64,000 bases of DNA from Actinoplanes lobatus (lineage in GTDB: Bacteria; Actinomycetota; Actinomycetes; Mycobacteriales; Micromonosporaceae), in contig NZ_JACHNC010000001.1 in the NCBI RefSeq assembly GCF_014205215.1, positions 253,001-317,000 on the forward strand. Reading direction: 5' to 3'. Positions within the stretch are counted from its first letter, which is position 1. The number at the start of each line of letters is the position of its first letter. The translations under genes and the position numbers were made by a program. Positions 1-64,000 of the stretch are shown in pieces. The notes beneath the pieces were generated by a model, which worked only from the letters and a program-made list of their open reading frames with translations, did not search any database and was not told where the DNA came from.

Positions 1-175
1 AGGTCGTCGAGACCTTCCGGCCGCCGATGCCGTTCGTCCGGGCCGTCGCCCCCGATTCGCGTCCCCACCGCTACACCTCCCGAGATCCTGGCAAGTTCCC
101 CACGGATTCGACTTCAACCAGCCTGCAACTCGCAGCGAACCGTCGGTCACCCTGGGCTACCTAACGTTTCTCCAC

Positions 176-532
176 ATGAATGGCCTGTTCAGCAACGCCG
201 CCGCCCGCGCTGCTCAGCGCACCGCCCTCGCCTCGCTCGCCGACCTCACCGCGTCGGTCGGGGTCAGCGGTCTCGCCGCGGCCCAGGGGAGCCCCGGCCT
301 GATGTCCGTGATCGACCAGCACGCCGCCGGAGTGCGGGACAGCCTCGACGCGGACAACCGCCCGCTCACCGCGATCCTGCTCGCCGCCTACGCCGAGGGT
401 GTTCGCGACGCCGCCTACCTGCACGGCTGGGTCGCCCCTGAGGGCGCCATCGACTGGGCCGAGAACGACTGGGTCCTGCGCCGCCTCCTCGCGGTCTGCA
501 CGCTGGCGCGGACCCTCCCCACCACACGCTGA
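176..532 (+). CDS. Small conserved actinobacterial protein, DUF6401-like
   Basis: This 118-residue protein is Ala/Leu rich and probably all-helical, with no signal peptide or membrane segment. The phrases GVSGLAAAQGSPGLM and RPLTAILLAAYAEGVRDAAY resemble the short DUF6401 proteins I recall from Actinoplanes and Micromonospora; the match is from memory and unchecked. No catalytic motif is visible. The ATG at 176 is the first start in the frame, and a TANNNT-like box (TAACGT, about 162-167) lies just upstream, so the leader would be very short. A perfect hairpin terminator follows. The gene stands alone and its function is unknown. Confidence 0.6.
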   Translation: MNGLFSNAAARAAQRTALASLADLTASVGVSGLAAAQGSPGLMSVIDQHAAGVRDSLDADNRPLTAILLAAYAEGVRDAAYLHGWVAPEGAIDWAENDWVLRRLLAVCTLARTLPTTR

Positions 533-606
533 CCCGATCGGACGGCTTGACGCCGTACGGGTCACCGGGTCGGGCCTGTCCCATCCCGTGATCGACACCC
601 GACCCT

Positions 607-640
607 GAGGGCCGGCACCGGAATCCCGGTGCCGGCCCTC
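607..640. terminator. Bidirectional hairpin terminator
   Basis: A perfect 15-bp stem (607-621 with 626-640) closes a 4-nt loop between two convergent genes, the small protein ending at 532 and the membrane protein ending at 720. There is no clear U-tract, which is usual for intrinsic terminators in high-GC actinobacteria. Confidence 0.8.
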
Positions 641-719
641 CGTCGTTCCCGCCCCTCCGCCCCACACGCCCGAGCGGCCGGCCCCAGCCACACGCGACCC
701 GCGGCTGATGCCGGCACGA

Positions 720-2381
720 TCAGCTCGTGCTTGTCCCGCCTGGCCGCGTCTGCATGGTGGGATCGTCATCACCGGTGGGGGCCGGGCCCCGCGCGGGGGT
801 AGCCTCCGGCTTCCTCGGGGAAGGGGGCCCGGCCGCCGTCGCCGGGAGCGGCACCACCTGGGTCCGCTCCTCACCCCCGTCGTCGACGATCTGTAGGCCG
901 GCCTCGGTACCCGGGCTTCGGATCACCATCACCTCGTCCGCGGAGGGACCGGCGGTCAGGACCGTGGTGGGACCGGCGGTCAGGACCGTGGTGGGCTCGT
1001 CGCCATGCAGGTCGGTCGTACGTTCGCCGGAATACAGGTCTGTCGTGCGCTCGCCGCCATGCAGGTCTGTCGTGCGTTCGCCGGAATACAGGTCGGTGGT
1101 GCGCTCTTCGGGGTGCAGGTCGGTGGTGCGCTCTTCGGGGTGCAGGTCGGTGGTGCGCTCTTCGGGGTGCAGGTCGGTGGTGCGCTCTTCGGGGTGCAGG
1201 TCGGTGGTGCGCTCTTCGGGGTGCAGGTCGGTGGTGCGTTCGTCGTCGCCGGGGCCGGCCGGTGAAGCGATGATCATTTGCGTCTCGTCACCGTCCTGCT
1301 CGCGGATCCGCCGCTCCTCCTCGGCCCACCGGGCTTCCCACGCCAGTTCCTCGGCGTCGTCCGGAAAATCCCGCGCCGCGGCGCGAGGCGAGGCCTCGGT
1401 GGAGGGAACCGCGGGAGAGGAAGAGGCCGGGGACTCGGGCGCCGACGGCGCGGCCGGATACGCCGAAGGCTCTCCCCCGCCGGCCGCATACGCCGGAGGC
1501 TCTCCCCCGCTGGACGGGGGCGCCGGAGGCTCTCCCCCGCTGGACGGGGGCGCCGGAGGCTCTCCCCCGCTGGAGGGGGGTGTCGGAGGCTCTCCCCCGC
1601 TGGACGAGGGCGTCGGAGGTTCTCCCTCGCCGGAGGAGGACGACGGTTCGGCGGAGGGTTTCTCGGCGGTCTGGCGGGCGCGTTCCTCGGCGTAGGCGCG
1701 GGCCTGTTCCCGGATGGCCGCCGACTCCGCCGCCGCCCGGTCGAGCCAGCCCTCCCACCGCTGCTGCATCGGCCGGATCAGGCCGCCGCCGACGCCCACG
1801 ATGATCACGCCGGCGACCGTGGCGAGGATGGTGACCAGCAGTGGGCGGGTGACCGAGGTGGCGATGCCGACCTGGTCGAGGCCGGCGATCACGCCCAGCG
1901 TGACGATCACCGCGGCGACCGCCTTGGCCAGCACCCGGGCGTAGCCGAGCCCGCCGAGCACGGCCAGGATCAGGTCGTGGGCGGCTCCGGCGATCGCGGC
2001 GGTGACCACCACGATGACGATCCCGACGAACACCTGCGGCAGCCAGCCGAGCAAGGCGTTGATCAGGTCGCTGGCCGGGTTGGGGCCGAAGACACCGAAC
2101 GCCAGTTGCAGGGCGAACAGCAGCACCACGAAGAAGGCGAGCCGCGCGCAGACGTCGGTGGCGCTGGGCGCCCCGGGCCGCAGCAGCCGACCGGCGGGAC
2201 CGCGCTGGACGGCCCGGTCGAACCCGGCCCGCCGCAGTGTCTTGGCGGTGACCGTCCGCGCGAGCCGGGCCAGCAGATAGCCGAGCACCAGGATCACCAG
2301 GAAAACCAGGATCGACGGCAGGTAGAGAACCACCGACCGCCACATCTCGCTGAGGCCACGACTCAGCCCGTCACCGGCCAT
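720..2381 (-). CDS. MscS/CmpX-type TM-helix membrane protein with long repeat-rich cytoplasmic tail
   Basis: The 553-residue product has an N-terminal hydrophobic half (about residues 10-205) with four to five membrane helices, spaced like the conserved TM-helix repeats of small-conductance channel relatives. GVGGGLIRPMQQRWEGWLDRA marks the end of the membrane part. The tail is disordered and holds two arrays: a 10-residue SSGGEPPxPP repeat and a 9-residue EERTTDLHP repeat. The start is the ATG at 2381 with AGGAGG five bases upstream; a TTG 15 bases earlier is in frame but unsupported. A channel role is inferred from the TM pattern only. The tail has no domain I recognise; its Thr-Thr-Asp units could be phosphorylation or FHA-binding sites, which is speculative. 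A hairpin terminator follows. Confidence 0.75.
   Translation of the reverse strand: MAGDGLSRGLSEMWRSVVLYLPSILVFLVILVLGYLLARLARTVTAKTLRRAGFDRAVQRGPAGRLLRPGAPSATDVCARLAFFVVLLFALQLAFGVFGPNPASDLINALLGWLPQVFVGIVIVVVTAAIAGAAHDLILAVLGGLGYARVLAKAVAAVIVTLGVIAGLDQVGIATSVTRPLLVTILATVAGVIIVGVGGGLIRPMQQRWEGWLDRAAAESAAIREQARAYAEERARQTAEKPSAEPSSSSGEGEPPTPSSSGGEPPTPPSSGGEPPAPPSSGGEPPAPPSSGGEPPAYAAGGGEPSAYPAAPSAPESPASSSPAVPSTEASPRAAARDFPDDAEELAWEARWAEEERRIREQDGDETQMIIASPAGPGDDERTTDLHPEERTTDLHPEERTTDLHPEERTTDLHPEERTTDLHPEERTTDLYSGERTTDLHGGERTTDLYSGERTTDLHGDEPTTVLTAGPTTVLTAGPSADEVMVIRSPGTEAGLQIVDDGGEERTQVVPLPATAAGPPSPRKPEATPARGPAPTGDDDPTMQTRPGGTSTS
945..1248 (-). repeat. 27-bp in-frame tandem repeat (EERTTDLHP units)
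   Basis: About ten 27-bp units encode EERTTDLHP and variants (GERTTDLYS, GERTTDLHG). They end in two 24-bp PTTVLTAG units. Several neighbouring copies (about 1100-1235) are identical, which points to recent slippage or unequal recombination while the reading frame was kept. Confidence 0.9.
1455..1640 (-). repeat. 30-bp in-frame tandem repeat (SSGGEPPxPP units)
   Basis: Six or so 30-bp units encode a Pro/Gly/Glu/Ser repeat in the linker of the same membrane protein. Every unit is a multiple of three, so copy-number change would alter only linker length. Confidence 0.9.
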
Positions 2382-2489
2382 CCGTCCTCCTGACAAGCGT
2401 CGTCAAGGCCGCGATGGGTCCTCAACGAACCGTAGGACTCCGGAATACCACGCGCCTCCGACAATCGGTACCCGGGCGGACACGCAGAG

Positions 2490-2690
2490 TCAGGAGCAGG
2501 GTTGCCCGTCGAGGGCGCAGCCGGTGGGCGGCTCGGTGGGCGCGGGCGCCGGCGTGAAGCTGAACGAGACCGAGCCGGAGGCGGGCACCCCGGCCCCGGA
2601 GGGACGGAAGGTGACGGTGCTTCCGGACTGGCCGGCGGTGACGGCGCCGCTGGTGACGGTCACCGTCTCGGCGCCGGGCACGGTTCCGCC
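2490..2690 (-). pseudogene. Remnant of a family-2 carbohydrate-binding module
   Basis: The last about 60 residues of a minus-strand frame read as the C-terminal end of a CBM2-type module: SGSTVTF, then PASGSVSFSFT, then PTGCALDGQPC before the stop. This matches the usual GstVtv/GgsvsFGF/ALNGxpC pattern of secreted cellulose-binding proteins. The N-terminal half of the module, any signal peptide and any catalytic domain are missing; upstream the frame turns into Arg/His-rich nonsense. I take it as a decayed gene end. It could also be a frameshifted small gene, because another minus frame (2660-2848) looks protein-like. Confidence 0.35.
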
Positions 2691-3025
2691 CGGACCGCGG
2701 CCATCGTCATCGTCTCCGCCGACTCGGACCAGGCCGCGAGTGCGTCGTACCGCTGGTCCATGAGGTCGGGGGCGGTGTGATCGTCCACCGGATCCGTCTG
2801 GTGCTGTTCGGCGATGGGGCACATCACACCGCGGGGTGGCTCGATCACGCCGCGACCATAGGTGAACGACCGCTCCGTTGACCAAGATCAAATCACCGAT
2901 GACCTGGTGACGGCCGGTGACGCCGAGCGCGGGACGTCGACGGCACCATTCGCGGACGATACGGGGGAACGGTCAATAACCGGACGGACGGCCGGTGGGG
3001 CATCGTACAAACGGACCAGTCGGGA

Positions 3026-3037
3026 TAGGCTTTCCGC
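3026..3037 (+). promoter_or_regulatory. Candidate leaderless promoter of the SpoIIE phosphatase gene
   Basis: TAGGCT at 3026-3031 fits the TANNNT -10 box and ends six bases before the ATG at 3038, so transcription would begin at or next to the start codon. No Shine-Dalgarno sequence is present. A -35 box is not obvious. Confidence 0.45.
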
Positions 3038-5197
3038 ATGGTCGGCTCGGGAGGGTACGGGTCGGGGGGTCTCCGCCCGTCTCCGATCACCACGCTGCCC
3101 GCGCAGACGGCCGGCACACAGCACACCGGCCTGGGCTGCGCGGCGCTGGTGCACGCCTTCGACTGGTCCGGCACGTCGCTCGGCCCGATCACCGGCTGGG
3201 ATCCGGCGGTCCGCGCCGCGGTCGAGCTGGTGCTCGCCTCCCCGCTGCCGATGCTGCTGACCGTCGGCGACGACTTCCTGGTCCTCTACAACGACGCATA
3301 TGCCGAGGTCCTCGGCGCCCTGCACCCGACGGCGCTGGGCACCCCGGCGGCGCGGGCGTTCGGCCCGGCCTGGGATCAGCCCGGCCTGGGCGACGTGATC
3401 CAGCAGGTGCACCGCACCGGGCGGGCCATCCTGGAGCCGGAGAGCCAGGTGCAGTTCGCGCCGGGCCACACCGAGCCGGCCTTCTACACCCGGGGCCATT
3501 CGGTGATCCGCTCGTCGCGGGGCGCGGTGGCCGGGGTGCTGACCGTGGCGGCCGAGACCACGCATGTCATCCACCGGCTGCAGAGCCTGGGTGAGCTGAC
3601 CGCCCGGTTGGCCGGCGCGCTCACCATCGACGACGTGACCCGCGTCGTCCTGGCGTACGCGATGGATTCCTTCGACCTGGACCACTGCGTGCTGGCGGTG
3701 GACGACGGCCTGGCGTACCGATATGTCCGCCGGATCCGCGGCGAGATGCTGGACGAGGCCGACGAGCGGCTCCCCCCGGTGTGGCGGCGCGTGAGCGCCG
3801 ACCCGGCGGCCCCGGCGGTGGCGGCGGCGGAGAGCGGGCGGGCGACGTTCGTGGCCGACGGCGAGCCGCTGAACGCGGTGGCGACCGACCGGCACGAGCG
3901 GCGGGTCCGCGCGCTGGCCGCGCTCCCCCTGCGGACGCCGTCGCTGCGCGGGGCGCTGACCGTCGGTTTCCGCCGGGCGCATGTCTGGCTGCCCGCCGAG
4001 CGGGCGCTGCTGAAGGCCGCGGCCGAGCTGGTGGCGCAGGCCGCGGAGCGTGCCCGCCGATTCGAGGCCCAGCACGGGACCGCGCAGTTGCTGCAGCGCA
4101 GCATGCTCCCCGAGCACCTGCCCGAGCTGGACATGTTCCGGATCGCCGCACGATATGACGTGGGCGTCGACGGCAACGCGGCCGGCGGTGACTTCTACGA
4201 CGCGTTCCACCTGCTCGACGGCCGGCTCGCCATGGTGCTGGGCGACGTGGCCGGGCACGACGTGCGGGCGGCCGCGGTGATGGGCCAGGTCCGGGCGGCG
4301 CTGCGGGCGCTGGCGCTGACCGACCCGGCGCCGCCGAGCGTGCTGGCCGGGCTGGACCGGCTGGTCGGCTCGCTGGGCGCCGAGTCGCGCAACGAGGAGA
4401 TCTTCGTGACCATCGTCTACGGGGTGCTGGACCCGTCGGACGGTTCGGTCACGCTGGCCAGCGCGGGCCACCCGCCGCCGGTGCTGCGCCGGGCCGGGCA
4501 GGGTGGCGAGCCGGCCACGGCCGAGCTGGTGAAGGTGCCGCCGGGTGCGCCGCTGGGCCTGGGTGGCCGCTGGCAGACCGGGACACTGCGGCTGGAGCCG
4601 GGCGACACGATCCTGATGTTCAGCGACGGCGTGGTGGAGCGGCGCGGCCGACCGCTCAACGACGGGCTGGACGCGCTGGTCACCGCCGCCGCGGCGTCGC
4701 CGAGCGGCGATCCGAGGAACATGTGCTCGCTGGCCACCGCGGCGGTCGAGGGCACCACCGACGACGACGTGGCGGTGCTCGCCGTGGAGCACGCGCTGGC
4801 GATGAGCCGGTCCGCGACCACGCAGGTGGCGGCGGAGCCGACCGGGCCGAGCCGGGTCCGGCAGTGGATGACGACCCGGTTGCGGGAGTGGGGCGTGCCG
4901 GAGCCGGTGATCGGCGCGGCGATCCTCTGCACCAGCGAGCTGACCACCAACGCGCTGCTGCACGCGGGCACGCCGGCCCAGGTGCACATCGACCTGAACG
5001 CGGAACGCCTGCTGGTGTCGGTGGCCGACACCGGCACCCGGGGCAGTGTGATCCGGGCCCGCGCCGACGCCCTGGCCAGCCGGGGCCGCGGGCTGGGCCT
5101 GATCGAGGAGCTGAGCGACTCGTGGGGCACCGACCCGACGGTGCGCGGATCGACGGTGTGGTTCGAGATGCTCCTGGCGGGCAAAGCGCGGGCGTGA
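3038..5197 (+). CDS. PAS-GAF-SpoIIE (PP2C-type) phosphatase with C-terminal anti-sigma-type HATPase domain
   Basis: The 719-residue soluble protein runs PAS-like (about 35-175), GAF (about 185-340), SpoIIE/PP2C phosphatase (about 355-575) and RsbW-like ATPase (about 595-715). Phosphatase metal motifs are visible: GGDFYDAF near residue 382, LGDVAGHD near 400 and SDGVVE near 528. The ATPase end shows SELTTNALLHA and RGRGLGLIEELSD. Such proteins dephosphorylate anti-sigma-factor antagonists and can phosphorylate them through the ATPase domain, acting in partner-switching control of sigma factors. No sigma, antagonist or anti-sigma gene lies nearby, so the partner is unknown. The input signal would bind the PAS or GAF domain. 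The start is the ATG at 3038, leaderless-type. Confidence 0.9.
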   Translation: MVGSGGYGSGGLRPSPITTLPAQTAGTQHTGLGCAALVHAFDWSGTSLGPITGWDPAVRAAVELVLASPLPMLLTVGDDFLVLYNDAYAEVLGALHPTALGTPAARAFGPAWDQPGLGDVIQQVHRTGRAILEPESQVQFAPGHTEPAFYTRGHSVIRSSRGAVAGVLTVAAETTHVIHRLQSLGELTARLAGALTIDDVTRVVLAYAMDSFDLDHCVLAVDDGLAYRYVRRIRGEMLDEADERLPPVWRRVSADPAAPAVAAAESGRATFVADGEPLNAVATDRHERRVRALAALPLRTPSLRGALTVGFRRAHVWLPAERALLKAAAELVAQAAERARRFEAQHGTAQLLQRSMLPEHLPELDMFRIAARYDVGVDGNAAGGDFYDAFHLLDGRLAMVLGDVAGHDVRAAAVMGQVRAALRALALTDPAPPSVLAGLDRLVGSLGAESRNEEIFVTIVYGVLDPSDGSVTLASAGHPPPVLRRAGQGGEPATAELVKVPPGAPLGLGGRWQTGTLRLEPGDTILMFSDGVVERRGRPLNDGLDALVTAAAASPSGDPRNMCSLATAAVEGTTDDDVAVLAVEHALAMSRSATTQVAAEPTGPSRVRQWMTTRLREWGVPEPVIGAAILCTSELTTNALLHAGTPAQVHIDLNAERLLVSVADTGTRGSVIRARADALASRGRGLGLIEELSDSWGTDPTVRGSTVWFEMLLAGKARA

Positions 5198-5530
5198 CCC
5201 CACCGTCCGATGTGGCCCGCGCTCGGGCGGAACACTGCGTGATCGCCACGCTCGGTATCCGTTACGTCAGCACGCCTTATTACGTAGCGTATGCAGCGAC
5301 TCATGACGATTCCCCGGTTGAGGGACCCCGTCCGGGCGACGGCCGAGTCTCCCGTCGCCGTATCGGTGCTGCTGCACGGCGTGGTGGCAGCTCCGGACAT
5401 GCGTCACCTGGATCACTCAGGCGCTTACGTACAGTAGTTTAATACTGTTCTAAACCGGACAATGAACCGGCTGGTGGTGACGAAGCGTTATCAGTGCCGT
5501 AGAGTGCTGAAGCGACTGGGGATGTCCACC
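5198..5530. other. Intergenic region upstream of the VOC gene
   Basis: About 330 bases without a convincing gene. The first 200 bases show no clear structure beyond short palindromic TACGTA-like words near 5257 and 5273. The last part carries a 6-6-6 inverted repeat (5431-5448) overlapping a TAATACT -10-like stretch, so the promoter of the following gene probably sits there. Confidence 0.5.
5431..5448. promoter_or_regulatory. Inverted repeat over a -10-like box, candidate operator
   Basis: ACAGTA, six bases (GTTTAA), then TACTGT form a perfect 6-bp dyad. The right half overlaps TAATACT (5440-5446), an AT-rich -10-like sequence in otherwise GC-rich DNA. This is the expected geometry for a repressor site. 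No regulator gene is adjacent. Confidence 0.4.
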
Positions 5531-6298
5531 ATGGAGCGGCTCATGCGGATCAGAGGTTATGCACCCTTGACACCTTGCTGGGTGGAGCTGGCGAGTGCGG
5601 ACCCCGCACGCGCCGCACAGTTCTACGCAGAGTTGTTCGGCTGGGAGTCTGCGGGTGATCGGTTCAAGCTCGGGGGGCGTGCGGTCGCAGGCCTCACCCG
5701 GAGTCAGCCCGACCGTCCGGACGGGTGGCTGACCCACCTCAGCACTCCGGACCTCGAGGAGACGCTGGAGCAGGTCGCCCTCTCCGGCGGGCACTGCGTG
5801 AGCCACCCGGCCGAGGCACACGGCGGCCGGCGCGCGATCGTCGCCGACCCGTCCGGCGCGATCATCGGCCTCTGGCAGGGTCACGACTTCGCCGGCGCAC
5901 AGGCCGGCGGCGAGCCAGGCACAATGTCGTGGCCGGAACTGATCACTGACGACCCGGACGCCGCGGCCCGCTTCTACGGCTTCGCGTTCGGCTGGCTGCT
6001 GCGCCACGAGTTCGGCTCGGGCGAGTGGCTCAACCAGGCCCACGACGCCGTCGCCGGCCTCGCGCCCGGTTACCGGGGCGCCTGGTGGCGTGCCGCCTTC
6101 CAGGTGGAGAACATCCAGGTCGCGGCCGACCGGTGCGAGACGCTGGGCGGCGCGGTCATCACCGAGCCGTCGGAGGCGGGGCTGACCGCCTTCGCCGAGC
6201 TGCGGGACCCGTTCGGCGCCCGGTTCACGGTGGCGGCGCCGGTGCACCACCCGGTCGAGCTGACCGTCTCTCTGGGCAGCCTGCCCGCCTGGGACTGA
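5531..6298 (+). CDS. VOC (glyoxalase/bleomycin-resistance) family protein, two-domain
   Basis: Two tandem vicinal-oxygen-chelate halves are visible: PCWVELASADPARAAQFYAELFGW and, about 115 residues later, MSWPELITDDPDAAARFYGFAFGW. Each half ends in a DPxGA phrase (VADPSGAIIGLWQ and LRDPFGARFTV). This is the hydroxylase/CFP30B-like architecture, whose natural substrate is usually unknown. The frame is open from 5462. I place the start at 5531 because the probable promoter is at about 5440 and the conserved part begins MRIRGYAPLTPCW. ATGs at 5522 and 5543 (the latter with GGAG six bases upstream) are equally possible. A strong terminator follows. Confidence 0.85.
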   Translation: MERLMRIRGYAPLTPCWVELASADPARAAQFYAELFGWESAGDRFKLGGRAVAGLTRSQPDRPDGWLTHLSTPDLEETLEQVALSGGHCVSHPAEAHGGRRAIVADPSGAIIGLWQGHDFAGAQAGGEPGTMSWPELITDDPDAAARFYGFAFGWLLRHEFGSGEWLNQAHDAVAGLAPGYRGAWWRAAFQVENIQVAADRCETLGGAVITEPSEAGLTAFAELRDPFGARFTVAAPVHHPVELTVSLGSLPAWD

Positions 6299-6315
6299 CC
6301 CACCCGAACCATGTG

Positions 6316-6347
6316 GAAGAGGCCGGCCCTTCGGGGCCGGCCTCTTC
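6316..6347 (+). terminator. Hairpin terminator after the VOC gene
   Basis: A perfect 14-bp stem (6316-6329 with 6334-6347) closes a TTCG tetraloop 17 bases after the VOC stop codon. Confidence 0.9.
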
Positions 6348-6365
6348 GCGTCCCCGGCCGGCCGC

Positions 6366-6409
6366 GTCAACCTTGGTTGACAGGGGCCGAGATGTCAACG
6401 TAGGTTGAC
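6366..6409 (+). promoter_or_regulatory. Promoter with two tandem palindromic operators (GTCAAC-N4-GTTGAC)
   Basis: Two 16-bp palindromes, GTCAACCTTGGTTGAC (6366-6381) and GTCAACGTAGGTTGAC (6394-6409), have centres 28 bp apart. The first overlaps a -35 box TTGACA (6377-6382) and the second overlaps a -10 box TAGGTT (6401-6406); the spacer is 18 bp. The -10 ends six bases before the ATG at 6413, so the mRNA would be leaderless. A repressor bound to both sites would cover the whole promoter, and the downstream HTH protein is the obvious candidate. Confidence 0.75.
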
Positions 6410-6412
6410 GGC

Positions 6413-6649
6413 ATGACTGAGGCTACCGACCTCGCCGCCGCCGCGAGCAGCGCCGACCCCCGGGCCGGCCTGCGCGCGGTGGTGGCGTTACGCCGCCTCC
6501 TGGAGGGCCTGGAGCGCCTACAGGTGGCGAATGCCCGCGCCAAGGGCTGGTCCTGGCAGGAGATCGCCGACGCGCTAGAGGTGACCCGCCAGGGAGTGCA
6601 CAAGAAGCACGCCAAGCTGATGCCGATGCTGGATCCACGGGAGGGCTGA
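6413..6649 (+). CDS. Small helix-turn-helix regulator, partner of the Clp-N protein
   Basis: The 78-residue protein has one helix-turn-helix near its C-terminus: WSWQEIADALEVTRQGVHKKH. That is about the size of a minimal sigma-like or MarR-like DNA-binding unit, with a helical N-terminal part that may dimerise. It is followed one base later by the Clp-N gene, so the two are one operon. Two matching palindromes at its promoter suggest autoregulation. Codon 26 (6488-6490) is TTA, a very rare leucine codon in this DNA, so translation could depend on the bldA-type tRNA. The start is set by the leaderless promoter. Confidence 0.8.
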   Translation: MTEATDLAAAASSADPRAGLRAVVALRRLLEGLERLQVANARAKGWSWQEIADALEVTRQGVHKKHAKLMPMLDPREG

Positions 6650-6650
6650 G

Positions 6651-7265
6651 ATGTTCGAGCGATTCACCAAGGACGCCCGCGCCGTCGTCGTCGGCGCCCA
6701 GGAGCAGGCCCGCGAACTCGGCCACGAGACCATCGGCACCGAGCACACCCTGCTCAGCCTGCTCGCCGGGGAGAACGACACGGTCCGCGTGGCGCTGGCC
6801 GGCGCCGGGGTCGATCAGGCCTCGGTCCGGGCCGCGATCATCCGGCACGTCGGTGACCGCAGCGAGGCCGGCTCCGTCGCGGACCGGGACGCCGAGGACG
6901 CCGCCGCCCTCAAGGCGATCGGCATCGACCTGGAGGCGGTCCGCGCCGCCATCGAGGAGAACTTCGGGGCCGGTGCGCTGCGCCTGCCCCGGCCGGCCCC
7001 GAAGAAGAGGGGGATCTTCGGGCGGTTCTCCTCGGTGACGACCGGGCACAGGCCGTTCTCGCCGCGCAACAAGAAGGTGCTGGAGCTGTCGCTGCGCGAG
7101 GCCATCCGGCTGAAGCACAACTTCATCGCGCCGGAGCACATCATGCTCGGACTGCTCCGCGAGGGTCAGGGCCTGGCCATGCTGATCCTGACCGAGTTCG
7201 ACGTCGACTTCGGCGAGCTCCGGACCACCCTCACCGGCGCGCTCAAGTCTCCCGCGGCCGGATAG
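6651..7265 (+). CDS. Clp N-terminal-domain protein (stand-alone, no ATPase)
   Basis: The 204-residue protein contains two Clp-N repeats and no AAA ATPase module. The first is MFERFTKDARAVVVGAQEQA with GTEHTLLSLLAGENDTVRVAL. The second is FSPRNKKVLELSLREAIRLK with PEHIMLGLLREGQGLA. In ClpA/ClpC this domain binds substrates and adaptors; isolated copies are common in actinobacteria and probably act as adaptors or sensors for Clp proteolysis, which is inferred. It begins one base after the HTH stop codon (TGAGATG), so translation is likely coupled. Its 3' end overlaps a convergent acetyltransferase gene by 23 bp. Confidence 0.85.
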   Translation: MFERFTKDARAVVVGAQEQARELGHETIGTEHTLLSLLAGENDTVRVALAGAGVDQASVRAAIIRHVGDRSEAGSVADRDAEDAAALKAIGIDLEAVRAAIEENFGAGALRLPRPAPKKRGIFGRFSSVTTGHRPFSPRNKKVLELSLREAIRLKHNFIAPEHIMLGLLREGQGLAMLILTEFDVDFGELRTTLTGALKSPAAG

Positions 7266-7758
7266 CGGCGAAGAGCAGGCGGTCCCTCCACTCACCACGG
7301 ATGTGCAGGTAGTCGTGGAGGTGGCCCTCGTACCGCATGCCGATCTTCTCCAGGACGCGGCGGGAGCCGACGTTGGCCGGGTCGCACGTGGCGGCGACCC
7401 GGTGCAGGCCGAGGTCGAAGGCGTGGGCGAGCACGGCGGCGGCCGCCTCGGTGGCGTAACCCCGGCCCCAGGCGTGCCGGGCCAGGACATAGCCGAACTC
7501 ACCGCGCCGATGACCGGGCGAGGTGGTCCGCAGTTCGACGGCCCCGATCAGCTCACCGTCCCGCTCGACAGCGAACGGGTGGACGCCCTCGGGCGGGTTC
7601 ACCGACTCCGCGACGAACACCTCCGTGTCGGCGGGCCGGTTCGGCCCCCACTCCATGAAGCGGACCACCTCGGGGTCGCCGGCGTAGGCGTGGACGGCCG
7701 CGACGTCCCCGAGCCGGAAGGCCCGCAGCCGGAGGCGGGTGGTCCGCAGTTCGGTCAC
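7243..7758 (-). CDS. GNAT acetyltransferase, RimJ/RimL-like
   Basis: The 171-residue protein begins TELRTTRLRLRAFRLGDVAA, the standard opening of RimJ/RimL-type acetyltransferases. It carries the acetyl-CoA loop as ARHAWGRGYATEAAAAVLAHAF and the conserved ATCDPANVGSRRVLEKIGM. It probably acetylates an amino group on a protein or small molecule; the substrate cannot be read from sequence. The start GTG overlaps the stop of the upstream acetyltransferase gene (GTGA), so the two are translated together. The tail overlaps the convergent Clp-N gene. Confidence 0.85.
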   Translation of the reverse strand: MTELRTTRLRLRAFRLGDVAAVHAYAGDPEVVRFMEWGPNRPADTEVFVAESVNPPEGVHPFAVERDGELIGAVELRTTSPGHRRGEFGYVLARHAWGRGYATEAAAAVLAHAFDLGLHRVAATCDPANVGSRRVLEKIGMRYEGHLHDYLHIRGEWRDRLLFAAIRPRET

Positions 7759-8219
7759 AGCCGCACCCGCATCGCCGGATCGGGATGGCGGGTGAAGCCC
7801 AGCGAGGTGTAGAGCGGCTCACCGTCCGGCGACGCGGTCAGGTGTACGGCGGTGACGCCCTGGTCGCGGTACCACTCCAGGAGCGCTTCCACGCACGCCC
7901 GGGAGTAGCCGCGCCGCCGCATGTCCGGGTGGGTGGCGACGCTGAACACGTACCCGACGCGGCCCTCGGGGTTGTGCGGGTTGCCGAGGCGCTCCTCGAT
8001 CGTGCCGACGGCGCAGGCCGCGAGACCGCCGCCCGCGGGCCGCTCGACGACGAAGGCGGCCATTGTCGGCTCGGCCGCTCCCAGGCGGCGGACCAGTGAC
8101 CTCCGGGCCGGTTCACGCCAGTCGTCGTTCCAGTCGTCGCGCCCCATGGTGTGCAGCAGGACGGCCCGCAGGAGGATCAGTTCGTCGGCGTCGTCGGGGG
8201 TGGCTTGGCGGGTTCTCAC
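7755..8219 (-). CDS. GNAT acetyltransferase
   Basis: The 154-residue GNAT protein opens RTRQATPDDADELILLRAVLL and has the acetyl-CoA-binding stretch VATHPDMRRRGYSRACVEALLEW followed by the typical C-terminal YTSLGFTRHPDPAM. It shares little with its neighbour beyond the fold. It is the first gene of a two-gene operon and is divergent from the MarR/pirin genes, with a shared 70-bp intergenic region that carries a candidate MarR operator. Substrate unknown. Confidence 0.85.
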   Translation of the reverse strand: MRTRQATPDDADELILLRAVLLHTMGRDDWNDDWREPARRSLVRRLGAAEPTMAAFVVERPAGGGLAACAVGTIEERLGNPHNPEGRVGYVFSVATHPDMRRRGYSRACVEALLEWYRDQGVTAVHLTASPDGEPLYTSLGFTRHPDPAMRVRL

Positions 8220-8245
8220 GTCCGTACCCTAATCGGATCTTTGTC

Positions 8246-8272
8246 TTTCAGATTTGAAGTTTCAGATTTCAA
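8246..8272. promoter_or_regulatory. Candidate MarR operator (direct repeats of TTTCAGATTT)
   Basis: TTTCAGATTT occurs at 8246-8255 and again at 8260-8269, a 14-bp period, with internal dyads (TGAA-GT-TTCA and TTGAA...TTCAA). The stretch is strikingly AT-rich for this genome and lies between the divergent acetyltransferase and MarR genes, so one site could control both directions. Confidence 0.5.
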
Positions 8273-8289
8273 GGAGTACGGTTCGGGGC

Positions 8290-8730
8290 ATGGCCGAACC
8301 GTTGAGCGCCACCCAGCTGGCGCACTGGCGCACCTTCATCGAGAGCTCGTGGGCACTGCACACCCGCCTCGAGGACGAGTTGCGCGCCGCCACCGGCCTG
8401 AGCATGAACGACTACCACGTGCTGGTCGCCCTGGCCGAGGCGCCCGGCCGCCGGATCCGGATGGGCGAGCTGGCCAGCCGTCTGGTGCTCTCGCCGAGCC
8501 GGATCACGTACCAGATCAGCTCCATGATCAAACGTGGCCTGGTGCGCAAGGAGAGCTGTGCCGACGACGGCCGCGGCCAGGAGGCCGTGCTCACCGACGA
8601 GGGCCTGACCGCGCTGCGCGAGGCCGCACCGGCCCACCTGGAGACCGTCCGCAAGAGCTTCATCGATCACCTGGACGACGAGGAACTGGCCGTGATCGGC
8701 CGCGTCTTCGCCAAGATCAGAGAGGTCTGA
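8290..8730 (+). CDS. MarR-family transcriptional regulator
   Basis: The 146-residue protein has the MarR winged-helix layout: helical N-terminus, LSMNDYHVLVALAEAPGRRIRMGELASRLVLSPSRITYQISSM as helix-turn-helix (about residues 37-80), then the wing DDGRGQEAVLTDEG and C-terminal dimerisation helices. The frame is open further upstream, but ATG 8290 is the first convincing start. It sits four bases before a pirin gene, a pairing common in actinobacteria and proteobacteria where the regulator responds to phenolics, quinones or oxidants and represses its own operon. The AT-rich repeats upstream are the probable operator. Confidence 0.9.
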   Translation: MAEPLSATQLAHWRTFIESSWALHTRLEDELRAATGLSMNDYHVLVALAEAPGRRIRMGELASRLVLSPSRITYQISSMIKRGLVRKESCADDGRGQEAVLTDEGLTALREAAPAHLETVRKSFIDHLDDEELAVIGRVFAKIREV

Positions 8731-8733
8731 GCC

Positions 8734-9681
8734 ATGCCCGCCATCACCGTCGACGACGTCCTCGTCCTGCCCCGCCTGCCGGAACTCGACGCGATGACCG
8801 AGTTCCGCCCGGTCCGCCGGCTCACCACCGCCCCGCAGGGCTACGAGGGTGAGGGGTTCCCGGTGCGCCGGGCCTTCGCCGGCGTCCCGCTCAGCGAGCT
8901 GGACCCGTTCATCCACCTCGACCAGATGGGCGAGGTCGACTACGCCCCGGGTGAGCCGAAGGGCACCCCGTGGCACCCGCACCGCGGTTTCGAGACGGTG
9001 ACCTACATGATCGACGGGATCATGGATCACCAGGACTCGCTGGGCGGCGGCGGTTCGATCACCAACAGCGACACCCAGTGGATGACCGCCGGGTCGGGGA
9101 TCCTGCACATCGAGGCGCCGCCGGAGCATCTGGTGGTCAGCGGCGGCCTCTTCCACGGATTGCAGCTGTGGGTGAACCTGCCGCGCGCCGCGAAGATGAT
9201 CGACCCGAAATATCAGGACATCCGGGGCGGGGCGTCCGCGTTGCTGACCACGCCGGACGGTGGCGCGCTGATCCGGGTGATCGCCGGGGAGATCGCCGGG
9301 CAGAAGGGCCCGGGCAGCACCTTCACCCCGATCAACCTGGCACACGTCACGATGCAGCCCGGTTCGCGGCTCGACCTGCCCTGGCAGACCGACTACAACG
9401 CGCTGGTCTACGCGCTGTCCGGCGAGGGCTGGGTGGGCACCGACCTGCGCCCGATCCGGCTCGGCCAGCTCGCCACGCACGGTCCGGGCGAGGCGGTCCG
9501 GGTGGAGGCGAAGACCGAGCTGGACCTGTTCATCATGGGCGGGCAGCCGATCCGGGAGCCGATCGCCCACTACGGGCCGTTCGTGATGAACACCCGTGAG
9601 GAGCTGAAGCAGGCGTTCGAGGACTTCCAGAAGGGGCGCCTGGGTGTCGTTCCGGCGGCACGCGTACCGCACACGGACTGA
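8734..9681 (+). CDS. Pirin-family cupin protein
   Basis: The 315-residue bicupin keeps the pirin metal ligands: H81 and H83 in TPWHPHRGFETVTY, then H125 and E127 in GSGILHIEAPPE. Pirins bind one iron and some have quercetinase activity, while others act as redox-sensitive partners; which applies here is unknown. The C-terminal cupin (PKGTVF-like region, LPWQTDYNALVYALSGEGWVG) is intact. It follows the marR stop by three bases, so the two genes form an operon, and an aminopeptidase gene follows after a 14-base gap. Confidence 0.9.
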   Translation: MPAITVDDVLVLPRLPELDAMTEFRPVRRLTTAPQGYEGEGFPVRRAFAGVPLSELDPFIHLDQMGEVDYAPGEPKGTPWHPHRGFETVTYMIDGIMDHQDSLGGGGSITNSDTQWMTAGSGILHIEAPPEHLVVSGGLFHGLQLWVNLPRAAKMIDPKYQDIRGGASALLTTPDGGALIRVIAGEIAGQKGPGSTFTPINLAHVTMQPGSRLDLPWQTDYNALVYALSGEGWVGTDLRPIRLGQLATHGPGEAVRVEAKTELDLFIMGGQPIREPIAHYGPFVMNTREELKQAFEDFQKGRLGVVPAARVPHTD

Positions 9682-9695
9682 TTAGGCTGACCGGC

Positions 9696-10892
9696 ATGGA
9701 CCGGATCGAGCGTTTCGCCGACGTCGTGGTCCGGGCTGGGGTCAACATCCAGCCCGGGCAGGGAGTCATTCTTCGTACCGACACCGCGCACCTGGAGATC
9801 GCCCGGGCGGTGGTGGCCGCCGCGTACGCCGCCGGTGCGGCCTGGGTGGAACCGCTCTGGTCGGACGGCCCGATGCGCCGGTCCGCCGTCGACCACGCCA
9901 GCCTGGAGACGCTGACCACCAATCGCGGCTGGGCGTTGCAGCGCATCCGGGAGTGGTCCGAGCAGGGCATCGCCTCGATCGCCCTGCTCGGCGACCCGAA
10001 CCCGCACCTGCTCGACGGCGTCGACCCGGTGAAGGCGGCGGCGTTCCCCGCCGAGGAGAGCGCGCTGATGCGGGAGACGGTGCTGGACCGCCTGCGCTGG
10101 ACCGCGGCGGGCGCGCCGAACCCCGGCTGGGCCACCCAGGTCTTCGGCGAGCCGGATGTGGAGCGGCTGTGGGAGGCGGTGGGCACCGCCATGCGCCTGG
10201 ACACCGAGGATCCGGCGGCGGCCTGGCGGGCGCGGGCCGCGACGCTGGCCGAGCGGGGTGCCGCGCTGGACGCTCTGGAGCTGACCTCGATCCGGTACGC
10301 GGGAGGCGGCACCGATCTCACGGTCGGCCTGATCCCCGGCTGCCGCTGGACCGGTGGCGGGCTGATCGACGACGACGGTGTGCCGTACATGCCGAACATC
10401 CCCACCGAGGAGGTGTTCACCAGCCCGGACCGGCGGACCGCCGAGGGTGTGCTGCGGGTGACCAAGCCACTGGTGCTGAACGGTCGCCTGGTGCTCGGGC
10501 TGCGGCTGGAGTTCTCGGCGGGCCGGATCGTGGCGGTGTCGGCGGACTCCGGCGCGGACGCGGTGGAGGCCCAGCTGGAGACCGACGACGGCGCCCGCTA
10601 CCTGGGCGAGGTGTCCCTGGTGGACTCGGACAGCCGGATCGCCAGGGCGGGCATCGTCTTCCACAACACGCTCTTCGACGAGAACGCCGCCTGTCACGTG
10701 GCCTGGGGCGCGAGTTTCCCGTTCTCCGTGCCGGGCGCCCGGGAGCTGCCGGTGGAGCGGCGGGAGGCGCTGGGCCTGAACACCTCGGGCGTGCACACCG
10801 ACGTGGTGATCGGCGGCGAGGGCATCACGGTGACCGGCACCGGCCCGAAGGGCACCGTCGACATCATCCGCGCCGACGAGTGGGTCCTCTGA
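9696..10892 (+). CDS. M29-family metallo-aminopeptidase (AmpS/PepS-like)
   Basis: The 398-residue protein has the M29 signatures: NIPTEEVFTSPD with the first metal-binding glutamate region, ARYLGEVSLVDSDS, FHNTLFDENAACHVAWG and a late HTDVVIGG. These supply the Glu, His, Tyr and Asp ligands of the two-metal centre in thermophilic-type aminopeptidases, which release N-terminal residues from peptides in the cytoplasm. The length fits the family (about 365-420). It lies 14 bases after the pirin gene and could be co-transcribed; the functional link, if any, is unclear. Confidence 0.9.
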   Translation: MDRIERFADVVVRAGVNIQPGQGVILRTDTAHLEIARAVVAAAYAAGAAWVEPLWSDGPMRRSAVDHASLETLTTNRGWALQRIREWSEQGIASIALLGDPNPHLLDGVDPVKAAAFPAEESALMRETVLDRLRWTAAGAPNPGWATQVFGEPDVERLWEAVGTAMRLDTEDPAAAWRARAATLAERGAALDALELTSIRYAGGGTDLTVGLIPGCRWTGGGLIDDDGVPYMPNIPTEEVFTSPDRRTAEGVLRVTKPLVLNGRLVLGLRLEFSAGRIVAVSADSGADAVEAQLETDDGARYLGEVSLVDSDSRIARAGIVFHNTLFDENAACHVAWGASFPFSVPGARELPVERREALGLNTSGVHTDVVIGGEGITVTGTGPKGTVDIIRADEWVL

Positions 10893-10913
10893 CGGTCCCG
10901 GCGGTGCTGTCGG

Positions 10914-11039
10914 TCAGGACATCATCAGCATCGCGGTAGTGCCCAGCAGCACCAGCAGCAGGACCGCGATGAGCAGTCCGGTCTCGGCGGTGCCGGTGGC
11001 CTCGGTCACCGGTGTCGTGGTCAGGGGCTCGCTGCTCAT
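10914..11039 (-). CDS. 41-residue single-pass membrane protein
   Basis: This short gene starts at the ATG at 11039, seven bases after a GAGGAG ribosome-binding site, and ends in TGA at 10914. The product begins MSSEPLTTTPVTEATG, a Ser/Thr-rich polar head, and ends in one hydrophobic helix (about residues 20-40) rich in Leu and Met. A good ribosome-binding site, a sharp polar/hydrophobic division and a position just clear of both neighbours argue for a real gene. Similar one-helix proteins occur widely but I do not recognise a family. It is divergent from the phospholipase D gene and convergent with the aminopeptidase gene. Confidence 0.6.
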   Translation of the reverse strand: MSSEPLTTTPVTEATGTAETGLLIAVLLLVLLGTTAMLMMS

Positions 11040-11140
11040 GGTTCCACTCCTCGGCGGGGGTCGGGGGGTGCGCCGCTCCGCGTGCGGGCGGCGGTCGGGA
11101 GGCTTACGGTGAGGGCGTCGTCGACCTCGAAGGGGTTGCT

Positions 11141-12724
11141 GTGCCGCCGCAGGAATGGCTTCTCACCGCTGCCGAACGCGGCAACCCGGACACCTCCATA
11201 CCCATATGGAACACCGGAAACACGGTCGAGCCACTCATTCACGGGCAAAATTACTTCGATCGGCTGGTGACCGAAATCGGGGCGCTGGAACCCGGTGATC
11301 ACCTGTTCTTCACCGACTGGCGCGGCGACCCGGACGAGCGGGTCCACGACGGCGGGCCCACCGTCGCCGAGGTGTTCGCGGCCGCCGCCGCGCGCGGTGT
11401 CGTCCTGAAAGGGCTGCTCTGGCGCTCCCATCTGGACAAACTCGCCTACAGCGAGGAGGAGAACCGGACACTGAGCGACGAGATCGAGGCGGCCGGCGGC
11501 GAGGTGCTGCTCGACCAGCGGGTCCGCCGGGGCGGGTCGCACCACCAGAAGCTCGTGGTGCTGCGGCACCCGGGACGACCGGAACTGGACATCGCCTTCG
11601 CCGGCGGGATCGACCTGTGCCACAGCCGCCGCGACGACGCCCGGCACCACGGCGATCCGCAGGCGGTTCGGATGGCGTCCGCGTACGGGCCGAACCCGCC
11701 CTGGCACGACGTGCAGCTGGCGTTGCGTGGCCCGGTCGTCGGCACGCTCGACCGCTCGTTCCGGGAACGCTGGACCGACCGGGTGCCGCTCGACCAGGGC
11801 GGCCCGATCGCCACCGTCACCGACCGGCTGCGCCACGAGGACATGCGCCCCGACCCGCTGCCGGACCTGCCGCCCGACCCACCGGAGTGCGGCCCGCACA
11901 CCGTGCAGGTGTTGCGCACCTATCCGGCGATGCGCCCGCCGTACGGCTTCGCGACGCTGGGCGAGCGCAGCGTGGCCCGCGGCTACACGAAGGCGATCAA
12001 ACGGGCCCGCCGGCTCATCTACCTGGAGGACCAGTACCTGTGGTCCACCGAGGTGGCCCAGCTGTTCGCCGAGGCGATGGCCGGCAACCCGCGGCTGCAC
12101 CTGGTGGCCGTGGTGCCCCGGCATCCGGACGTGGACGGCGCGTTCGCGCTGCCACCCAACCAGGTGGGCCGGGAACAGGCCATCGAGCTGTGCAGACGGG
12201 CCGCCGGCGACCGGGTGCACGTCTTCGACCTGGAGAACCACGACGGCACCCCGATCTACGTGCACGCCAAGGTCTGCGTGATCGACGACGTCTGGTGCAG
12301 CGTGGGCAGCGACAACTTCAACCGCCGCTCGTGGACCCACGACAGCGAGCTGTCCTGCGCGGTCCTCGACGACACCGCCGACGGGCGGGCCCCGGCCGAT
12401 CCGGCGGGGCTCGGCGACGGCGCCCGGCGGTTCGCCCGCGACCTGCGGCTGGCGCTGATGCGCGAGCACCTGGATCGCGAGGACGGCGACGACGAGGACC
12501 TGCTGGATCCGGAGAGCGCGGTCACGGCGCTGACCCGGGCCGCCGACCGGCTGCGGGACTGGCGCGACGGCGGGCGGGTGGGGCCCCGTCCGCCGGGGCG
12601 GCTCGTGCCGCACGAGACGCGGCCGTTGCCGTGGCATCAGCGTTTGTGGGCGCTTCCGGCGTACCGAATGATCTATGACCCGGACGGACGGCCGTGGCGT
12701 GACCGCCGGGCCGGAAGCTGGTAG
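11141..12724 (+). CDS. Phospholipase D-superfamily protein
   Basis: Both HKD signatures are present: SHHQKLVVLRHPGRPELDIAF about 130 residues in and YVHAKVCVIDDVWCSVGSDN near residue 378. The spacing (two motifs about 245 residues apart in a 527-residue chain) fits bacterial PLD and cardiolipin-synthase-like enzymes, which hydrolyse or transfer phosphatidyl groups through a phospho-histidine intermediate. There is no signal peptide and no clear membrane helix, so it may act at the inner face of the membrane. The frame is open from 11012, but a GTG at 11141 with AAGGGG five bases upstream fits best. A perfect 20-bp palindrome begins at its stop codon. Confidence 0.85.
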   Translation: MPPQEWLLTAAERGNPDTSIPIWNTGNTVEPLIHGQNYFDRLVTEIGALEPGDHLFFTDWRGDPDERVHDGGPTVAEVFAAAAARGVVLKGLLWRSHLDKLAYSEEENRTLSDEIEAAGGEVLLDQRVRRGGSHHQKLVVLRHPGRPELDIAFAGGIDLCHSRRDDARHHGDPQAVRMASAYGPNPPWHDVQLALRGPVVGTLDRSFRERWTDRVPLDQGGPIATVTDRLRHEDMRPDPLPDLPPDPPECGPHTVQVLRTYPAMRPPYGFATLGERSVARGYTKAIKRARRLIYLEDQYLWSTEVAQLFAEAMAGNPRLHLVAVVPRHPDVDGAFALPPNQVGREQAIELCRRAAGDRVHVFDLENHDGTPIYVHAKVCVIDDVWCSVGSDNFNRRSWTHDSELSCAVLDDTADGRAPADPAGLGDGARRFARDLRLALMREHLDREDGDDEDLLDPESAVTALTRAADRLRDWRDGGRVGPRPPGRLVPHETRPLPWHQRLWALPAYRMIYDPDGRPWRDRRAGSW

Positions 12725-12742
12725 GTATGCCTAGGCATACCT
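12723..12742. promoter_or_regulatory. Perfect 20-bp palindrome between PLD and histidine-kinase genes
   Basis: AGGTATGCCTAGGCATACCT is an uninterrupted 20-bp dyad that starts inside the TAG stop of the PLD gene and ends 57 bases before the kinase start. The absence of a loop and U-tract makes it a poor terminator and a good TetR-type or response-regulator-type operator. Confidence 0.6.
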
Positions 12743-12799
12743 CTGACCGGGTGTTTGAACGGCTGGGCCGGGCCGGAGGCCGCTGGCTACCGTGACCTG

Positions 12800-14077
12800 G
12801 TGTTCAACGCCGACCATCTCGCCACCGCCCTGCGGGACCGCCGCTACCTCCGGACGACCTGGCCGTGGCGCGCGGCCGGTTACCTGTCGATCACCGGAGT
12901 GATCGTCCTGCCGCTCGCCTTCGTCCTCTGGCTGCTGCTGATCCCGTGGCTGGTGGCCGGGCGCAACCTCGTCCACGGAACGACGCCCGAACTTGTGGTG
13001 CTCCTTCTCATGGCGCTGGGCGCCGCCCTGATCGCCACGTTCAGCCCGCTGGTGGCGCTGCCGCTGGCCGCCCTGGAACGGCAACGGCTCCGGATGATCG
13101 ACGCCCGGCCGCTCGTGGCGCCGCACCGGATCAGCGCCACCAACCCGCTGACCCTGTTCGGGCACGAGTCCACCTGGCGGGCCGTCCTGTACGCCGTCGT
13201 GCTGGCCCTGTTCGCCCCGCCGGTGCTGATGCTCGCCGGGGTTCTGATCTCGCTGGAGGCGACGCTGCTGTTCAGCCCCTGGGTGGCCGAGTGGAACCTC
13301 GGCGACCTGACCATCGAGGGCGGCCCCGCGTCGATCCCGTTCACGCTGCTCGGCATCGTCCTGATCCCGGTCTGGCTCTACCTGATCGGCGGCCTGGCGG
13401 CGGTGCACGGCGCGCTGGCCCGGCGGCTGCTCGGCAGCGGCGGCGACGGCCTGCGCGACCAGCTGACCGAGGTGTCGCAGTCCCGGGCCCGGCTGGCCGA
13501 CGCGTTCGACGCCGAACGGCGCCGCATCGAACGGGACCTGCACGACGGCGCCCAGCACCGGCTCACGAGCCTCACCCTGCACCTGGGCATGGCCCGGCTG
13601 GACCTGCCCGAGGACTCCCCCGCCGCCGCGCCGCTCGGCCAGGCCCACGACCAGGCCAAGGAGCTGATGGTGGTGCTGCGTGACCTGATCCACGGGATCC
13701 GCCCGCAGACCCTCGGCGACGTCGGCCTGGCGGCCGCGCTGTGGGAGCTGGCCGCGAGTTCGCCGGTGCCGGTGACGGTGGAGGCGCCCGACACCATCGG
13801 CCGGCTGCCGGAGCGGGTCGAGACGACCGCCTACTTCGTGGCCGCCGAGGCGCTCACCAACGTGGCCCGGCACGCGCACGCCACCTCGGCCCAGGTGCGC
13901 CTGACCCGCTCCGGCGACGGGGTGGTGCTGGAGATCCAGGACGACGGGCGGGGCGGCGCCGACCCGGCCGCCGGAAGCGGGCTCACCGGTCTGGCCGACC
14001 GGGTGGCGGCGGCGGACGGACGGCTCCTGCTGGCCAGCCCGGCCGGCGGGCCCACGCTGCTGCGGGTCGAGCTGTGA
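12800..14077 (+). CDS. Sensor histidine kinase, HisKA_3 (NarL-partner) family
   Basis: The 425-residue protein has four membrane helices in its first 220 residues (for example VIVLPLAFVLWLLLIPWLVA and VVLALFAPPVLMLAGVLISL), laid out like the actinobacterial sensor domain of this class. The phospho-acceptor box is ERRRIERDLHDGAQHR (His near residue 247) and the ATPase domain has AAEALTNVARHAHA and GSGLTGLADRV. It phosphorylates the response regulator encoded immediately downstream, whose GTG overlaps its stop. I chose the GTG at 12800; the frame is open from 12755. The signal is unknown. An upstream palindrome may be the pair's operator. Confidence 0.9.
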   Translation: MFNADHLATALRDRRYLRTTWPWRAAGYLSITGVIVLPLAFVLWLLLIPWLVAGRNLVHGTTPELVVLLLMALGAALIATFSPLVALPLAALERQRLRMIDARPLVAPHRISATNPLTLFGHESTWRAVLYAVVLALFAPPVLMLAGVLISLEATLLFSPWVAEWNLGDLTIEGGPASIPFTLLGIVLIPVWLYLIGGLAAVHGALARRLLGSGGDGLRDQLTEVSQSRARLADAFDAERRRIERDLHDGAQHRLTSLTLHLGMARLDLPEDSPAAAPLGQAHDQAKELMVVLRDLIHGIRPQTLGDVGLAAALWELAASSPVPVTVEAPDTIGRLPERVETTAYFVAAEALTNVARHAHATSAQVRLTRSGDGVVLEIQDDGRGGADPAAGSGLTGLADRVAAADGRLLLASPAGGPTLLRVEL

Positions 14078-14715
14078 CCCGGGTGGTCCTCGCCGAGGAC
14101 GGCGTGCTGCTGCGCGAGGGCCTGGTCGGGGTGCTGGTCCGGTTCGGGTTCGAGGTGGTGGCCGCGGTCGGGGACGCCGACGAGCTGATCGCCGCGGTGG
14201 AGAAGCACGACCCGGGGCTGGTGATCACCGATATCAAGATGCCGCCGACCTTCTCCGACGAGGGGCTGCGGGCGGCCGTCCGGCTGCGGCAGGACCGCCC
14301 CGGGCTGCCCGTCGTGGTGCTCAGCCAGTACGTGCAGCAGGAGTTCGCGGCCGACCTGATCGGCACCGGCGACGGCGTCGGCTACCTGCTCAAGGACCGG
14401 GTCGCCGACATCGCCGACTTCGTGGCGTCGCTGCGCACCGTGGTGGACGGCGGCACGGTCGTCGACCCGGACGTGGTCCGCCGGCTGCTGAGCCGCCAGC
14501 GGGATCCGCTCGCCGGGCTGTCCGGCCGGGAGCGGGAGGTGCTCGCCCTGATCGCCGAGGGCCGGTCCAACTCGGCGATCGCGTCGGCCCTGTTCATCAG
14601 TGATCCCGCGGTCGGCAAGCACGTCGGCAACATCCTCGCCAAGCTGGGCCTGCCGCCGACCGACGACACCAACCGGCGGGTCCTGGCGGTGCTCACCTAT
14701 CTGCGCGCCCGGTGA
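14074..14715 (+). CDS. NarL/LuxR-type response regulator
   Basis: The 213-residue protein has a receiver domain (VVLAEDGVLLREGL, phospho-acceptor Asp near residue 53 in VITDIKMPPT, Lys in GYLLKDRV) and a C-terminal LuxR helix-turn-helix (LSGREREVLALIAEGRSNSAIASALFISDPAVGKHV). It starts at a GTG overlapping the kinase stop (GTGA), which fixes the start and the pairing. The target genes are not known; the 20-bp palindrome upstream of the kinase is one possible site. Its 3' end overlaps a convergent methyltransferase gene by 23 bp. Confidence 0.95.
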   Translation: MTRVVLAEDGVLLREGLVGVLVRFGFEVVAAVGDADELIAAVEKHDPGLVITDIKMPPTFSDEGLRAAVRLRQDRPGLPVVVLSQYVQQEFAADLIGTGDGVGYLLKDRVADIADFVASLRTVVDGGTVVDPDVVRRLLSRQRDPLAGLSGREREVLALIAEGRSNSAIASALFISDPAVGKHVGNILAKLGLPPTDDTNRRVLAVLTYLRAR

Positions 14716-15796
14716 GCCGGTTCCGCAGCGTCCACCGGTACGGCGTCCAGAGCGGGCCGGACCGCGCCAGCTCCACGTCCCAGGCGCTCATCGGTGGCCG
14801 GCCGAGAGCGTCCCACCGTTCGGCGAGCGCCACCCCGATCGCCGCGTAGCGGTCCCGTTCGGCGCCGGACGCGAGGACCGACCCGTCGGTCAGCACCACC
14901 GCGCCGGACTCGCCGGTGTCGTCGAGCACCGCGAGGCAACTCTGCTGCCGGTCCGGCAGCGCCGCCTGGGTGACCCGGTGATGCCAGGCGCCCGCCGCGT
15001 ACCAGAGATCCCGGTAGGCGAGCGTCGCCAGCGCCGGGCGCCAGCACGCCGGGCGCGCCTCGGTCAGGCCCGCCATCCCGGGCACCGGCTCCGGATGGCT
15101 GTGCCGGTGCCGGGCGGTCAGCGGACCGGCGGCGCTCATGAACCCGGCCGGGCACACCACGGCGGCCGCGCAGTCGGTACGGACGTCCAGGACCGGGTGG
15201 GTGCCGCTGTGCTCGACCGGGACGATGATCCGGCCGCCCGGTTCGAGCCGGTCCAGCCAGTGCGGCGAGACACCGGCCACGCCCACGGTCACGATGATCG
15301 CGTCGTACCGCTCCGGGTCTGAGCCGACCGCGACCGTGTAACCGTCGGCGGTCTCCACCCGGACCCCGGAGGCGCCGGCGCGGGCCAGCGCGGAACGCGC
15401 CCGGTCGGCCACGTCGGGCTGCACGTCGACCGTGGTGACCGTCGCTCCCATGGCGGCCAGCAGCGCCGCGTTGTAGCCGGTGCCCGCGCCGATCTCCAGG
15501 ATCCGCATGCCGGGCCGCGGGTCGAGCGCCTCGATCATGATGGCCATCAGCGACGGCTGGCTGGAGGAGCTCACCGGGCGGCCGTCGCTCAGCTTGGTGA
15601 CCAGCACATCGTTGCTGTAGACGGTGGCCAGGAACTCCGGGTCGGCGGGCAGGACCCGGCGGCCGTCGCGGCTCAGGAAACCGTCCGGCACGAAGATCTC
15701 CCGGGGCACCGCGCCGAACGCCTGGGCCAGGGCGGGCGAGAGCTCGGCGCCGTCTCCGCGGATCAGGTCGAGGTAGTGCCGGCGGGCGTCCTCCAT
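14693..15796 (-). CDS. Protein-L-isoaspartate O-methyltransferase-like protein
   Basis: The 367-residue protein has a PCMT/PIMT N-terminal domain: FGAVPREIFVP near residue 30, YSNDVLVTKL, SSSSQPSLMAIMIEAL, then the SAM site MRILEIGAGTGYNAALLAAMGA (about residues 95-115). The C-terminal 150 residues are an extension typical of actinobacterial relatives, some of which act on peptide natural products. Whether this one repairs isoaspartate in general proteins or modifies a particular peptide cannot be read. I place the start at the ATG at 15796 because TACGGT (15809-15804) makes a leaderless-type -10 seven bases upstream; GTG nine bases earlier is possible. Confidence 0.8.
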   Translation of the reverse strand: MEDARRHYLDLIRGDGAELSPALAQAFGAVPREIFVPDGFLSRDGRRVLPADPEFLATVYSNDVLVTKLSDGRPVSSSSQPSLMAIMIEALDPRPGMRILEIGAGTGYNAALLAAMGATVTTVDVQPDVADRARSALARAGASGVRVETADGYTVAVGSDPERYDAIIVTVGVAGVSPHWLDRLEPGGRIIVPVEHSGTHPVLDVRTDCAAAVVCPAGFMSAAGPLTARHRHSHPEPVPGMAGLTEARPACWRPALATLAYRDLWYAAGAWHHRVTQAALPDRQQSCLAVLDDTGESGAVVLTDGSVLASGAERDRYAAIGVALAERWDALGRPPMSAWDVELARSGPLWTPYRWTLRNRLTGRADR

Positions 15797-15815
15797 GCAT
15801 GACACCGTATAGCCG

Positions 15816-16937
15816 TCAATGCCCCGCGCACTCCACCGCGGCGCGGAGCCGGTCGGGGACGTCCGCGTCGTGGTAAGGGTGTTCGGACGGTTCGATCCGG
15901 GCCAGGAAGTTCGCGTAGACGGCCGCCGCCCGCAGCTCCTGGACCGGGCGTAGCAGGTCGAGGGCCCGAAGGGCGTCGCAGCCGGGCCACAGCGCCGCCC
16001 AGTGCTCCGGGTCGACCTCCAGCCGCAGCGCGTCCAGGGCCGGGTTGCCGATCGAGGAGTCGCCCCAGTCCACGATGGTCAGACCCTCCTCCCCGGTCCG
16101 GACATTGCCCGGATGGAGGTCACCGTGCACCAGGGTGTCCGGGAGACCGCACTTCTCCACCTGCTCCAGTCGCCGGGGAAGATCATCGATCAACTTCCCC
16201 AACCCAGACAATTCCGAAATGTACGGTGTAGCGACGCTTACCAGAGCATCCAGCCCTATTGTGGGAATGCCGTTCGCGCGGAGCTCATCCACCCGGCCCG
16301 CGAAGTGCCGCTGCACCGGGTGGAACACGGTCGCGATCTCCGCCCGCAGGTCCGGCCCGCCGTCGTACCGGTCCTCCCCCGGCACGTGGGCCAGCAGCAT
16401 CCGGCCCTCGTCACCGGCGGCCAGCAGGTAGGGCACCAGACCGGGCTCCACCGCGTCCACCATCCGCAGCACGGCCGGCTCGTGCCCGAAGAACGACGGC
16501 ACCTGCTTGAGCCAGGCCACCGGGGTCCCGTCCGGCCCGTCGAACCGCCAGATCGCCGACAGGTTCCAGGTCCGCTGCTGCCGGGCCACCGCGCCGTGCA
16601 GGCCGATCCGGTCCAGCGCGCCGGCCGCCCAGGCCAGCGACCGGTCCGGGCCACCGAACTCGGCGTACGGCGCCCGGTTCGGATGCGGCGACAGGTCGAC
16701 CTCGACCGGGAGCAGGCCGTCCGGCGTCTCATCGGTGACGGCCAGGTAGGTGACGTGCCCGCCGGGCGGGACCGGCCGGTCCCCGTGCAGCAACCGCAGC
16801 ACGGTCACGTCGATCCCGGCGCCGGCCACCACGTCGGCGACCTCCTGCCACCACGGTGTGCCGACCGGGAACGACGGCAGGGCGCCGAGCACCCGGCCCG
16901 CCCGGTCGGCGAGCACCAGAGTCACCTGCCGGGTCAT
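15816..16937 (-). CDS. Aminoglycoside-phosphotransferase-fold kinase with N-terminal extension
   Basis: The 373-residue protein has the catalytic Brenner loop LVHGDLHPGNV (near residue 270) and the metal-binding IVDWGDSSIGNPALD, marking it as an APH/choline-kinase-fold phosphotransferase. The first about 100 residues (VLADRAGRVLGALPSFPVG... through VTYLAVTD) look like a separate small domain with a Nudix-like flavour but no intact Nudix box. The substrate is unknown. The ATG at 16937 has GGAG five bases upstream; the frame runs a little further. A short repeat-derived ORF bridges it to the allantoicase gene, so it is probably the last-but-one gene of the allantoin operon. Confidence 0.75.
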   Translation of the reverse strand: MTRQVTLVLADRAGRVLGALPSFPVGTPWWQEVADVVAGAGIDVTVLRLLHGDRPVPPGGHVTYLAVTDETPDGLLPVEVDLSPHPNRAPYAEFGGPDRSLAWAAGALDRIGLHGAVARQQRTWNLSAIWRFDGPDGTPVAWLKQVPSFFGHEPAVLRMVDAVEPGLVPYLLAAGDEGRMLLAHVPGEDRYDGGPDLRAEIATVFHPVQRHFAGRVDELRANGIPTIGLDALVSVATPYISELSGLGKLIDDLPRRLEQVEKCGLPDTLVHGDLHPGNVRTGEEGLTIVDWGDSSIGNPALDALRLEVDPEHWAALWPGCDALRALDLLRPVQELRAAAVYANFLARIEPSEHPYHDADVPDRLRAAVECAGH

Positions 16938-17014
16938 GCCGCCGCCTCCGCTTCGCTCCGGCGTCGGCACGACGTCGGCGCTGAGCCTGATGATTCGCTC
17001 GCAAGCTCGCTCAT
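16934..17014 (-). repeat. Repeat-like spacer encoding a 26-residue bridging ORF
   Basis: The gap between allantoicase and the phosphotransferase is spanned by an ORF beginning MSELASESSGSAP and ending in TGA. Its ATG overlaps the allantoicase stop (ATGA, 17014-17011) and its stop overlaps the phosphotransferase ATG (ATGA, 16937-16934). From memory this sequence recurs between genes in Micromonosporaceae genomes; that needs a search. It could be a dispersed repeat that keeps translation coupled across the gap. I do not claim the peptide has a function. Confidence 0.5.
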
Positions 17015-17982
17015 CGACCGAGCCGCTTCCGCAGGAATTTGCGGTCCGCCCGCCCGAGCAGCCGCAGCCGGGCCATGCCGCCGTCCGGGAAGACGTCCAG
17101 CCGCACGTGCGTCACCTCCGGCGCCTTGGCGAGCCGGAACCGGTGCGGCGTGTCCGGGCGCAGCGCCGTCCGCGGCAACAGCTCGAAGGTCCGCTCGTCG
17201 GCGTCGATGCCGGTCAGTGCCGCCCAGCCGGGTGCGTTGCCCTTGAAGTGGCTGGTGTCCAGATCCGCGAAGCGCAGCACGGCCGGGGCGGCCAGCCGCA
17301 CGAGCACCCAGTCGTTCGCGTCGTCCCGCCGGCGGGACGTCTCCCAGCCGTCGCCCATGTCGCGGGCCAGACCGGGCATCAGCATCCGCTGCGGATGACC
17401 GTAGAACATGTTGCTGCAATCCACGACGGTCGCGCCGTACTCGGCGGCGGCCACGTCGAACACCTTCGGCAACAGCTCCGGATCGGGCACCACCTCGCCG
17501 TGCACGCGCAGCCGGGCCACCCCGCCGTCCGGGAAGATGGTGAGCCGCACGTGGGTGAAACGGCGCCGGTCCGCCACCGGGTACAGGTTGCTGCTGTCGC
17601 CCTTGAGCGGCGACTTCGGCAGGATCTCCACCCAGTCGGCGGCCGCCAGCTCGTCCGGGCCGGGATGGCCGGGCAGCTCCACAGCCTCCACCGAGGCGAA
17701 CGGAGGGTAGTTGCCGGTGAAATACGCGGTGTCGATGTCGACGCCGTGGACGATGCCGGGCGCGCCGAGCCGGACCACCGCGAAGTCGTGCCCCGGCACA
17801 CGGCGGCGGCGGGTCTCCCAGCCGTCGTACACCTGCCCCTTGTGGTCGAACGTCTTCGGCGCGTGCCCCGGCGGATCCGGCAGGACCAGGTGGTCGGCGG
17901 CGGCGAAGAACTCGTCGCTGGAGTGCACGACACCGCCACCGAACGCCCGCGACGCCAGATCGGGCAGCGCACTGAACTCCAT
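17011..17982 (-). CDS. alc: Allantoicase
   Basis: The 323-residue protein is made of two tandem beta-jelly-roll halves, each with the allantoicase pattern: VYDGWETRRRRVPGHDFAVVRLG with VDIDTAYFTGNYPP, then GDGWETSRRRDDANDWVLVRL with LDTSHFKGNAPGW. Allantoicase hydrolyses allantoate to ureidoglycolate and urea in the cytoplasm. It is translationally coupled to allantoinase, whose TGA overlaps its ATG (TGATG), and GAGGAG lies just upstream. Together with the uricase cluster 6 kb away it takes urate to ureidoglycolate; no ureidoglycolate lyase is visible in the window. Confidence 0.92.
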   Translation of the reverse strand: MEFSALPDLASRAFGGGVVHSSDEFFAAADHLVLPDPPGHAPKTFDHKGQVYDGWETRRRRVPGHDFAVVRLGAPGIVHGVDIDTAYFTGNYPPFASVEAVELPGHPGPDELAAADWVEILPKSPLKGDSSNLYPVADRRRFTHVRLTIFPDGGVARLRVHGEVVPDPELLPKVFDVAAAEYGATVVDCSNMFYGHPQRMLMPGLARDMGDGWETSRRRDDANDWVLVRLAAPAVLRFADLDTSHFKGNAPGWAALTGIDADERTFELLPRTALRPDTPHRFRLAKAPEVTHVRLDVFPDGGMARLRLLGRADRKFLRKRLGR

Positions 17983-19298
17983 CAGTTCTCCTCGTCGATG
18001 CTCAGGAACTTCCCGCCGGCCCGGTCGCCGGTCACTGTGCGTCCGCGCAGCCAGGTCGTGCGCACTACACCCCGCAACCTTTTTCCGGCGTACGGGGTGA
18101 CCGGATTCTTGTGATGCAGCGCGTGCGCGTCGACGACGAACTCGGTGTCCGGCTCGAAGGCGACGAGATCCGCGTCGGCGCCGGGAGTGATCCGTCCCTT
18201 GTTCCGCAATCCCACCAGATCGGCGGGGCGGCGCGCCATCCACTTCACCACGTCCGCGAGGGTGTGCCCCCGATCCCGGGCCGCGGTCCAGATCACCGGA
18301 AGCCCCAGCTGCACCGAGGCGATCCCGCCCCAGGCCGCCGCGAAGTCGCCGGTGTCCTGCCGCTTCAGGTCCGGGGTGCACGGGGAATGATCGCTGACCA
18401 CGCAGGTGATCAGGCCGTCGGCCAGCGCCTCCCACAGCCGGTCGGCGTTCGCCGTGTCCCGGATCGGCGGGCAGCACTTGAACTCGGTGGCGCCGTCCGG
18501 GATGCCGGCCGCGTCCAGCGTCAGATAGTGCGGGCAGGTCTCCGCCGTCACCCGTACCCCCTCCGCTCTGGCCTGGGCGATCAACGGCAGTGCGGTGGCC
18601 GCGGAGAGATGCAGGATGTGCACGCGGCGGCCCGCCGCGCGGGCCACCGCGATGGCCGTGGCCACCGCGGCGTGCTCGGCGCCCTCCGGGCGGGAGGCCA
18701 GAAAGTCGGCGTACGCGGGTGAGCTCGCCGCGTCGCGCAGATGATCCGGATCCTCGGCGTGGACGACGAACAGGGCGTCCACCGCGTTCATGGCGGTGGC
18801 CAGCTGGTCCGCGTCGACCGGCGGGAACTCGGGCACCCCGGAATCGGCCAGGAACGCCTTGAAACCGAAGACACCGGCCGCGTGCAGGCCGGGAAGATCC
18901 GCCGCGTTGCCCGGGATCGCGCCACCCCAGAAGCCGACGTCGACGTGGCACTGCCCGGTCGCGGCCACCTGCTTGATCTTCAGCGCCTCGCCGGTCACGG
19001 TCGGCGGCAGGCTGTTCAGCGGCATGTCGACGATCGTGGTGACACCGCCGGCCGCGGCCGCCCGGGTCGCCGTGGCGAAACCCTCCCACTCGGTCCGGCC
19101 CGGCTCGTTGACGTGCACGTGCGTGTCCACCAGGCCGGGCAGCAGGGCGGTGTCGCCGAGATCCACGTCCTCGGCCGCCCCGGCGTCGGCGTCGTAGGGC
19201 AGAACCGCCGTGATCCGCCCCTCCGCGACCAGGACCGCCGCCGCCCGCTCGCCCTCGGGTGTGACCACGCGCCGGGACCGGACCACCAGATCAACCAT
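17982..19298 (-). CDS. allB: Allantoinase
   Basis: The 438-residue cyclic amidohydrolase has the metal-binding motifs of allantoinases: [19 protein letters not shown] near residue 55, the carbamylated-Lys region [33 protein letters not shown] and [14 protein letters not shown]. It opens the hydantoin ring of allantoin to give allantoate, the substrate of the next gene. The start ATG at 19298 is probably leaderless: TAGAGT (19310-19305) ends six bases upstream and no Shine-Dalgarno is present. It is the first gene of a minus-strand operon allB-alc-phosphotransferase. It is divergent from a glutaredoxin-like gene, with under 100 bp between them. Confidence 0.95.
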
Positions 19299-19391
19299 GA
19301 TCGGACTCTATCGGCGCTTTGTTTCGGCCCGCGCCCATCCCGGCCGGTCAGTCATTTCGTTACCGGCGGTAGCGGAGTACCCTCCCGGTCC

Positions 19392-19832
19392 ATGGTGCGA
19401 CGGTGGAGCCTGGCACTCCTGACAGCCCTCTGCGGCGTGCTCATCGCCGCGGTGAAGATCGGTGACGGCGCGCCCGGATCGGCGGGCCTGCTACTCGCCG
19501 TGTTCCTCGCGTTCGCCTTCGTGCTGTCGCCGCTCGCCTTCCCGCGCACGTCAGGCGGGGCCGGGGACGATCGGCCGGTCGTCTACTGGCGGCCCGGCTG
19601 CCCCTACTGCCTGCGACTGCGGGCCCGGCTCGGCCCCGAGGCGGCCCGGCTGCGCTGGGTCGACATCTGGCAGGACCCCGACGCGGCGGCCGCGGTCCGG
19701 GAAATCACCGGCGGTGACGAAACCGTACCCACCGTGGTCATCGGTGGCCGGGGACATGTCAACCCCGACCCGTCCTGGCTGCGGGACCAGATCGCGCCCG
19801 CGACCCCTCAAGCGCCAACTACCCGCCCATAA
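19392..19832 (+). CDS. Membrane-anchored glutaredoxin-domain protein
   Basis: The 146-residue protein has two N-terminal membrane helices (about residues 5-22 and 30-50) followed by a glutaredoxin/thioredoxin-like fold with VVYWRPGCPYCLRLRARLG, so the redox pair is CPYC. Later come VDIWQDPDAAAAVREITGGDETVPTVVIGG, with the family's TVP loop. Actinobacteria use mycothiol, and such proteins are probably mycoredoxin-like reductants of mixed disulfides. TACCCT (19378-19383) is a -10-like box eight bases before the ATG, with no Shine-Dalgarno, again suggesting a leaderless mRNA. The active site should face the cytoplasm given two helices. Confidence 0.85.
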   Translation: MVRRWSLALLTALCGVLIAAVKIGDGAPGSAGLLLAVFLAFAFVLSPLAFPRTSGGAGDDRPVVYWRPGCPYCLRLRARLGPEAARLRWVDIWQDPDAAAAVREITGGDETVPTVVIGGRGHVNPDPSWLRDQIAPATPQAPTTRP

Positions 19833-20131
19833 ATGGGCAGGCTTGTGGAACTCTTCCCCGCTGGCTACGAGGTCAGGCCACGTACGGGCGATTGGCTGCG
19901 CCCCAGCCCGGACGAATCCGGGCCGCAATGGCCGCGACATCAACAGTCCGCGATAGCCGTTCCCCGCTTGCGCGGGTGCGTGGGGACCTCCGCCGTGCCG
20001 CGAAGAAATTAGCACACCAGTTCACTTGCGCACGGGTGGACGACGCCGGATTCACCCTGGCGGCGAACCGGCTCTTCTTTCCCTGCTCCGCAGGCGATCC
20101 GTTTCATCCCGGCCTGTAAACGGCCGAGGCT
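19833..20131. other. Intergenic region with no supported gene
   Basis: About 300 bases between two convergent genes. Short frames exist on both strands but none has a ribosome-binding site or recognisable protein. A GC-rich hairpin lies near 19968-20000 (CCGC/GCGG core inside GTTCCCC/GGGGAC). A weaker 5-bp stem at about 20110-20126 may terminate transcription from the right. Confidence 0.5.
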
Positions 20132-20416
20132 CTACAAAGGATTCCGCTGAACCAGGTCCGCACCGGTCCAGCTCAGGAAACGGTCGTAGAACTCGGCCGG
20201 TGAACGGGGCGGCAGGTCGGTCATCGCCCGGTCCAGGTGCGCCCACATGTACATGGCGAGCATGACCCGGTCGGCACCGTCCATGAGCGACACCCGTGCG
20301 GGCGGGCACGGCCACGGCTGCCCGCAGGCGCGGCAACTCCAGGACGGTCGCTCACAGACGTGGTCCGGTGGCTCCGTCCCGGTGACACGGACGGTCCTCG
20401 TCAGGCGGTCGTGCAC
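20132..20416 (-). CDS. Small CxxCGxPWPC protein (putative zinc-binding, unknown function)
   Basis: The 94-residue protein contains RPSWSCRACGQPWPCPPARVSLMD, a Cys-x2-Cys-x4-Cys cluster that could bind zinc, followed by a helical MLAMYMWAHLDRAMTDLPP and the ending FYDRFLSWT. I recall a family of similar short Streptomyces proteins, sometimes mislabelled as flavin reductases; there is no flavin-binding feature here. The start GTG at 20416 has GGGGAGG five bases upstream, although the frame continues upstream as low-complexity sequence. The gene stands alone, downstream in the same direction of the CitE-like gene. Confidence 0.6.
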   Translation of the reverse strand: MHDRLTRTVRVTGTEPPDHVCERPSWSCRACGQPWPCPPARVSLMDGADRVMLAMYMWAHLDRAMTDLPPRSPAEFYDRFLSWTGADLVQRNPL

Positions 20417-20531
20417 GGTGTCCTCCCCGCATTCGGCATGGTGCCGCCATGTAGTACTCGCGCCGGCGCCGAAGAGTTCGAACCCCACCGGATTCCGCCG
20501 TGCCACTGTGGTCCGACCCGACAGCGGGGCA

Positions 20532-20626
20532 CCTTCGGCGTCCTTCGGCGTCCTTCGGCGGCCTTCGCGGTCGGCGGCCTCGGCGGCCTTCGCGGTCGGC
20601 GGCCTTCGGCTTCGTTCGCGGTCGGC
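20532..20626. repeat. Low-complexity GGC(G/C)...TTCGCGGTC repeats
   Basis: Short imperfect repeats built from GGCGTCCTTC and GGCCTTCGCGGTC fill the gap between the small Cys-rich gene and the CitE-like gene. All frames through it look like Arg/Ala-rich shadow protein. I see no gene or regulatory signal in it. Confidence 0.6.
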
Positions 20627-20636
20627 GTCGTCTCGG

Positions 20637-21773
20637 TCAGGTGAGCGCGGTGAGCTCGGCGCGGGGGAAGCCGGCGTCGTCGAGAGCGCCGCAGTCCAGG
20701 CCGCGCAGCAGGTAGCCGGCCAGCGCACGGGCGGTGGCCGGTTCGTCGGCGATGCCGCTGTCCTGCCGGTCCAGGTAGCGGCGCAGCCTGGTCACGGCCG
20801 CGTCCCGGCCGTCGCGGAAGAACTCGTAGGTGGCCGCGTACCGCGTCGGCAACTGGGCGGGATGCAGGTCCCAGCCCTGGTAATAGCCCCGCTCCAGGGA
20901 ACGGCGGACCAGACGGCGATGCAACTCCCAGGCCTCGCGCACCTGGGCCGTACCGCCGACCGGGAGGATGTTGGTGGAGCCGTCGGAGAGACGCACCCCG
21001 GTCTGCGCGGCGGCCGCCTGCATGACCGCCTTGGCGTAGTCGGCGACCGGATGCTCCATCGACTGGTAGGCGGCGGCCACCCCGGCGGCAGCGCTGTAGT
21101 CGTAGGTGCCGTAGTGCAGCCCGGTGCACCGGCCGCCGGCCGCCGTGATCAGCCGGGCGACGGTGGCGGTCCCGTCCGCGGCGAGCACCGCCGACGGCAG
21201 TTCCACCTGGATCTCGAAGGTGACGGCGCCGGTGCTCAGCCCGTACGCCTTCTCCAGCTTCTCGCAGAGGGTGACCATGGCGGTGACCTGGTCCGGACCG
21301 CTGACCTTGGGCAGCGTGACGGTGAAAAGATCCTGATAGGTGTCGAGGAAGAGATCCAGCGTGCGCAGCGAGCGGCGCCGGGTGGCCGCCTCCAGCGACT
21401 TGATCCGGATGCCGAGGAACGGTGGCCGCGGCCCGTCGGCGAGGATCGCGGCGGCCCGGCGGACGGCCGCGTCCTCCTGATCGTCGTCGCGGACCCCGTA
21501 GCCGTCCTCGAAATCGACGCGCAGGTCCTCGATCGGCTCGCGGGCGAGCTTGGCCCGGACCGCGGGATCGGGCCAGGGGAAGTCGTGTTCGTCCATCGCC
21601 CGCAGCGCGATGGCGCCCCAGTCACGGAAGTCGTCGAGGCGGTCGGCGGGCACGTACACGGTGTGGACGGGCTGCCGCCCGGCCCGCTCGCCCGGATAGC
21701 GGGCCCGGAGGAACGCGTCGTGCCCGGCGAGACCCGCGTCGATCTCGTCGTAGTCCTGTCCACTCAGGCGCAT
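20637..21773 (-). CDS. CitE/HpcH-fold aldolase-like protein (DUF6986-like)
   Basis: The 378-residue protein carries the acidic and basic motifs of the CitE/HpcH phosphoenolpyruvate-type barrel: EDLRVDFEDGYGVRDDDQED, RIKSLEAATRRRS, FEIQVELPSAVLA and LHYGTYDYSAAAGVAAA. I associate this arrangement with DUF6986, which is often next to malate synthase in actinobacteria. Related enzymes cleave or form C-C bonds on acyl-CoA or hydroxyacid substrates, so a role in handling glyoxylate or a dicarboxylic intermediate is likely but unproven. A GGGGAGG site is six bases before the ATG. It lies downstream of malate synthase across a 232-base gap with repeats and a terminator-like palindrome. Confidence 0.75.
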   Translation of the reverse strand: MRLSGQDYDEIDAGLAGHDAFLRARYPGERAGRQPVHTVYVPADRLDDFRDWGAIALRAMDEHDFPWPDPAVRAKLAREPIEDLRVDFEDGYGVRDDDQEDAAVRRAAAILADGPRPPFLGIRIKSLEAATRRRSLRTLDLFLDTYQDLFTVTLPKVSGPDQVTAMVTLCEKLEKAYGLSTGAVTFEIQVELPSAVLAADGTATVARLITAAGGRCTGLHYGTYDYSAAAGVAAAYQSMEHPVADYAKAVMQAAAAQTGVRLSDGSTNILPVGGTAQVREAWELHRRLVRRSLERGYYQGWDLHPAQLPTRYAATYEFFRDGRDAAVTRLRRYLDRQDSGIADEPATARALAGYLLRGLDCGALDDAGFPRAELTALT

Positions 21774-21897
21774 CCAGGGCCTCCCCGGTCGATCTCGGCT
21801 CCGATTCCGCGTGCTGGTCGTTCCGCCCCGTTACGGCCACCCCGGAGTGACGCCGCCACACAGCAGCGCCCCTCCGGGGCTACCCACGAGCGCTGAT

Positions 21898-21983
21898 CGC
21901 GCCCGCCTTACCCCGCCCACACGCGGCGCCCGCCTTGCCCCGCCCACACGCGGCGCCCGCTTTCCACCGCCCGCGGGCGGTGG
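21898..21983. repeat. 27-bp repeat (2.5 copies) ending in a perfect 20-bp palindrome
   Basis: Two nearly identical 27-bp units (about 21898-21951) and a diverged third lie just downstream of malate synthase. The last ends in CCACCGCCCGCGGGCGGTGG (21964-21983), a perfect GC-only dyad that could act as a terminator for the malate-synthase transcript. Confidence 0.6.
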
Positions 21984-22005
21984 CCGTCGCTTCGGCGGCG
22001 GCGCG

Positions 22006-23553
22006 TCAGTCGATGGAGTCGTAGGCGGCGCTGGTGAGGAAGTCGGCGAAGTCGTCGGCGAGGGCGACCAGCTCGAACAGCTTGCGGGCGTCGTCGTAGC
22101 GCCCGGCCGCCCAGGCCTCGTCACCGACCGTCTCGCGGATCTTCGCGAGCTCCTCGTCCTCGATCCGCCCGACCAGCTCCGCGGTGATCGGCGTACCGTC
22201 CTCGAGCTTCACCCCGTTGTGGATCCACTGCCAGACCTGCGAGCGGGAGATCTCCGCGGTGGCGGCGTCCTCCATCAGGTTGTGGATCGCGACGGCGCCG
22301 TTCCCGCGCAGCCACGCCTCCAGGTACTGCAGGGCAACGTTGACGTTGTTGTGCAGCCCCGCCCGGGTGACCGCCCCGCCGGTGCCGGCCACGTGCAGCA
22401 GGTCCGCGGCATCGACCGCGACGTCGGGCCGCTTCTTGGCGAGCTGGTTGGGCTTGTCGCCGAGCACCCGGTCGAAGATCTCCTTGCAGACCGGGACCAG
22501 GTCGGGGTGGGCCACCCACGAGCCGTCGAACCCGTCGCCGGCCTCGCGCTCCTTGTCCTCCCGCACCTTGGCCAGGGCGACCTCGTTGACCTGCGGGTCA
22601 CGGCGGCTCGGGATGAAGGCGGCCATGCCACCCATGGCGAACGCCCCCCGCTTGTGGCAGGTGGAGACGAGCAGTTCGGTGTACGCCCGCATGAACGGCG
22701 CGGTCATCGTCACCGCCGCACGGTCCGGCAGGATCATGTTCGGGTTGTCGCGGAAGTACTTGATGATGCTGAACAGGTAGTCCCAGCGACCGGCGTTGAG
22801 CCCGGAAAGGTGCGGCCGGAGGCTGTAGAGAATCTCCTCCATCTCGAACGCGGCCGGGATGGTCTCGATCAGCACGGTCGCGCGGATCGTGCCGACCGGG
22901 ATGCCGAGGGCCTCCTGCGCGTAGGTGAAGACGTCGTTCCAGAGCGCCGCCTCCTTGTGGGACTCCATCTTGGGCAGGTAGAAATACGGCCCGCTGCCGC
23001 GCTCCAGCAGCTCCTTGGCGTTGTGGAAGAAGTAGAGCCCGAAGTCGACCAGCGCGCCGACCGCCGGCTCACCGTCGACCGGGAGGTGCCGCTCGTCGAG
23101 GTGCCAGCCGCGGGGGCGCATCACGATCGTCGGGTACGGGCCACCGTTCAGCTCGTACGTCTTCTTCTCGGTCTCGAGCGTGATCGTGCGCCGGATGGCG
23201 TCGTAGAGGTTCTGCTGGCCGTCGACGACGTTCGACCAGTGTGGGGTGTTCGCGTCCTCCAGGTCCGCCAACCACACCTTGGCCCCTGAATTGAGCGCGT
23301 TGATCGTCATCTTCCGCTCGGTGGGCCCGGTGATCTCGACCCGCCGGTCCTGGAGATCGGCCGGCGCGGGCGGCGCAGTCCATTCAGCAGCGCGGATGTC
23401 CGCGGTCTCGGCAAGGAAGCCCAGCGTGGCCCCGGCCGCGATCTCCGCTCGGCGCGCGGCACGCGCCTGGAGGAGCTCGTTACGGCGAGGCCGGAAGCGC
23501 CGGTTCAGGTCGGCGACAAACGCCACGGCCTCGTCGGACAGGATCTCGGTCAT
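22006..23553 (-). CDS. aceB: Malate synthase A
   Basis: The 515-residue protein matches the short malate synthase A/plant-type family. It has [25 protein letters not shown], the catalytic Arg region [62 protein letters not shown] and the acetyl-CoA site with [16 protein letters not shown]. It condenses glyoxylate with acetyl-CoA to give malate. In this setting the glyoxylate probably comes from ureidoglycolate during purine breakdown rather than from isocitrate, since no isocitrate lyase is nearby. The ATG at 23553 has GAGAGGA upstream. It follows the 8-oxoguanine-deaminase gene with a 106-base gap. Confidence 0.97.
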
Positions 23554-23659
23554 CGTTGACGATTCCTCTCAGTGTGGTTACTCCCCCGTACCGTAATCGA
23601 GCATTATTCATGGTCCTTCCCACCGGTCTACCACCCCCCGGCCGCTGTGGCTTACTTCT

Positions 23660-25021
23660 CTATCCGGCGTCCATGAGCCGCCGATGCGCCCGCCGGGCAC
23701 GCTCGGTGAGAGTGTCGGCGTCGGCGTTGACCAGCTCGCCGCGCTCGACCACCGGACGGCCGCCGACCAGCGCCAGGTCGACCCGCGCCGGTGGGCCGAA
23801 GACCAGCGCCGCGACCTTGTCGTCGATGCCGTCGTGCCCCAGCCCGTCGAGCCGCCACATCACCAGATCGGCCAGCTTGCCGACCTCCAGCGAACCGAGA
23901 TCGTCCGCCCGGCCGAGGCACCGGGCGCCGCCGATGGTGCCGAGCCGCAGCGCCTCCCGCGCGTCCATCGCCTTCGGGCCGCCGCGCGACCGGGCCGTGT
24001 AGAGCGCCTGCCGCAACTCGGCGCCCAGATGCGAGACCTCCTGCGAGGCGGACCCGTCGACGCCCAGGCCCACCGGGACGCCGTGGTCGAGCAGCTCGCG
24101 AACCCGGGCCATGCCGGCGCCGAGCCGTGCGTTCGAACTCGGGCAGTGCGCCACGCCGGTGCCGGTGGCGCCCAGCTTGGCGATCGCCGAGTCGTCCAGG
24201 TGCACGCCGTGCGCCAGCCAGACGTCGTCACCGAGCCAGCCGACGCGTTCCGCGTACTCCACCGGGGTGCAGCCGAACTGCTTCCGGCAGAACTCCTCCT
24301 CGTCGTCGGTCTCGGCCAGGTGGGTGTGCAGGCGCACCCCCTTGCGCCGGGCCAGCGTCGCGGCCTCCTCCATGAGCCGGGTCGTCACCGAGAACGGCGA
24401 GCAGGGGGCCACCGCGATCCGCAGCATCGAGTCCGGCGACGGGTCGTGCCAGCGGTCGACGGCCGCCTCGGTGGCGGCGAGCGCCTCGTCGGTGTCCTCG
24501 ACGACGTGGTCGGGTGGGAGGCCGCCGTCCTTGCGGCTCAGGTCCATCGAGCCGCGGGTCGGATGGAACCGCACGCCGATCAGCCGCGCCGCCTCGATCT
24601 CCGCGGCCAGCACATCGCCGCCGTCGCGGGGGAAGACGTAGTGATGGTCCATGCTCGTGGTGCAGCCGGACAACGCCAGCCAGCCGAGACCCGCCCCGGC
24701 CGCCGCACCGACAACCTCGGCGTCCAGCCGGCCCCAGATCGGGTAGAGCGTGGTCAGCCAGCCGAACAGCGTCTCGTCCAGCGCCAGGCCGCGGGTCGCC
24801 CACTGGTACAGATGGTGATGTGTGTTCACCAGACCGGGCGTGACCAGGCAACCGGAACCGTCGACACGGCGGGTGCCCTCGGGCACGGCGGTCGCCCGGC
24901 CCGCTCCGACGGCCGCGATCCGCCTGTCGTCGCCGACCAGTACGTAACCGGTGGTGTGCTCCCGCCCGGCCGGGTCGACGGTGGCGACCGCCGCGTTCTC
25001 GATGAGGATCACAGCCACCAT
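23660..25021 (-). CDS. 8-Oxoguanine deaminase (amidohydrolase)
   Basis: The 453-residue amidohydrolase has the deaminase metal motifs VTPGLVNTHHHLYQWATRG (near residue 60), VRLHTHLAETDDEEEFC, VWLAHGVHLDDSAIAKL and GLGVDGSASQE. The phrase SMDHHYVFP and the size fit 8-oxoguanine deaminases of the AtzB/TrzN group, which convert 8-oxoguanine to urate. That supplies uricase, encoded just upstream. The ATG at 25021 overlaps the uricase end by 13 bp; a GTG at 25012 overlapping the uricase stop as GTGA is an alternative start. Other purine deaminases in this family cannot be excluded. Confidence 0.85.
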   Translation of the reverse strand: MVAVILIENAAVATVDPAGREHTTGYVLVGDDRRIAAVGAGRATAVPEGTRRVDGSGCLVTPGLVNTHHHLYQWATRGLALDETLFGWLTTLYPIWGRLDAEVVGAAAGAGLGWLALSGCTTSMDHHYVFPRDGGDVLAAEIEAARLIGVRFHPTRGSMDLSRKDGGLPPDHVVEDTDEALAATEAAVDRWHDPSPDSMLRIAVAPCSPFSVTTRLMEEAATLARRKGVRLHTHLAETDDEEEFCRKQFGCTPVEYAERVGWLGDDVWLAHGVHLDDSAIAKLGATGTGVAHCPSSNARLGAGMARVRELLDHGVPVGLGVDGSASQEVSHLGAELRQALYTARSRGGPKAMDAREALRLGTIGGARCLGRADDLGSLEVGKLADLVMWRLDGLGHDGIDDKVAALVFGPPARVDLALVGGRPVVERGELVNADADTLTERARRAHRRLMDAG

Positions 25022-25869
25022 CCCGCGGTCGCCGGCGGCGCGTCGTCGCGGGTCACGCTGCCCTCGATCAACCCGTACGGCCGGTCGCCGGCGATGAACA
25101 CCTCGTTCGGGTTGTCCAGCCCGAACGGCGACAGGTCGGCGAGGTAGTGATGCTTGTTCGGCAGCGCCAGTCGCACCTCCGCCACCTCGGGCCGATCCTC
25201 CAGGAGCCGGCTGCCCATCGCATACAGCGTCTGTTGCAGCGAATAGCTGTAGGTACCGACGAAAGCACCGACCAGGGCGTCCAGCGCGCCCTCGAAGGAT
25301 TTCGCCCAGTCGGCGCCGTCGTCGCGGTGCCGCCAGCGGGCGTCCACCGCGGTCGCCAGGATCCGGTCGGTGGCCGGCGGCAGGGTGGTGAACTCGTCCT
25401 GTACGAAACCGTGGAACTCGGAATCCGTCGAGTTCAGCAGCACCAGGCCGGCGACGCCGGAAACCACCTGGGTGGCCTCCTCGGTCACGGTGACCACGGT
25501 GGTACGGGTGTGGTCACCCCGCCGCCGGAACGAGTGCGGGCCGAGCCGCTCCCACCCGAACGACTCGATCGACACCTTCGCCCCGTGCACCTGCGGCTGG
25601 GTGGCGACGAAGTGCCGCGCCAGGAGCAGGGCGAACGCCTCGGGCTCGCCGACCCCGTGCTTCCGGGCGAACGCGTACACCGTGTTCTTCATCGTGTCGG
25701 TCGGCAGGACACCGGAGTTGTCCCCGGTCAGGTGGGTGGCGGTCAGGTCGCCGGAGAGCGCCACGCTGACGTTGAGGTCGACCAGGCCGTGTGTCTCCCC
25801 GTCGCGGTGCACCCGGACGAGACGGGTCTCCGCCTTGCCGTAACGGTTCGGTCCGAGAACGATCGCCAA
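25009..25869 (-). CDS. Urate oxidase (uricase)
   Basis: The 286-residue protein has the cofactor-free uricase layout of two T-fold halves. Seen are the Lys-Thr catalytic region (VLPTDTMKNTVYAFARKHGV), the Phe/Arg substrate grip (SFGWERLGPHSF), LLNSTDSEFHGFVQDEFTTLPPATDRILAT and NKHHYLADLSPFGLDNPNEVF with the catalytic His. It oxidises urate to 5-hydroxyisourate in the cytoplasm. It follows uraH by three bases and overlaps the deaminase gene, so the operon is uraD-uraH-uricase-deaminase. Symbols in use are uox or pucL; I leave the field empty because usage varies. Confidence 0.96.
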   Translation of the reverse strand: MAIVLGPNRYGKAETRLVRVHRDGETHGLVDLNVSVALSGDLTATHLTGDNSGVLPTDTMKNTVYAFARKHGVGEPEAFALLLARHFVATQPQVHGAKVSIESFGWERLGPHSFRRRGDHTRTTVVTVTEEATQVVSGVAGLVLLNSTDSEFHGFVQDEFTTLPPATDRILATAVDARWRHRDDGADWAKSFEGALDALVGAFVGTYSYSLQQTLYAMGSRLLEDRPEVAEVRLALPNKHHYLADLSPFGLDNPNEVFIAGDRPYGLIEGSVTRDDAPPATAGWWL

Positions 25870-25872
25870 CGG

Positions 25873-26217
25873 TCAGCTCCCTCGGTAGGTGGTGTAGCCG
25901 TACCGGCTCAGCAGCAACGGCACGTGGTAGTGACGATTCGGGTCGTGCACGTGGAAGGCGATCGTGATCTCCGGGAAGAAGCAGTCGCCGCCCAGGTAGG
26001 GCTCCACGTAGAAGAAGAGGCGGTAACCGCCGGCCTGCCAGGCGTGCATCGGCACCTCGTAACGCAGGCGGCCGTCGTCGTCGGTGCGGCCCTCGGCGAT
26101 GGTGCCCCAGCCGTCGGCATCGCGGCGCTCCAGCCGGACATAGACGTCCCGGGCCGGCTCGCCGGTCACCGTGTCCAGGATGTGGGTCGAGATCCGGGCG
26201 TGGAACTCGGCCGTCAC
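25873..26217 (-). CDS. uraH: 5-Hydroxyisourate hydrolase
   Basis: The 114-residue transthyretin-like protein has the N-terminal ISTHILDTVTGEPARDVYVRLERR, central RLRYEVPMHAWQAGGYRLFFYVEPYL and the family's C-terminal signature HYHVPLLLSRYGYTTYRGS. It hydrolyses the uricase product 5-hydroxyisourate to OHCU, the substrate of UraD. The GTG at 26217 sits five bases after the uraD stop; an ATG at 26232 inside uraD is the alternative. Uricase follows after three bases, so translation is probably coupled along the operon. Confidence 0.95.
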   Translation of the reverse strand: MTAEFHARISTHILDTVTGEPARDVYVRLERRDADGWGTIAEGRTDDDGRLRYEVPMHAWQAGGYRLFFYVEPYLGGDCFFPEITIAFHVHDPNRHYHVPLLLSRYGYTTYRGS

Positions 26218-26221
26218 GCCG

Positions 26222-26728
26222 TCAGAGGGCATCGAGCACCCGCTCCAGCCGCAGCCGCGCGATCCGGCCCAGTTCCCCGGACACGATCGCCCGCTCTCCT
26301 GCGTCGTCGTTGCCGAGACGCTCCCGTGCCACAGCGAGGATCTCGGCCTGCGTGCGACCACTCGCGAAGATCAGGAACACGTGCCCGAACCGGGCCTCAT
26401 ACTCCTTGTTCGCCAGGACGAGGGCGGACTTGGTCTCCTCGTCAGCGCTGACCGCCGCGGCCGACTGCTCCACCCGGGACCAGGCGGCCTCCTTGGACTG
26501 CCCGGCGGCGCGCTCGCCGATGCGTGGATGAGCGGACAGCCCACGCAGCACATCGGACCAGCTCAGCGCCCGCGACGCCGCGTCGGCGGAGGCGAGGATC
26601 GCGGCCCGGTCGGCATAGGGCCGGCCCGCGGCTATCCGGGCGCCCCAGGCGGGCGCCGCGCAGCAGGCGAGCAGCTCCTCCTCCAGACGCTCCGTGGGCA
26701 GAGCGTTGAAGACATCGACCACACCCAT
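26222..26728 (-). CDS. uraD: OHCU decarboxylase
   Basis: The 168-residue helical protein has the family signature LRGLSAHPRIGERA (catalytic His) and SKEAAWSRVEQSAA, ending FIFASGRTQAEILAVARERLGND, typical of 2-oxo-4-hydroxy-4-carboxy-5-ureidoimidazoline decarboxylase. It gives the S-enantiomer of allantoin. The ATG at 26728 has GAGGGGG six bases upstream. It is the first gene of the urate operon. The upstream region to hrpB holds AT-richer sequence but no operator I recognise. Confidence 0.95.
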   Translation of the reverse strand: MGVVDVFNALPTERLEEELLACCAAPAWGARIAAGRPYADRAAILASADAASRALSWSDVLRGLSAHPRIGERAAGQSKEAAWSRVEQSAAAVSADEETKSALVLANKEYEARFGHVFLIFASGRTQAEILAVARERLGNDDAGERAIVSGELGRIARLRLERVLDAL

Positions 26729-26855
26729 CGGTCACCCCCTCGTCGATCTTGGCCAGTCAATCAGGCACGGCCCGCCGTGTGCACCGGCGGACCGAAGAAT
26801 TAACAGGGCTCGTTCGTCCGCCACCCTGCCACGAAACACGCAAGAAAATCTCGCC

Positions 26856-26944
26856 TGTGGACGACGCCGGTGGGCGTAACAGCTTCTGTGGACAACGCCC
26901 GTTCGCGCCGGGAATGTGCTAGGCGGTGGGCGGCCTGTGGACAA
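26856..26944 (+). promoter_or_regulatory. Three DnaA-box-like 9-mers upstream of hrpB
   Basis: TGTGGACAA, the complement of the actinobacterial DnaA-box consensus TTGTCCACA, occurs exactly at 26887-26895 and 26936-26944. A one-mismatch copy, TGTGGACGA, lies at 26856-26864. All three face the same way within 90 bp in front of the helicase gene. Confidence 0.6.
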
Positions 26945-26963
26945 CCGCGGAAGTGTCACAGGG

Positions 26964-29690
26964 ATGGGCCAGACTGGGCCCGTGCTCATCGCCGCCGACG
27001 CTCTTCCCGACCTCCCGGTCCGCCCCGTGCTGCCCCGGGTCGCCGCCACTCTCGCCGACACCGGCGCCGCCGTCCTGGTCGCTCCACCCGGCACCGGCAA
27101 GACCACGCTGGTCCCGCTGGCGCTCGCCACCGGCGGGCGGGTCATCGTGGCCGAGCCACGGCGGGTCGCCGCCCGGGCGGCCGCCCGCCGGATGGCGTCG
27201 CTGCTCGGTGAGCGCCCCGGTGGCCGGGTGGGTTATGCGGTGCGCGGCGAGCGTCAGGTGTCCCGCGAGACCGTGGTGGAGGTCGTCACCACCGGTCTCC
27301 TGGTCCGGCGCCTGCAGTCCGACCCGGAGCTCGCCGGCACCGGCACGGTGATTCTCGACGAGTGCCACGAGCGGCATCTCGACTCCGACCTGGCGCTCGC
27401 CTTCCTGGTCGAGGTGCGCGCCGCGCTCCGCCCCGACCTGCGCCTGCTCGCCACCTCGGCCACCGCGGACGCCGACCGCCTCGCCACGGTCCTCGGCGAG
27501 CCGGGCACTCCGGCGCCGGTGGTAACGGCACACGCCAAGGCCTACCCGGTCGACGTGATCTGGGCTCCCCCGGCCGGCCCGGTGACGCCACCGCACGGCC
27601 TGCGCGTCGACCCACGCCTGCTCGACCACGTGGCCGTGACGACGCGACGTGCCCTGGCCGAGGGCGACGGCGACGTCCTGGTCTTCCTGCCCGGAGCGCG
27701 GGAGATCGAGACCGTCGCCGGCCGTCTCCGCGATCTGGACGCCGACCTGGTCACGCTGCACGGCCGCCAGTCCGGCTCGGCTCAGGACGCGGCGTTGCGT
27801 GCCGGCCCACGGCGCCGGGTGGTGCTGGCCACGGCGATCGCCGAGAGCAGCCTCACGGTCCCGGGGGTCCGCGCGGTGGTCGATGCCGGGCTGAGCCGGG
27901 TGCCACGGATGGATCACGCCCGCGGCCTCGGCGCCCTGGCCACGGTGCCGGTCTCCCGTTCCAGCGCCGACCAGCGAGCCGGGCGAGCCGGCCGCGAGGC
28001 GCCCGGCCGTGTCTACCGGTGCTGGTCACCGGCCCTGCACGACCGGCTGCCCGCCCAGCCCGAGCCGGAGATCGCGGCCGCCGACCTCACCGGGTTCGCC
28101 CTGGACCTGGCTCTCTGGGGGCATCCCGACGGCGTCGGCCTCGCCCTGCCCGACCCACCGCCGGCCGGCGCCCTCCGCGCCGCCACCGCCGTGCTGCACG
28201 ACCTCGGCGCACTCGATTCCGACGGCCGGGTCACCGCACGCGGCCGCGCCCTGGCCGGCGCCGGCCTCCACCCACGCTGGGCCCGCGCCCTCCTCGACGG
28301 CGCCGCCACGATCGGAGCCCGGCGCGCCGCCGAACTGGTCGCCGTCCTCGACGACGACCGGGCGACCACCGACGACGTGGTCGCCGCGTGGCGCCGCTCC
28401 CGGACCACGAACGACGCCGCCTGGCGGGCCGAGGTCCGCCGCCTCACCCACGCCATCGACCGGGCCACCCCGCCACCGCCCGCGGAGCCCACATCCCACC
28501 GCGGCACACCCACCCCATCCGACCGCAACGCGTCCATCCCAGGCGAGCCGGTCGCCCCATCCGACCGCAACGCGTCCACCCCAGGCGAGCCGGCCACCCG
28601 ATCCGACCGCGACACGGCCGCCCAGGCAGCAACCGCAGGCGAGCTGGCCGCCTCAACCCGCCACGACGTACCCGCGCGGGTACCCGCCCCGAGTGAGCCC
28701 GGCGGCCCCGTGCTGGGGGACGACCTGGCGGCCGGGCTGGTGGTGGGGCTGGCATTCCCGGAGCGGGTGGCGCGGGCCCGGGAGCCGGGCGGGCGGGCGT
28801 ACCTCATGGCCGGCGGAACCGCGGCCGAACTGCCGGCCGGGAGCTCGCTCGCCGGCACACCGTGGATCGTCGTCGCGAGCGCCGATCGGGCGGCCGGGGC
28901 CCGGGTGGCGCGGATCCGCAGTGCCGCGCCGATCGACGAGGAGACCGCTCGGGAGGTGGCCGCGCCGCTGCTCACCGACGCCGTCGAGATCGGCTGGATC
29001 GACGGGGACGTGGTGGCCCGGCGGGTTCAGCGTCTGGGGGCGATCACGCTGGTCTCCGGGCGGCTGAGCGATCCCGACCCGGCGCTCGTCCGGGAGGCCC
29101 TGATCACCGGGCTGCGGGAGTCGGGGCTCGGTCTGCTGACCTGGAGCCGGACCACCGGGGAACTGCGGCAGCGGTTGGCCTTCGCCCATGCGGCGCTCGG
29201 TGATCCGTGGCCGGACGTGTCCGATGCCGCGCTGCTCGCGAGCCTGGAGGATTGGCTGGATCTCGGTTCCGCCCGTCGCCGGGCCGACTTGGCGAAGCTG
29301 GACGTCGCCGCCGGGCTGCGGCGTCTCGTGCCGTGGCGAGTGGCGGGCCGGCTGGACGAGGTGGCCCCGGAACGGCTACCGGTACCGAGCGGCTCACAGG
29401 TGCGGGTCGACTACCGGGATCCGGCATCGCCGGTGCTGGCGGTGAAGGTGCAGGAGGCGTTCGGCTGGCGGGAGGCGCCACGGCTGGCCGACGGCCGGGT
29501 TCCGGTTCTGCTGCATCTGCTGTCCCCAGCCGGGCGGCCGGTGGCGGTCACCCGCGATCTCGGCTCGTTCTGGGTGCAGGGCTATCCGCAGGTGCGGGCC
29601 GAGATGCGTGGCCGCTACCCGCGTCACCCGTGGCCGGAGGATCCGACCACGGCGGAACCCACCCGCCGCACCAACCCACGCTCGCGGTGA
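26964..29690 (+). CDS. hrpB: ATP-dependent helicase HrpB
   Basis: The 908-residue DExH helicase has Walker A APPGTGKTTLVP, the DECH box ILDECHERH, SAT motif LLATSATADADRL, helicase motif VI SSADQRAGRAGREAPGR and the HrpB-specific C-terminal domain (VDYRDPASPVLAVKVQEAFGW, PVAVTRDLGSFWVQGYPQVRAEMRGRYPRHPWPEDP). HrpB proteins are RNA/DNA helicases of unknown cellular task. About residues 505-580 (28485-28700) form a Pro/Ser/Thr insertion with a repeated SDRNAS(I/T)PGEP unit between the helicase core and C-terminal domains, which explains the extra length over the usual about 830 residues. The start at 26964 is the best ATG; GTG 26982 is possible. Confidence 0.92.
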   Translation: MGQTGPVLIAADALPDLPVRPVLPRVAATLADTGAAVLVAPPGTGKTTLVPLALATGGRVIVAEPRRVAARAAARRMASLLGERPGGRVGYAVRGERQVSRETVVEVVTTGLLVRRLQSDPELAGTGTVILDECHERHLDSDLALAFLVEVRAALRPDLRLLATSATADADRLATVLGEPGTPAPVVTAHAKAYPVDVIWAPPAGPVTPPHGLRVDPRLLDHVAVTTRRALAEGDGDVLVFLPGAREIETVAGRLRDLDADLVTLHGRQSGSAQDAALRAGPRRRVVLATAIAESSLTVPGVRAVVDAGLSRVPRMDHARGLGALATVPVSRSSADQRAGRAGREAPGRVYRCWSPALHDRLPAQPEPEIAAADLTGFALDLALWGHPDGVGLALPDPPPAGALRAATAVLHDLGALDSDGRVTARGRALAGAGLHPRWARALLDGAATIGARRAAELVAVLDDDRATTDDVVAAWRRSRTTNDAAWRAEVRRLTHAIDRATPPPPAEPTSHRGTPTPSDRNASIPGEPVAPSDRNASTPGEPATRSDRDTAAQAATAGELAASTRHDVPARVPAPSEPGGPVLGDDLAAGLVVGLAFPERVARAREPGGRAYLMAGGTAAELPAGSSLAGTPWIVVASADRAAGARVARIRSAAPIDEETAREVAAPLLTDAVEIGWIDGDVVARRVQRLGAITLVSGRLSDPDPALVREALITGLRESGLGLLTWSRTTGELRQRLAFAHAALGDPWPDVSDAALLASLEDWLDLGSARRRADLAKLDVAAGLRRLVPWRVAGRLDEVAPERLPVPSGSQVRVDYRDPASPVLAVKVQEAFGWREAPRLADGRVPVLLHLLSPAGRPVAVTRDLGSFWVQGYPQVRAEMRGRYPRHPWPEDPTTAEPTRRTNPRSR

Positions 29691-29761
29691 CTCAGTGCAG
29701 GCGCGCCCCTGTCGCGCCTTTGTGGTCGAGGTCCGCGTTTCGCTTCCGGCTTCTTTCTCGG

Positions 29762-29860
29762 TACGCGTGTCCTCGTCCCGCCCCATCAGGGCCGTCCCGT
29801 CCGGTCGGCGCGATCTTGCTGCCCGCTACGGCCTGTGCCGCGCCCGCCGGGCTCAGATCG
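29762..29860 (+). repeat. Left outer block of the composite inverted repeat
   Basis: About 100 bp, from the stretch containing GTCCTCGTCCCGCC through GGTCGGCGCGATCTTGCTGCC to GCCTGTGCCGCGCCCGCC, is roughly 85% identical by eye to the complement of 31720-31820. Neither copy keeps one reading frame better than the others. It starts about 70 bases after the hrpB stop codon. Confidence 0.75.
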
Positions 29861-29879
29861 GTTGGCCACTCCCGCATGT

Positions 29880-30125
29880 TCCTGCCGCTCGCCCCGGGTG
29901 GGTGGTTGCGGTTGCGGCGTACCAGGCACCCGGGGCGCCACTCCCAGCCGTCACGCCACTCCCGCCAGGCGGGTGGCTACGGCCGTGATCGCCAGACACC
30001 CGGGGCACTGCTCCCGGCCATCGCCCCAGTCGCTCCGGGTGCGTGGTTGCGGTCATGCTTCCCAGCCAGCCGTGCCGCTGCTCCCGGCCGTCACGCCGCT
30101 CGCGCCAGGCGGGTGGTGGCGCGTG
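29880..30125 (+). repeat. Left arm tandem units (about 70 bp, degenerate)
   Basis: Three to four diverged units share words such as GGGTGGGTGGTTGCGG, CTTCCCAG and GGCCGTCACGCC with the complement of the right-hand array. Units differ in length, so this array appears older or less homogenised than the right one. Confidence 0.65.
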
Positions 30126-30477
30126 ATACCGGCCGCGCCACGGAACCGCCGAAGTCACTCACCGTGACCACGATCTTGGGTGCGTGAGGGTGCGTGGTAC
30201 ATCCGTGCCGCTCCGGAGCCTGTTTCTCGGTTGCGGGTGGCCGCGATGTCGAGTCGCGCATTCGGATGGCTGCGGCGTCACCCCGACTCACCGGCGATCT
30301 TGGGCGATAGTGGCCGTCGGGCCGATCTTGATTCCCGGCTGTTGCCCGGCGGCCAACCATCGCCCATGATCCATTTCCGCTGGAAGACCTTGGGGTATCG
30401 GATACATCCGGGAGTATTCTTCTTGGCTGCCCACGGCCGAATCCGCAATCCCTCGACAGCAGGACGCCTCACCCGGA

Positions 30478-30529
30478 GCGATCTTGAACGATTTACCACC
30501 CGAGGCGGTGGTAAATCGTTCAAGATCGC
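30478..30529. repeat. Central hairpin: 23-bp perfect arms, 6-base loop
   Basis: Arms 30478-30500 and 30507-30529 are exact complements around CGAGGC. The arm begins GCGATCTTGAACG and ends TTTACCACC. The DNA is AT-richer than its surroundings. It lies near the centre of the 2-kb inverted repeat and belongs to the same word family (GATCTTG...CAAGATC) as two palindromes near 56.8-57.0 kb. Confidence 0.85.
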
Positions 30530-31019
30530 ACAACAGCGGCAGGCAAAGCGGGCGAAACGGGCGACTGTTTCCGGCGAAAGCCCCATTTCCGCCTAGCGCG
30601 GCGGACGGCGCCCCCCATTTGGCGGTTCGCCCGACCGGGCGCTTGACGGAGAACCGCGAACGCCCAAGAAGGAGACTCCCGGATGGCCACAATGGCGCAA
30701 GATCGCGCGCTCGGTGACGATCACCCAAGATTCACATCGGCGCCTGCGGATGACTTGCGCGGCCGACGATGACCGGCCGAACCTCGCGGCGAAGACGGGA
30801 AACACGCGAACAAGCGACTCGACATCCACCCCGGCGACAACCGAAAACGAGACTCTCCGGCTACCTCGATCCTCCACAAGAGCCGGTGAACCGGGTCCCT
30901 CGCTCATGCGGAGTGCCGGCCGGCCGGGCTTTCGGCGGTGAACGCACACTAAAACCACCACGTGGACGGCCATCGCCCCGATAGGGCACGTAGACGACCA
31001 CGACACCACCACCGTGCGC

Positions 31020-31700
31020 GCCCACCCTCACGTAAGCGCGACCACCCGCCCAGAGGGAACGGCGTGACGGCCGGGAGCGGGCAGCCCCGTGCCTGGAAAG
31101 CAAAACCGCAACCACCCACCCAGGGTGGCCGGCGCAACGGCCGCAAGCAGGCAACTCCGTGCCTGGGAAGCAACACCGCAACCACCCACCCAGCCCGACC
31201 GGCGTGACGGCCGCAAGCAGGCAACTCCGTGTCTGGGAAGCAAACCGCGACCGCCCGCCCAGGGTGGCCGGCGCAACGGCCGCGAGCAGACAACCCCCCG
31301 TGCCTGGGAAGCAAACCGCGACCGCCCGCCCAGGGTGGCCGGCGCAACGGCCGCGAGCAGACAACCCCCCGTGCCTGGGAAGCAAACCGCGACCGCCCGC
31401 CCAGGGTGGCCGGCGCAACGGCCGCGAGCAGACAACCCCCCGTGCCTGGGAAGCAAACCGCGACCGCCCGCCCAGGGTGGCCGGCGCAACGGCCGCGAGC
31501 AGACAACCCCCCGTGCCTGGGAAGCAAACCGCGACCGCCCGCCCAGGGTGGCCGGCGCAACGGCCGCGAGCAGACAACCCTCCGCGCCTGGGAAGCAAGA
31601 GCGGGACCACCGCACCGGGCCACCGGCGCTACCGCAGAGGGCAACCCGGAAGCCCGGCCGGCAACACCGCGACCACCCACCCAGCGGGAGCGAAAGCAGC
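31020..31700 (-). repeat. Tandem array of 70/71-bp units (about nine copies)
   Basis: Units begin at 31089, 31159, 31229, 31300, 31371, 31442, 31513 and 31584 if counted from the word G(T/C)G(C/T)CTGG(G/A)AAGC. Spacing is 70, 70, then 71 throughout. The central copies are identical or nearly so, and outer copies diverge. Each unit contains a small hairpin, GGCCG-GCGCAA-CGGCC. A 71-bp unit cannot hold a constant reading frame, which argues against coding. Confidence 0.9.
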
Positions 31701-31719
31701 GGGTGGCAGGCGCCCGGGC

Positions 31720-31820
31720 ACCGATCTCCGCCCGGCGGGCGCGGCACAGGCCGAAGTAGGCAGCAGGATCGCGCCGACCGGACGGGACGGCCCTGAAAAG
31801 GCGGGACAAGGACACTCGTA
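31720..31820 (-). repeat. Right outer block of the composite inverted repeat
   Basis: The complement of this block aligns with 29762-29860, including GGGCCGTCCCGTCCGGTCGG and GCCTGTGCCGCGCCCGCC without change. It begins about 20 bases beyond the stop codon of the GGDEF/EAL gene. Confidence 0.75.
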
Positions 31821-31838
31821 CAAGACCGCGAAAGATCT

Positions 31839-34385
31839 CTAGTCGGTGGGTGAGGGGCCCAGTTGGGCGAGCGGTACGGGAGCCCCGAAGAGGTAGCCCT
31901 GGCCCAGTGGGCAGCCCAGTTCCTCCAGGGCCGCGGAACGCTCGGGGGTCTCCAGGCCCTCGGCCACCACGGTGATGCCGAGTTCGGCGCAGATGGACAG
32001 CACCGAACGGCACAGGGCGCCGGAACGGTCCGAGGCGCTGGACACGTCGGTCAGGGTGGAGTCGAGTTTGACGATGTCGACCGGGATGGCGTGGAGTTGG
32101 GCGAGGGCGTTGAAGCCGCTGCCGAAGTCGTCGAGTGCCACCCGTACGCCCAAGGCTCTGAGCCTGCCCACGACGGCGGCCGCGCGGGGCAGGTCGGGGA
32201 TGCGCAGCGTCTCGGTGATCTCGATGACCAGGCGGGCGGCCGGCACCCCGTGCCGGGCCAGGGCGGCGGTCACCGCGTCTTCCAGGCCCTGCTGGCCGAG
32301 CCGGCCGGCGGAGACGTTGACGTGCAGGTCGATCGGGCGGCCGAAGCGTTCGGCCAGGACCGCGGCGTCGGCGCACGCCCGGTCGAGGACGAAGTCGTCG
32401 ATGGCGGCGACCAGGCCGGTGCGTTCGGCCATCGTGACGAAGACGTCGGGGTGGACCGGGCCGGCCACCGGGTCGGTCCAGCGGGCGAGGGCCTCCACCG
32501 CGACGGTCGCGCTGTCGCCGAGCCGCACGATCGGCTGGTAGTGGACTTCGAACCCGGCTTCGGCCGGGCTGCCGCCGTCGGCGAGGGCGCCCGCCAGCAG
32601 TTGGGGCAGGTCGGCGTTGGGGCCGGAGTCGCGGCGGCCGGTGTAGCGGATGAGGGCACCCTTGCCGCGGCGCTTGACCGCGTACATCGCGGCGTCGGCG
32701 CGGCGCAGCAGCAGGTCGGCGGAGAGCCGGTCGCCCGGTTCCGCCGCGACCAGGCCGATGCTGACGCCGACGCCGACCGAGCGGCCGTCGATGAGGTACG
32801 GCTCCCGCAGCGCCGCCAGCAGCCGTTGCCCGATCGCCTCGGCCTCCACGGCCCAGCTCTCCCCCACCGGCCCCGCCTCATCAGCCGAGGACGCCGAGGA
32901 CGCCGAGGACGCCGGGGAAGTCGGCGGCCCGCCGTTCAGCTGATGGGAGGCGGGCCTGCGGGACGACGGGACGTGCGGCAGGACGGGCTCGGTGGCGCGC
33001 GAGGGCCCGTCCACGGAACGGCCGAGCGGCTGACCGGGCGCGCCGGGGCCGCTCGTCACCCGTACCCCCGCGGCGGAGAGGATGTAGCGACGGCCTCGCG
33101 CCGCCGCCCCCCAGCGGGACCGGAGACGGCGTCGCGGCGCGGGCGCGGGCTGGGGCGACTGGTCGAGGACGACCGCGAACTCGTCGCCGCCCAGCCGGGC
33201 CACCAGGTCCTGCGGGCGGACGCAGGCCCGCATCCGCTCGCCGATGGCGTGCAGCACCCGGTCGCCCATGGCGTGCCCGAACGTGTCGTTGATGAGTTTG
33301 AAGTCGTCGAGGTCGGCGAAGAGGACGGCGACCGGCACCCCGTGCTGGTGGTGGGCGTCGATGGCGAGTACCAGGCGTTCGCGGAACAGCGCGCGGTTGG
33401 CCAGGCCGGTGAGCGGGTCGTGGTACGCCTGATGGTGCAACCGCCGCTGGGTTTCCGCGACCCGGTCGAACAGGACGGTGTTGTCCACGATGGTGATCAT
33501 CTGCCGGGTCACCACGAGGGCCAGGCCGAGCCAGCCGAGGTAGGCCTCGAACGGCGTGAGCGCGCTGCCCGCCACCGTTCCCGCCACCAGCACCGCCCCG
33601 GTCACCAGCACCGGCCCGTACGGGAGGAGCAGGTGGAACCAGTCCCGCTGGAGCAGTTCGGCGGACGGCCGGGTGAGCGCCGGACGGCTGGGGCTGAGCG
33701 CGGCCAGCGCGATGAACGCCGGCCCCATCAGATGTCCGGCGTTCTCCAGCCCGAGAAGCCAGGCCGACCCACCGTCGAGGAGCCGGATCGCGTCGGCTGC
33801 GCCGAAGGCGACGAGCGCCACCGCGACGAGCCGCAGCGGCCGCCGCCCGGCGGGTGAGTCGGGCCGGGTGGTGAGCAGCAGCACCGCCATGGTGACCAGG
33901 ATCAGGTCGGCGATGACGTAGCCGAGCAGGGCCGTCCCGGTGAGGTCGCCGAGCGGGTCGCCGGGGATCATCGACCGGACCAGGGCGAGCACCGAGCCGG
34001 TGATCAGCACGCTGTCGATGACGAGGGCGATCTGGTCGCGCAGCGGTGACGTCGGCACCGGCCGCGGCCGGGTGTGCACGGCGCCGAGCAGGCCGAGCAG
34101 CATGCAGGCGGGCAGCACCAGGTAGCCGATGCCGTACACGGCCGGCGGCGGGTCGCCGAGCGCCCACCACACGCGGGTGAGCGTCCAGACGGCCAGTCCG
34201 GCCGCGGCGAACAGCCGCCATTGGCGCGGGAAGCCGGTCCGGCCGCGGCCGACGGCGATGCACACCGTGGCCGCGACGACCCCGGCGGTCAGCTGGGCCG
34301 TGGCGGTGAAGTGGCGTGGGGTGCCGAGGACGAGTTCACCGAACGCGACCAGGCCCAGGATCAGCGCCGTGGTGATGACTGCCAC
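31839..34385 (-). CDS. Membrane GGDEF-EAL protein with an insertion inside the GGDEF domain
   Basis: The 848-residue protein has about ten membrane helices in its first 310 residues (MASE-like sensor region), then a diguanylate-cyclase domain (about 325-570) and a c-di-GMP phosphodiesterase domain (about 595-840). GGDEF is intact (ARLGGDEFAVVLD). The EAL domain keeps VEALARW, VIEITET, ALDDFGSGF, VKLD, VAEGLE and GQGYLFG, so both activities may be present. Roughly 105 residues of disordered Pro/Ser/Arg sequence (about 33165-32845) split the GGDEF domain just after the active-site hairpin. The GTG at 34385 has AAGGTGG five bases upstream; 34394 is also open. It follows the PP2C gene by about 30 bases. 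Confidence 0.9.
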   Translation of the reverse strand: MAVITTALILGLVAFGELVLGTPRHFTATAQLTAGVVAATVCIAVGRGRTGFPRQWRLFAAAGLAVWTLTRVWWALGDPPPAVYGIGYLVLPACMLLGLLGAVHTRPRPVPTSPLRDQIALVIDSVLITGSVLALVRSMIPGDPLGDLTGTALLGYVIADLILVTMAVLLLTTRPDSPAGRRPLRLVAVALVAFGAADAIRLLDGGSAWLLGLENAGHLMGPAFIALAALSPSRPALTRPSAELLQRDWFHLLLPYGPVLVTGAVLVAGTVAGSALTPFEAYLGWLGLALVVTRQMITIVDNTVLFDRVAETQRRLHHQAYHDPLTGLANRALFRERLVLAIDAHHQHGVPVAVLFADLDDFKLINDTFGHAMGDRVLHAIGERMRACVRPQDLVARLGGDEFAVVLDQSPQPAPAPRRRLRSRWGAAARGRRYILSAAGVRVTSGPGAPGQPLGRSVDGPSRATEPVLPHVPSSRRPASHQLNGGPPTSPASSASSASSADEAGPVGESWAVEAEAIGQRLLAALREPYLIDGRSVGVGVSIGLVAAEPGDRLSADLLLRRADAAMYAVKRRGKGALIRYTGRRDSGPNADLPQLLAGALADGGSPAEAGFEVHYQPIVRLGDSATVAVEALARWTDPVAGPVHPDVFVTMAERTGLVAAIDDFVLDRACADAAVLAERFGRPIDLHVNVSAGRLGQQGLEDAVTAALARHGVPAARLVIEITETLRIPDLPRAAAVVGRLRALGVRVALDDFGSGFNALAQLHAIPVDIVKLDSTLTDVSSASDRSGALCRSVLSICAELGITVVAEGLETPERSAALEELGCPLGQGYLFGAPVPLAQLGPSPTD

Positions 34386-34413
34386 GAGAGCCACCTTCTG
34401 ACAGGGGAGCGGG

Positions 34414-35136
34414 TCAGTCCCCGGCTGTCACGTCGGCGACTACCACCGTCACATTGTCCGGCCCACCGCCACGGAGCGCGAGATCGATGAGACGCTCTGC
34501 GCACTGCTTGGGATCCTGGACAGTGCGCAGCTCCTCTTCGAGGACCGGGTCCGGCACCACACCGGTGAGCCCGTCGCTGCACAGCATCCAGCGGTCGCCC
34601 GGCTGCGGCTCGACGATGACGTAGGCCGGAGTCACCGGCTCTCCCTGGAGAACCCGGGTGACGACGGCCCGCCGCGGATGGGCGGCCGCCTCCTCCGGTT
34701 TGATCAGTCCCTGGTCGACGAGCATCTGGACGTACGTGTCGTCCTTGGTGAGCTGGTTGAGGCGGCCGTCGCGCAACAGGTACGCACGGGAGTCTCCGAC
34801 GTGGGCCATGGCGGCCCGTTCGCCGTTGAAGAGGACCGCCGTCAGCGTGGTGCCCATGCCGGCGAGGGAGGGGTCGGCGGCCACCTGTTCGGCGATCCGG
34901 CCGTTGGCCAACTCCAGCCCGCGGTGCAGGGCGTCCATCTGATGCTCGGTGTCGATCGGGGTGTCGAGCGAGACCATGGCTTCGATGGCGATCCGGCTGG
35001 CCAGATCGCCGGCGGCCATGCCGCCCATGCCGTCCGCGACGACGAGAAGCCAATCACCGGCGTAGTGACAGTCCTCGTTGTTGCTCCGGACGTGTCCTTG
35101 GTCGGTCACGGCCGCCCACCGGAGGTGCAAGGTCAT
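34414..35136 (-). CDS. PP2C-family serine/threonine protein phosphatase
   Basis: The 240-residue protein is a compact, soluble PPM phosphatase of the PstP/PrpC type. Metal motifs are visible: VRSNNEDCHYAGDWLLVVADGMGGMAAGD near the start, MGTTLTAVLFNG, VGDSRAYLLRDG, MLCSDGLTGVV and GGPDNVTVVVADV at the end. It removes phosphate from Ser/Thr residues, opposing Hanks-type kinases; no such kinase is in the window. The start ATG at 35136 is chosen because conserved sequence begins TLHLRWAAVTDQGHVR. It lies between the membrane sensor pair upstream and the GGDEF/EAL gene downstream, all on one strand. Confidence 0.92.
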   Translation of the reverse strand: MTLHLRWAAVTDQGHVRSNNEDCHYAGDWLLVVADGMGGMAAGDLASRIAIEAMVSLDTPIDTEHQMDALHRGLELANGRIAEQVAADPSLAGMGTTLTAVLFNGERAAMAHVGDSRAYLLRDGRLNQLTKDDTYVQMLVDQGLIKPEEAAAHPRRAVVTRVLQGEPVTPAYVIVEPQPGDRWMLCSDGLTGVVPDPVLEEELRTVQDPKQCAERLIDLALRGGGPDNVTVVVADVTAGD

Positions 35137-35217
35137 GGCGTGCAGCCTGCCAGGTCGGCGCCAGCCTGTCTGCACGTGGTGGGCGGCATGTCGCACATGT
35201 CGTTGCTGAAAATACAC

Positions 35218-36258
35218 TCAACCCCGCTCAAGCGGGCGCCCGAGGCACCGTGGATCGATTTCGGTGACGGTGCGTGTCGGTGCGATCCACTGGAGTGCGG
35301 ATGCCTCGACCGGCCATCCCCGGACGGTGACGCCGCTCTCCGGCGGCTGTGCCGCCTGCGGGCAGAGGGTCTTGGAGCGGACCTCGCCGTTCGGGATGAA
35401 GATCACCTCGCCGGTGGGCTGGAGCACGGTGGTGGAGGTGTCGTCGACCGCGATCAGCTGGCCGCGGACGACCCGGACCGGCTCCTTCTCCGGCGTCACC
35501 TCGACGGCACTGTCCGGCAGCACGGGGGCGCGCAGGAAGACGACGCCGACCACGAACGGCATGGCGAAGGCCGCCGCCACGGCGGGCCAGTGGGTGGCGA
35601 TCCGGGCCCATCGCTCCGGCACCGGGCCGGTCAGGAGAGGACCGAAGAACGGGGGTACGGCGAGGAGCACCGCGGTCGCCCACTCCCCGGCACGGACCGC
35701 CGCCACCACCGCCGGCCAGACGAAGAGCCAGACCAGGATCCCGGTGAGGACCGGTACGCCGAGGGTGAGCCACCACATCACCCACGGATCCCCCGGCTCG
35801 CCCTGCACCGCGGTGAGCCCGAGGATGGCGACGATCAGCATCATGAGCAGCGGCAGCATCCGTAGCTGCCAGGTGAAGGCGGCGATCCCGGTGGCGATCA
35901 CCACCACCCAGCCGGGCATCCGCAGGGCGGTCACCGCGAGGAACGAGTTGGCGGTCCGCCCCGGGACGCTGACCAGCAGGATGCCGCCGAGCACCCGGAT
36001 CAGCAGGATGGCGGCCGGGATGGTCCAGCTCAGTGTGATGAAGAGCGCGCCGAGCATGCCGAGCGGGTTGATGTACTGCACGAGCAGCAGCATGGTGGGC
36101 AGGTCCTGCCGGCTGAGGTACCACAACCGCAGCACGAGCAGCAGCAGCGGGAAGCCGGGCAGGACGGCGAGCAGCCAGTTCAGCTCGGCGCGGTAGCTCT
36201 TCCGGGGCAGCGGCCGGTCCTTGCTGACGGCGCCGGTGTGGATCTCGATCTCGCTCAT
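35218..36258 (-). CDS. Polytopic membrane protein, partner of the solute-binding sensor
   Basis: The 346-residue protein has about seven to eight membrane helices in residues 25-245 (for example LLAVLPGFPLLLLVLRLWYL and GWVVVIATGIAAFTWQLRM). A C-terminal soluble part of about 100 residues contains VEVTPEKEPVRVVRGQLIAVD and FIPNGEVRSKTLCPQAA. I recognise no catalytic motif. Its ATG overlaps the stop of the solute-binding-domain gene (ATGA), so the two products are probably made together and may form a complex. In mycobacteria a comparable GlnH/GlnX pair feeds amino-acid sensing to PknG; resemblance is by arrangement only. Confidence 0.7.
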   Translation of the reverse strand: MSEIEIHTGAVSKDRPLPRKSYRAELNWLLAVLPGFPLLLLVLRLWYLSRQDLPTMLLLVQYINPLGMLGALFITLSWTIPAAILLIRVLGGILLVSVPGRTANSFLAVTALRMPGWVVVIATGIAAFTWQLRMLPLLMMLIVAILGLTAVQGEPGDPWVMWWLTLGVPVLTGILVWLFVWPAVVAAVRAGEWATAVLLAVPPFFGPLLTGPVPERWARIATHWPAVAAAFAMPFVVGVVFLRAPVLPDSAVEVTPEKEPVRVVRGQLIAVDDTSTTVLQPTGEVIFIPNGEVRSKTLCPQAAQPPESGVTVRGWPVEASALQWIAPTRTVTEIDPRCLGRPLERG

Positions 36259-37421
36259 CCGAGCGGGTCCTCCCACGGCAGCCAGCGCACGTCGGGCCGC
36301 TCGGCCCTCGGCTGGTGGGCCACCGCGATCGGGGTGCCGCCGTTGTCTTCCACCTCGACCTGGAAGTTGCGGTCGTAGGCCTCCTCCCAGCGGCTGTCCT
36401 TGGGGTCCGCCCAGGAGCGGTAGAAGGTGAGGTCGACGAGTTCCTTCAGGGCCGGGTTCTCTCCGACGTTGACGCCCCAGCGCTCGGTGGTGTCCAGCCC
36501 GAGGTCGAAGTGCGAGTACTTGTCGGGGAACTGGTGCTTCCAGCCGGCGAGGATCGCGGCGTCGGTGCTGACCGCCTCGACCTGCCGGGTGTCGAGCAGC
36601 GCGAAACACTCCCGGACCCGGTTCTTACGGACCACGACGGCCCTCACACGGTCGAGCACCGACTGGCTCGTCGAGGTGGACAGACTGCAGACGTTCTTGC
36701 CCGCCAGATCCTCCAGCGCGGAGACCGGCGAGTGGTCCTTCAGGGTCACGACGGACTGCTCGGTGTCGAGATACCCCTGGGAGAAGGTCACCCCGGCCAT
36801 CTCCTCGCGCGCCTCGGTGATGCTGTAACTGGCGATCACCATCTGCACCGTCACCCGCTCGCCGGAGACCGGATCGTTGGCCTGCATCCGGGCCCGGTCC
36901 TCGCTCTCCATGCCGTAGAACCGCACGTCCTCCCGGCGGAACCCGAGATCCTCCGCGATCATGTACGCCACGTCGATGTCGAAACCGGACCACTGTTTCG
37001 TGACCGGGTTGTAGTAGGCCGTACCGAACTGGTCGTCCTTGACCCCGATCTTCAGCTCGGTCCAGGTGTCGACGCCGGCCTGCTCGCGCAGCTCGGCCAC
37101 CGACGGCGGCCCGCCCACGAACAGCCGGCCCAGCACCACCGCGATGGTGATCACGATGAGCAGCCCGAGCCCGGCCAGCCGCCACACCTTGAACCGGTAC
37201 TCCCGGTCCACCACGATGGCGTTCTGGACCTCGGTGATGACCTCCTCGATCACCTCCTGCTGGGCGAGCGTCTGCGAGGCGATCTCCTCGGCGGTCGGCT
37301 CGGGCTGCCCCGGCGCCGGGGGCGGCGGGGTGCGCAGCAACTGCCGGACCAGCTCCGGCGCCATCTGGAGCTGCCGGGGCAGCCGCCACTGTTGGCCTGG
37401 CGGCCTGTTCGTGTCCCCCAT
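36255..37421 (-). CDS. Membrane-anchored extracellular solute-binding protein family 3 (GlnH-like sensor)
   Basis: The 388-residue protein has a cytoplasmic Pro-rich N-terminus, one membrane helix (about residues 82-101) and an extracytoplasmic family-3 solute-binding domain: LKIGVKDDQFGTAYYNPVTKQWSGFDIDVAYMIAEDLG and later VQMVIASYSITEAREEMAGVTFSQGYLDTEQSVVT. These are the ligand-gripping segments of polar amino-acid binding proteins. No ABC permease or ATPase gene is adjacent, so it is more likely a sensor than a transporter part. The start ATG at 37421 is preceded by GAAGGGACGGG. It overlaps the next membrane-protein gene. Confidence 0.85.
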   Translation of the reverse strand: MGDTNRPPGQQWRLPRQLQMAPELVRQLLRTPPPPAPGQPEPTAEEIASQTLAQQEVIEEVITEVQNAIVVDREYRFKVWRLAGLGLLIVITIAVVLGRLFVGGPPSVAELREQAGVDTWTELKIGVKDDQFGTAYYNPVTKQWSGFDIDVAYMIAEDLGFRREDVRFYGMESEDRARMQANDPVSGERVTVQMVIASYSITEAREEMAGVTFSQGYLDTEQSVVTLKDHSPVSALEDLAGKNVCSLSTSTSQSVLDRVRAVVVRKNRVRECFALLDTRQVEAVSTDAAILAGWKHQFPDKYSHFDLGLDTTERWGVNVGENPALKELVDLTFYRSWADPKDSRWEEAYDRNFQVEVEDNGGTPIAVAHQPRAERPDVRWLPWEDPLG

Positions 37422-37476
37422 CGACCCGTCCCTTCGCTCCTGAGGAGCTTCTGACGAGTCATGGTGCACGACGGTG

Positions 37477-37845
37477 TCAGGGAACGGGGTCCCCGGTACC
37501 GAACGGGACACCGGGACGGCACCGGGCGAGCCGGCCCGCGGTGAGCCGCAGCCCGGCCCGCAGCCCGTGCCGGTCGATCGCCTGCAACGCGTAGGCGCTG
37601 CACGTAGGCGTGTACCGGCAGCGGGTGGGCAGCTTCGGGGAGACCTTCCGGTAGCCGTGGATCGCGCCGACCACGACGCGCTCCGACCGGCTCTTTTCGA
37701 AGAACAGCACCGAGGACAGCCGCACCATGGTGCTCAGCGAGAAGCAGTCACAGCCGGGGATGTCACAGTCACAGCCCGGGTCGCAGTTGTCCCACCAGTG
37801 CGACTTTTTCTTCTTCTTCCGCGATTTCCGCACGCTCACGAGCAC
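37477..37845 (-). CDS. yidD: YidD membrane-protein insertion efficiency factor
   Basis: The 122-residue protein ends in the YidD domain: VVGAIHGYRKVSPKLPTRCRYTPTCSAYALQAIDRHG, with its three conserved cysteines, and GLRLTAGRLARCRP. YidD is an amphipathic inner-membrane-associated protein that helps YidC insert membrane proteins. The first about 40 residues are an extension with a Lys run (RKSRKKKKK) and a Cys/Asp cluster (CDPGCDCDIPGCDC). In many bacteria yidD lies near rnpA and yidC at the origin; here it stands alone, so this may be an additional copy. The GTG start at 37845 has no strong ribosome-binding site. Confidence 0.85.
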   Translation of the reverse strand: MLVSVRKSRKKKKKSHWWDNCDPGCDCDIPGCDCFSLSTMVRLSSVLFFEKSRSERVVVGAIHGYRKVSPKLPTRCRYTPTCSAYALQAIDRHGLRAGLRLTAGRLARCRPGVPFGTGDPVP

Positions 37846-37866
37846 ATGATGGCGGATCGCCGCACG

Positions 37867-39594
37867 TCAGCGAACCGCGACGACGGCGGCGCTCTCCGGC
37901 GGCAGGACGAGCCGGTCCCGCTCGACGACCACGCCGGGCGAGGTGGCCAGCAGCACCGATCGGGGCAGCGCCGGCACGCTGACCGTCTGGGGCGTGTCCG
38001 CCAGGTTGGCGGCCACCACGCTGGGCCCGCGGCGGATCACCACGTGCCGGTCGCCGTGCCGGACCTCGACCCTGTGCAGCCACGGGTCGGTGAGGCCGGG
38101 GGTGCTCCGGCGCAGCCGGATCAGCTTCCGGTACAGCTCCAGGATCTCGGCGTGGCCGGGTTTCTGGAGCTCGGACCAGTCGAGTTTGGAGCGCTCGAAG
38201 GTGGCCGGGTCCTGTGGGTCGGGCACGTCGGCCTCGGCCCACCCGTGCCGGGCGAACTCCCTACGTCGCCCGTTCTGCACGGCGGCGGCCAGGTCGGGCT
38301 CCGGGTGGCTGGTGAAGTACTGCCAGGGGCTGCCGGCCGCCCACTCCTCGCCCATGAAGAGCATCGGCGTGAACGGTGCGGTGAGCAGCAGGGTGGCGGC
38401 CACTTTCAGCAGGCCGGGCGAGAGGGTGGCGGCGAGCCGGTCGCCGATCGCCCGGTTGCCGATCTGGTCGTGGTTCTGGAGGAAGGCGACGAACCGGTGC
38501 CCGGGGGTGCGCTGCCGGTCGACCGGGCGGCCGTGCCGGCGGCCGCGGAACGACGACCAGGTGCCGGCGTGGAAGAACGCGCCCTCCAGCACGGTACGCA
38601 GGCAGTCGAGCGATCCGAAGTCCCCGTAGTAGCCCTGGCGCTCGCCGGTGAGCAGGGTGTGCAGCGCGTGGTGCACGTCGTCGTCCCACTGCGCGTGCAG
38701 GCCGAACCCGCCCGCCTCGCGCGGGGTGATCAGCTTGGGGTCGTTGAGGTCGGACTCGGCGATCAGCGACAGCGGCCGCCGCAGCTCGGTGGCGAGGGTC
38801 TCGACCTCGACCGCCATCTCCTCGAGCAGGTGCACGGCGCCCTCGTCGTGCAGCGCGTGCACGGCGTCCAGCCGCAGACCGTCGACGTGGTAGTCGCGCA
38901 GCCACATCAGCACGCTGTCGATGATGTAGCGGCGCACGTGGCCGGAGCCCGGGCCGTCCAGGTTGACCGTGCTGCCCCAGGGGTTGCTGCCGCTGCCCAG
39001 ATAGGGGGCGAACATCGGCGCGTACGCCCCGGAGGGGCCGAAGTGGTTGTAGACGACGTCCAGCACGACGCCGAGACCCCGGGCGTGCGCGGCGTCGACG
39101 AGGCGTTTCAGGCCGTCGGGTCCCCCGTACGCCTCGTGCGGCGCGAACCAGCAGACCCCGTCGTAGCCCCAGTTGCGGGTGCCGTTGAAGGCGTTGACCG
39201 GCAGCAGCTCGACCAGGTCGACACCGAGGTCGACGAGGTGGTCCAGCCGCTCGATCGCCGCGTCGAACGTGCCCTCCGGCGTGAACGTGCCGACGTGCAG
39301 CTCGTAGAGCACCGAGCCGGGCAGCTGCCGGCCGGTCCACGCCTGGTCGGTCCAGGCGAAGGTGGAGTGGTCGTAGAGCCGGCTCAGGCCGTGCACCCCG
39401 TCCGGCTGCCAGGGCGACCGCGGGTCCGGCAGCGGCTGCTCCCGGCCCTCCAGGAGGAAGCCGTAGGAGGCGTCGGCGGGCGCCGGCACGTCGGCCCGCC
39501 ACCAGCCGTCCGCACCGGCCTCCATGGCGTGGTCGTGGTCGCCGAGGCGCAGCCTGACCCGCTTCTCCGGAGCCCATACCTCGAAGACAGTCAT
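37867..39594 (-). CDS. treZ: Malto-oligosyltrehalose trehalohydrolase
   Basis: The 575-residue GH13 enzyme has an N-terminal beta-sandwich, then the barrel motifs VVYNHFGPSGAYAP, VDGLRLDAVHALHDEG (nucleophile Asp), LIAESDLNDPKL (acid Glu) and FLQNHDQIGNRAIGDR. The MFMGEEWAAGSPWQYFTSHPEPDL stretch is typical of TreZ. It releases trehalose from maltooligosyl-trehalose made by TreY. Its ATG overlaps the treY stop (ATGA), and treY in turn overlaps glgX, so the three are one operon. It ends 22 bases from yidD. Confidence 0.95.
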   Translation of the reverse strand: MTVFEVWAPEKRVRLRLGDHDHAMEAGADGWWRADVPAPADASYGFLLEGREQPLPDPRSPWQPDGVHGLSRLYDHSTFAWTDQAWTGRQLPGSVLYELHVGTFTPEGTFDAAIERLDHLVDLGVDLVELLPVNAFNGTRNWGYDGVCWFAPHEAYGGPDGLKRLVDAAHARGLGVVLDVVYNHFGPSGAYAPMFAPYLGSGSNPWGSTVNLDGPGSGHVRRYIIDSVLMWLRDYHVDGLRLDAVHALHDEGAVHLLEEMAVEVETLATELRRPLSLIAESDLNDPKLITPREAGGFGLHAQWDDDVHHALHTLLTGERQGYYGDFGSLDCLRTVLEGAFFHAGTWSSFRGRRHGRPVDRQRTPGHRFVAFLQNHDQIGNRAIGDRLAATLSPGLLKVAATLLLTAPFTPMLFMGEEWAAGSPWQYFTSHPEPDLAAAVQNGRRREFARHGWAEADVPDPQDPATFERSKLDWSELQKPGHAEILELYRKLIRLRRSTPGLTDPWLHRVEVRHGDRHVVIRRGPSVVAANLADTPQTVSVPALPRSVLLATSPGVVVERDRLVLPPESAAVVAVR

Positions 39595-41870
39595 TCCTTC
39601 ACCAGGAGAGCGACGGGATAGGTGTGCAACAGCTCGGCCACCGGCAGGCGATTCCCACCGTAGCTGGTGTTAGTGAACACTTCCGTCCAACTGTGACCGT
39701 CCAGTGACAGGCTGGTATCCCCCCAGCTGCCGTGCCGTGACAATCCGATCGGCAGCCGGGTGGCCACCGCGACCACGCCGCCGCGGTCGAAGGCGACCGC
39801 GTGGTGCCCGGCCCGCCCTTCCGCGTAGACCGGCCGGTAGGAGCCGAACAGCTCGGGCCGCTGCCGGCGCAGCCGCAGCACCCGGCTGGCGACCAGCAGC
39901 TTGGCCGCGCCGGTCGCGTCCACCGGCGGCAGCCAGCCGTCGTCGATGCGGTTGAGCAGGGCACGGCGCCCGGCGAAGTCGACCGGCCGCCGGTTGTCCG
40001 GGTCGACCAGCGAGTGGTCCCACAGCTCGGTGCCCTGGTAGACGTCCGGCACGCCGGGCATGGTGAGCTGGAGGAGCTTCTGACCGAGCGAGTTGGACCA
40101 GCCGGGCGGGGTGATGGAGGCGGCGAAGTCGGCGACCTCACGGTGCAGGGCCGGATCGTCGTAGATCCGGTCGACCATCTGCCGCAGGGCGGTCTCGAAG
40201 GACTCGTCGGGGCGCAGCCAGGAGGTTCCGGTCCCGGCTTCCCGGGCGGCCTTCTCGGCGTACGCCTGGAGCCTCTCCCGGGAGATCGGCCAGGCGCCCA
40301 CCGCGACCTGCCAGATCAGATGGGCCAGCGACGGGTCCGGGAGCGGAGCGAACCGGATCCACCGGCGCACCACCTCGGTCCAGTCGCCCGGCACCTCGGC
40401 GAGAACCGCGAGGCGGGCCCGGACGTCCTCGCCGCGTTTGGTGTCGTGGGTGGCCAGCGCGGTCATCGAGCCGGGCCACTCCTGCCGGCGCTCCAGGGCG
40501 GCCTCGTGGAACTCGTCGGGGGTGGCGCCGAACCTGGCCGGATCGCTGCCCACCTCGTTGCGGGCCACGAACCGGGTCCATCGGTAGAACGCGTTGTCCT
40601 CCACGCCCTTGGCCATCACCGCGCCGGTGAACTGCTGGAACCGGATGGCGAGTTCGTCGGTGGGGTTGCGCAGGCGCGCGGTGAGCTGGTCGAGCGCGCT
40701 GATCAGGTGTGGCCGGCGACGGCCCGCCTCGGACCGGGCCTGGGCCAGGTGCCGGGACCCGGCCGGCAGGTAGGAGCGGTAGACCGGGAAGCAGGCGGCC
40801 AGCTCGGCGAGGGCCCGGGGAGCGTCCTCGACCGTCGGCGCCAGATCGGCCAGACGGGTCAGCTCGGCGGCCAGGCACCCGGTGGCGACCGCGTACTTGG
40901 CCTGGTGGACCAGGTCCTGCCAGGAGGTGGTGACACCGGTCAGGTGGCGGTCCAGGGTGTCGAAGAAGGCCTCCGTGGCGGTGTCCACGAAGACGCCGTT
41001 CAGCAGGCACATCGCGTCGTAGCCGGTGCTGCCGTCGACCGGCCAGGCGGGGAGCCGCTCGCCCGGTTCGAGGATCTTCTCCACCACGATCCAGGCGTCC
41101 GGGGCGGCCTCCCGCAGCCGGGCGAAGTACCCGGCGGGGTCCCGCAGCCCGTCCGGGTGGTCGACCCGGATGCCCTGCGCGATGCCCTCCCGGTACCAGC
41201 GCAGGATCTCGGCGTGGGTGGCGTCGAAGACCTCCGGATCGTCGACGCGCAGGCCGGCCAGGTCGGTGATGGCGAAGAAGCGGCGGTAGTTCAGCTCGGT
41301 GTCGCCGCGGGTCCAGTTGACCAGCTCGTAGTGCTGCCGGTCGTGGACCTGCCGTGGCGTGCCGTCGCCGGTGCCGTCGGCGATCGGGAACCGCTTGTCG
41401 AAGTACCGCAGCTCGCCGTCTTCGGCGCGCAGATCGTCGAGGGCGTCCGGGGAGTCGGCCAGCACCGGGATGAGCAGCCGGCCGCGCGACCAATCGATGT
41501 CGTAGAAATGGGAAAAGTCAGACTTCTGGCCTCGACGAAGTATGTCCCACCATGTGGGGTTCAGATGTGGGACAGCGATCCCGGCGTGGTTGGGCACGAT
41601 GTCGACGACCAGACCGAGGCCGGCCGCCTTCAGCGCGCGGCTGAGACGCAGCAGCCCGTCGGCGCCGCCCAGGGCCGGGTTCACCGACGAGTGGTCGACC
41701 ACGTCGTAGCCGTGTTCGGAGCCGGGCGCCGCCGTCAGCAACGGGGCCGAGTAGAGGTGGCTCACCCCGAGATCGGCGAGGTAGTCGACGAGTTCGGCGG
41801 TGACGTGCAGGGGGAAATCGGGGCGGACCTGAACGCGATAGGTACCGCTCGGCCTGTTGTCGGGCATCAC
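39591..41870 (-). CDS. treY: Malto-oligosyltrehalose synthase
   Basis: The 759-residue GH13 enzyme opens GTYRVQVRPDFPLHVTAELVDYLADLGVSHLYSAPLL and contains the nucleophile region IRVDHPDGLRDPAGYF, acid Glu in WIVVEKILEPGERLP and THDTKRGEDVRARLAVL, all TreY signatures. It turns the reducing end of a maltodextrin into a trehalose unit by internal transglycosylation. The start GTG overlaps the glgX stop (GTGA); an ATG three bases later is an alternative. TreX (GlgX) supplies linear chains and TreZ releases trehalose. Confidence 0.96.
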   Translation of the reverse strand: MMPDNRPSGTYRVQVRPDFPLHVTAELVDYLADLGVSHLYSAPLLTAAPGSEHGYDVVDHSSVNPALGGADGLLRLSRALKAAGLGLVVDIVPNHAGIAVPHLNPTWWDILRRGQKSDFSHFYDIDWSRGRLLIPVLADSPDALDDLRAEDGELRYFDKRFPIADGTGDGTPRQVHDRQHYELVNWTRGDTELNYRRFFAITDLAGLRVDDPEVFDATHAEILRWYREGIAQGIRVDHPDGLRDPAGYFARLREAAPDAWIVVEKILEPGERLPAWPVDGSTGYDAMCLLNGVFVDTATEAFFDTLDRHLTGVTTSWQDLVHQAKYAVATGCLAAELTRLADLAPTVEDAPRALAELAACFPVYRSYLPAGSRHLAQARSEAGRRRPHLISALDQLTARLRNPTDELAIRFQQFTGAVMAKGVEDNAFYRWTRFVARNEVGSDPARFGATPDEFHEAALERRQEWPGSMTALATHDTKRGEDVRARLAVLAEVPGDWTEVVRRWIRFAPLPDPSLAHLIWQVAVGAWPISRERLQAYAEKAAREAGTGTSWLRPDESFETALRQMVDRIYDDPALHREVADFAASITPPGWSNSLGQKLLQLTMPGVPDVYQGTELWDHSLVDPDNRRPVDFAGRRALLNRIDDGWLPPVDATGAAKLLVASRVLRLRRQRPELFGSYRPVYAEGRAGHHAVAFDRGGVVAVATRLPIGLSRHGSWGDTSLSLDGHSWTEVFTNTSYGGNRLPVAELLHTYPVALLVKE

Positions 41871-43978
41871 ACCGTCCTGTCCAGCACGATGAGGGACCGA
41901 TCCGGCACCCAGATCCTGTGCCCAGCCTCCACGACGGCCGGACGGTGCGGGGACGGATCAGCGGTTTCGATGACCTTCTCCCACTTCTCCCCGTACTCGG
42001 CGGGAGGAGTGGTGAATTCGAGCGGCGCGTCGTGCGCGTTGAAGAAGAGCAGGAACGAGCTGTCCACGTGACGCTGGCCGTACTGGCCGCGCTCGCGGAT
42101 GCCCTCGCCGTTGACGAAGAGCGCCACCGCCCGGCCGAAGTCGTTGCCCCAGTCGTCGCCGGCCATCTGCCGGCCGTCCGGGGTGAACCACTCCAGGTCG
42201 GGCAGCGGGTCGCCGCCACCGCGGGCGGTCACCGGCAGGCCGGTGAAGAACCGGCGGCGCTGGAAGACCTGGTGCCGGTGCCGGAACGCGGTCACCTTGC
42301 GGGCGAACTCCAGCAGCTGCTCGTCGGCGTTCTGCCAGTCGATCCAGCTCAGCTCGGTATCCTGGCAGTACGCGTTGTTGTTGCCCTGCTGGGTGCGGCC
42401 CATCTCGTCGCCGTGCGAGATCATCGGCACGCCCTGGCTGAGCATCAGGGTGGCCAGGAAGTTACGCCGTTGCCGGGCCCGCAGCGCCAGGACGTTCTCG
42501 TCCTTGGTGGGGCCCTCGATACCGCAGTTCCAGGACCGGTTGTGGCTCTCGCCGTCCCGGTTGTCCTCACCGTTGGACTGGTTGTGTTTGTCGTTGTAGG
42601 TCACCAGGTCGTTGAGGGTGAACCCGTCGTGCGCCGTCACGAAGTTGATCGAGTGGAAGGGTTTACGGCCGTCGTCCTGGTAGAGGTCGGCCGAGCCGGT
42701 GATCCGCGACGCGAACTCGGCCAGGGTGGCCGGCTCGCCGCGCCAGAAGTCGCGGACCGTGTCCCGGTACTTGCCGTTCCACTCGGTCCAGTTCGGCGGG
42801 AAGTTGCCGACCTGGTAGCCGCCCGGCCCGACGTCCCACGGCTCGGCGATCAGCTTCACCTGGCCGACCACCGGATCCTGCTGCACCACCTCGAAGAACG
42901 TCGACAGCCGGTCCACGTCGTAGAACTCACGGGCCAGCGTCGAGGCGAGGTCGAACCGGAAGCCGTCGACGTGCATCTCGGTGACCCAGTACCGCAACGA
43001 GTCCATGATCAGCTGGAGGCTCTGCGGGCTGCGCACGTTCAGGCTGTTACCCGTACCGGTGTAGTCCATGTAGAACTGGGGCTGATCGTCCACCAGCCGG
43101 TAGTAGGTCCGGTTGTCGATGCCCTTCAGCGAGAGCGTCGGGCCCAGGTGGTTGCCCTCGGCCGTGTGGTTGTAGACGACGTCGAGGATGACCTCCATGC
43201 CGGCCGCGTGCAGCGCCTTCACCATGCCGCGGAACTCCTGGGTCTGCTGCCCGAGCGAGCCCATCGCCGAATAGCCGTGGTACGGCGCGAAGAACCCGAG
43301 CGTGTTGTAGCCCCAGTAGTTGCGCAGCCCCAGATCGTGCAGCCGGTTGTCGTGCACGAACTGGTGGACCGGCATCAGTTCGACCGCGGTCACGCCGAGG
43401 CTCTTCAGGTGCTCGATGATCGCCGGGTGGCCGATCGCCGAGTAGGTGCCGCGCATGTCCCGCGGGATGTCCGGGTGCGCCTGGGTGAGCCCCTTGACGT
43501 GGGTCTCGTAGATGACCGAGTGGTGGTACGGGATGTCCGGCCGCCGGTCGTTGCCCCAGTCGAAGTACGGGTTCACCACCACGCCCTTGGGCATGTACCG
43601 CGCCGAGTCCAGATCCGACATCTGGTCCGGGTTGTCGAAGTCGTACGCGTACAGCGAAGGATGCCAGTCGATGTCCGAGTCCACCGCCCGCGCGTACGGG
43701 TCGATGAGCAGTTTGTGCGGATTGCACCGGAGCCCGCGATGTGGCTCGTACGGGCCGTAGACGCGGTAGCCGTACCGCTGCCCCGGCTCCACCCCGGGCA
43801 GGTACGCGTGCCAGACGAACGCGTCCTGCTCGTGGAGTTGCACCTTCCGCTCGTTGCCGGCGGGGTCGAACAGGCAGAGCTCGACCGCCTCGGCCACCTC
43901 GGAGAAGATCGCGAAATTCGTGCCCGTCCCGTCGTAAGTAGCGCCCAGCGGGTACCGGTGACCAGGCCAGACCTGCAT
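41867..43978 (-). CDS. glgX: Glycogen debranching enzyme GlgX/TreX
   Basis: The 703-residue GH13 isoamylase-type enzyme has an N-terminal CBM48-like sandwich (YPLGATYDGTGTNFAIFSEVAEAVELCLFD), then VVYNHTAEGNHLGPTLSLKGIDN, DGFRFDLASTLARE (nucleophile), LIAEPWDVGPGGYQVGNFPP (acid Glu) and FVTAHDGFTLNDLVTYNDKHN. It hydrolyses alpha-1,6 branches in glycogen and maltodextrin. It is the first gene of the treX-treY-treZ operon. The ATG at 43978 has GGGAG six bases upstream. It is divergent from a second debranching-type gene with 183 bases between. Confidence 0.96.
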   Translation of the reverse strand: MQVWPGHRYPLGATYDGTGTNFAIFSEVAEAVELCLFDPAGNERKVQLHEQDAFVWHAYLPGVEPGQRYGYRVYGPYEPHRGLRCNPHKLLIDPYARAVDSDIDWHPSLYAYDFDNPDQMSDLDSARYMPKGVVVNPYFDWGNDRRPDIPYHHSVIYETHVKGLTQAHPDIPRDMRGTYSAIGHPAIIEHLKSLGVTAVELMPVHQFVHDNRLHDLGLRNYWGYNTLGFFAPYHGYSAMGSLGQQTQEFRGMVKALHAAGMEVILDVVYNHTAEGNHLGPTLSLKGIDNRTYYRLVDDQPQFYMDYTGTGNSLNVRSPQSLQLIMDSLRYWVTEMHVDGFRFDLASTLAREFYDVDRLSTFFEVVQQDPVVGQVKLIAEPWDVGPGGYQVGNFPPNWTEWNGKYRDTVRDFWRGEPATLAEFASRITGSADLYQDDGRKPFHSINFVTAHDGFTLNDLVTYNDKHNQSNGEDNRDGESHNRSWNCGIEGPTKDENVLALRARQRRNFLATLMLSQGVPMISHGDEMGRTQQGNNNAYCQDTELSWIDWQNADEQLLEFARKVTAFRHRHQVFQRRRFFTGLPVTARGGGDPLPDLEWFTPDGRQMAGDDWGNDFGRAVALFVNGEGIRERGQYGQRHVDSSFLLFFNAHDAPLEFTTPPAEYGEKWEKVIETADPSPHRPAVVEAGHRIWVPDRSLIVLDRTV

Positions 43979-44161
43979 ATCGTGCTCCCGCCCCTCGGCC
44001 GTCCGTATGATCGCGGTCGGCGGGCGAATCCATGCCCATCCGTGGGACCGGCTAACCCTGCGCGGCCGCGTCAGAGGTCATTCTCGCGGACTTCACTGCT
44101 AACGTCGGCCCGACTGTCCGGTTAGCCACTGATATCTCCCCATCCGGGGGTTTGGGTCATC

Positions 44162-46048
44162 GTGCCGCGCAATGATCAGATCACTTTCGGGCCGCAGGTG
44201 TGCGGTTCCGTCTCCGCCGAGGCCGGCGGCGGCCGGGAATGGCTCGTCACCGACGGCCTCGGCGGCTACGCGGCGGGCACGATCAGCGGTCTGCGCACCC
44301 GCCGCCGGCACGCCCTGCTGGTGACCTCCGGACATGTCGCGCTCGCCTCGCTCGATCTCACCGTGACGCTGCCCTCCGGGGTCAAGGTCCCGCTGTACAC
44401 CCATGAGTGGGCGTCCGGGGCGACCGACCCGGCCGGGCACACCCACCTGGAGGTGTTCCGGCTGGTCGACGGGCTGCCGCGGTGGCGCTGGCGGATCGGC
44501 GACGTGGTGGTCGAGCGGGAACTGGCGATGCGGCACGGCCATCCGTCGCTCGCCGTGGCGCACCGGGTGGTCAGCGCGCCCGGCCCGATCGGTCTGGCGG
44601 TCGCCGCGATGTGCACCTGGCGGACCGAGGGCACCTCCCGCCGGGCGAGCGGTCCGGCGCTGTCCGTGGATCCGGTCGCCGACGGCGTGATCGTCGACGG
44701 CGCCTACCGGCTGCACGGTCCCGGCTGGCAGCCCGCCGGGTTCTGGCACGTCGACGTGCACACCCGCGAGGACGGCGCGGACGACGACCTCTGGCACGCC
44801 GGCTCCTTCTTCCAGCAGGCCGGTCCGGGCCAGACGGTGGAGATCTCGGCGTGGGCCGGCAGGCTCGGCGAGACACCGCCACCCGCGCCGGTGGTCATCG
44901 CCGCGGAGCGCGAGCGCGCCCACCGCCTGGTCACCCTCTCCAAGGCCGAGGGGTACGGGGAAGCGCTGGTCCTCGCCGCCGACCGCTTCGTGATCCGCAC
45001 CCCGGACGGGCCCGACGTGGTCGCCGGCTACCCGGGGCAGGGCCGCTGGGCTGGCGACACGATGATCGCCTACGAGGGGCTGTTCCTCGACACCGGCCGG
45101 GTCGACGAGGGCCGTGAGCTGCTGATCTCCCGTACCCGGGCGGCGGCCGGCGAGCCGTCCGGCCCGGCCGCCCCGTGGCTGCGGCACGACCCGCTGGACG
45201 CCCCGCTGTGGCTGGTGCACGCGGTGGACCGGCACGTCGCACGGACCGGCGACGGGGCCCTGGCCGCCAAGCTGGCCATCCCGCTCGGCCGGCTCCTGCG
45301 GCACCGTCTGGACGGGTCCGGCCCGCTCAGCCTCGACCCGGCCGACGGGCTGCTGCGGCTCACCGCCCCGTCCGGCGCCCCCGGCGACCTGCCGGCCGTA
45401 CCGCGGGTCGGCAAGCCGGTGGAGATCAACGCGCTGTGGGTGAACGCCCTGGCCGCGATGTGCGAACTGCTCGGCGAGACCGGCCGCGACGACGCTGAGC
45501 CGCGGGCCCGGCTGCAACTGGCGCGCGAGTCGTTCCAGGCCCGCTTCCCGGCGCCCGAGGGCTGGCTGTACGACGTGGTCGAGGGCCCGGCCACCACCTA
45601 CCCCCTCGGCGCGGGCGCCTACCACGACGACCCGTCGCTGCGGCCGCACCAGCTGCTCGCCTGGTCGCTGCCGTACGCCCCGATGCGCGGCCGTCCCGGC
45701 GGCGCGGTCCAGGCCGTGGGCGAGGCCCTGCTCACCCCGCTCGGCCTGCGCACCCTCGCCCCGTCCGAGTACGGCTACCAGAGCCGCCCGCCCGCCGAAC
45801 CCGACCCGGCCTACCACCAGGGCGCCGTCTGGACGTGGCTGATCGGCCCGTACGCGGACGCCTGCGCGGCCACCGGCCTGCCGGTCGAGGGGCTGCTGAC
45901 CGGGCTCGCGGCGCATCTCGGCGAGACGGGCGTCGGCTCGCTCGGCGACACCGCCGAGGGGGATTCGCCCCACCGGGCCATCGGCTGCCCTTTCTCCGCG
46001 CGATCGGTCGCCGAGGTGCTACGAGTGAAACAGCGGTACCTGACGTGA
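44162..46048 (+). CDS. Amylo-alpha-1,6-glucosidase-type debranching enzyme (GH133-like)
   Basis: The 628-residue protein has the GDE N-terminal domain (EWLVTDGLGGYAAGTISGLRTRRRHALLV) and a C-terminal (alpha/alpha)6 barrel with PDGPDVVAGYPGQGRWAGDTMIAYEGLFLDTGR, KPVEINALWVNALAAMCELL and YHQGAVWTWLIGPYADAC. This is the bacterial/archaeal form that trims alpha-1,6-linked glucose from limit dextrins. It is followed by a glycosyltransferase gene after 14 bases, a pair I recall in other bacteria around maltodextrin and glycogen metabolism. The start is the GTG at 44162. It is divergent from glgX. Confidence 0.9.
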   Translation: MPRNDQITFGPQVCGSVSAEAGGGREWLVTDGLGGYAAGTISGLRTRRRHALLVTSGHVALASLDLTVTLPSGVKVPLYTHEWASGATDPAGHTHLEVFRLVDGLPRWRWRIGDVVVERELAMRHGHPSLAVAHRVVSAPGPIGLAVAAMCTWRTEGTSRRASGPALSVDPVADGVIVDGAYRLHGPGWQPAGFWHVDVHTREDGADDDLWHAGSFFQQAGPGQTVEISAWAGRLGETPPPAPVVIAAERERAHRLVTLSKAEGYGEALVLAADRFVIRTPDGPDVVAGYPGQGRWAGDTMIAYEGLFLDTGRVDEGRELLISRTRAAAGEPSGPAAPWLRHDPLDAPLWLVHAVDRHVARTGDGALAAKLAIPLGRLLRHRLDGSGPLSLDPADGLLRLTAPSGAPGDLPAVPRVGKPVEINALWVNALAAMCELLGETGRDDAEPRARLQLARESFQARFPAPEGWLYDVVEGPATTYPLGAGAYHDDPSLRPHQLLAWSLPYAPMRGRPGGAVQAVGEALLTPLGLRTLAPSEYGYQSRPPAEPDPAYHQGAVWTWLIGPYADACAATGLPVEGLLTGLAAHLGETGVGSLGDTAEGDSPHRAIGCPFSARSVAEVLRVKQRYLT

Positions 46049-46062
46049 GGGAGGTGGCAACG

Positions 46063-47316
46063 GTGCTGCGGATCATGATGCTGAGCTGGGAATACCCGCC
46101 ACTGCTGGTGGGCGGCCTGGGCCGGCACGTGCACGCGCTCGCCACCACCCTGGTCCGGGCCGGGCACGAGGTCACGGTGGTCACCCGGCACACGCCGGGC
46201 ACGCTCGTGGAGGAGTACGCCGAGGGCGTCCGTGTGGTCCGCGCCCCGGACGACCCGCCGGACTTCGAGGTGGTCGACGGAAACCTGCTGGCCTGGGCGG
46301 TCGCCTTCAACCACACGCTGACCCGGTCCGCGCTGCGCGCCACCCGCACCGGCCGGTACGACGTGGTGCACGCCCACGACTGGCTGGTGGCGCACGCCGC
46401 GATGACCGTGAGCGACCACCTGGACGTGCCGCTGGTCGCCACCGTCCACGCCACCGAGTCGGGCCGTCACCAGGGCTGGCTCCCGGAGGCCCACAACCAC
46501 ACCATCGACGACATCGAACGCTGGCTGGCGACCGGCGCGGCCCGCACGATCGTCTGCTCGGCGTACATGAAACACGAGGTCGGCCGCCTGTTCGAGGTGA
46601 ACCCGGACCGTACCGACGTGGTCTTCAACGGGGTCGACGCGCTGCGCTGGCGGGCCCGGCCGCGCGCCGTGGCCGCCGCCCGCGCCCGGTACGCCGGCTC
46701 CGGGCCGCTGGTCAGCTGCGCCGGCCGGCTGGTCTACGAGAAGGGCGTGCAGCACCTGCTGTCCGCCGTGCCCGAGCTGCGGGACCGGTTCCCCGGCCTG
46801 CGGGTGGTGATCGCCGGCGACGGGCCGTACCGGGCCGAGCTGGAGCAACTCGCCGCCGACCTTCCGGAGGTGACGTTCGCCGGCTTCCTCGGCGGGCACG
46901 AGCTGACCGCTCTGATGGGCGCCTCCGACTGCTACGTGGTGCCGAGCATCTACGAGCCGTTCGGGATGGTGGCCCTGGAGGCGGCCGCCGCCGGGACCCC
47001 GGTCGCGGCCGCCGACACCGGTGGCCTCGCCGAGATCGTCGAACACGGCGTGACCGGGGTGACGTTCGCCCCGAACGACCCGGCCGCCCTGGCCCGGGCG
47101 GCCGGCTCGGTGCTGGCCGACCGCGAGTACGCCCGGGCCCTGGCGCTGCGCGCCCACGAGCGGGTCCACGAGGACTTCAACTGGCCGGCCATCGCGGCCC
47201 GCACCGTCGACGTCTACGAGCTGGCCCGCATCCAGGACGCCGGCCAGGTGACCCGCGAGGCGGAGTCCGTACTGGCCCGCATCCCGTCCCCGTCCACCGC
47301 CCACTCCCACCGCTGA
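46063..47316 (+). CDS. GT4-family glycosyltransferase, probably maltodextrin/glycogen related
   Basis: The 417-residue protein has the GT-B fold: MLSWEYPPLLVGGLGRHVHALA at the start (glycogen-synthase-like GGLG loop), YDVVHAHDWLVAHAA, then the C-terminal sugar-nucleotide site SCAGRLVYEKGVQHLLSA, VVPSIYEPFGMVALEAAAAGTPVAA and GGLAEIVEHGVTG. The E-x7-E grip of GT4 enzymes is intact. The GTG at 46063 has AGGGAGG eight bases upstream; a GTG overlapping the previous stop at 46045 is an alternative. Its coupling to a debranching enzyme suggests a donor-using glucan synthase rather than a cell-wall enzyme. Confidence 0.85.
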   Translation: MLRIMMLSWEYPPLLVGGLGRHVHALATTLVRAGHEVTVVTRHTPGTLVEEYAEGVRVVRAPDDPPDFEVVDGNLLAWAVAFNHTLTRSALRATRTGRYDVVHAHDWLVAHAAMTVSDHLDVPLVATVHATESGRHQGWLPEAHNHTIDDIERWLATGAARTIVCSAYMKHEVGRLFEVNPDRTDVVFNGVDALRWRARPRAVAAARARYAGSGPLVSCAGRLVYEKGVQHLLSAVPELRDRFPGLRVVIAGDGPYRAELEQLAADLPEVTFAGFLGGHELTALMGASDCYVVPSIYEPFGMVALEAAAAGTPVAAADTGGLAEIVEHGVTGVTFAPNDPAALARAAGSVLADREYARALALRAHERVHEDFNWPAIAARTVDVYELARIQDAGQVTREAESVLARIPSPSTAHSHR

Positions 47317-47328
47317 GAGCGGCCGGTC

Positions 47329-48234
47329 CTAGCGGTGGGCGGCCGTGTAGACGGCGAGACCGGTGTGCGCGGCGGCGAGCAGCGGCACCGGCACACCGTG
47401 CCGCTCCGCCTCGGCGACCAGGTCACCGACGATGGCGTCGCCCTCGACCGGCAGGCCCTGGATCAGGTCGCGGTACATCGACGAGGTGGTCGGCTCGGTC
47501 GTGGCGATGGTGGCCTCCAGCATGGCGACCGCCCGGGGCCGCAGCGGGTGCCCGGCGGCCGCCGCGACCGCGGACGTCTCGGCGGCCAGCGCCGCCAGGA
47601 AGGCGCGCCCGCCGGGGGCCGTGTTGATCGCCCCGATCGAGCCGCGCAGCAGGGTGGTGGCCGCCCCGAGGGTGGCCAGCAGGACCCACTTCTCCCACAG
47701 CTCCGCCACGATCGTGGCCGACGCCCGGGCGTCGAAGCCGGCGCCGGTGAGGACCTCGGCGACCGCCGGGACGCGCTCGTCGTCACCGTCCAGCGGTCCG
47801 AACGACAGCCGGTGCGGCCCGTTCATCCGGACCACGCCGCCATCCTCGTCGAGCGTCGCGTGGATCATGCAGACGCCGCCCCAGGCGCGGTCGGCGCCGA
47901 AGCGCTGGACCAGGGTGCCGATGTGCCGCATGCCGTTGAGCAGCGGCACGATCACGGTGTGCCGGCCGATGCCGGGCGCGGCGCCGGACAGGGCGAGGTC
48001 CAGCGAGTAGCTCTTGACCGCGACGAGGACCAGGTCGTAGATGCCGTCCGGCTCGGTGACGGCCCGCGGGTGCAGGACCGTCTCGCCGTCCGGGTCCCTG
48101 ATCCGCAGGCCGTGCCCGGCCAGCCGCGCGGCACGGCCCGGCCGGGCCAGGAAGGTGACGTCCCTCCCGGCCTGCGCGAGCCGGCCGCCGAAGTAGCCGC
48201 CGGTGGCCCCGGCGCCGACGACCAGGATCCTCAT
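47329..48234 (-). CDS. 2-Dehydropantoate 2-reductase (ketopantoate reductase) family
   Basis: The 301-residue protein has the NADPH-binding start MRILVVGAGATGGYFGGRLAQ and the family's VAVKSYSLDLAL and VIVPLLNGMRHI (conserved Lys-x-Asn region). The C-terminal catalytic motif follows, with EKWVLLATLGA and MYRDLIQGLPVEGDAIVGDLV. It reduces ketopantoate to pantoate for coenzyme A synthesis, although paralogues in actinobacteria act on other 2-oxo acids. The ATG at 48234 overlaps the UBP-finger stop (ATGA), so it is translated as the third gene of the antiporter/UBP/reductase operon. That partnership is unusual for pantothenate genes. Confidence 0.88.
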   Translation of the reverse strand: MRILVVGAGATGGYFGGRLAQAGRDVTFLARPGRAARLAGHGLRIRDPDGETVLHPRAVTEPDGIYDLVLVAVKSYSLDLALSGAAPGIGRHTVIVPLLNGMRHIGTLVQRFGADRAWGGVCMIHATLDEDGGVVRMNGPHRLSFGPLDGDDERVPAVAEVLTGAGFDARASATIVAELWEKWVLLATLGAATTLLRGSIGAINTAPGGRAFLAALAAETSAVAAAAGHPLRPRAVAMLEATIATTEPTTSSMYRDLIQGLPVEGDAIVGDLVAEAERHGVPVPLLAAAHTGLAVYTAAHR

Positions 48235-48494
48235 CCGAGCTGCTCGTCCTCGTAGCACCAGCGCCAGGCCTCGCCGGGCTCGAAGGACCGCATCACCGGA
48301 TGGCCCTCGGCGGCGTGGTGCGCCGACATGTGCCGCCGCGGCGACGAGTCACAGCAGGCGACCGTCCCGCAGCCCAGGCAGAGCCGCAGGTGCACCCAGT
48401 TCTGGAAGCCGGCGGCCACGCACTGGGGACAGCCGTCCGGATAGGTGCTGAGCGGTGCCGGTTCCACCGCCTCCTTGAGATGCTGACAGGTCAA
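48231..48494 (-). CDS. UBP-type zinc-finger protein
   Basis: The 87-residue protein is a single UBP zinc finger: CQHLKEA at the start, YPDGCPQCVAAGFQNWVHLRLCLGCGTVACCDSSPRRHMSAHHAAEGHPVMRS, giving the standard set of Cys and His ligands. In eukaryotes this domain reads a ubiquitin C-terminus; bacterial free-standing copies are common in actinobacteria and often sit beside antiporter genes, role unknown. The TTG start overlaps the antiporter stop (TTGA) and GGAG precedes it. Its own stop overlaps the next ATG, so all three genes are coupled. Confidence 0.9.
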   Translation of the reverse strand: MTCQHLKEAVEPAPLSTYPDGCPQCVAAGFQNWVHLRLCLGCGTVACCDSSPRRHMSAHHAAEGHPVMRSFEPGEAWRWCYEDEQLG

Positions 48495-50065
48495 TCGTCA
48501 CTCCGTTGCAGCTGGGACTCTTCCAGGTCGAGCTCACGCTGGGCGCGGACCAGCACCTCCTCGGGGATCCGCCCCTCGTTCCGGGCGGTCTTGAAGACGT
48601 GCCGTTCGGCACTGATCATCTCCCGCCGGAGCCGACCGTACGCCGCCGACGGGGTTTCCCGCTCCTGGCTGCCGAGCCGCTCCCACGCGTTGTTGCCACG
48701 GTTCTCCACCAGCCCGCGCAGTCGCTCCACCACCGACTCGGGCGCGCCGTCGGCGTGCTCCTCCAGCGCCTCCAGCGCGGCCCGGCCGGCCGCGTGCTGC
48801 ACCCCGGCCTCGGCCAGCGCGTCCTCGGCGCTGCTGTCCTCCCGTACGCCGAGGCGGCGGGCCAGCCACGGCAGGGTGGTGCCCTGCACCAGCAGGGTGA
48901 GCACGATGATCGCGAAGGCCACGAAGACGAACAGCTCGCGCGGGTAGACCGGGACGTTGTCCACACCCGGCGGCGGCAGCGTCTGCGCGGCGGCCAGGGT
49001 CACCACACCGCGCATCCCGGCCCAGGCGATCACGGTGGGCACGGTCGCCGGCGGCCGGTCCTCCCGGTTGCGGATCCGCGGGATGAGCCGGGCCAGATAG
49101 GTGGCCGGGTAGATCCACAGGAAACGGATCACCAGCAGCGCCGCGAACACCACGGCGGTGACCTTGAGGGTGGTGGCCGTGTCGGTCTCGATCTCGCTGA
49201 CCACGTCACGCAGTTGCAGGCCGACCAGGAGGAAGACCACGCCCTCCAGCAGGAAGACGATCAGCCGCCAGACCGCGTCCATCTGCAACCGGGAGGTGGG
49301 CGACAGCAGATAGGGGATGCGGTGCCCGAGGTAGAGCCCGGCGACGACGACGGCCACCACGCTGGACGTGTGCAGGCTCTCCGCGACGATCACCACCACG
49401 AACGGGGTGAGCAGCGCCACCGCGTCGTCGAGCAGCGGGTCCTCGACCTTCCGGTGCAGCCGGGCCGCCGCCACCGCGAACGCCAGGCCGATCAGCAGGC
49501 CGCCGCCGGCCGCGCGGCCCACCGCGAGGGTGATGTCCCAGAACCCGATCGCGGTGCCCATCAGCGCGCCGACCGAGACCCGCACCATGACCAGCGCGGT
49601 CGCGTCGTTGAGCAGGCTCTCGCCCTCGAGGATGGTGACGACCCGCCGTGGCAGGCCGACCCGGCGGGCGATCGCGGTCGCGGAGACCGCGTCCGGCGGG
49701 GCGACGATCGCCCCGAGCGCGACGCACGCGGCAAGCGGCGCGGCGGGCAAAAGCCAATGTACGAGGAAGCCCACCACCAGCGCGGTCACGACCACGAGAC
49801 CGATCGCGAGCAGTAGGATCGGCCGCAGCGCCAGCCGGAACGCGGGGACCGAGGTCTGCAGCGCCGCCACGTACAGCAGCGGGGGCAGGATCCCGATCAG
49901 CACCAGCTCCGGTTCCAGGTGCGCGTCCGGGAAGTTGGGCACGTAGGACAGACCCAGCCCGGCGACCAGCAGGACCAGCGGCGCCACGAAGCCCAGCCGG
50001 CGGGCGAGGGCCGCGCCGACCACCGAGATCGCCACCAGGACGACCGTGTCGACGATGCTCTCCAT
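48491..50065 (-). CDS. CPA1-type Na+/H+ antiporter
   Basis: The 524-residue protein has about twelve membrane helices and the CPA1 signatures ALGAIVAPPDAVSATAIARRVG, LEGESLLNDATALVMVRV (paired ion-binding Asp and Glu/Asn region) and AWAGMRGVVTLAAAQTLP. It exchanges cytoplasmic Na+ or K+ for external H+. The last about 130 residues form a charged, helical cytoplasmic tail (EDSSAEDALAEAGVQHAAGRAALEALEEHADG). The UBP finger encoded next could contact this tail, which is a guess from gene order. The ATG at 50065 is the only sensible start. Confidence 0.93.
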   Translation of the reverse strand: MESIVDTVVLVAISVVGAALARRLGFVAPLVLLVAGLGLSYVPNFPDAHLEPELVLIGILPPLLYVAALQTSVPAFRLALRPILLLAIGLVVVTALVVGFLVHWLLPAAPLAACVALGAIVAPPDAVSATAIARRVGLPRRVVTILEGESLLNDATALVMVRVSVGALMGTAIGFWDITLAVGRAAGGGLLIGLAFAVAAARLHRKVEDPLLDDAVALLTPFVVVIVAESLHTSSVVAVVVAGLYLGHRIPYLLSPTSRLQMDAVWRLIVFLLEGVVFLLVGLQLRDVVSEIETDTATTLKVTAVVFAALLVIRFLWIYPATYLARLIPRIRNREDRPPATVPTVIAWAGMRGVVTLAAAQTLPPPGVDNVPVYPRELFVFVAFAIIVLTLLVQGTTLPWLARRLGVREDSSAEDALAEAGVQHAAGRAALEALEEHADGAPESVVERLRGLVENRGNNAWERLGSQERETPSAAYGRLRREMISAERHVFKTARNEGRIPEEVLVRAQRELDLEESQLQRSDD

Positions 50066-50086
50066 GCCGGGAAGCTTAGAGAGTCA

Positions 50087-50716
50087 TCAGCCGCGTCCCC
50101 CATCTGACGGTGACGTGGTGGTGACCACGAAGGAACGGGCGACCGTCTGGGTGTAGGTCCCCTCCCGTGCCAGGTCGTCCCGCCTCAGCACCGCGTCGAC
50201 CGAGAAGACGTAGTGGCTGTTCGGCTGGAGGCCGGGCACCGTGGCGCTGACGTCACCGCACTTCGCCGGGGCGCTGCGGGTCCAGCCGATCTCGGGCTGC
50301 ACGCCGCTGACCAGGTCCTGGCTGATCGCGGTGACCCGGTAGTCGACGATGTTCGAGCCGCCCGGGTGGTACCAGGTGACCACGGCGCTGGTGCTGGACG
50401 GCGTGACCGCCAGCCCCTCGATCGGCGTGGAGTGCTTCCGCGGCGTACAGGTCGGGTTGGCGCTGCCGCTCGCGCTCGGCGACGCCGTGGGCAGCGGCGG
50501 CAGGGTGACCGACGGGGTCGGCGACGCCGTGCCGGGCGTGGTGCTGGGCGACGGCGTCGCCTGGCCCTGGTCCACCAGGATCCAGCTGGTGCCGCCCGCG
50601 GAGGTCGTCTCGTCCGCCCCGTTCCGCTCGGCCGACGACCAGGAGGAGCATCCGGCGATCAGCAGCGGCAGCACGACGGCGGACAGGGCGACGGCGGACT
50701 TCCGGTATCCCAGCAC
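50087..50716 (-). CDS. Lipoprotein with a fibronectin type III-like domain
   Basis: The 209-residue protein has a lipoprotein signal peptide ending in the lipobox LIAGC (Cys23), followed by a Ser/Thr/Pro linker (TPSPSTTPGTASPTPSVTLPP). A C-terminal FN3-like sandwich of about 90 residues follows (EGLAVTPSSTSAVVTWYHPGGSNIVDYRVTAIS and NSHYVFSVDAVLRRDD). It should be anchored to the outer face of the membrane. No partner or activity is visible; FN3 domains in actinobacteria are typically spacers or adhesion modules. It lies 21 bases upstream of the antiporter gene on the same strand but has no obvious link to it. Confidence 0.8.
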   Translation of the reverse strand: MLGYRKSAVALSAVVLPLLIAGCSSWSSAERNGADETTSAGGTSWILVDQGQATPSPSTTPGTASPTPSVTLPPLPTASPSASGSANPTCTPRKHSTPIEGLAVTPSSTSAVVTWYHPGGSNIVDYRVTAISQDLVSGVQPEIGWTRSAPAKCGDVSATVPGLQPNSHYVFSVDAVLRRDDLAREGTYTQTVARSFVVTTTSPSDGGRG

Positions 50717-50747
50717 GACAGGTGTTTCGGGCCGCGGCGGCAGAACC

Positions 50748-51413
50748 TTAGGGAATGCGGTAACACTCCCCCGCGCGCCGGGCCAGGTCCTTGGTGGCCG
50801 CCGAGTTCACCCAGGTGCCGAGGATCATGCCGGCGCCCGGGATCATCTTGGCGAACAGCCGCTTCGCGGTCTTGAGCCCGGCCATCCGGGCGAGTTTCAC
50901 ACCCAGGGTCACCAGTACGCCGGCGAGCGGCCGCCCGGAGTCACCGGTGAAGATCCGGCTGGCGCGTTCCCGTCCGGCCGCGACACCGAGTGCGGTACGG
51001 GCGGACTCGGCCAGCCGGTGCACCCGCTGGAGCACGAGCAGATCGGTGGCGCGCTCCGGGGCCGCCGGGTCGGCGCCGTACGCGGCCGCGATGTGCAGCA
51101 CCATCCGGGCCTGGGTCCAGGCGAGCACCCCGACGTCGAGGACCGCTCCGGGCAGGCCGGTCGCGCCGGACACCGCCCCGGAGACGCGGGCCAGGTTGGT
51201 GAAGTGCCGGACGGCGAGGCCGGCCAGTTGCTCCGGCTCCAACTCGGGACGGTCGGCGCGCATCCGGGCGTGCCAGTCGGCGGCCTCCGGACCGAGCCGG
51301 CGGATCGCCTCCAGAGCGAGATGCTCGGGCGCGTACTGCGGGTCGGCCTTCATCCGGGTCCACAGGGTCCCGGACGGGGCGGTGGTCTCGGGTACGGACT
51401 GCGGTCGAGTCAA
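50748..51413 (-). CDS. EcsC-family protein
   Basis: The 221-residue protein matches the EcsC pattern: a helical N-terminus, AVRHFTNLARVSGAVSGATGLPGAVLDVGVLAWTQARMVLHIAAAYG in the middle, and KRLFAKMIPGAGMILGTWVNSAATKDLARRAGECYR at the end. EcsC proteins are membrane-associated and of uncertain function. I place the start at TTG 51413, which has GGAG seven bases upstream; the frame runs on to 51482. It is divergent from the PAC2 gene. The start is the least certain part of this call. Confidence 0.75.
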   Translation of the reverse strand: MTRPQSVPETTAPSGTLWTRMKADPQYAPEHLALEAIRRLGPEAADWHARMRADRPELEPEQLAGLAVRHFTNLARVSGAVSGATGLPGAVLDVGVLAWTQARMVLHIAAAYGADPAAPERATDLLVLQRVHRLAESARTALGVAAGRERASRIFTGDSGRPLAGVLVTLGVKLARMAGLKTAKRLFAKMIPGAGMILGTWVNSAATKDLARRAGECYRIP

Positions 51414-51626
51414 AAGATCACTCCGAGGGGGCGGGGAAGGGATCCGGGCCCCATTGTGCGGGGTGCGTGCACGTCCCCCCACGAAGCGGGGTGTTCACCG
51501 TCACAGCGGTATGGCACGCGTACGGCGTACGAGATGATGCGAGAGGCCGGAATGCGAGACGCCGGCCCGCGGTTGGCAGGGAGAAGCCCGCGTCAGCGGG
51601 CGTGTGCTTCGAGAGAGGATCGCAGC

Positions 51627-52532
51627 GTGCTCGACCCACACGGGCTCTACGAGGTGACCGGTGACCTGCCGGCTCTGGACGGCCCGGTGCTCATCCAGGC
51701 GTTCACCGGTTTCGTCGACGCGGGCAGCGCCATCCAGCTGGCCCGCGACAATCTGCTGGAGCATCTGGAGAGCGAGGTCGTCGCCACGTTCGACCTGGAC
51801 CAGCTGCTGGACTACCGGTCCCGCCGCCCTCTGATGATCTTCGAGGCCGACCACTTCACCAGCTACGAGGACCCGGTCCTCGCCCTGCACCTGGTCAAGG
51901 ACCAGTTGGGCACATCGTTCCTGATGCTCGCGGGTCCCGAGCCGGACCTCCAGTGGGAGCGTTTCATCGCCGCGGTGACCGGCCTGATCGACCGTCTCGG
52001 CGTCAAGGTCACGGTCGGCCTCAACGCCATCCCGATGGCCGTCCCGCACACCCGCCCGGTCGGCGTCACGGCGCACGCCACCGACAAGCGCCTGCTCGGC
52101 GAGCACGAGTCGTGGTTGCAGCGGGTCCAGGTGCCGGCCAGTGTCGGCAACCTTCTCGAGTTCCGGCTCGGCAACTCCGGCCACGACGCGCTGGGCTACG
52201 CCGCCCACGTCCCGCACTATCTGGCCCAGACCGGCTATCCGGCGGCCGCGGAGCTGCTGCTCGACTCGGTGTCGGCGAACACCGGCCTGGCCCTGCCGAC
52301 CGGTGAGCTGCGGGAGTCCGCCAAGCTGGTCCGCGTCGAGGTGGACAAGCAGATCGCCGACGACGAGCAGGCCACCCGCCTGGTCGCCTCGCTGGAGGCA
52401 CAGTACGACGCCTTCATCCGCGGCCGTCAGGGCAATCTGCTGGCCGACTCGGACACCCCGCTGCCGACCGCGGAGGAGCTCGGCGCGGAGCTGGAGCGCT
52501 TCCTGGCCGAGCAGGGCCGCGACGACAACTGA
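51627..52532 (+). CDS. PAC2-family protein (proteasome assembly chaperone-like)
   Basis: The 301-residue protein begins LDPHGLYEVTGDLPALDGPVLIQAFTGFVDAGSAIQLA, the standard PAC2 opening, and contains MAVPHTRPVGVTAHATDKRLL and SGHDALGYAAHVPHYLAQTGYPAAAELLLDSV. In eukaryotes PAC2 helps assemble the proteasome; actinobacteria have 20S proteasomes and PAC2 relatives, but their role is not settled. The GTG at 51627 has AGAGGA upstream. A 200-base leader with a small hairpin (about 51586-51601) precedes it; no operator is recognisable. Confidence 0.88.
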   Translation: MLDPHGLYEVTGDLPALDGPVLIQAFTGFVDAGSAIQLARDNLLEHLESEVVATFDLDQLLDYRSRRPLMIFEADHFTSYEDPVLALHLVKDQLGTSFLMLAGPEPDLQWERFIAAVTGLIDRLGVKVTVGLNAIPMAVPHTRPVGVTAHATDKRLLGEHESWLQRVQVPASVGNLLEFRLGNSGHDALGYAAHVPHYLAQTGYPAAAELLLDSVSANTGLALPTGELRESAKLVRVEVDKQIADDEQATRLVASLEAQYDAFIRGRQGNLLADSDTPLPTAEELGAELERFLAEQGRDDN

Positions 52533-52540
52533 CCCACAGG

Positions 52541-52999
52541 TCAGCGATCGGGCCCGATCGCGTAGTGCCGCAGCCGGACCGGGCGGCCGTCGGGCCCGGT
52601 CCAGTCGGCGACGGCGGTGTGGGTGTGGCGCCAGCCGGTCGCCTCGTAGAAGGCGACCGCCCCGGTTCGCCGCTCGTCCTCCGGGACGTTCAGCGTGAGC
52701 GTGCGCCCGTTCCCGGCGGCCCACTCCCGGGCGACGCCGACCAGCCGCCCGGCCAGCGAACGGCGGCGGGCGGCCGGGGCGACGAAGAGCCGGGAGAGCT
52801 CGGCGTCCCGGTGGACGGCCACGTGGCCCAGCACCTCGCCGTCCGTACCGGTCGCCACCCACGAGCACAGCTCGATCTCCGGGGCGAGCCAGCGGATCGG
52901 ATCGGCCGGCCAGTTCAGCGGATAGCCGTCCGCCTCGTGGACGGCGCGCAGGACGGCCACGCAGCGCTCCAGGTCGGCCGGCTGCCGGAGCCGGATCAC
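52541..52999 (-). CDS. GNAT acetyltransferase
   Basis: The 152-residue GNAT protein has the acetyl-CoA-binding stretch LSRLFVAPAARRRSLAGRLVGVAREWA and the C-terminal GAVAFYEATGWRHTHTAV. The GTG at 52999 overlaps the stop of the methyltransferase gene (GTGA), so the two are an operon, and the product may act on the methyltransferase's product or target. Substrate unknown. It is convergent with the PAC2 gene, eight bases away. Confidence 0.85.
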   Translation of the reverse strand: MIRLRQPADLERCVAVLRAVHEADGYPLNWPADPIRWLAPEIELCSWVATGTDGEVLGHVAVHRDAELSRLFVAPAARRRSLAGRLVGVAREWAAGNGRTLTLNVPEDERRTGAVAFYEATGWRHTHTAVADWTGPDGRPVRLRHYAIGPDR

Positions 53000-53742
53000 C
53001 GGTCCTCCGCACCGAACGGCCGGAAGGCGTCGAAGTCCGGCTCGAACGGTTCGGCGGGGAGCCGGACGGCCCGGCAGCGCGGCGGGCCCGCGACGTCCGG
53101 GCCGCCGGACCCGCGCATCCGCTCGGCGGTCCGGACGCCCGCGGCGATCCGGGTGCCCCGGGCGAAGGCCTCCGGGATCACCGTCCAGCCGAGGTTGCGC
53201 TCGTAGTAGCGGACCGCGGTCCGGACCGAGGGCGCCCAGTCGTCGTCCAGGACGATCAGCCCGCCCGGTCTGACGATCCTGCGAAGGTAGTAGAGGTCGA
53301 GGAACACCTCGTGGAACCGGTGACTGCCGTCCACGAACGCCGCGTCCGCCACGATCCCGTCGGTGAGCATCCGGGGCAGCGCGAGCGACGACGGCTCCCG
53401 GATCAGGGCGGCGACCGGGCCCAGCCCGGCCTCCGCCAGCAGGCGCCATCCGGTGTCGCGGTAGGCCTCCCACTGGAACGGGTCGACGACGAGATGCCGC
53501 GGGTTCGGCCGCCCGGCCGCCAGCAGCGCCTCACCGATCGCGAGCGCCGAACTGCCGTACGCCAGCCCGATCTCGACCACCGTCTCCACCCGCTCGGCGA
53601 TCAGCAGGTCGCGGAGCAGGTCGCAGTCGCGCTCCGGCAGGGTGACCGCCGCGAAGTCCAGTTCCGGCCCGCGGGTCCACTCCGGACCCTTTTCGCGCAG
53701 CCTTCGGCGTATCTCCCGAACCCGTGCTCCAGTGTGGTCCAT
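52996..53742 (-). CDS. Class I SAM-dependent methyltransferase
   Basis: The 248-residue protein has the SAM-binding start VETVVEIGLAYGSSALAIGEAL, an acidic loop DPFQWEAYRD and the downstream ADAAFVDGSHRFHEVFLDLYYLRRIVRPGGLIVLDDDW, with the Asp-His and DDD cluster seen in Methyltransf_24-type O-methyltransferases. The substrate is probably a small molecule or glycan. GGAAGGA is five bases before the ATG. It is divergent from the unknown gene at 53857, whose promoter lies between them. Confidence 0.85.
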   Translation of the reverse strand: MDHTGARVREIRRRLREKGPEWTRGPELDFAAVTLPERDCDLLRDLLIAERVETVVEIGLAYGSSALAIGEALLAAGRPNPRHLVVDPFQWEAYRDTGWRLLAEAGLGPVAALIREPSSLALPRMLTDGIVADAAFVDGSHRFHEVFLDLYYLRRIVRPGGLIVLDDDWAPSVRTAVRYYERNLGWTVIPEAFARGTRIAAGVRTAERMRGSGGPDVAGPPRCRAVRLPAEPFEPDFDAFRPFGAEDR

Positions 53743-53757
53743 CGTCGTCCTTCCGCG

Positions 53758-53786
53758 TTGGGAATGTCGTACCCGTCGATTAGAAT
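53758..53786 (+). promoter_or_regulatory. Sigma-70-type promoter of the 53857 gene
   Basis: TTGGGA (53758-53763) and TAGAAT (53781-53786) are separated by 17 bp, a near-consensus housekeeping promoter facing right. The transcript would have a leader of about 65 bases ending in a GAGGAG ribosome-binding site. Confidence 0.65.
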
Positions 53787-53856
53787 GTATGTACGAAAGA
53801 GGGGACCTGAGCTGCGGATCTTCGGCGGATTTCCGCAGCGCGAGTGAGGAGACGAC

Positions 53857-54522
53857 GTGACGATCTCAACCACCACCCCCATGCCCGTGATCCCTCCCTA
53901 CGCGACGATGCTCGGCTTCACGCGGTATGTCTCCCGCACCGGCCCGGCGAAGGCCACCTTCGTCGGCGGCCTGCGCCGGCAGCGGGAGCGGCGGAGCGGT
54001 TTCAACCCGCACGGCCAGCTCGTCAAGGCACTGAAGGCGGACATCGCGTTCCGCACCGGCGGCAGCTACCTCGGCGGTGTCGTCGACGTGGTGAAGGACC
54101 GCTGGAAGCCGCTCTACGAGGCGTTGCGCGCCGGCGCCCGCACCTACCTGGCGTCGCTCGGCGACCCGGAGCGGGTCGATCTGGCGCAGACCCGCGACGC
54201 CATCGCCACGGTCGGGCCCCTGGCCGTGAAGATCAACCCACATTTCGGCCTGCGCTATGCCGACGGCCGGCGCGAGGCCGTCCGGCTGCACTTCGACGAG
54301 GAGCCGCCGAGCGCGGAGGCCGCGACCGCGATGCTGCACCTCATGGCCCGCCACATGGACCAGATCCTGCCCAATGCCGAGCCGGTCCTGGTCGACCTGC
54401 GGCGGGGTGTCGCCCACCGCATCGACGGGGCGGCCCGCCCGGCCGACGTCGAGAGCTGGCTCGCCGGCGAGGCGGCCGCCTTCACCGCGATGTGGGCGGC
54501 CACCGCCGCTCCGGCCGCCTGA
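53857..54522 (+). CDS. Protein of unknown function
   Basis: I do not recognise this 221-residue protein. Its first half is basic and helical (ATFVGGLRRQRERRSGFNPHGQL...). The second half has strand-like segments (LAVKINPHFGLRYADGRREAVRLHFDEE) and a helical end (ATAMLHLMARHMDQILPN). There is no signal peptide or membrane helix, so it is probably cytoplasmic. The start GTG at 53857 has GAGGAGACG upstream and a clear promoter, so it is expressed as a single gene with its own terminator. A DNA- or nucleotide-handling role cannot be excluded from sequence alone. Confidence 0.75.
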   Translation: MTISTTTPMPVIPPYATMLGFTRYVSRTGPAKATFVGGLRRQRERRSGFNPHGQLVKALKADIAFRTGGSYLGGVVDVVKDRWKPLYEALRAGARTYLASLGDPERVDLAQTRDAIATVGPLAVKINPHFGLRYADGRREAVRLHFDEEPPSAEAATAMLHLMARHMDQILPNAEPVLVDLRRGVAHRIDGAARPADVESWLAGEAAAFTAMWAATAAPAA

Positions 54523-54527
54523 CCGGT

Positions 54528-54565
54528 GCCGTTGCCCGGTGTGCTCCCCCACACCGGGCAACGGC
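54528..54565 (+). terminator. Strong hairpin terminator
   Basis: A perfect 16-bp stem (54528-54543 with 54550-54565) closes a 6-base loop six bases after the stop of the 53857 gene. It separates that gene from the leader and attenuator of the EamA gene. Confidence 0.85.
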
Positions 54566-54582
54566 GCCCGCCGATGTGGCGC

Positions 54583-54734
54583 TAGGCTGCCGGGCGTGAG
54601 TCCCTTCCCCGGCGTCCTTCCGCCGCCGCGCTCCTGACCGGAGCGCCGCCACGCCGGTCAAGTCCCGCTTGACCGGCTGTCTCGCCTTGCGCTCCGTCGC
54701 CGGCCCTTGACGACTCACTTCCGCACGGAGCGCA
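54583..54734 (+). promoter_or_regulatory. Leader attenuator with SD-sequestering hairpin
   Basis: A -10-like TAGGCT (54583-54588) lies seven bases before a short leader ORF. Downstream come four alternating segments: 1, GCGCTCC (54628-54634); 2, GGAGCGC (54640-54646); 3, GCGCTCC (54689-54695); 4, GGAGCGC (54727-54733), which contains the ribosome-binding site of the exporter gene. Segments 1 and 2 pair over five bases. The full 3-4 pairing is 10 bp (54688-54697 with 54725-54734). Segments 2 and 3 can pair instead (8 bp), leaving the ribosome-binding site free. A separate perfect 10-bp hairpin (54653-54662 with 54668-54677) sits between 2 and 3. Confidence 0.7.
54596..54637 (+). CDS. 13-residue proline-rich leader peptide
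   Basis: A GTG-initiated 13-codon ORF encodes MSPFPGVLPPPRS. Its last codons are CCG CCG CCG CGC TCC TGA, so three consecutive prolines precede the pairing segments by one or two codons. Poly-proline runs slow ribosomes. The -10-like box seven bases upstream makes it leaderless. Because the sequence is short, the assignment rests on the pairing geometry around it, not on codon use. Confidence 0.55.
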   Translation: MSPFPGVLPPPRS

Positions 54735-54735
54735 T

Positions 54736-55644
54736 GTGTTCACCACCACTTCCTCGTCCCGCGCCCTCGGGGCCCGGCTGAGCCTGTTGCAGGTCTCCGC
54801 CGCCGGCGTCCTCTGGGGCACCACCGGCGTCGTCGTCCAGGTCGTCGCCGAGCGCACCGGTCTCGGCGCCCTGGCCATCGGCTTCTACCGGCTCGCCGTC
54901 GCGGCCGCCGTCCTGCTGCTCATCGGCCTGGTCGCCCGCCGCCGGATCGTGGCCGCGTTCCGGGCGGCGCCGCTCGCCGTCACCGTGGCCGGGGTCGGGC
55001 TCGCCGCCTACCAGGCCCTCTACTTCGTGGCCGTCCGTCTCGGCGGGGTCAGCATCGCCACCGTGGTCAGCCTCGGCCTCGCTCCCGTGCTGCTGAGCGC
55101 GTGGGAGACACTGCGCACCCGGCAGCGGCCGGGCGCCGCCGCCCTCGGCGCCTCGGTGGCCGCGATCGCCGGCCTCGTGCTGATCGCCGGCGCCACCGTC
55201 GAACCGGGCGCCGCCACCGCGGCCGGTTACGGGCTGCTCGCCGCGATCGGGTCCGGCGTCGTCTACGCGGCATCCACCGCTGTCAGCCGGCACACCACCC
55301 AGGGCGTCGAGCCGCTGACCCTCACCACCCTGTCCTGCGTGATCGGCGCGGTCAGCCTGCTGCCGATCGCCGCCGTCGAAGGGCTGTCCTTCACCCCGCG
55401 GGCCACCCCGGTCGCGCTGCTCGCCTACGCCGGGGCGGTCACCACGGCGCTGGCGTACGCGCTGTTCTACACCGGGTTGCGCCGCATCTCCGGCAGCGTG
55501 GCCGTGGTGGTCACCCTGCTCGAACCACTCACCGCCGCGCTGCTCGCCGTCGTCCTGATCGACGAGCCGCTCGGCGCCGTCACCATCGTGGGCGGGCTGC
55601 TGCTGCTCGGCGCGGTGGCCACCCTCTACCTCGACGCGGGCTGA
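54736..55644 (+). CDS. EamA-family (DMT) exporter
   Basis: The 302-residue protein has ten membrane helices in two EamA repeats (LSLLQVSAAGVLWGTTGVVVQVV, then GYGLLAAIGSGVVYAASTAVS with LLAYAGAVTTALAYALFYTGLRRI and VVVTLLEPLTAALLAVVLIDEPLG). Relatives export amino acids or small metabolites; the substrate here is unknown. The GTG at 54736 has GGAG five bases upstream, and this site is part of the pairing segment 4. Expression probably depends on the leader peptide described above. Confidence 0.9.
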   Translation: MFTTTSSSRALGARLSLLQVSAAGVLWGTTGVVVQVVAERTGLGALAIGFYRLAVAAAVLLLIGLVARRRIVAAFRAAPLAVTVAGVGLAAYQALYFVAVRLGGVSIATVVSLGLAPVLLSAWETLRTRQRPGAAALGASVAAIAGLVLIAGATVEPGAATAAGYGLLAAIGSGVVYAASTAVSRHTTQGVEPLTLTTLSCVIGAVSLLPIAAVEGLSFTPRATPVALLAYAGAVTTALAYALFYTGLRRISGSVAVVVTLLEPLTAALLAVVLIDEPLGAVTIVGGLLLLGAVATLYLDAG

Positions 55645-55772
55645 TGTCGGATTCCACCAGATCGGGCAAGATTTTTCCAGGTATCCGCGCGGTAACCGCT
55701 TAGGTGCAGCCCGGTTGCGACGATTACCCCTGGTGTAAGCGGAAACTGGCGGATCTCGGGGGGCGTTCGGCC

Positions 55773-56735
55773 ATGAAGAAGCTCGGAAGCGTGGCGCTGG
55801 CGGCGGCGATCGGACTGGGTGGCTCGCTCTTCCAGCCCGTGGCGGCGGAGGCGGCGACACTGCCGAGTCTGGTCGCCTACGTGCGCGGCGGCGACGTCTA
55901 CGTGAGCAAGGGCGCCACCGAGAAGCGGCTCACCACCGGCGGCGGTCACGCCCGGCCCCGCTGGTCGCCGAACGGTCAGCAGCTCGCCTACCTGAGGAGC
56001 GGCCAGCTCTGGACCATGAAGGCCGACGGCTCCGGGCAGCGCCGCCTCACCACCCGCCCGGCGGCCGGCCCGTCATGGTCCCCGGACGGCAAATGGATCG
56101 CCTTCGCCTCGCTGTCCTGCTCCGGCGGCCCCGGCGTGTACCGGATCGCCGCCGGCGCCACGGCTGCCAAGCCGGAGGTGCTGTTCCCGCGCGACTGCCG
56201 TACCGAGGCGCTGCCGGCCGAGCGGACCGCCACCGCGCAGGCCGGCGGCTCCCTGAACGAACGGCTCCGCACCGACGACGCGGTCGCCTGGTCGCCCGAC
56301 GGGACCCGGGTCGCCTTCCGCGGCGGTGACTGCGAGTCCGTCTACGACTCCTGCCTCACCATCGGCACGGTCGCCGGCGGCGACGAGAAGACGGTCGCCG
56401 CCTACGGTGGCGGCAGCCTCCAGAACAGCGGCTTCGCCGTCGTGCCGAGCTGGCGGGCGGACGGCGCGAAACTCTCCTGGACCGCCTACCAGGAAGGCGA
56501 GACCCCCGCCGAGAGCAAGCCGGTCCACGTCATCGAATACGACACCGCCACCGGCGCCAAGCGCACCGTCGGCAGCGCCATGGACCGGGAGCTCGCCTAC
56601 ATCGACAGCGCCCGCGCCGTCATCACCAGCCAGAACAACGGCGGCTCCTGGGTCACCCTCCTCGCTCTGGCCACCGGCGCCCGGACCCCGATCCGCACCG
56701 GCTCCCAGCCCAGCGTCCAGCCGCTGCCCCACTGA
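55773..56735 (+). CDS. Secreted TolB/PD40 beta-propeller protein
   Basis: The 320-residue protein has a signal peptide (KKLGSVALAAAIGLGGSLF, cut after AEAA) and a chain of PD40/WD40-like blades: ARPRWSPNGQQLAYLRSGQLWTM, PSWSPDGKWIAFASL, VAWSPDGTRVAFRGGD, VPSWRADGAKLSWTAY. It is probably exported and binds a ligand or partner rather than acting as an enzyme. No Tol-Pal genes accompany it, as expected for a Gram-positive. The ATG at 55773 was chosen because the signal peptide starts there; the open frame extends to 55704. The leader contains a GGGGGG ribosome-binding site. Confidence 0.85.
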   Translation: MKKLGSVALAAAIGLGGSLFQPVAAEAATLPSLVAYVRGGDVYVSKGATEKRLTTGGGHARPRWSPNGQQLAYLRSGQLWTMKADGSGQRRLTTRPAAGPSWSPDGKWIAFASLSCSGGPGVYRIAAGATAAKPEVLFPRDCRTEALPAERTATAQAGGSLNERLRTDDAVAWSPDGTRVAFRGGDCESVYDSCLTIGTVAGGDEKTVAAYGGGSLQNSGFAVVPSWRADGAKLSWTAYQEGETPAESKPVHVIEYDTATGAKRTVGSAMDRELAYIDSARAVITSQNNGGSWVTLLALATGARTPIRTGSQPSVQPLPH

Positions 56736-56775
56736 CCGAGCAGCCGGCTGGGGCAGCGACCCCACCTGATCGCCT

Positions 56776-56843
56776 CCCCACAGCCCGCGATCTTGGACGA
56801 CTGACCACCGCAATCGGCAGCAAAACGTCCAAGGTCTGTGGGG
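56776..56843. repeat. Palindromic element of the GATCTTG family (copy A)
   Basis: Nested complementary blocks, CCCCACAG (56776-56783) with CTGTGGGG (56836-56843), and GATCTTGGACG (56789-56799) with CGTCCAAGGTC (56826-56836, one mismatch), make a long imperfect hairpin downstream of the propeller gene. Confidence 0.65.
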
Positions 56844-56908
56844 GTTGTTGTCAAGCGGCGGCTTCGATGATTCGGGTGCGCAAACGCCCCTTCCCCGCCG
56901 CCGTCCGC

Positions 56909-56956
56909 GATCTTGGACGACTTACCGCCGCCTGCGGTGGCAAAACGTCCAAGATC
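56909..56956. repeat. Palindromic element of the GATCTTG family (copy B)
   Basis: GATCTTGGACG (56909-56919) and CGTCCAAGATC (56946-56956) are exact complements, with an inner CCGC/GCGG stem. The flanks repeat the pattern with CGCCCCTTC (56885-56893) and GAAGGGCG (56960-56967). It lies about 90 bases before trmB and 110 bases after copy A. Confidence 0.7.
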
Positions 56957-57046
56957 CGTGAAGGGCGCCTGGTACGGGGCGGGGACGCCGTACCGGGGAG
57001 GGTTTGATTTCGGGTTGGCGGGGTTGTCGTTTTATCGTGGGCCGCC

Positions 57047-57727
57047 ATGAGTGAGACCGGGACCGACGCAGCCAGGCCGATTCGTACCTTTCATCCGCGC
57101 CGTGGGCGGATGAGCAGCCGTCACGAGGAGGCGCATGCGGCGTTGTGGCCGCGGTACGGGATGACCGTCGAGGACGGGGACCGGACTCCGCTGGATCTCG
57201 TCGCGCTGTTCGGGCGGGAGATGCCGGTGGTTCTGGAGATCGGGTTCGGGATGGGGGACGCCACCGCGGCCATGGCGGCGGCGGATCCGGGGCGGGGCTA
57301 TCTCGGGGTCGAGGTGCACACGCCGGGGATCGGGAACCTGCTGGCGCTCAGCCGTGATCTCGGGCTGACCAACGTCCGGGTGGCGTGCGGTGACGCCATG
57401 CAGCTGGTGCACCGGATCGCGCCGGCGACGCTGGATGCGGTGCACGTGTTCTTCCCGGATCCGTGGCCCAAGGCGCGGCATCACAAGCGGCGGCTGATCC
57501 AGCCGGGAAACGTCACCCTGCTCCGGGAGCGGCTCCGGCCGGGTGGGGTGTTCCACTGTGCCACCGACTGGCCCGAGTACGCGGTGGCCATGGCGGAGAC
57601 GCTCGACGCGGATCCGGGTCTGCGGCGCCTCGCGGCCATGCCGCACGGGCGGCCGGAGACCAAGTTCGAGAGGCGCGGGGCCGTCGCGGGCCGGCCTATC
57701 AGCGATCTCCGGTACGAGCGGAGCTGA
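57047..57727 (+). CDS. trmB: tRNA (guanine(46)-N7)-methyltransferase
   Basis: The 226-residue protein has the TrmB motifs: VVLEIGFGMGDATAAMAAADPGRGYLGVEVHTPGIGNLL (SAM site), VRVACGDAMQLVHRI, DAVHVFFPDPWPKARHHKRRLIQP (PDPWPKxRHHKRR signature) and the tail GRPETKFERRGAVAGRPISDLRYER. It methylates G46 in the variable loop of tRNA. The ATG at 57047 is preceded by a TANNNT -10 (TATCGT, 57033-57038) eight bases upstream and no Shine-Dalgarno, so it is probably leaderless. Confidence 0.95.
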   Translation: MSETGTDAARPIRTFHPRRGRMSSRHEEAHAALWPRYGMTVEDGDRTPLDLVALFGREMPVVLEIGFGMGDATAAMAAADPGRGYLGVEVHTPGIGNLLALSRDLGLTNVRVACGDAMQLVHRIAPATLDAVHVFFPDPWPKARHHKRRLIQPGNVTLLRERLRPGGVFHCATDWPEYAVAMAETLDADPGLRRLAAMPHGRPETKFERRGAVAGRPISDLRYERS

Positions 57728-57828
57728 ACCGGCGGTCTGTTCGCGACCGCCGAAGGGCCGGCGGCCCCGGGTGATGGTTTGCCGGTTTCAACCCTTTCGT
57801 GCATCTACGCTGAGGGTGGAGGTCGGCC

Positions 57829-60078
57829 ATGCGGCGAGATGTCCCCGGCGGCGCCGGGCGGTCTGAAAGGGCGCATGCGGCGGAAGCCGCGGCACTCGCG
57901 CACGCGGCCGAACCTCCCGGGGCGAGTCCGGCCGATCCTCGATCGGCCGCGTCCCAGCCAGCGTGTCCGGCGGTTCCGAGTGAGGGGCGGCCGGATGCGC
58001 CGATCGGGGGGTCGGCCGCCGGCGGGCATTCCGCTCCGCCGGCGGCGGCTGGACCCTCGGGGGAGGTGGCGGTCGACGGGCGCCGGGCCGAGTTTTTTCC
58101 GGCCGCCCCGCATCGGGGGGTGCTGACCAGCGGGTCCACGGATCAGCTGGCGGCCCTGACGGCGCGGGCCGCGAACGCGCCGAGCGCCTGCATCCTGTTC
58201 ATCGAAGGGGATCAGCTGCGGCTGTACGGCAGCTGGGGCGTCTCGACGGACTGGATGCAGGCGCTCGGCGGCATCGTGGTACGCGGTGGCGAGCCCCTGA
58301 TCGTCGAGGACGCCCGCCGGGACGAGCGGGTGCCGGACGGGGTGATCCCGCGGGACGACGGCGCCTACCTGGGCTATCCGGTGCACGACCGGCTGGGGCT
58401 GGTCCTCGGGGTGTGCTGCGCCTACGACCACCGGCCGCGGGAGTGGACGCCGGAGCAGATGACGGCGGTGGCCGAGGCCGCCGAGGTGGCGACCCTGCTG
58501 ATCGGCGAGCGGCTGGCGCGCCACGAGCTGGAGCAGCAGCACCGGTTCCTGGACGCGGTGCTGGACAGCCTGCACGACGGGGTGACCGCGTGCGACGCCG
58601 AGGGCCGGGTGGTGTTCGCGAACGAGCGGATGCGCCGGCTCTGGGGCGATTCGCCGATCGAGGACGTCACCGGGCTGGCCGACATCTCGGGGGTGCCGCT
58701 GCAACGGGAGGATCTGGGGCTGTTCCGGGCGCTGCGCGGGGAGCAGGTCCGGGACTCGCCGATCGCCGCGCAGGGGCGGGGCCGCCGGACCCGGTACTTC
58801 CTGATGGACGCGCAGCCGATCCACGGCATGGACGGGCGGGTGCTGGGGGCGGTGCAGGCGGTGCAGGACGTGACCCGGCAGCGGCGGGCGGAACGGTTCC
58901 GCAGCTGTGAGCTGGCCGTCACGACGGCTCTCGCGGAGGCGCCGAGCATCGAGGCGGCCGGGCCGCGGGTGCTGGAGGCGGTGGTCGCCATCCTGGACTG
59001 GGTGCACGCCGAACTGTGGATGGTCGGCGACGGGACGATCCGGGCGGTGGCCCGATGGAGCGCCCCGGGCTGGCCGTCGGGCATCTCGGTGCCGGATCGG
59101 CTGGCGTACGGGCAGGGCCTGGCCGGTCGTGCCTGGCAGGTGGACAAGCCGCTGTGGATCCGGGACGTGGGCCGGCCGCAGAGCCTGATCTCGCCGGGCA
59201 CCTCGGCGGGCCGGCTGCACACCGCGCTGGCGATCCCGGTGCACCACGGGACCGGGCCGATCGGGGTGCTGACCGTCTTCGCCGACTCGGTGGAGGATCC
59301 GGAGGAGGAGCTGGTCGCGCTGATGTCGGGGATCGCCGCGCATCTGGGGCAGTTCGTGGAGCAGCGCCGGGCGGAGGACCTGCAACGGCAGCTGACCCGG
59401 AGCAAGGAGGAGTATCTGGCGCTGATCGGGCACGAGCTGCGGACACCGTTGACGTCGATCAGCACCTACGCCGGGCTGCTGCGGTCGGCGGACGAGGCGA
59501 CCCTGGTACGGGACGGGCCGCGCCTGATCGAGGTGATCGAACGGAACACCGACCAGCTGCGGGAGATCATCGACGAGCTGCTGGAGTTGTCGGCGCTGGA
59601 CGCGGGGCATGCGGACGTACGGTTTACCCCGATGGATCTGGCCGCCGTGGTGCGTGAGGTGGTCGACCGGGCGCGGGCCGCGATCGACGGCGCCCCGGTG
59701 GTGATCGACGCCGACCTGCCGGACGAGCTGATCGTTCCGGGCGACCGGGACCGGCTGCGGCACGTCGTGGAGAACCTGCTGGGCAGCGCGGTCCGGTTCA
59801 GCCCGGACGGCGGTCACGTGACGGTGTCGCTGCGCAGCACCGGGCGCGACGCCGAGCTGGCCGTCTCGGACTCCGCCACCGACGTGCCGCGCGCCGAGCG
59901 GGAGCAGATGTTCACCGGGCACTTCCGGACGGCGCGCGGCCACGACCGTACGCTGCCGGGCAGTGGCCTGGGTCTGACGCTGAGCCGGGCGGTGGTGGAG
60001 AAGCACCACGGCAGCGTCGGGCTGACCGGCGGCGACACCGGTACGACCGTGCTGGTCCGGCTGCCGCTGACGGTGTAG
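57829..60078 (+). CDS. PAS/GAF sensor histidine kinase
   Basis: The 749-residue soluble kinase has a low-complexity Ala/Pro N-terminus (about 1-90), a GAF-like module (about 95-235), PAS (about 240-350, FLDAVLDSLHDGVTACDAEGRVVFAN), a second GAF (about 355-510) and the kinase core: H-box LTRSKEEYLALIGHELRTPLTSISTYAGLL near residue 525 and ATPase with LRHVVENLLGSAVRFSPDG and GSGLGLTLSRAVVEKHHG. The ATPase G1 box has DSATDVP instead of the usual DxGxG, a possible weakness. No response regulator is adjacent, so its partner is elsewhere. GGAGG is six bases before the ATG. Confidence 0.9.
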   Translation: MRRDVPGGAGRSERAHAAEAAALAHAAEPPGASPADPRSAASQPACPAVPSEGRPDAPIGGSAAGGHSAPPAAAGPSGEVAVDGRRAEFFPAAPHRGVLTSGSTDQLAALTARAANAPSACILFIEGDQLRLYGSWGVSTDWMQALGGIVVRGGEPLIVEDARRDERVPDGVIPRDDGAYLGYPVHDRLGLVLGVCCAYDHRPREWTPEQMTAVAEAAEVATLLIGERLARHELEQQHRFLDAVLDSLHDGVTACDAEGRVVFANERMRRLWGDSPIEDVTGLADISGVPLQREDLGLFRALRGEQVRDSPIAAQGRGRRTRYFLMDAQPIHGMDGRVLGAVQAVQDVTRQRRAERFRSCELAVTTALAEAPSIEAAGPRVLEAVVAILDWVHAELWMVGDGTIRAVARWSAPGWPSGISVPDRLAYGQGLAGRAWQVDKPLWIRDVGRPQSLISPGTSAGRLHTALAIPVHHGTGPIGVLTVFADSVEDPEEELVALMSGIAAHLGQFVEQRRAEDLQRQLTRSKEEYLALIGHELRTPLTSISTYAGLLRSADEATLVRDGPRLIEVIERNTDQLREIIDELLELSALDAGHADVRFTPMDLAAVVREVVDRARAAIDGAPVVIDADLPDELIVPGDRDRLRHVVENLLGSAVRFSPDGGHVTVSLRSTGRDAELAVSDSATDVPRAEREQMFTGHFRTARGHDRTLPGSGLGLTLSRAVVEKHHGSVGLTGGDTGTTVLVRLPLTV

Positions 60079-60087
60079 GCCCGGGTC

Positions 60088-60717
60088 TCAGCCGGTCGGG
60101 CGGCCCCGGCGCTCGATCTCCCGCTGGACCTCCGGGTCCCACTCGGACGCCTTCCAGTCCTCGTCGGTGATCAGCGACTTCTTGCCGGACGGGATCGGCA
60201 TGTCGGTGAGCCGCCGGATCCGGTTACGGGTCAGCACCACCCCGATGATCAGCACGATCAGGCCGCCGAACCGCAGACCGGTGACGGCGTACGCGTGCAG
60301 CTGCCCGGACAGCACGTAGCCGGCGGTGATCAGCGCGAGGCTGAGGAACAGGGCGCTGTAGCCGGCGATGCCGGGGCCGGCGTCGGTGACCCGGTGGGCG
60401 CTGATGATCCAGACGATGGTGCAGACCACCAGGCCGATGAGGCAGACCAGCGCGAGGAACCCGGCGATCATGGCGAAGACCACCATGAAGCCCATCGGGC
60501 CCACCCCGGTCGGGTCGGTAGCGCCCCGTACCAGCGCGTCCGCCCCGACCGAGGCCAGCACCGCGGTGGCCACCGAGACGATCACGTAGGTCACCGCGAA
60601 CCGGATCACCCGCCGGCTGGCCACCGAGAACGTCTCCAGCTCGCCCTCGTTCACCCGGGCGCACCGGTGCGCGCCGCCGTCCAGGGACGGCGGCGCGCCG
60701 CACTTCTCACAGAACAT
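60088..60717 (-). CDS. Membrane protein with N-terminal zinc ribbon-like motif
   Basis: The 209-residue protein starts MFCEKCGAPPSLDGGAHRCARV, a CxxCG zinc-ribbon-like motif with a third Cys, then has four to five membrane helices (for example VIRFAVTYVIVSVATAVLASVG and GFMVVFAMIAGFLALVCLIGL). It ends in a hydrophilic tail (EDWKASEWDPEVQREIERRGRP). The start ATG at 60717 has GGGAGGATC upstream. No function can be assigned. It ends ten bases from the convergent histidine-kinase gene. Confidence 0.7.
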   Translation of the reverse strand: MFCEKCGAPPSLDGGAHRCARVNEGELETFSVASRRVIRFAVTYVIVSVATAVLASVGADALVRGATDPTGVGPMGFMVVFAMIAGFLALVCLIGLVVCTIVWIISAHRVTDAGPGIAGYSALFLSLALITAGYVLSGQLHAYAVTGLRFGGLIVLIIGVVLTRNRIRRLTDMPIPSGKKSLITDEDWKASEWDPEVQREIERRGRPTG

Positions 60718-60746
60718 GGGGCCGATCCTCCCCCATGTCCCGCCGG

Positions 60747-62543
60747 TCAGCGCTTCGGGTGGACCACCGCGGCCGCGCCGCCGCCCCGGCGGGCGGGTTC
60801 GGCGGTGGCGATGAAGCCGCCGCCGCGGGTGAACTCGATCGCGGTGGCCGCCCCGAGTTCGGCCACGTCCGCGGCGAACGTGTGGCCGAGCGGGGTGAGC
60901 ACCGGACCGTACTGGTTGCGGAACGCCGCCTCGGCCTGGATGCCGGCGCTGTTGCGCTGCGAGCCGCGCGGCGCGGCCATCGCCTCCGGCAGGGTCATGC
61001 CCAGGTCGAGCCGGTTGACCAGCACCTGGAGCACGGTGGTGATGATGGTGGCGCCGCCGGGCGAGCCGAGCGCCAGGAACGGCTTGCCGTCGGAGAGCAC
61101 GATGGTCGGCGACATCGAGCTGCGCGGCCGCTTGCCCGGGCCGGGCAGGTTGGGGTCGGGCGCGGTGCCCTGGGTGGGCGCGAAGTTGAAGTCGGTCAGC
61201 TCGTTGTTGAGCAGGAAGCCGCGCCCCGGCACGACCATGGTGTTGCCGCCGGTCGCCTCGATGGTGAAGGTGTACTCGACGACGTTGCCCCAACGGTCGG
61301 CGACGGTCAGGTTGGTGGTGCTCTGCCCCTCCTCGACGGCGCCGCCCGCGGTGGCGGTGGCGCAGCCGGATCCGTTCAGATCGCCGGGCGCGACCGGCTT
61401 GACCAGGGCCTTCGTGCGGTCGATCTCGCAGGCGCGCTGCGCGCCCCAGCGGTCCGAGATCAACTTCTTCAGGACCGACCGATCGGTGTACGCCCCCACG
61501 TACCGGTTCCTGTCGGCGAAGGCGAGCGCCGACGCCTCCAGGTAGTGGTGCAGTTTGTCGGTGGCGGTCGCCGAGGTGGGCAGCCCGGCCTCGATGATGT
61601 TGAGCGCCTCGCCGACCGCGGTGCCGCCGCTGGACGGCGTGGACATGCCGTAGACGGTGAGCCCGCGGTAGTCGGAGCGGGTCGGGGCCGGAAACCGCAG
61701 CCGATAGCCGGCCAGGTCGGCCCTGGTGAGCACGCCGGGCCTGATCGGGTACGCCCAGGTGCCCCACGGGTCGGCCGCGACCGGCGGGTGCTGGACCGTC
61801 CCGACGATGTCGCCGGCGACCGCACCCCGGTAGAAGACGCCGGTGCCCAGTTCCCCGATCAGCCGGTAGGTGGCCGCCAGGTCGGGGTTGCGCTGGATCG
61901 TGCCGACCGCGGGCGGCGCCCCGCCCGGCAGGTAGAGCTCCCGGCTCGAGGTGAACTGGCCGAACGCCGCGGCGTTGTCGGCGACGTGCTGACGGAACGT
62001 GGCGTCGACCTCGAAGCCCTGCTCGGCGACCCGGGCGGCGGGCCGCAGCGAGGCGGCCAGCGAGCGGGTGCCCCATCGGTCCAGCGCCTCCTCCCAGGTG
62101 GCCAGGGTGCCGGGCGCGCCGGTGGAGAGCCCGCTCACCCGGGCCTCACTGAAGTCGTACGGCAGCCCGTCCGCCGGGTCGATGAAGTATTTGTCGGTGG
62201 CGGTGGCCGGCGCGGTCTCCCGCCCGTCGATCGTCGACACCGACCGTTTCCGGGCGTCGTAGTAGACGAAGAATCCACCGCCGCCGATGCCGGACGAGAA
62301 CGGCTCGGTGACGCCGAGCGTGGCGGCGGCAGCGACCGCGGCGTCCACCGCGTTGCCGCCGTGCCGCAGCACGTCGAGGCCGACCGCGGTGGCGGTGGCG
62401 TCGACCGTGGCGACCGCGCCGCCGTAGCCGATCGCGGTCGGCTCCTTGACCGGTGTGCCACCGCCGGCCAGGGCCGGTGGGGACGTGACCACGAACCCCA
62501 GGGTGGTCAGGGACAGCGCTGTCAGCGCGGGCAGGATCCGCAT
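60747..62543 (-). CDS. ggt: Gamma-glutamyltransferase/glutathione hydrolase family
   Basis: The 598-residue secreted Ntn-hydrolase has a signal peptide (RILPALTALSLTTLGFVVTSPPALA), the large-subunit motifs VATVDATATAVGLDVLRHGGNAVDAAVAAAATLG and SGIGGGGFFVYYD, and the catalytic processing Thr in EEGQSTTNLTVADRWGNVV (about Thr408). The small subunit contains SSMSPTIVL and GSPGGATIITTVLQVL. Such enzymes cleave the gamma-glutamyl bond of glutathione or gamma-glutamyl peptides outside the cell; actinobacteria lack glutathione, so the natural substrate may differ. The ATG at 62543 has GGAGG upstream. Confidence 0.93.
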   Translation of the reverse strand: MRILPALTALSLTTLGFVVTSPPALAGGGTPVKEPTAIGYGGAVATVDATATAVGLDVLRHGGNAVDAAVAAAATLGVTEPFSSGIGGGGFFVYYDARKRSVSTIDGRETAPATATDKYFIDPADGLPYDFSEARVSGLSTGAPGTLATWEEALDRWGTRSLAASLRPAARVAEQGFEVDATFRQHVADNAAAFGQFTSSRELYLPGGAPPAVGTIQRNPDLAATYRLIGELGTGVFYRGAVAGDIVGTVQHPPVAADPWGTWAYPIRPGVLTRADLAGYRLRFPAPTRSDYRGLTVYGMSTPSSGGTAVGEALNIIEAGLPTSATATDKLHHYLEASALAFADRNRYVGAYTDRSVLKKLISDRWGAQRACEIDRTKALVKPVAPGDLNGSGCATATAGGAVEEGQSTTNLTVADRWGNVVEYTFTIEATGGNTMVVPGRGFLLNNELTDFNFAPTQGTAPDPNLPGPGKRPRSSMSPTIVLSDGKPFLALGSPGGATIITTVLQVLVNRLDLGMTLPEAMAAPRGSQRNSAGIQAEAAFRNQYGPVLTPLGHTFAADVAELGAATAIEFTRGGGFIATAEPARRGGGAAAVVHPKR

Positions 62544-62617
62544 CGGCCCTCCAGATTGGACAACGTCGGCCATCTATCCCTGCCTACCGGGGATCGGCGC
62601 GGCGCACAACCGGTTCC

Positions 62618-64000
62618 TCATCCGACACCGAACGGTTTCGGCTCGATCGCCGGGCAGGACGCGCCGGACGCGGGCATGGTCAGCCCGATCAGGTAACGAT
62701 CGACCGCGCCGCTGACGCACGGGCTGTGCGTGTACGCCACATGCCCCCACCCCTGGTAGGTGAGCAGCCGGGCGGCCGGGCCGAGCTGCCGGGTGACCTG
62801 CTGCGCCCAGACGTACGCGGTGGCCGGGTCGTACCGGGAGTTGACCACCAGGACCGGCCCGGGGACGGGCGGGATCGGCCGTTGCGGGTTGACCGGGGCT
62901 TCGCGGCCGAGGCAGCCGCCCAGGGCTCTCAGCGCGAGCGGCGAGGCCAGCATCTGCGGGGCCCGGACCGCCAGCGCCCGCATCCGGCCCTGGTAGGCGG
63001 TGAACCCGGCGACCGGCAGCCACCAGTCCTGGCACATGACCGCCCCGAAGCTGTGCGGGGTGAGGTCGGCCGATTCCAGGACCGGCGCGGCGGCCGCCGG
63101 CGCGGGCTCGTACGCGTCTTTCAGGTAGTACGCGAACGAGTACCACTGCGGGTCGTAGAACGCGCTGAACGCCGCCGAGACGAGTTCCCAGGCGCCGATC
63201 CGGGCCGGCGGGTCGTACGGGTCGACCAGCTGCCCGGCCGTGGCCCGCCGCATCAGTTCCGCCCAGATCCGCTTGATGTCCTGGCCGCGCAGCACGCACA
63301 TGGCGTCCCGGGCGCACCAGGCCACGAACTGGTCGAAGGCGGCCTGCACGGCATCGGCGGTCTGGGTGAGGAAGGCGTCCACCCCGGCGCTGTGGTCCAT
63401 CACGCTGTCCAGCACCAGCGCGCGCAGCCGGTCCGGATAGCGTTCGGCGTAGAACAGGCCGAGCAGGCTGCCGTAGGAGGCGCCGTAGAAGCTGATCCGC
63501 TGTTCACCGAGGGCGATCCGGACGGCCTCCATGTCGTGGACCACGCTGATCGAGTCGGCGTGCCGGTAGACCGCCCCGCTGCGGCTCGCACAGTCGGCGG
63601 CCAGCCGGCGGTTGTACTCGCCGGCCTGCCGGAACTGGGCCTCGGTGGTGAACAGGGGCGCCGGATTCCGGTCGACCAGCGCCTGGTCGCAGAGGATCGG
63701 GGCGCTGCGGCCGGCGCCGCGCGGGTCGACCCCGACGATGTCGAAGCGGCGGCGCACGTCGGCGCCGAAGTACTCGTGGTCCAGGACCAGGTTGGCCGCC
63801 GAGACGCCGGGGCCGCCGGGGTTGACCAGCAGCGTCCCGACCCGGGTGGCCCGGTCGGTGGCCAGGCTGCGGGCCAGGGCGATGTCGAGGCGGGGACCGG
63901 ACGGCGCGGACCAGTCGACCGGTACGCGTATGGTGCCGCACTGCACCGTGGCGTCCCCCGCGCACGGTTTCCAGACGATCGGCGGCCCGGTGCCCGGCGC
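62618..64000 (-). CDS. Alpha/beta-hydrolase with TAP-like C-terminal domain, 5' end outside window
   Basis: At least 460 residues are present and the frame continues through the window edge, so the N-terminus and any signal peptide are missing. WKPCAGDATVQCGTIRVPVDW near the edge is typical of the mature start of secreted tripeptidyl-aminopeptidase-like enzymes. The nucleophile elbow is FYGASYGSLLGLFYAERYPD, and the Asp and His sites are VVNSRYDPATAYV and YQGWGHVAYTHSPCV. The TAP-like C-terminal domain follows. These enzymes release tripeptides or act on small esters outside the cell. Confidence 0.85.
   Translation of the reverse strand, partial: APGTGPPIVWKPCAGDATVQCGTIRVPVDWSAPSGPRLDIALARSLATDRATRVGTLLVNPGGPGVSAANLVLDHEYFGADVRRRFDIVGVDPRGAGRSAPILCDQALVDRNPAPLFTTEAQFRQAGEYNRRLAADCASRSGAVYRHADSISVVHDMEAVRIALGEQRISFYGASYGSLLGLFYAERYPDRLRALVLDSVMDHSAGVDAFLTQTADAVQAAFDQFVAWCARDAMCVLRGQDIKRIWAELMRRATAGQLVDPYDPPARIGAWELVSAAFSAFYDPQWYSFAYYLKDAYEPAPAAAAPVLESADLTPHSFGAVMCQDWWLPVAGFTAYQGRMRALAVRAPQMLASPLALRALGGCLGREAPVNPQRPIPPVPGPVLVVNSRYDPATAYVWAQQVTRQLGPAARLLTYQGWGHVAYTHSPCVSGAVDRYLIGLTMPASGASCPAIEPKPFGVG

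Follow-up and report, generated by a model that had tools for sequence, protein, structure and literature searches.

Upstream of an exporter gene in Actinoplanes lobatus, a short proline-containing open reading frame (ORF) is followed by RNA segments that can pair in alternative ways, and the question raised by this locus is whether a ribosome slowed on the ORF could open the translation start of the exporter. We examined it in the window, that is, the whole stretch of 64,000 nucleotides under analysis, and in related genomes. On re-reading, the 13-codon GTG ORF of the initial annotation was confirmed at 54596-54637, where it encodes MSPFPGVLPPPRS followed by TGA. The ORF had been described as ending in three consecutive Pro codons; its C-terminal end is in fact Pro-Pro-Pro-Arg-Ser and then the stop, and the Arg and Ser codons plus the final G of Pro11 form segment 1 (Table 1). 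The pairwise identity of the segment cores holds, both for 1 and 3 (GCGCTCC, the latter at 54689-54695) and for 2 and 4 (GGAGCGC, the latter at 54727-54733). Stem 3-4, said to enclose the ribosome-binding site one base from the exporter's GTG, indeed comprises 10 perfect pairs (54688-54697 with 54725-54734), the GTG at 54736 lying one base further 3′. The hexamer TAGGCT was also found where it had been reported, seven bases upstream of the leader; judging from this -10-like sequence only, the mRNA would start at the leader GTG.

Two features were absent from the initial annotation. Segments 2 and 3 enclose a hairpin of 10 perfect base pairs (54653-54662 with 54668-54677), and the leader start, GTGAGTC (54596-54602), is complementary over 7 bases to GACTCAC. 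The 151-nt RNA from the leader start to the EamA start has a predicted folding energy of -72.1 kcal/mol, compared with a mean of -51.8 (sd 4.2) for dinucleotide shuffles, none of which was as stable (z = -4.78; 0/200), and its predicted fold consists of the 1-2 stem, the central hairpin and the 3-4 stem. Between the end of the upstream gene (54522) and the leader promoter, positions 54525-54568 hold a near-perfect 19-bp inverted repeat with a 6-nt loop; it has no T run, so the terminator scan did not call it, and its matches in Rfam were sub-threshold and implausible.

Table 1. Features of the leader element and the exporter gene, with positions in the window.
Feature	Position	Strand	Remark
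-10-like hexamer TAGGCT	54583..54588	+	seven bases 5′ of leader GTG; putative leaderless start
leader ORF MSPFPGVLPPPRS and TGA	54596..54637	+	from sequence; conserved in relatives
Pro9-Pro10-Pro11 codons, proposed pause site	54620..54628	+	two codons 5′ of stop
segment 1 (GCGCTCC)	54628..54634	+	overlaps Arg12 and Ser13 codons
segment 2 (GGAGCGC)	54640..54646	+	begins two bases 3′ of stop codon
central hairpin, 10 perfect pairs	54653..54677	+	in relatives, sequence varies and pairing is kept
segment 3	54688..54697	+	complementary to segments 2 and 4
GACTCAC, complement of leader start GTGAGTC	54712..54718	+	conserved in genus
segment 4 with EamA Shine-Dalgarno GGAG (54727-54730)	54725..54734	+	from sequence
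EamA-family transporter, 302 aa, GTG start	54736..55644	+	Pfam PF00892, E 4.8e-32

The downstream gene encodes an EamA transporter by its Pfam match. Against NCBIfam it gave only matches below the cut-off, the best being 2A78, a carboxylate/amino acid/amine transporter family, and a profile search of solved structures returned a single match, 5i20_A (E 1.4e-6), labelled uncharacterized, which we take to be a YddG homolog. At E <= 1e-20 the exporter had no match among plasmid records. A second EamA homolog of the same genome (L239, E 7.8e-52) has no leaderless leader, so the element appears to go with one group of exporters.

We then looked at conservation within the genus. Exporter homologs at E <= 1e-60 were present in 31 of 67 same-genus genomes, and 30 loci were read (G054, with a split match, was left out). 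All 30 carried the leader, a TANNNT hexamer 6-8 nt 5′ of its ATG or GTG, and GGAG 5′ of the EamA start. The initial annotation had staked its reading on conservation of leader and segments upstream of orthologs; the leader was found at 30/30 loci, and the segments could be aligned at 27 (alignment A1; L027, which is short, and L029 and L030, which have extra repeats, were left out). Same-genus leaders, among them VSPFPGVLPPPRS, VSLYSGVLSPPRS, VSLNLGNLGPPRS, VSPFPGVLPPPRD and MISFLGILPPPRS, end in [L/S/G/P]-P-P-R-x-stop even where exporter identity falls to 53-58%; the search expression of this set (set A) required P-P-R, and no locus was lost through that. Repeated units of the type segment 1, stop, segment 2 lengthen the stretch between leader and segment 3 at L029:1177-1482 and L030:2314-2619.

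Covariation, which had been put forward as a check, was borne out in part. Pairing of the segments is kept (97.9% of A1 cells in helix 3-4, 89.9% in 1-2 and 93.5% in 2-3), and 91.2% of the cells of helices 1-2, central and 3-4 pooled are standard pairs. Over these three helices, 39 cells were double-changed compared with 15.7 in shuffles (0/500 as high), and the number of pairs with double changes was in slight excess (9 versus 6.4; 33/500 as high). The compensatory changes lie mostly in the central hairpin, however: it holds six of the nine doubly changed pairs (among its 11), with two in 3-4, one in 1-2 and zero double changes in 2-3. In L017-L019 the 1-2 stem re-forms, as judged by eye, with its register shifted by five. 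Helix covariation is modest and observed mainly outside the switch helices.

To follow the element beyond the genus, a covariance model (R1) was built from the 27 same-genus sequences and run over 394 class genomes. It gave eight matches at E <= 0.01: the window, three others that are real elements (L032, L035, L037) and, on reading, four probable chance matches, which were rejected (L033, L034, L036, L038). In the window's own genome R1 found the window element only, and a loose pattern gave 17 matches there versus 9 in a reversed control, but is uninformative because it misses that element. Because R1 found few real elements, the set was widened through exporter homology rather than RNA homology.

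A scan of named genomes (set B) used a pattern that runs from the end of the leader into segment 2 and fixes P-P-R-S. At least 118 stretches matched, and at least 73 of them, in eight named families of Actinomycetota, had a leaderless ORF. Among the matches listed, these leaders fall in Micromonosporaceae (40, of which 11 are Actinoplanes and overlap the same-genus set), Thermomonosporaceae (13), Pseudonocardiaceae (8), Streptosporangiaceae (4), Geodermatophilaceae (3), Jiangellaceae (2), Microbacteriaceae (1), Kineosporiaceae (1) and no family (1); the 45 listed matches lacking a leaderless ORF comprise 15 in Actinomycetota and others that are unplaced or spread over at least 10 other phyla. 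An EamA-like frame, judged by an LWG motif, lies downstream of the leader in 70 of the 71 testable places among the matches listed (66 by script and 4 among rows that the script had set aside; two of the 73 loci end too early for the test), and when 54 of the 66 frames were submitted to Pfam together with the window protein, every one was assigned to EamA (55/55). One Micromonospora locus (L058, strain sp. MP36) has the leader MGRTFDIIAPPRS and a -10 hexamer upstream of no EamA-like frame, and its leader is possibly a remnant.

The search through exporter homology (set C) matched at least 152 of the 394 class genomes with a 12-row exporter alignment at E <= 1e-45. Upstream regions were taken for 90 matches, 30 loci including the window and 60 chosen down the match list with most of one large genus (g28) skipped. 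With proline no criterion, leaderless ORFs 9-26 codons long turned up in 47/90 regions, of which 45 had ORFs ending in PP followed by 1-3 residues, exactly two in 38; the exceptions were L165, with PPP and a longer tail, and L218, which lacks PP. Dinucleotide shuffles of the 90 regions yielded 1.1 ORFs, none of them PP-ending. When PP was required in a looser test, 48/90 regions passed, the shuffles giving 0.8 (4 at the highest) and the reverse complements 0. Class-wide leaders include MHRTHPITPPPAL, MHSTVLPPPAA, MPSNALVLPPPAA, MARFLICSPPPAL, VKNTHWHVVLPPPRA and MSSTVLSPPAA. By one leader criterion 42 of the 90 homologs had no leader; L165 carries one with a longer tail, and the PP-ending ORFs of L190 and L202 lack TANNNT. 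When 74 exporter proteins were placed on a tree, the 10 rows lacking a leader required 3 changes, compared with a shuffled mean of 9.6 (0/500 as low). In family f29, three leader-lacking homologs (L181, L182, L184) have their own start codon just 3′ of a TANNNT-like hexamer, an arrangement that would suit a leaderless mRNA of the exporter itself. A recurrent GCTGCCCGC stretch matching segment 2 (GCGGGC) was seen in L206, L212-L215, L226 and L230, and some folds of this group show pairing between leader codons and the start region of EamA. The pairing of the leader start with GACTCAC, paired in 95.1% of A1 cells and never double-changed, was dropped as a general part of the element (mean duplex z -1.91 in set A, -0.31 in B and -0.48 in C). 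Given the fold stability and the conservation across genera, the arrangement is beyond chance, and the element is real and widespread in actinobacteria.

Pooling gave 148 elements, which became 88 non-redundant ones after one was dropped for length and others were merged at 85% similarity. The leader has 13 codons in 60 of the 88 (range 11-16 residues) and ends in TGA (75), TAG (10) or TAA (3). PP is followed by exactly two residues in 81/88, 34 of them in set B being fixed so by the pattern; the search expressions of sets A and B contained Pro-Pro, so the proline-free evidence is the class-wide leaderless-ORF test only. Proline runs reach at most 3 residues in 59 leaders, 2 in 26 and 4 in 3. 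Conservation of the Pro codons, likewise expected at the outset, holds for the Pro-Pro residues but does not extend to the codons, which vary (CCG, CCC, CCT, CCA); it is the residue that is kept, not one codon. Arg-Ser was dropped as a peptide signal, many leaders outside the genus ending in AL, AA, AR and the like. At the level of sequence, Pro-Pro near the stop is constant and Arg-Ser variable.

The initial annotation had proposed that a ribosome at the prolines frees the exporter's start through a switch from 1-2/3-4 to 2-3 pairing, and an in silico masking test agrees with it. In a static model with assumed mask edges, 14 nt were hidden on either side of the first base of the P-site codon and the energy for opening the EamA Shine-Dalgarno and start was computed. 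Across the 88 representatives the opening energy was 11.5 kcal/mol with no ribosome, and it changed by -3.5, -3.9 and -3.7 kcal/mol with the P site three, two and one codons before the last Pro, by -2.0, -0.7 and -0.5 at the last Pro and one and two codons after it, and by -0.1 five codons 5′ of it. With shuffled linkers, the change at minus 2 was -1.8 instead of -3.9 kcal/mol; by set (shuffled in brackets) it was -2.1 (-0.5) in A, -4.8 (-1.9) in B and -4.1 (-2.5) in C. The contrast between Pro-Pro and the last codon exceeded shuffles in every set (p 0.0016 in A, 1.5e-8 in B and 0.00038 in C), as did that between Pro-Pro and a position five codons 5′ of the run, although in C only weakly so (p 0.029); the rows are related, so these p values do not come from independent samples. 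Moving the mask edge to +12 or +17 shifted the optimum by no more than a codon. The window element itself needs 10.7 kcal/mol unoccupied, 5.1, 5.6 and 7.9 at Pro9-Pro11, and 11.4 at Arg12. The effect is uneven: a drop of at least 3 kcal/mol at the prolines was seen in 58% of the 88 representatives, compared with 31% of shuffled ones, and 42% fell short. Opening already reached -3.5 kcal/mol one codon 5′ of the proline run; in set C, leader positions as far as six codons upstream of the last Pro have almost the same effect (-3.4 to -4.1).

Competition between the two states was also seen in the helices. Strong 2-3 and 3-4 helices that exclude each other by competing for one stretch are present in 63/81 elements, compared with 42.7 expected with shuffled linkers (A 20/21 versus 13.7, B 26/34 versus 16.6, C 17/26 versus 12.4), seven short-linker elements being left out of the count. 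In an alignment of 28 of the 35 MHR/MGR-type elements (A4; the other seven have long linkers and were excluded), 2-3 is paired in 99.6% and 3-4 in 91.6% of cells, with one compensatory cell in 2-3 and a covariation score for 3-4 not above shuffles (374/500 as high).

From the sequences and the masking model together, we consider it likely that the element is a translational attenuator of ermC logic, triggered by ribosome pausing at Pro-Pro. The mRNA would probably start at the leader GTG. As long as the leader carries no slow ribosome, 1-2 and 3-4 would fold and the EamA ribosome-binding site would be shut in stem 3-4. A ribosome pausing with Pro9 or Pro10 in the P site would cover the two post-proline codons, which are segment 1, and its front edge would end at about the loop after the stop codon, leaving segment 2 free to pair with 3, to release segment 4 and to allow translation of the exporter. 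This geometry would explain why Pro-Pro stands two codons before the stop. We infer both the pausing at Pro-Pro and its conditional nature. In E. coli, the available text of PMC4176338 reports that Cys or Thr before PPP weakens stalling and that Arg or His strengthens it; the leaders have L (37), T (23), G (15), S (12) or C (1) before the run (n=88), which by analogy would fit conditional pausing only, or argue against strong pausing.

What the ribosome would respond to is a separate matter. In classical proline attenuation a shortage of charged prolyl-tRNA would hold it at the Pro codons and so throw the same RNA switch. Pro alone is kept in the leader, and actinobacterial amino-acid leaders can be as short and leaderless as this, as with S. 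lividans leuL2, of 12 residues, and trpL2, with one Trp, in the part of PMC8079986 available to us. Yet the downstream gene appears to be of exporter type, rather than one for proline biosynthesis, uptake or ProRS, and 26/88 leaders have only two consecutive Pro, so we regard this reading as unlikely.

Equally, the leader might report low EF-P activity as a polyproline stress sensor, the exporter answering a general state and not its own substrate. We know of no link between EF-P and EamA transporters, which counts against such a sensor. Pro-Pro is a known EF-P substrate (available text of PMC4176338) and, in the excerpt of PMC5299641, mgtP leader expression rises without EF-P; but the residues before the proline run differ from the strong-stall ones named in the same part of PMC4176338, and we hold the idea to be improbable.

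Control of termination in place of start-site access, by a hairpin lacking a U tract or by Rho, has precedents: the are5sc and tiaA leaders, tested in S. venezuelae, act via terminators (PMC12421871, in part), and S. lividans leaders lacking a typical terminator are reported in the accessible text of PMC8079986. Here, however, the scan for a hairpin plus T run found 0 terminator-like sites in 54480-54760, so translational rather than intrinsic transcriptional attenuation fits, and the 3′ stem holds the Shine-Dalgarno and ends one base before the start codon, making transcriptional control rather improbable. A ligand- or protein-binding, riboswitch-like RNA with an incidental ORF, suggested by the very stable fold and the covarying central hairpin, was set aside as very unlikely, since Rfam gave no match at gathering score and in A1 conservation falls on the leader and its -10, on the segments and on the CGACTCAC stretch, the central hairpin having no conserved core, while 45/47 leaderless ORFs are PP-ending. 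The Rfam result covers the window and 18 further loci, in which the element was unmatched and only SRP and tRNA were found, elsewhere in L068.

As trigger of the attenuator paused at Pro-Pro, we prefer to plain proline starvation a compound that is related to what the exporter transports and that slows either the formation of Pro-Pro bonds or the decoding of proline; candidate classes would be peptidyl-transferase inhibitors and proline antimetabolites. Switching on an exporter when amino acids run short would run against physiological sense. More tentatively, and with doubt prevailing, the element may be a class-wide sensor in which the exporter's substrate slows the Pro-Pro step and so induces its own EamA exporter, the nascent-chain Pro-Pro being the detector. 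If true, this would be protein-free, substrate-specific export control built on polyproline pausing. No published description of the element was found in the literature searched, which covered few subscription papers, and within that literature it would be a large, undescribed leader-peptide family. It can be recognized as a leaderless ORF of about 13 codons with Pro-Pro about two codons before the stop, upstream of an EamA gene. The genera concerned include many antibiotic producers, and the element gives a handle on uncharacterised EamA exporters, as compounds could be screened by induction of leader reporters. The leaders may also serve as naturally tuned polyproline sensors of when Pro-Pro translation becomes limiting in actinobacteria.

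Among known systems, ermC-type attenuators combine a short leader ORF with four segments, 1-2/3-4 being the off state and 2-3 the on state, with the Shine-Dalgarno in stem 3-4. Induction of erm leaders is treated in the available part of PMC11264731. The present element resembles them in a leader ORF that overlaps segment 1, in alternative pairings that are kept and in a Shine-Dalgarno in stem 3-4, which in silico is freed with a ribosome at the putative stall codons, the position dependence being weaker in set C. It differs from erm attenuators proper in its downstream gene, an EamA exporter rather than an rRNA methylase, and from the ermC type in having Pro-Pro where these have a macrolide-dependent motif and in an apparently leaderless leader.

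A second comparison is with Salmonella, where mgtL is grouped with the mgtP/mgtCBR leader. According to the text available from PMC5299641, the mgtP/mgtCBR leader ORF affects a transporter operon in an EF-P-dependent manner, by increased transcription. That system gives a precedent for a proline-dependent leader ORF before a transporter gene; it differs in raising transcription, where start-site masking is proposed here, and in an unrelated gene and phylum. In Rhodobacter CutF/CutO, as described in the accessible part of PMC9973294, the upstream ORF likewise has a C-terminal proline-rich motif and a stem-loop lies over the next gene's ribosome-binding site; CutF, however, is an exported copper-sensing protein, and its motif alone is no strong stalling sequence in that text.

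The RAPP arrest peptides ApdA and ApdP, known in actinobacteria too, place R-A-P-P before secDF2 (PMC10951233 and PMC10987492, in the portions available). They share Pro-Pro in the peptide with our leaders, but MSPFPGVLPPPRS lacks R-A-P-P, the printed tail variants have no RAPP, and the leaders are only 11-16 residues long. Whereas the eight amino-acid attenuators of S. lividans named in the available text of PMC8079986 precede biosynthesis, tRNA-ligase or metNIQ genes, and none of them an EamA gene, they resemble the present element in being short leaderless leader ORFs in actinobacteria.
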